Both the position numbers and the translations under genes were made by a program. A model generated the notes under the pieces. The model did not search any database, had not been told where the DNA came from, and saw only the letters and a program-made list of their open reading frames with translations. Below, piece by piece: positions 1 to 6,735 of a stretch of 6,735 nucleotides of DNA. The stretch's first letter is position 1; each line of letters opens with the position of its first letter. Origin of the DNA: Fusobacteriota bacterium (GTDB taxonomy: Bacteria > Fusobacteriota > Fusobacteriia > JAPLKR01); the NCBI GenBank assembly GCA_026387965.1, contig JAPLKR010000087.1:1-6735 (forward strand), given 5' to 3'.

Positions 1-250
1 CAGAAGTTATATTATTTTGTAATAGTGTAGCAGTGATAGAAGCATTTGAAGTATTTTCATAACTGATTGTTATTACTGCAGCTTTCATATTAAGGTTCAT
101 CGTTGATAAATTGCTTGAAAAGTTTTCATGATACGTTCCGATAACACTCTGTGTAGAATTCGAATAATTGCTTGCCATTGAACTACCTCCAATTATACAA
201 AAAAATGTGAATAGATTTAGAATAAGGATCATATAATTCTTTCTTTTCAT
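1..250 (-). CDS. Small exported or peptide-like protein, 3' end outside the window
   Basis: The frame is open from an ATG at 248-250 to the left edge (83 codons) and starts 14 nt after the MacB-like ATPase stop. A GGAG at 257-260 lies 6 nt upstream, so it is probably the last visible gene of the operon. From this start the protein has a Lys/Arg N-terminus, a hydrophobic stretch (about residues 7-20, MILILNLFTFFCII) and a small-residue region ending GGSSMA, which looks like a Sec signal peptide cut near residue 25. The rest is rich in Asn, Ser and Thr, with a hydrophobic patch (KAAVITISY) near residues 59-67. No lipobox fits the only Cys. A second start, ATG at 176-178, has a better ribosome binding site (GGAGGT, 6-nt spacer) and would give a leaderless cytoplasmic peptide. 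I do not recognise the family. Substrate, immunity or accessory roles are all possible. Confidence 0.7.
   Translation of the reverse strand, partial: MKRKNYMILILNLFTFFCIIGGSSMASNYSNSTQSVIGTYHENFSSNLSTMNLNMKAAVITISYENTSNASITATLLQNNITS
185..190 (-). promoter_or_regulatory. Strong internal Shine-Dalgarno before an alternative start
   Basis: On the minus strand GGAGGT is followed by a 6-nt spacer and an ATG at 176-178, in frame with the ATG at 248-250. It is a stronger match than the site before the upstream ATG. It also encodes part of the GGSSM segment of the putative signal peptide, so it may be coincidental. Confidence 0.45.
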
Positions 251-264
251 GATATACTCCATTT

Positions 265-939
265 TTATATTTTTTTATCACTGATAAGCTCACCATCGGT
301 AAATCGAATGATTCTTTTTGTATGTTCTGCGACACTCATTTCATGAGTTACGATAATAATTGTTTTACTTTCCTTGCTTAGGCTTTCAAAGATATTCATA
401 ATCTCGTTTTCTGATTTACTATCAAGGTTACCTGTAGGTTCATCCGCAAGAATAATACTTGGATTATTTGCTAGTGCCCTTGCTATTGCAACCCTTTGTT
501 TTTGACCACCTGAGATTTCCGAGGGTCGATGATCTATTCTATCTGAAAGTCCTACTTTTTCAAGAAGCTCCTTTGCTTTTACTGTACGTGTATGCTTTTC
601 GATTCCAGCATAAGACATTGGAAGAGCTACATTTTCAAGGAGTGTAAGTTGAGGAAGTAAATTAAAAGATTGAAAAACAAATCCAATTTTATAACGTCTT
701 GCAAAAGCAAGTTCTTTTTCTGTAAGATGAGAAATATCTTTTCCATCGAGTTCATATACGCCATCAGTAAGAGTATCTAAGCACCCTAAAATATTCATTA
801 GAGTACTTTTTCCACTACCAGAGGGCCCCATGATAGCTAAATACTCCCCTTTTTCAATATGAACAGATACGTTTTTTAGAGCTTCAACTTTTACTTCTCC
901 CATAGAGTAAGTTTTATTTAAATTTTTAACAGTTATCAT
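265..939 (-). CDS. MacB-like ABC transporter ATP-binding protein
   Basis: This is a stand-alone nucleotide-binding subunit of the MacB/LolD/FtsE type, which powers FtsX-like permeases by a mechanical cycle on the periplasmic side. I place the start at ATG 939 (224 aa) because GGAG at 946-949 sits 6 nt upstream and the protein then begins MITVKNLNKTY, as usual for the family. A GTG at 951 would add four residues but lies inside that ribosome binding site. Visible motifs: Walker A GPSGSGKST (about 38-46), Q-loop Gln in FVFQSFN (about 90), signature SGGQKQR (143-149), Walker B IILADEP (162-168) followed by TGNLDS, and H-loop His in VTHE (about 199). All catalytic motifs are intact and the length is normal. 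The ribosome binding site lies just past the permease stop (951-953), so the two are probably translationally coupled. E. coli MacB fuses these two parts; here they are separate genes. Confidence 0.93.
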   Translation of the reverse strand: MITVKNLNKTYSMGEVKVEALKNVSVHIEKGEYLAIMGPSGSGKSTLMNILGCLDTLTDGVYELDGKDISHLTEKELAFARRYKIGFVFQSFNLLPQLTLLENVALPMSYAGIEKHTRTVKAKELLEKVGLSDRIDHRPSEISGGQKQRVAIARALANNPSIILADEPTGNLDSKSENEIMNIFESLSKESKTIIIVTHEMSVAEHTKRIIRFTDGELISDKKI

Positions 940-950
940 GATACTCTCCA

Positions 951-2231
951 CTATTCATATCGTAATGCTTCTATAGGATTTAATTTTGATGCTTTTTTTG
1001 CTGGAAAAACCCCAAATACAATACCAATTACAATAGATACAACAACGGATATAATAACCATTTTAATATCTAAAATTGGAGTAATTTGAGTGAATATTCC
1101 CTGGATGAGACTGCCGATATACCCTACGATAATTCCTATAATTCCACCTAAAATTGTAAGAATTACAGCTTCTATTAAAAATTGTACGAGAATCTGTTCA
1201 TTTGTAGCACCAATAGATTTTCGAATTCCAATTTCTTTAGTTCTTTCTGTAACTGCAACAAGCATGATATTCATAACGCCAATACCACCTACAAGAAGAG
1301 AAATAGCAGCAATAAACGAAACAAACATATTCATTTTTTGCATTTGCGCAGATGCACCGCCTGTAAATTGATTTGAGTTGATTATTTTATATGTATCAGG
1401 TGTTGTTTGATGGAATGTAGCAATACTGTTTTTTAGTTGCTGAAGGACTTGTTTTGTGTTTACGTTTGGCTTCAGTTGAACCACTAGAAAGGCAATTCTA
1501 TTATGCCCAGTTATTTGCATGAATTTTTTAGGTTGAAAGTATATGAAATATGTACTCATTCCGCCAGTCATTTGGTTGCTAGAGCTATTATTTACTTTAT
1601 TTAGCAATATTGTTGGATTGGAAAAGACTCCATCAATAGTAAAAGTGTATACCCCTTGATATCCTTCTTGTTGGTCTTGAATGTTTACTGTAATTTGTTG
1701 GCCAATAGAATTATCAGTTCCAAAGAGCTTCTCAGAAAGCAAATTATCTATAACAATAGAGTTTTCATCATTTGGATTATTTTGAAATGCTCGACCATAT
1801 AGAAATTGTATATTATTCATTTGGAAATAACTCGGATCAACAGATGTCATTTGAAAATTATTATTTGTTTGGTATGACATTGGACCACTATTACTCATGA
1901 TTGATATTGCACCTGGATCAATTTGTTGAGTTATACTTACACCTTGTACATTTGGATTTTGAGATATCAATTTTTCATCATTGATTGTAAACATATCGTT
2001 AGATGAAATTCTTAGATTAGGGTTATTAAAATCTGGAGAAATTTGATATGAATTCAATCCCATTCCAGCAAATGCTTTATTAAGCATATACTCTTGCCCA
2101 GCTCCTACAGAGCTGAGCATAATTACCGATCCAATACCAATGATGATTCCAAGCATAGTTAAAGAAGAGCGAAGCTTTGAGCGTAAAATACTCTGAAGAG
2201 CATGAGTTCCTGTTTCTCTAATATCCATCAT
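951..2231 (-). CDS. MacB-like ABC transporter permease (FtsX family)
   Basis: This is the inner-membrane subunit that works with the adjacent ATPase. Topology (426-residue numbering): one N-terminal TM (about 24-45), a large periplasmic domain (about 46-300) with the usual MacB_PCD layout, then three TMs (302-327, 350-375, 389-410). Family landmarks are the N-terminal [19 protein letters not shown] region, [24 protein letters not shown] on the cytoplasmic coupling loop, and the C-terminus [17 protein letters not shown]. The protein is full length with no visible defect. Two adjacent ATGs (2231 and 2228) are possible. AGGTG at 2233-2237 spaces better to 2228, so the true protein may be 425 aa. 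That site overlaps the ancestral stop of the adaptor (2236-2238), which implies translational coupling that the premature stop in the adaptor would disturb. MacB-type permeases push substrates from the periplasm through TolC and do not carry them across the inner membrane. Confidence 0.94.
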
Positions 2232-2235
2232 TCAC

Positions 2236-2379
2236 CTACTGATTCTGATTGTTTTGATTAGCAGATTGAAATACAATTTCTTTTTGTGGAAGTTTAACCC
2301 CTGTTTTAATACTGCTAGAAAGAGTACAGAGTACTTTATCGGTAGCAATAAGACCAGATACTTGAACATAAGATTGTGA
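2236..2379 (-). pseudogene. Detached C-terminal tail of the MacA-like adaptor
   Basis: Immediately after the adaptor's TAA (2380-2382) the same frame stays open for 47 codons to a TAG at 2236-2238. Its first residues, SQSYVQVSGL, continue the preceding QKPVQVGI into the pattern that normally ends MacA/HlyD-type adaptors (VGI..., SYVxV, SGL, then a D-K-V-like segment). It ends in an Asn/Gln-rich tail 4 nt before the first permease ATG. It has no start codon or ribosome binding site of its own, so it is best read as the severed end of the adaptor, not a gene. A single substitution from GAA, CAA or AAA would explain the TAA. Confidence 0.8.
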
Positions 2380-3483
2380 TTATATTCCTACTTGAACTGG
2401 TTTTTGCGCCACAATATTTTGAGAATTTAAAACATAAACAAAATTTTGGCCATTGTTTCCAGGTACAATAGCTGTGGCAGGAACAGTCATAACATTATTT
2501 GCTTGAGCTGTTACAATATTAATCGTAACAGAATAGTTTGGTTTAAGTAAATTTTGAGTGTTATTGAAAGAAATGTCCACTTCTACGTAAGCATTTTGAG
2601 ATTGTCCGCTAGTGCTTGTTTGTGCCATGGCAGCAATAGTAGAAACAGTTCCTTGAAATTGTTGTCCACTGTCACTGATTATTTGTACAGGCATTCCTAC
2701 AGAAATTTGATTGACTTGATAATCAGGTATTTGTGCCTTAATAATCAATTGACTTAAATCTGCTATTTGACATAGTGGTTGAGGATCTTGCATACTTACA
2801 TAATAATCTGGTTGAGCTGTAACAGCTGTAACGACTCCATCCACAGGACTTACTGTTTGCATTACTGTTTGATCAAGAGTAAACTGATCATTTTGAATAG
2901 TCAGTTTTTGTTTTGAAATTAAATCTTGTTGATTTGAAATATCTGATTGTACTTGGTCCAGATTTGTTTGTGCTGAAATATAGTTTGATTGACTAGAATC
3001 TAACGTATCTTGAGAGATGCCGCCAGATTTAAATATAGCTTGATTATTATCGTAATTTTTTTTTGCTATTTTTAAACTTTCTTGAGCTAGTTTTTCCTTC
3101 TGTTGGAAGTTAGTTAGTCCTGATTGGAGACTATTTAAATCATAATTATCAGAAGCAACCGCATTTTTGGCATTGGTTTGAGAAGATGGGCTATATGTTA
3201 TGATAACTTGTCCTTTTTTAACTACATCTCCAACTTTAATAAGTACTTGATTTACTTTCAAAGGAACGCTTACATAGATTGATTGGGTGTCTTTAGCAGC
3301 CACTACTCCATTGGCTTGAACAGATGCAGCGATTGGTTGAGTGATTGGGTTTGTTATGAGTACTTTAAATGGTTGAGATTTATTTAGATGTGTCAATTGG
3401 ATCCCTACGATAATTACAATTATAATAACGATGACTACTGCAAGCCACTTCCATTTTTTCTTAATTACTGCTAGACGTTTCAT
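2380..3483 (-). CDS. MacA-like periplasmic adaptor (HlyD/RND-MFP family), truncated by an in-frame stop
   Basis: This membrane-fusion protein would bridge the MacB-like permease and the TolC-like duct. The start at 3483 has AGGAG at 3490-3494 and overlaps the end of the TolC gene by 23 nt. Domains of the 367-residue product: short cytoplasmic basic N-terminus, single TM anchor (about 13-30), first half-lipoyl motif (about 66-98, with VLIKVGDVVKKGQVI), a Gln/Asn/Ser-rich alpha-helical hairpin (about 105-205), second half-lipoyl motif (about 207-246, SPVDGVVTAV), beta-barrel (about 247-325), and the start of the membrane-proximal domain (VPATAIVPG, FVYVLN). The TAA at 2380-2382 cuts inside that last domain, which contacts MacB in known MacA structures. 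With the 47 in-frame codons that follow, the intact protein would have been about 415 aa. The gene is therefore likely impaired, unless readthrough or a sequencing error accounts for the stop. Confidence 0.9.
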   Translation of the reverse strand: MKRLAVIKKKWKWLAVVIVIIIVIIVGIQLTHLNKSQPFKVLITNPITQPIAASVQANGVVAAKDTQSIYVSVPLKVNQVLIKVGDVVKKGQVIITYSPSSQTNAKNAVASDNYDLNSLQSGLTNFQQKEKLAQESLKIAKKNYDNNQAIFKSGGISQDTLDSSQSNYISAQTNLDQVQSDISNQQDLISKQKLTIQNDQFTLDQTVMQTVSPVDGVVTAVTAQPDYYVSMQDPQPLCQIADLSQLIIKAQIPDYQVNQISVGMPVQIISDSGQQFQGTVSTIAAMAQTSTSGQSQNAYVEVDISFNNTQNLLKPNYSVTINIVTAQANNVMTVPATAIVPGNNGQNFVYVLNSQNIVAQKPVQVGI

Positions 3484-4804
3484 TGGTAACTCCTACACTT
3501 GAAATTGAATTGTTTGGATTATTGGTTTCAGACAGAGTCTCAATACCATATTGAAGTTTTTTCTGTAGAGCAATAACAGCATTTAAAGCAGAATAGTAGC
3601 CTTCTTCTGCTGAGACGGCATCACTAAGAGTTTTTGAATAATCACTATAGGATATCATTCCTCTATTTAATTCATCTTTTTGAACATCTAAATATTTTTT
3701 ATAGTACTCATTGTTTTGTTTAGCATATTTAAGAGTTGATTGATCTTGAGTAAACTCTTTTTGAAGTGAAAAAATTTCTTGCTGTTGCTGTTTTAACATG
3801 TCGTTGTAGGTTAATTGTGTTGCCTGTGTTTGAAGAGCCGCCTCTTTGCTTGTTGCATGAGTTGAGAACATATTCAAAGTAACGTTTAGTGATACTAACC
3901 AGCTTTTATAATAGGTATCGTATCCATATTGAAAATTAACATCTGGTAAATTTTGAATATTATCATAAAGTGAATTTATTTTAGCTTGTTGAATATTAAG
4001 CTGTCCATTTTGAAGACTATATGTATCTACATTATCACAATTTACAGGTGTAGGCGATAGAGCTAACGAATCTACCTCAATATTCTGATTATATGGAATA
4101 TTGAGTAGAAGACATAGTTTTGAAATCCCTACTTGATATTGATTTTCTAAATCAGATTTTTGATTTTTTAAATTTTCGAGATCTAACTGAGATTTTTCTA
4201 AATCTAATGGAGAAACGGCAGTAGTAGTTTGTTTAGACATTGAATCTACTAATGCTACTTGAGCTTTTACTTGAGCGTTAATTACCTTTATTTTACTCTT
4301 TGTTGTTGTTAAACTTGTATAGTCATCAATGTATGATGAAATAGTGTTTATCGAAGAAATTTGGTTGCTATTTTGAGTCTGTTCTTTTGTGATATCAAAG
4401 GTTTGATGATTATACTGAGTAGTTCCATAATATAGAACATCTCTTAAATCTTTTGTAATTCCTATTTGAGATTCATCGATGGTATTAAAATAGTATGAGT
4501 AGCTGTACGTATAGTAGAAATAACTATAATTCAGTGTTGTAGTCGTAGTCTCTGGATCACTAAAAGTAACATTGTTTTGTCTTTGATATTGATTGTTTAA
4601 ATAGAGTGTTCTCCATTGGTCTGTGTAAACACTACTTTGTTGTAGTGTAAGTTGTTGATTGGTGATAGTATTTAATTGTGATTGAGTACTACCAGTTGTT
4701 AAAAGATTAAGTCCCTGTTCAAATGTTAAATTCGATACAGTATCAGAAAATGCAATAGTACTTGATATTAAAAGACCTAAAAGTATTATATGTTTCTTTC
4801 TCAT
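3461..4804 (-). CDS. TolC-family outer membrane efflux protein
   Basis: This is the outer-membrane duct for the export systems in the cluster. The 447-residue product has a Sec signal peptide (MRKK, then a hydrophobic core, cut likely after IAFS at residue 20). The mature N-terminus contains LTFEQGLNLL, the usual opening motif of TolC-type proteins. Two helical repeats are visible. The first has a long Gln/Asn/Leu-rich helix (about 165-235) with the typical SPLDLEKSQLDLENLKNQKSD pattern. The second (about 315-425) repeats the arrangement, ending in a helix with RGMISYSDYSKTLSDAV. A Tyr/Ser/Thr-rich tract at 86-106 and the strand FQYGYDTYYKSWLVSLNVTL (290-309) are the likely membrane beta-strands. 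Length and layout are normal for the family. GGAG at 4813-4816 lies 8 nt before the ATG, and the start overlaps the exporter stop in an ATGA arrangement. Confidence 0.9.
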   Translation of the reverse strand: MRKKHIILLGLLISSTIAFSDTVSNLTFEQGLNLLTTGSTQSQLNTITNQQLTLQQSSVYTDQWRTLYLNNQYQRQNNVTFSDPETTTTTLNYSYFYYTYSYSYYFNTIDESQIGITKDLRDVLYYGTTQYNHQTFDITKEQTQNSNQISSINTISSYIDDYTSLTTTKSKIKVINAQVKAQVALVDSMSKQTTTAVSPLDLEKSQLDLENLKNQKSDLENQYQVGISKLCLLLNIPYNQNIEVDSLALSPTPVNCDNVDTYSLQNGQLNIQQAKINSLYDNIQNLPDVNFQYGYDTYYKSWLVSLNVTLNMFSTHATSKEAALQTQATQLTYNDMLKQQQQEIFSLQKEFTQDQSTLKYAKQNNEYYKKYLDVQKDELNRGMISYSDYSKTLSDAVSAEEGYYSALNAVIALQKKLQYGIETLSETNNPNNSISSVGVTNETSSSN

Positions 4805-6480
4805 TGATTTTTCTCCGAGCTATTTTTATGTAATTCTATCATTTTTTTATCCTCTATTTTATAGATTCGATCCGCATATTTAAGATTTTCATCTCTATGT
4901 GTAATAGAAATAATAGTAGAGTCTTTAAGTTCATTATAGATGTTTTTTAGAATTTCTCTTTCAGTATCCTTATCAAGTCCACTGGTAATTTCATCTAGTA
5001 TGACAAATTTTGGTTTTTGAAGTAGAAGGCGTGTTAGTGCCAGTCTTTGTTTTTGCCCACCAGAAAGATTGCGTCCATTATTTTCAATATGAAAGTCCAA
5101 TCCTTTTTCTTCTACGAAGTTATTTATAGCAGAAAGCTTACAGGCATAAAAAATGTCAGCGTTGGAGTATCTTGTACCTAGTGTAAGATTGTCTCTTAAG
5201 CTGCCTTCGAAAATAAAGGATTCTTGACTCATAATAGAGATGTTTTTTCTATAATCCTTTGTATTAATGGAATTGATATTTAAGCCATTTACTTTGATAC
5301 TATCATTCAAATAGAGTCCTGATATTAGAGATATGAGTGTACTTTTACCACCACCACTCTCTCCTATAATAGTGATTTTATCTCCTGTATGGAGATTTAA
5401 GTTAATATTTTCTAGTATTGGATTTCCTTCTATATATTCAAAATTCATATTCTCAATATTCAATGAATCTATATTTTCAATTGTTGTTTTATCTTTTGTT
5501 TCTACTTGCTTTAAATTTAAGAATTTTTGAAGCCTTTCGCTTGATACCACTAAATCAGTCATGTTGATATCAAAGTTTACAAATGTGCTCAAATTTCCTT
5601 TAAACATACTGGCATATGCAGAGAGAGCGACAAATCCTCCAATGGTTAGTTGATGGCGACAGACTAAATAACCTGCTACTCCAAACAAAAACATTTGCTC
5701 TACATTAAGAATTAGATCATTGATAGCTCCAAAAAACAGATTGATTTTTAAGCTTTTAAAAGTTACTCCAATAAATTTATCATAGCGTTTCAAAAATTGA
5801 AGTTTGAAAAAATGATTTTTAGATATTTTTTGAATATGAGGGAGATTATTGATGATAGATTGAACATAATCAAAAACAATCCCTGTTTTTTCACGAGTAT
5901 CTTTTCCAATGTTTTTAAGTGGGTTAAACCAAATTCTATTATTGATTAGTGTAAACGGTACTGTGATGAATGTAGCTAGTAGAAAAATCCAACTGAGTTT
6001 TACCATAAAAAATATTGAGAGTATAAGGGTGAAAAAATTTAAAACATAGTTTACTAAAGTATTAGTATAGACATTTTGAACTGTTCCGATGTCCATATCA
6101 AAACTTATAAAAAGATCCCCTACATTAACTTTTGATATTTCAGAATGTTCCATATTTATCAATTTTGAAATTAGTTTTTTTCTTAAATTTAAAGAGAGAT
6201 AAGAAGATACGTATGTAACGTAATACTGTTGAAGAAAAGTAAGCACTTTTGAAAAGGCAAAAACGATTAAAATATATGCTGTTAAGTTGATAAATACATG
6301 AATAGTTGGAGATTTAAAAAACACATCAATAGCATATTTGTTAATCAATGGCTGAATCAAATTGACTATTGAAAATAGAAAAAGAATTATTAGAATAACA
6401 AATTGTTTTCCTAAAAATGGTCTCGTATAAGGAAAAAATTGTTTGATGTGAGTGATGACGAGTTTATAGTTCTTTGTCAT
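4801..6480 (-). CDS. ABC exporter, fused permease and ATPase (type IV/ABC_membrane fold)
   Basis: This is a half-size exporter, expected to act as a homodimer in the inner membrane. I choose ATG 6480 (559 aa), because AAGGA lies 5-6 nt upstream. A GTG at 6498 would add six residues but sits in the arm of an inverted repeat and overlaps the ribosome binding site. Six TMs are visible (about 26-46, 61-81, 142-160, 162-179, 248-274, 278-294). The ATPase half has Walker A GESGGGKST (373-381), Q-loop Gln in MSQESF (419), signature LSGGQKQR (472-479), Walker B FVILDE (492-497) and H-loop His in ITHRD (528). All are intact. Only about 25 residues precede TM1, so there is no C39 peptidase domain, and any leader peptide would have to be removed elsewhere. 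Substrate is unknown; the neighbours suggest a ribosomal peptide. A lipid or drug exporter cannot be excluded from sequence alone. Confidence 0.92.
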   Translation of the reverse strand: MTKNYKLVITHIKQFFPYTRPFLGKQFVILIILFLFSIVNLIQPLINKYAIDVFFKSPTIHVFINLTAYILIVFAFSKVLTFLQQYYVTYVSSYLSLNLRKKLISKLINMEHSEISKVNVGDLFISFDMDIGTVQNVYTNTLVNYVLNFFTLILSIFFMVKLSWIFLLATFITVPFTLINNRIWFNPLKNIGKDTREKTGIVFDYVQSIINNLPHIQKISKNHFFKLQFLKRYDKFIGVTFKSLKINLFFGAINDLILNVEQMFLFGVAGYLVCRHQLTIGGFVALSAYASMFKGNLSTFVNFDINMTDLVVSSERLQKFLNLKQVETKDKTTIENIDSLNIENMNFEYIEGNPILENINLNLHTGDKITIIGESGGGKSTLISLISGLYLNDSIKVNGLNINSINTKDYRKNISIMSQESFIFEGSLRDNLTLGTRYSNADIFYACKLSAINNFVEEKGLDFHIENNGRNLSGGQKQRLALTRLLLQKPKFVILDEITSGLDKDTEREILKNIYNELKDSTIISITHRDENLKYADRIYKIEDKKMIELHKNSSEKNQ

Positions 6481-6492
6481 GAGTTCCTTTAA

Positions 6493-6534
6493 AAACACGA
6501 CTTAAATATGTGTTATTATATTTGAGTCGTGTTT
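6493..6534 (-). terminator. 17-bp inverted repeat with T-run, terminator or attenuator upstream of the exporter
   Basis: Arms at 6493-6509 and 6518-6534 (AAACACGACT plus AAATAT, one mismatch at 6503/6524) pair around an 8-nt loop. Read leftward, the hairpin begins about 10 nt after the stop of the cysteine-cluster gene and its 3' arm runs into TTTTT, then AAAGGA, the exporter ribosome binding site. That is the layout of a Rho-independent terminator or attenuator separating the upstream gene from the transport genes. The stem is AT-rich, so efficiency may be modest. The same dyad surrounds a TATAAT, so an operator is an alternative reading. Confidence 0.55.
6515..6520 (-). promoter_or_regulatory. 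Candidate -10 box (TATAAT) for the exporter operon
   Basis: A perfect TATAAT on the minus strand spans the end of the inner repeat arm and the loop. It would start transcription near 6508, about 28 nt before the exporter ATG. I see no good -35 hexamer at 16-18 nt spacing, so it is weak or regulator-dependent if real. AT-rich DNA gives many chance matches. Confidence 0.3.
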
Positions 6535-6544
6535 GAAATTTATT

Positions 6545-6625
6545 TTATTGTTTTTCAGCACAATTAGCTGGACAAAAATTACCACAAGTATCATATTCAT
6601 AACATTTTGAATTTGTTGGATAGGT
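6545..6625 (-). pseudogene. 3' remnant of a cysteine-cluster gene (SPASM-type maturase or Cys-rich precursor), cut by an insertion sequence
   Basis: A leftward frame ends at TAA 6545-6547, about 64 nt before the exporter ATG. Its last ~26 residues contain four Cys (codons at 6602, 6584, 6572 and 6560) spaced C-x5-C-x3-C-x3-C, with the string CGNFCPANC and the end AEKQ. The segment has no ATG, GTG or TTG in frame before the insertion sequence, so the gene must have begun further right and is truncated. C-x5-C-x3-C is the spacing of the terminal iron-sulfur-binding cysteines in SPASM domains, where related maturases read like C-G-G-x-C-P. The usual preceding C-x2 Cys is absent here (Asn at that place). 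The alternative is the core of a cysteine-rich RiPP precursor. I favour the maturase reading slightly. The frame stays open into the insertion sequence, but that part is antisense to its ORF and is not native. The right boundary is approximate. Confidence 0.55.
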
Positions 6626-6735
6626 TATACTAAACTGGACAGTTTTAATAAGACCATGTAAACTAGAACTATAAAATATGGAGGGCACATGGCCGAAAAA
6701 GCAATAAAAAGAAAGAAAAGCACGTATACAGAAGA
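6626..6735 (+). mobile_element. Left end of an insertion sequence, probably IS3 family (partial)
   Basis: Unlike the rest of the window, coding here switches to the plus strand. From about 6626 the sequence carries TATACTAAACTGGACAG, which resembles a terminal inverted repeat, including a subterminal dyad AAACTG-GA-CAGTTT at 6632-6645. About 60 nt later a ribosome binding site and a transposase-like start follow, the usual distance in IS3 elements. The exact end and any target duplication cannot be fixed because the other end lies outside the window. Confidence 0.55.
6689..6735 (+). CDS. Start of an IS3-type OrfA-like transposase (partial)
   Basis: The ATG at 6689-6691 follows GGAGGG at 6680-6685 and opens a frame to the window edge. 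The 15 complete codons give MAEKAIKRKKSTYTE. A basic N-terminus leading into a Y-T-E motif is how many IS3 OrfA helix-turn-helix proteins begin (as in K-Y-T-E-E-F-K). Only the first residues are visible, so the family rests on this short match and on the terminal-repeat-like DNA before it. The gene faces away from the export operon. Confidence 0.5.
   Translation, partial: MAEKAIKRKKSTYTE

Follow-up and report, generated by a model that had tools for sequence, protein, structure and literature searches.

A short cysteine-rich reading frame at one end of a fusobacterial contig very probably encodes the C-terminal core of a precursor peptide whose gene was interrupted by an IS3-like insertion sequence, and the other known parts of the RiPP system to which it would belong lie on a second contig, C75, of the same genome. 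The window analyzed here, 6,735 nucleotides long, is the entire contig C118 of a draft assembly of 141 contigs, and the contig end falls inside the insertion sequence. Most likely, the peptide family to which the remnant belongs has about nine members, and its modifying enzyme is intact on C75. The first-pass annotation preferred to see in this frame the end of a radical SAM/SPASM maturase, and rated a precursor core as less likely. The latter reading is the one backed by the C75 peptides, with respect to cysteine spacing, tail length and a C-x3-CPxxC motif.

On the minus strand, positions 6616-6545 encode TNSKCYEYDTCGNFCPANCAEKQ, which corresponds to 23 codons followed by a stop codon at 6547-6545. 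The cysteine pattern is C-x5-C-x3-C-x3-C and includes CGNFCPANC. The frame, its motifs and its stop were thus as first annotated, but not its length, which had been given as about 26 codons. The left end of the insertion sequence, TGGATAGGTTATACTAAACTGGACAG, cuts the remnant at 6617, and its first 26 bases are found again on four further contigs (C112, C10, C132 and C75); the gene-derived part is therefore limited to 23 codons. As had also been observed, there is no start codon within the remnant. Beyond it, the frame stays free of stops across the insertion sequence up to the edge of the contig, and this stretch includes a GTG at 6688. Profile searches with the 23 residues against Pfam and NCBIfam, and with the 62-codon frame against PHROGs, gave no match. 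A tblastn search of plasmids with the remnant also gave none, and C-x5-CGxFCPA had no other occurrence in 98 Fusobacteriia genomes.

Features of the window, listed from the remnant and its surroundings to the left contig edge, with the observations behind each assignment.
Feature	Coordinates	Strand	Basis
IS3-like element, left end and start of its first ORF (ATG 6689)	6617..6735	+	same end on C112, C10, C132 and C75
3' remnant of a probable Cys-rich precursor peptide gene, 23 codons and stop	6545..6616	-	sequence; spacing, tail length and C-x3-CPxxC in common with C75 precursors
Hairpin between remnant and exporter	6493..6534	-	-15.7 kcal/mol, z -6.45; second search also finds a hairpin
ABC exporter, 559 aa	4801..6480	-	PF00664, PF00005; nearest are two Haliovirga abyssi exporters (37%, 35%)
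TolC-type outer membrane protein	3461..4804	-	PF02321
HlyD/MacA-type adaptor	2236..3483	-	TIGR01730, HlyD_3
MacB-type permease	951..2231	-	PF12704, PF02687
MacB/LolD-type ABC ATPase	265..951	-	PF00005 and NCBIfam matches

On C75, positions 8469-12685 (locus L135) hold a maturase gene together with eight complete Cys-rich peptides of the LKVYG type and a truncated ninth. The intact peptides have an LKVYG-type leader and contain 9-14 Cys in 57-78 residues. C-x3-C is the commonest spacing between their cysteines (44 of 85 gaps), and 3-8 residues follow the last Cys, compared with four in the remnant. C-x3-C-P-x2-C is present in three of them and in the remnant, which accordingly displays the features of the C75 precursor cores, namely C-x3-C as the main spacing, C-x3-CPxxC and a short end past the last Cys. 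Genome-wide, this motif has eight DNA matches, comprising the three C75 peptides, the remnant and four short spurious frames, while the reversed motif used as a control has four matches over the whole genome. Given that the control also returns four, the motif excess is numerically small, and the weight rests on the frame check. No NCBIfam model matches the C75 precursors. A secreted protein with no family match is encoded among the peptide genes (8802-9425).

The enzyme on C75 is an intact radical SAM/SPASM protein of 500 residues (10946-12448, minus strand), and so the earlier proposal that the maturase had been lost does not hold. The CxxxCxxC motif and the SPASM cysteines are present, and its cysteines are invariant in an alignment of three proteins. 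It scores 51.8 bits with PF04055 and 44.8 bits with TIGR04085 (cut-off 27). The best-scoring NCBIfam model is TIGR04463, at 176.5 bits and thus below its cut-off of 525. The Clo7bot model TIGR04334 gives 162.2 bits, also below its cut-off of 600, and the models for the PapB and SCIFF maturases fit less well. By sequence, no solved structure was matched at E <= 0.001, and no relatives were found in viral contigs.

That the remnant is itself a maturase C-terminus, or an unusual Cys-rich tail past such a domain, is very unlikely, although C-x5-C-x3-C is indeed found within SPASM domains. The C-x2-C partner is absent, as Asn stands three residues before the first Cys, where SPASM has Cys. For comparison, we assembled 32 SPASM loci of the class Fusobacteriia (30 fetched, plus those of C75 and H. 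abyssi) and scored 31 of them, leaving out L106, a partial frame. The remnant has eight residues after C-x5-C-x3-C, whereas at least 33 follow C-x2-C-x5-C-x3-C in 31/31 of the SPASM proteins and 0/31 have a Cys four residues past C-x3-C, in a set that was picked for this element and says nothing on maturases without it. SPASM family searches of the source genome returned only the C75 protein and one on contig C97. The missing C-x2-C and the short tail, once suggested to mark a SPASM subgroup, are instead grounds for rejecting SPASM. Some probability is retained for an unusual tail because two related maturases end in Cys-rich tails (CNTCQTCNECN on C75, CEKGCCSCG in Clo7bot), which makes such tails possible in this kind of enzyme, but both are spaced unlike the x3 of the remnant. 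The tail of the C75 maturase also means that a Cys-rich end alone is no proof of a precursor. Further points against a precursor core are the length of only 23 residues, the lack of a profile match and a codon usage that is uninformative, as well as the fact that the 5' end of the remnant is out of view and that we infer the joining of the contigs.

It is highly improbable that the remnant comes from the end of an unrelated Cys protein, such as a ferredoxin-like protein or an unmodified disulfide peptide. C-x5-CGxFCPAxC has 19 matches in the GTDB species collection, and the only one in a credible protein has a ferredoxin-type motif. However, the middle Cys of C-x2-C-x2-C is present in this match and missing from the remnant, and the motif, spacing and exporter-side position of the remnant fit the C75 peptides. 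A cysteine pattern produced by chance in a frame that is no gene is scarcely credible. Such a frame of 23 codons is short, and codon usage did not single it out, but when the 69 coding bases were shuffled 200,000 times, a stop-free frame with at least four Cys arose in 0.019% of trials, and the full spacing in none. Moreover, the frame closes a short distance upstream of the hairpin and the exporter, and resembles peptides encoded elsewhere in the genome.

The idea that the cassette serves a radical-SAM-modified peptide finds support, as related exporters and a related maturase occur in one cluster of Haliovirga abyssi, a member of the class Fusobacteriia. The species of that genome was recognised from its plasmid (99.7%). 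The two best H. abyssi exporters score 393 and 330 bits with that of the window, compared with 196 for the next genome. Its maturase scores 247.5 bits with that of C75, the next being 79, at 36-39% identity (36% over 461 aa), and TIGR04463 is again the best-scoring NCBIfam model. The cluster (L037) contains a TIGR04066 protein, an S8 protease, two Cys peptides, the maturase, an S41 protease, the exporter relative (35%), and adaptor- and TolC-like proteins, which were named from their own sequence and not by family search. The related maturase and exporter, together in this case, and the VYG motif of the leaders, which read VDVYG in the H. abyssi peptides, have counterparts in the window and on C75. 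On the other hand, L037 differs by its longer leaders, by having only two Cys peptides, and by its S8 and S41 proteases and TIGR04066 protein. As judged by sequence likeness, the parts that are on two contigs here have side-by-side relatives in H. abyssi. In a second H. abyssi locus (L036), a small peptide rich in Asp and Gly is followed by a hairpin and then by an exporter. The peptide next to the exporter (6133-6348) has 71 residues with Asp/Gly repeats and no Cys, and no NCBIfam or Pfam match; the proteins on its other side are presumably DUF1611-like.

In the proposed mechanism, the C75 maturase would recognise the short leader and use radical chemistry to modify the Cys-rich core. The product would then leave the two-membrane cell through the ABC exporter, probably together with the adjoining TolC protein and HlyD-type adaptor. 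No peptidase domain was matched in this exporter, and no relatives of it were found in the genome contigs collection. We place its start at the ATG in position 6480, which is preceded by AAAGGA, and not at the GTG in position 6498, inside the hairpin. The hairpin is possibly a leaky terminator or attenuator, a role that we word with caution because its U run on the minus strand is short, and it may keep transcription of the peptide gene above that of the exporter. In the adaptor gene, the frame is interrupted by a TAA at 2382-2380, 47 codons ahead of the next stop. This TAA is read through in the coordinates given here, and points either to gene decay or to an error in the assembly. An ORF cut by the left contig edge (2-262) has a signal-peptide-like start and many Asn, Ser and Thr residues, with no convincing family match.

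Ranthipeptides and SCIFF peptides also have Cys-rich cores that are the products of radical SAM/SPASM enzymes (review PMC8326336), as is predicted for C75. The system appears to be a Clo7bot-/TIGR04463-like RiPP system in Fusobacteriia, and by the cut-off tests it is a member of neither. Clo7bot (TIGR04334), on the Paraclostridium bifermentans plasmid NZ_CP094934.1, likewise has tandem small Cys-rich peptides beside a radical SAM/SPASM maturase whose tail is rich in Cys, and ABC transporter genes nearby. The two maturases are 29% identical. Its annotated peptides contain CFGNCPSNC, which is close to the CGNFCPANC of the remnant. However, the Clo7bot leader is of the MKFIKKP type instead of LKVYG, and the annotation of the plasmid locus includes neither TolC nor HlyD genes, while the cassette in the window has both types. 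The example for TIGR04463 is a Methylomagnum ishizawai maturase beside the Cys-every-fifth peptide CefA, a long protein with Cys mostly at every fifth residue, in contrast to the many short peptides of C75. Neither the name TIGR04463 nor Clo7bot was found in the literature searched.

The chances seem to us evenly balanced that these genes represent a distinct Fusobacteriia RiPP family, with about nine precursors, a leader of only about six conserved residues (MLKVYG), C-x3-C cores of up to 14 Cys, one radical SAM/SPASM enzyme scoring below all the family cut-offs, and a dedicated two-membrane ABC/HlyD/TolC export. A single maturase would seemingly act on about nine Cys-rich substrates that have a minimal leader in common, so that an unreadable scrap of sequence yields a testable system. 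In a 2014 survey of anaerobes (PMC4289311), the four Fusobacteria genomes are listed without any RiPP cluster, and RiPP clusters in Fusobacteriia are therefore of some interest.

Finally, the 5' end of the remnant lies beyond the insertion sequence, and an LKVYG leader on C75 is a candidate for its start. This ninth leader, MLKVYGIKNSK... (8510-8469), runs up to the right end of another insertion sequence. It has an 11-base run, AAATTCAAAAT, in common with the head of the remnant and in the same codon phase, while the other eight C75 peptides have only 5-6 bases in common with that head. A run of this length was reached in about 0.2% of shuffles, a descriptive figure, as the run was spotted before the calculation. 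The repeat is flush with neither end of the insertion sequences, and is therefore not accounted for by a simple target duplication. We lean slightly towards the orphan leader being the 5' half of the remnant's gene, the alternative being a close paralogy of the two. The window and C75 were probably a single locus before insertion sequences broke it up, although this is less certain than the precursor reading. The case illustrates how such elements can spread a cluster over several contigs and make a cassette look orphaned while its enzyme lies elsewhere in the assembly. At seven loci of the same genome, the flanks of the right end of the insertion sequence offered no matching duplication and no fitting truncated gene. 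Two other candidates for the missing half were weighed and set aside, namely the SPASM-like protein on C97 and a radical SAM fragment at one end of C57, which we take to be MiaB-like. The former (L038, 415-2004) is a radical SAM protein whose tail, HACGHCGGCGGHGHS, is rich in Cys, His and Gly, and which matches SPASM weakly. Beside the orphan leader, partial insertion sequences are piled up at 5793-8468 of L135, one of them apparently truncated by another.
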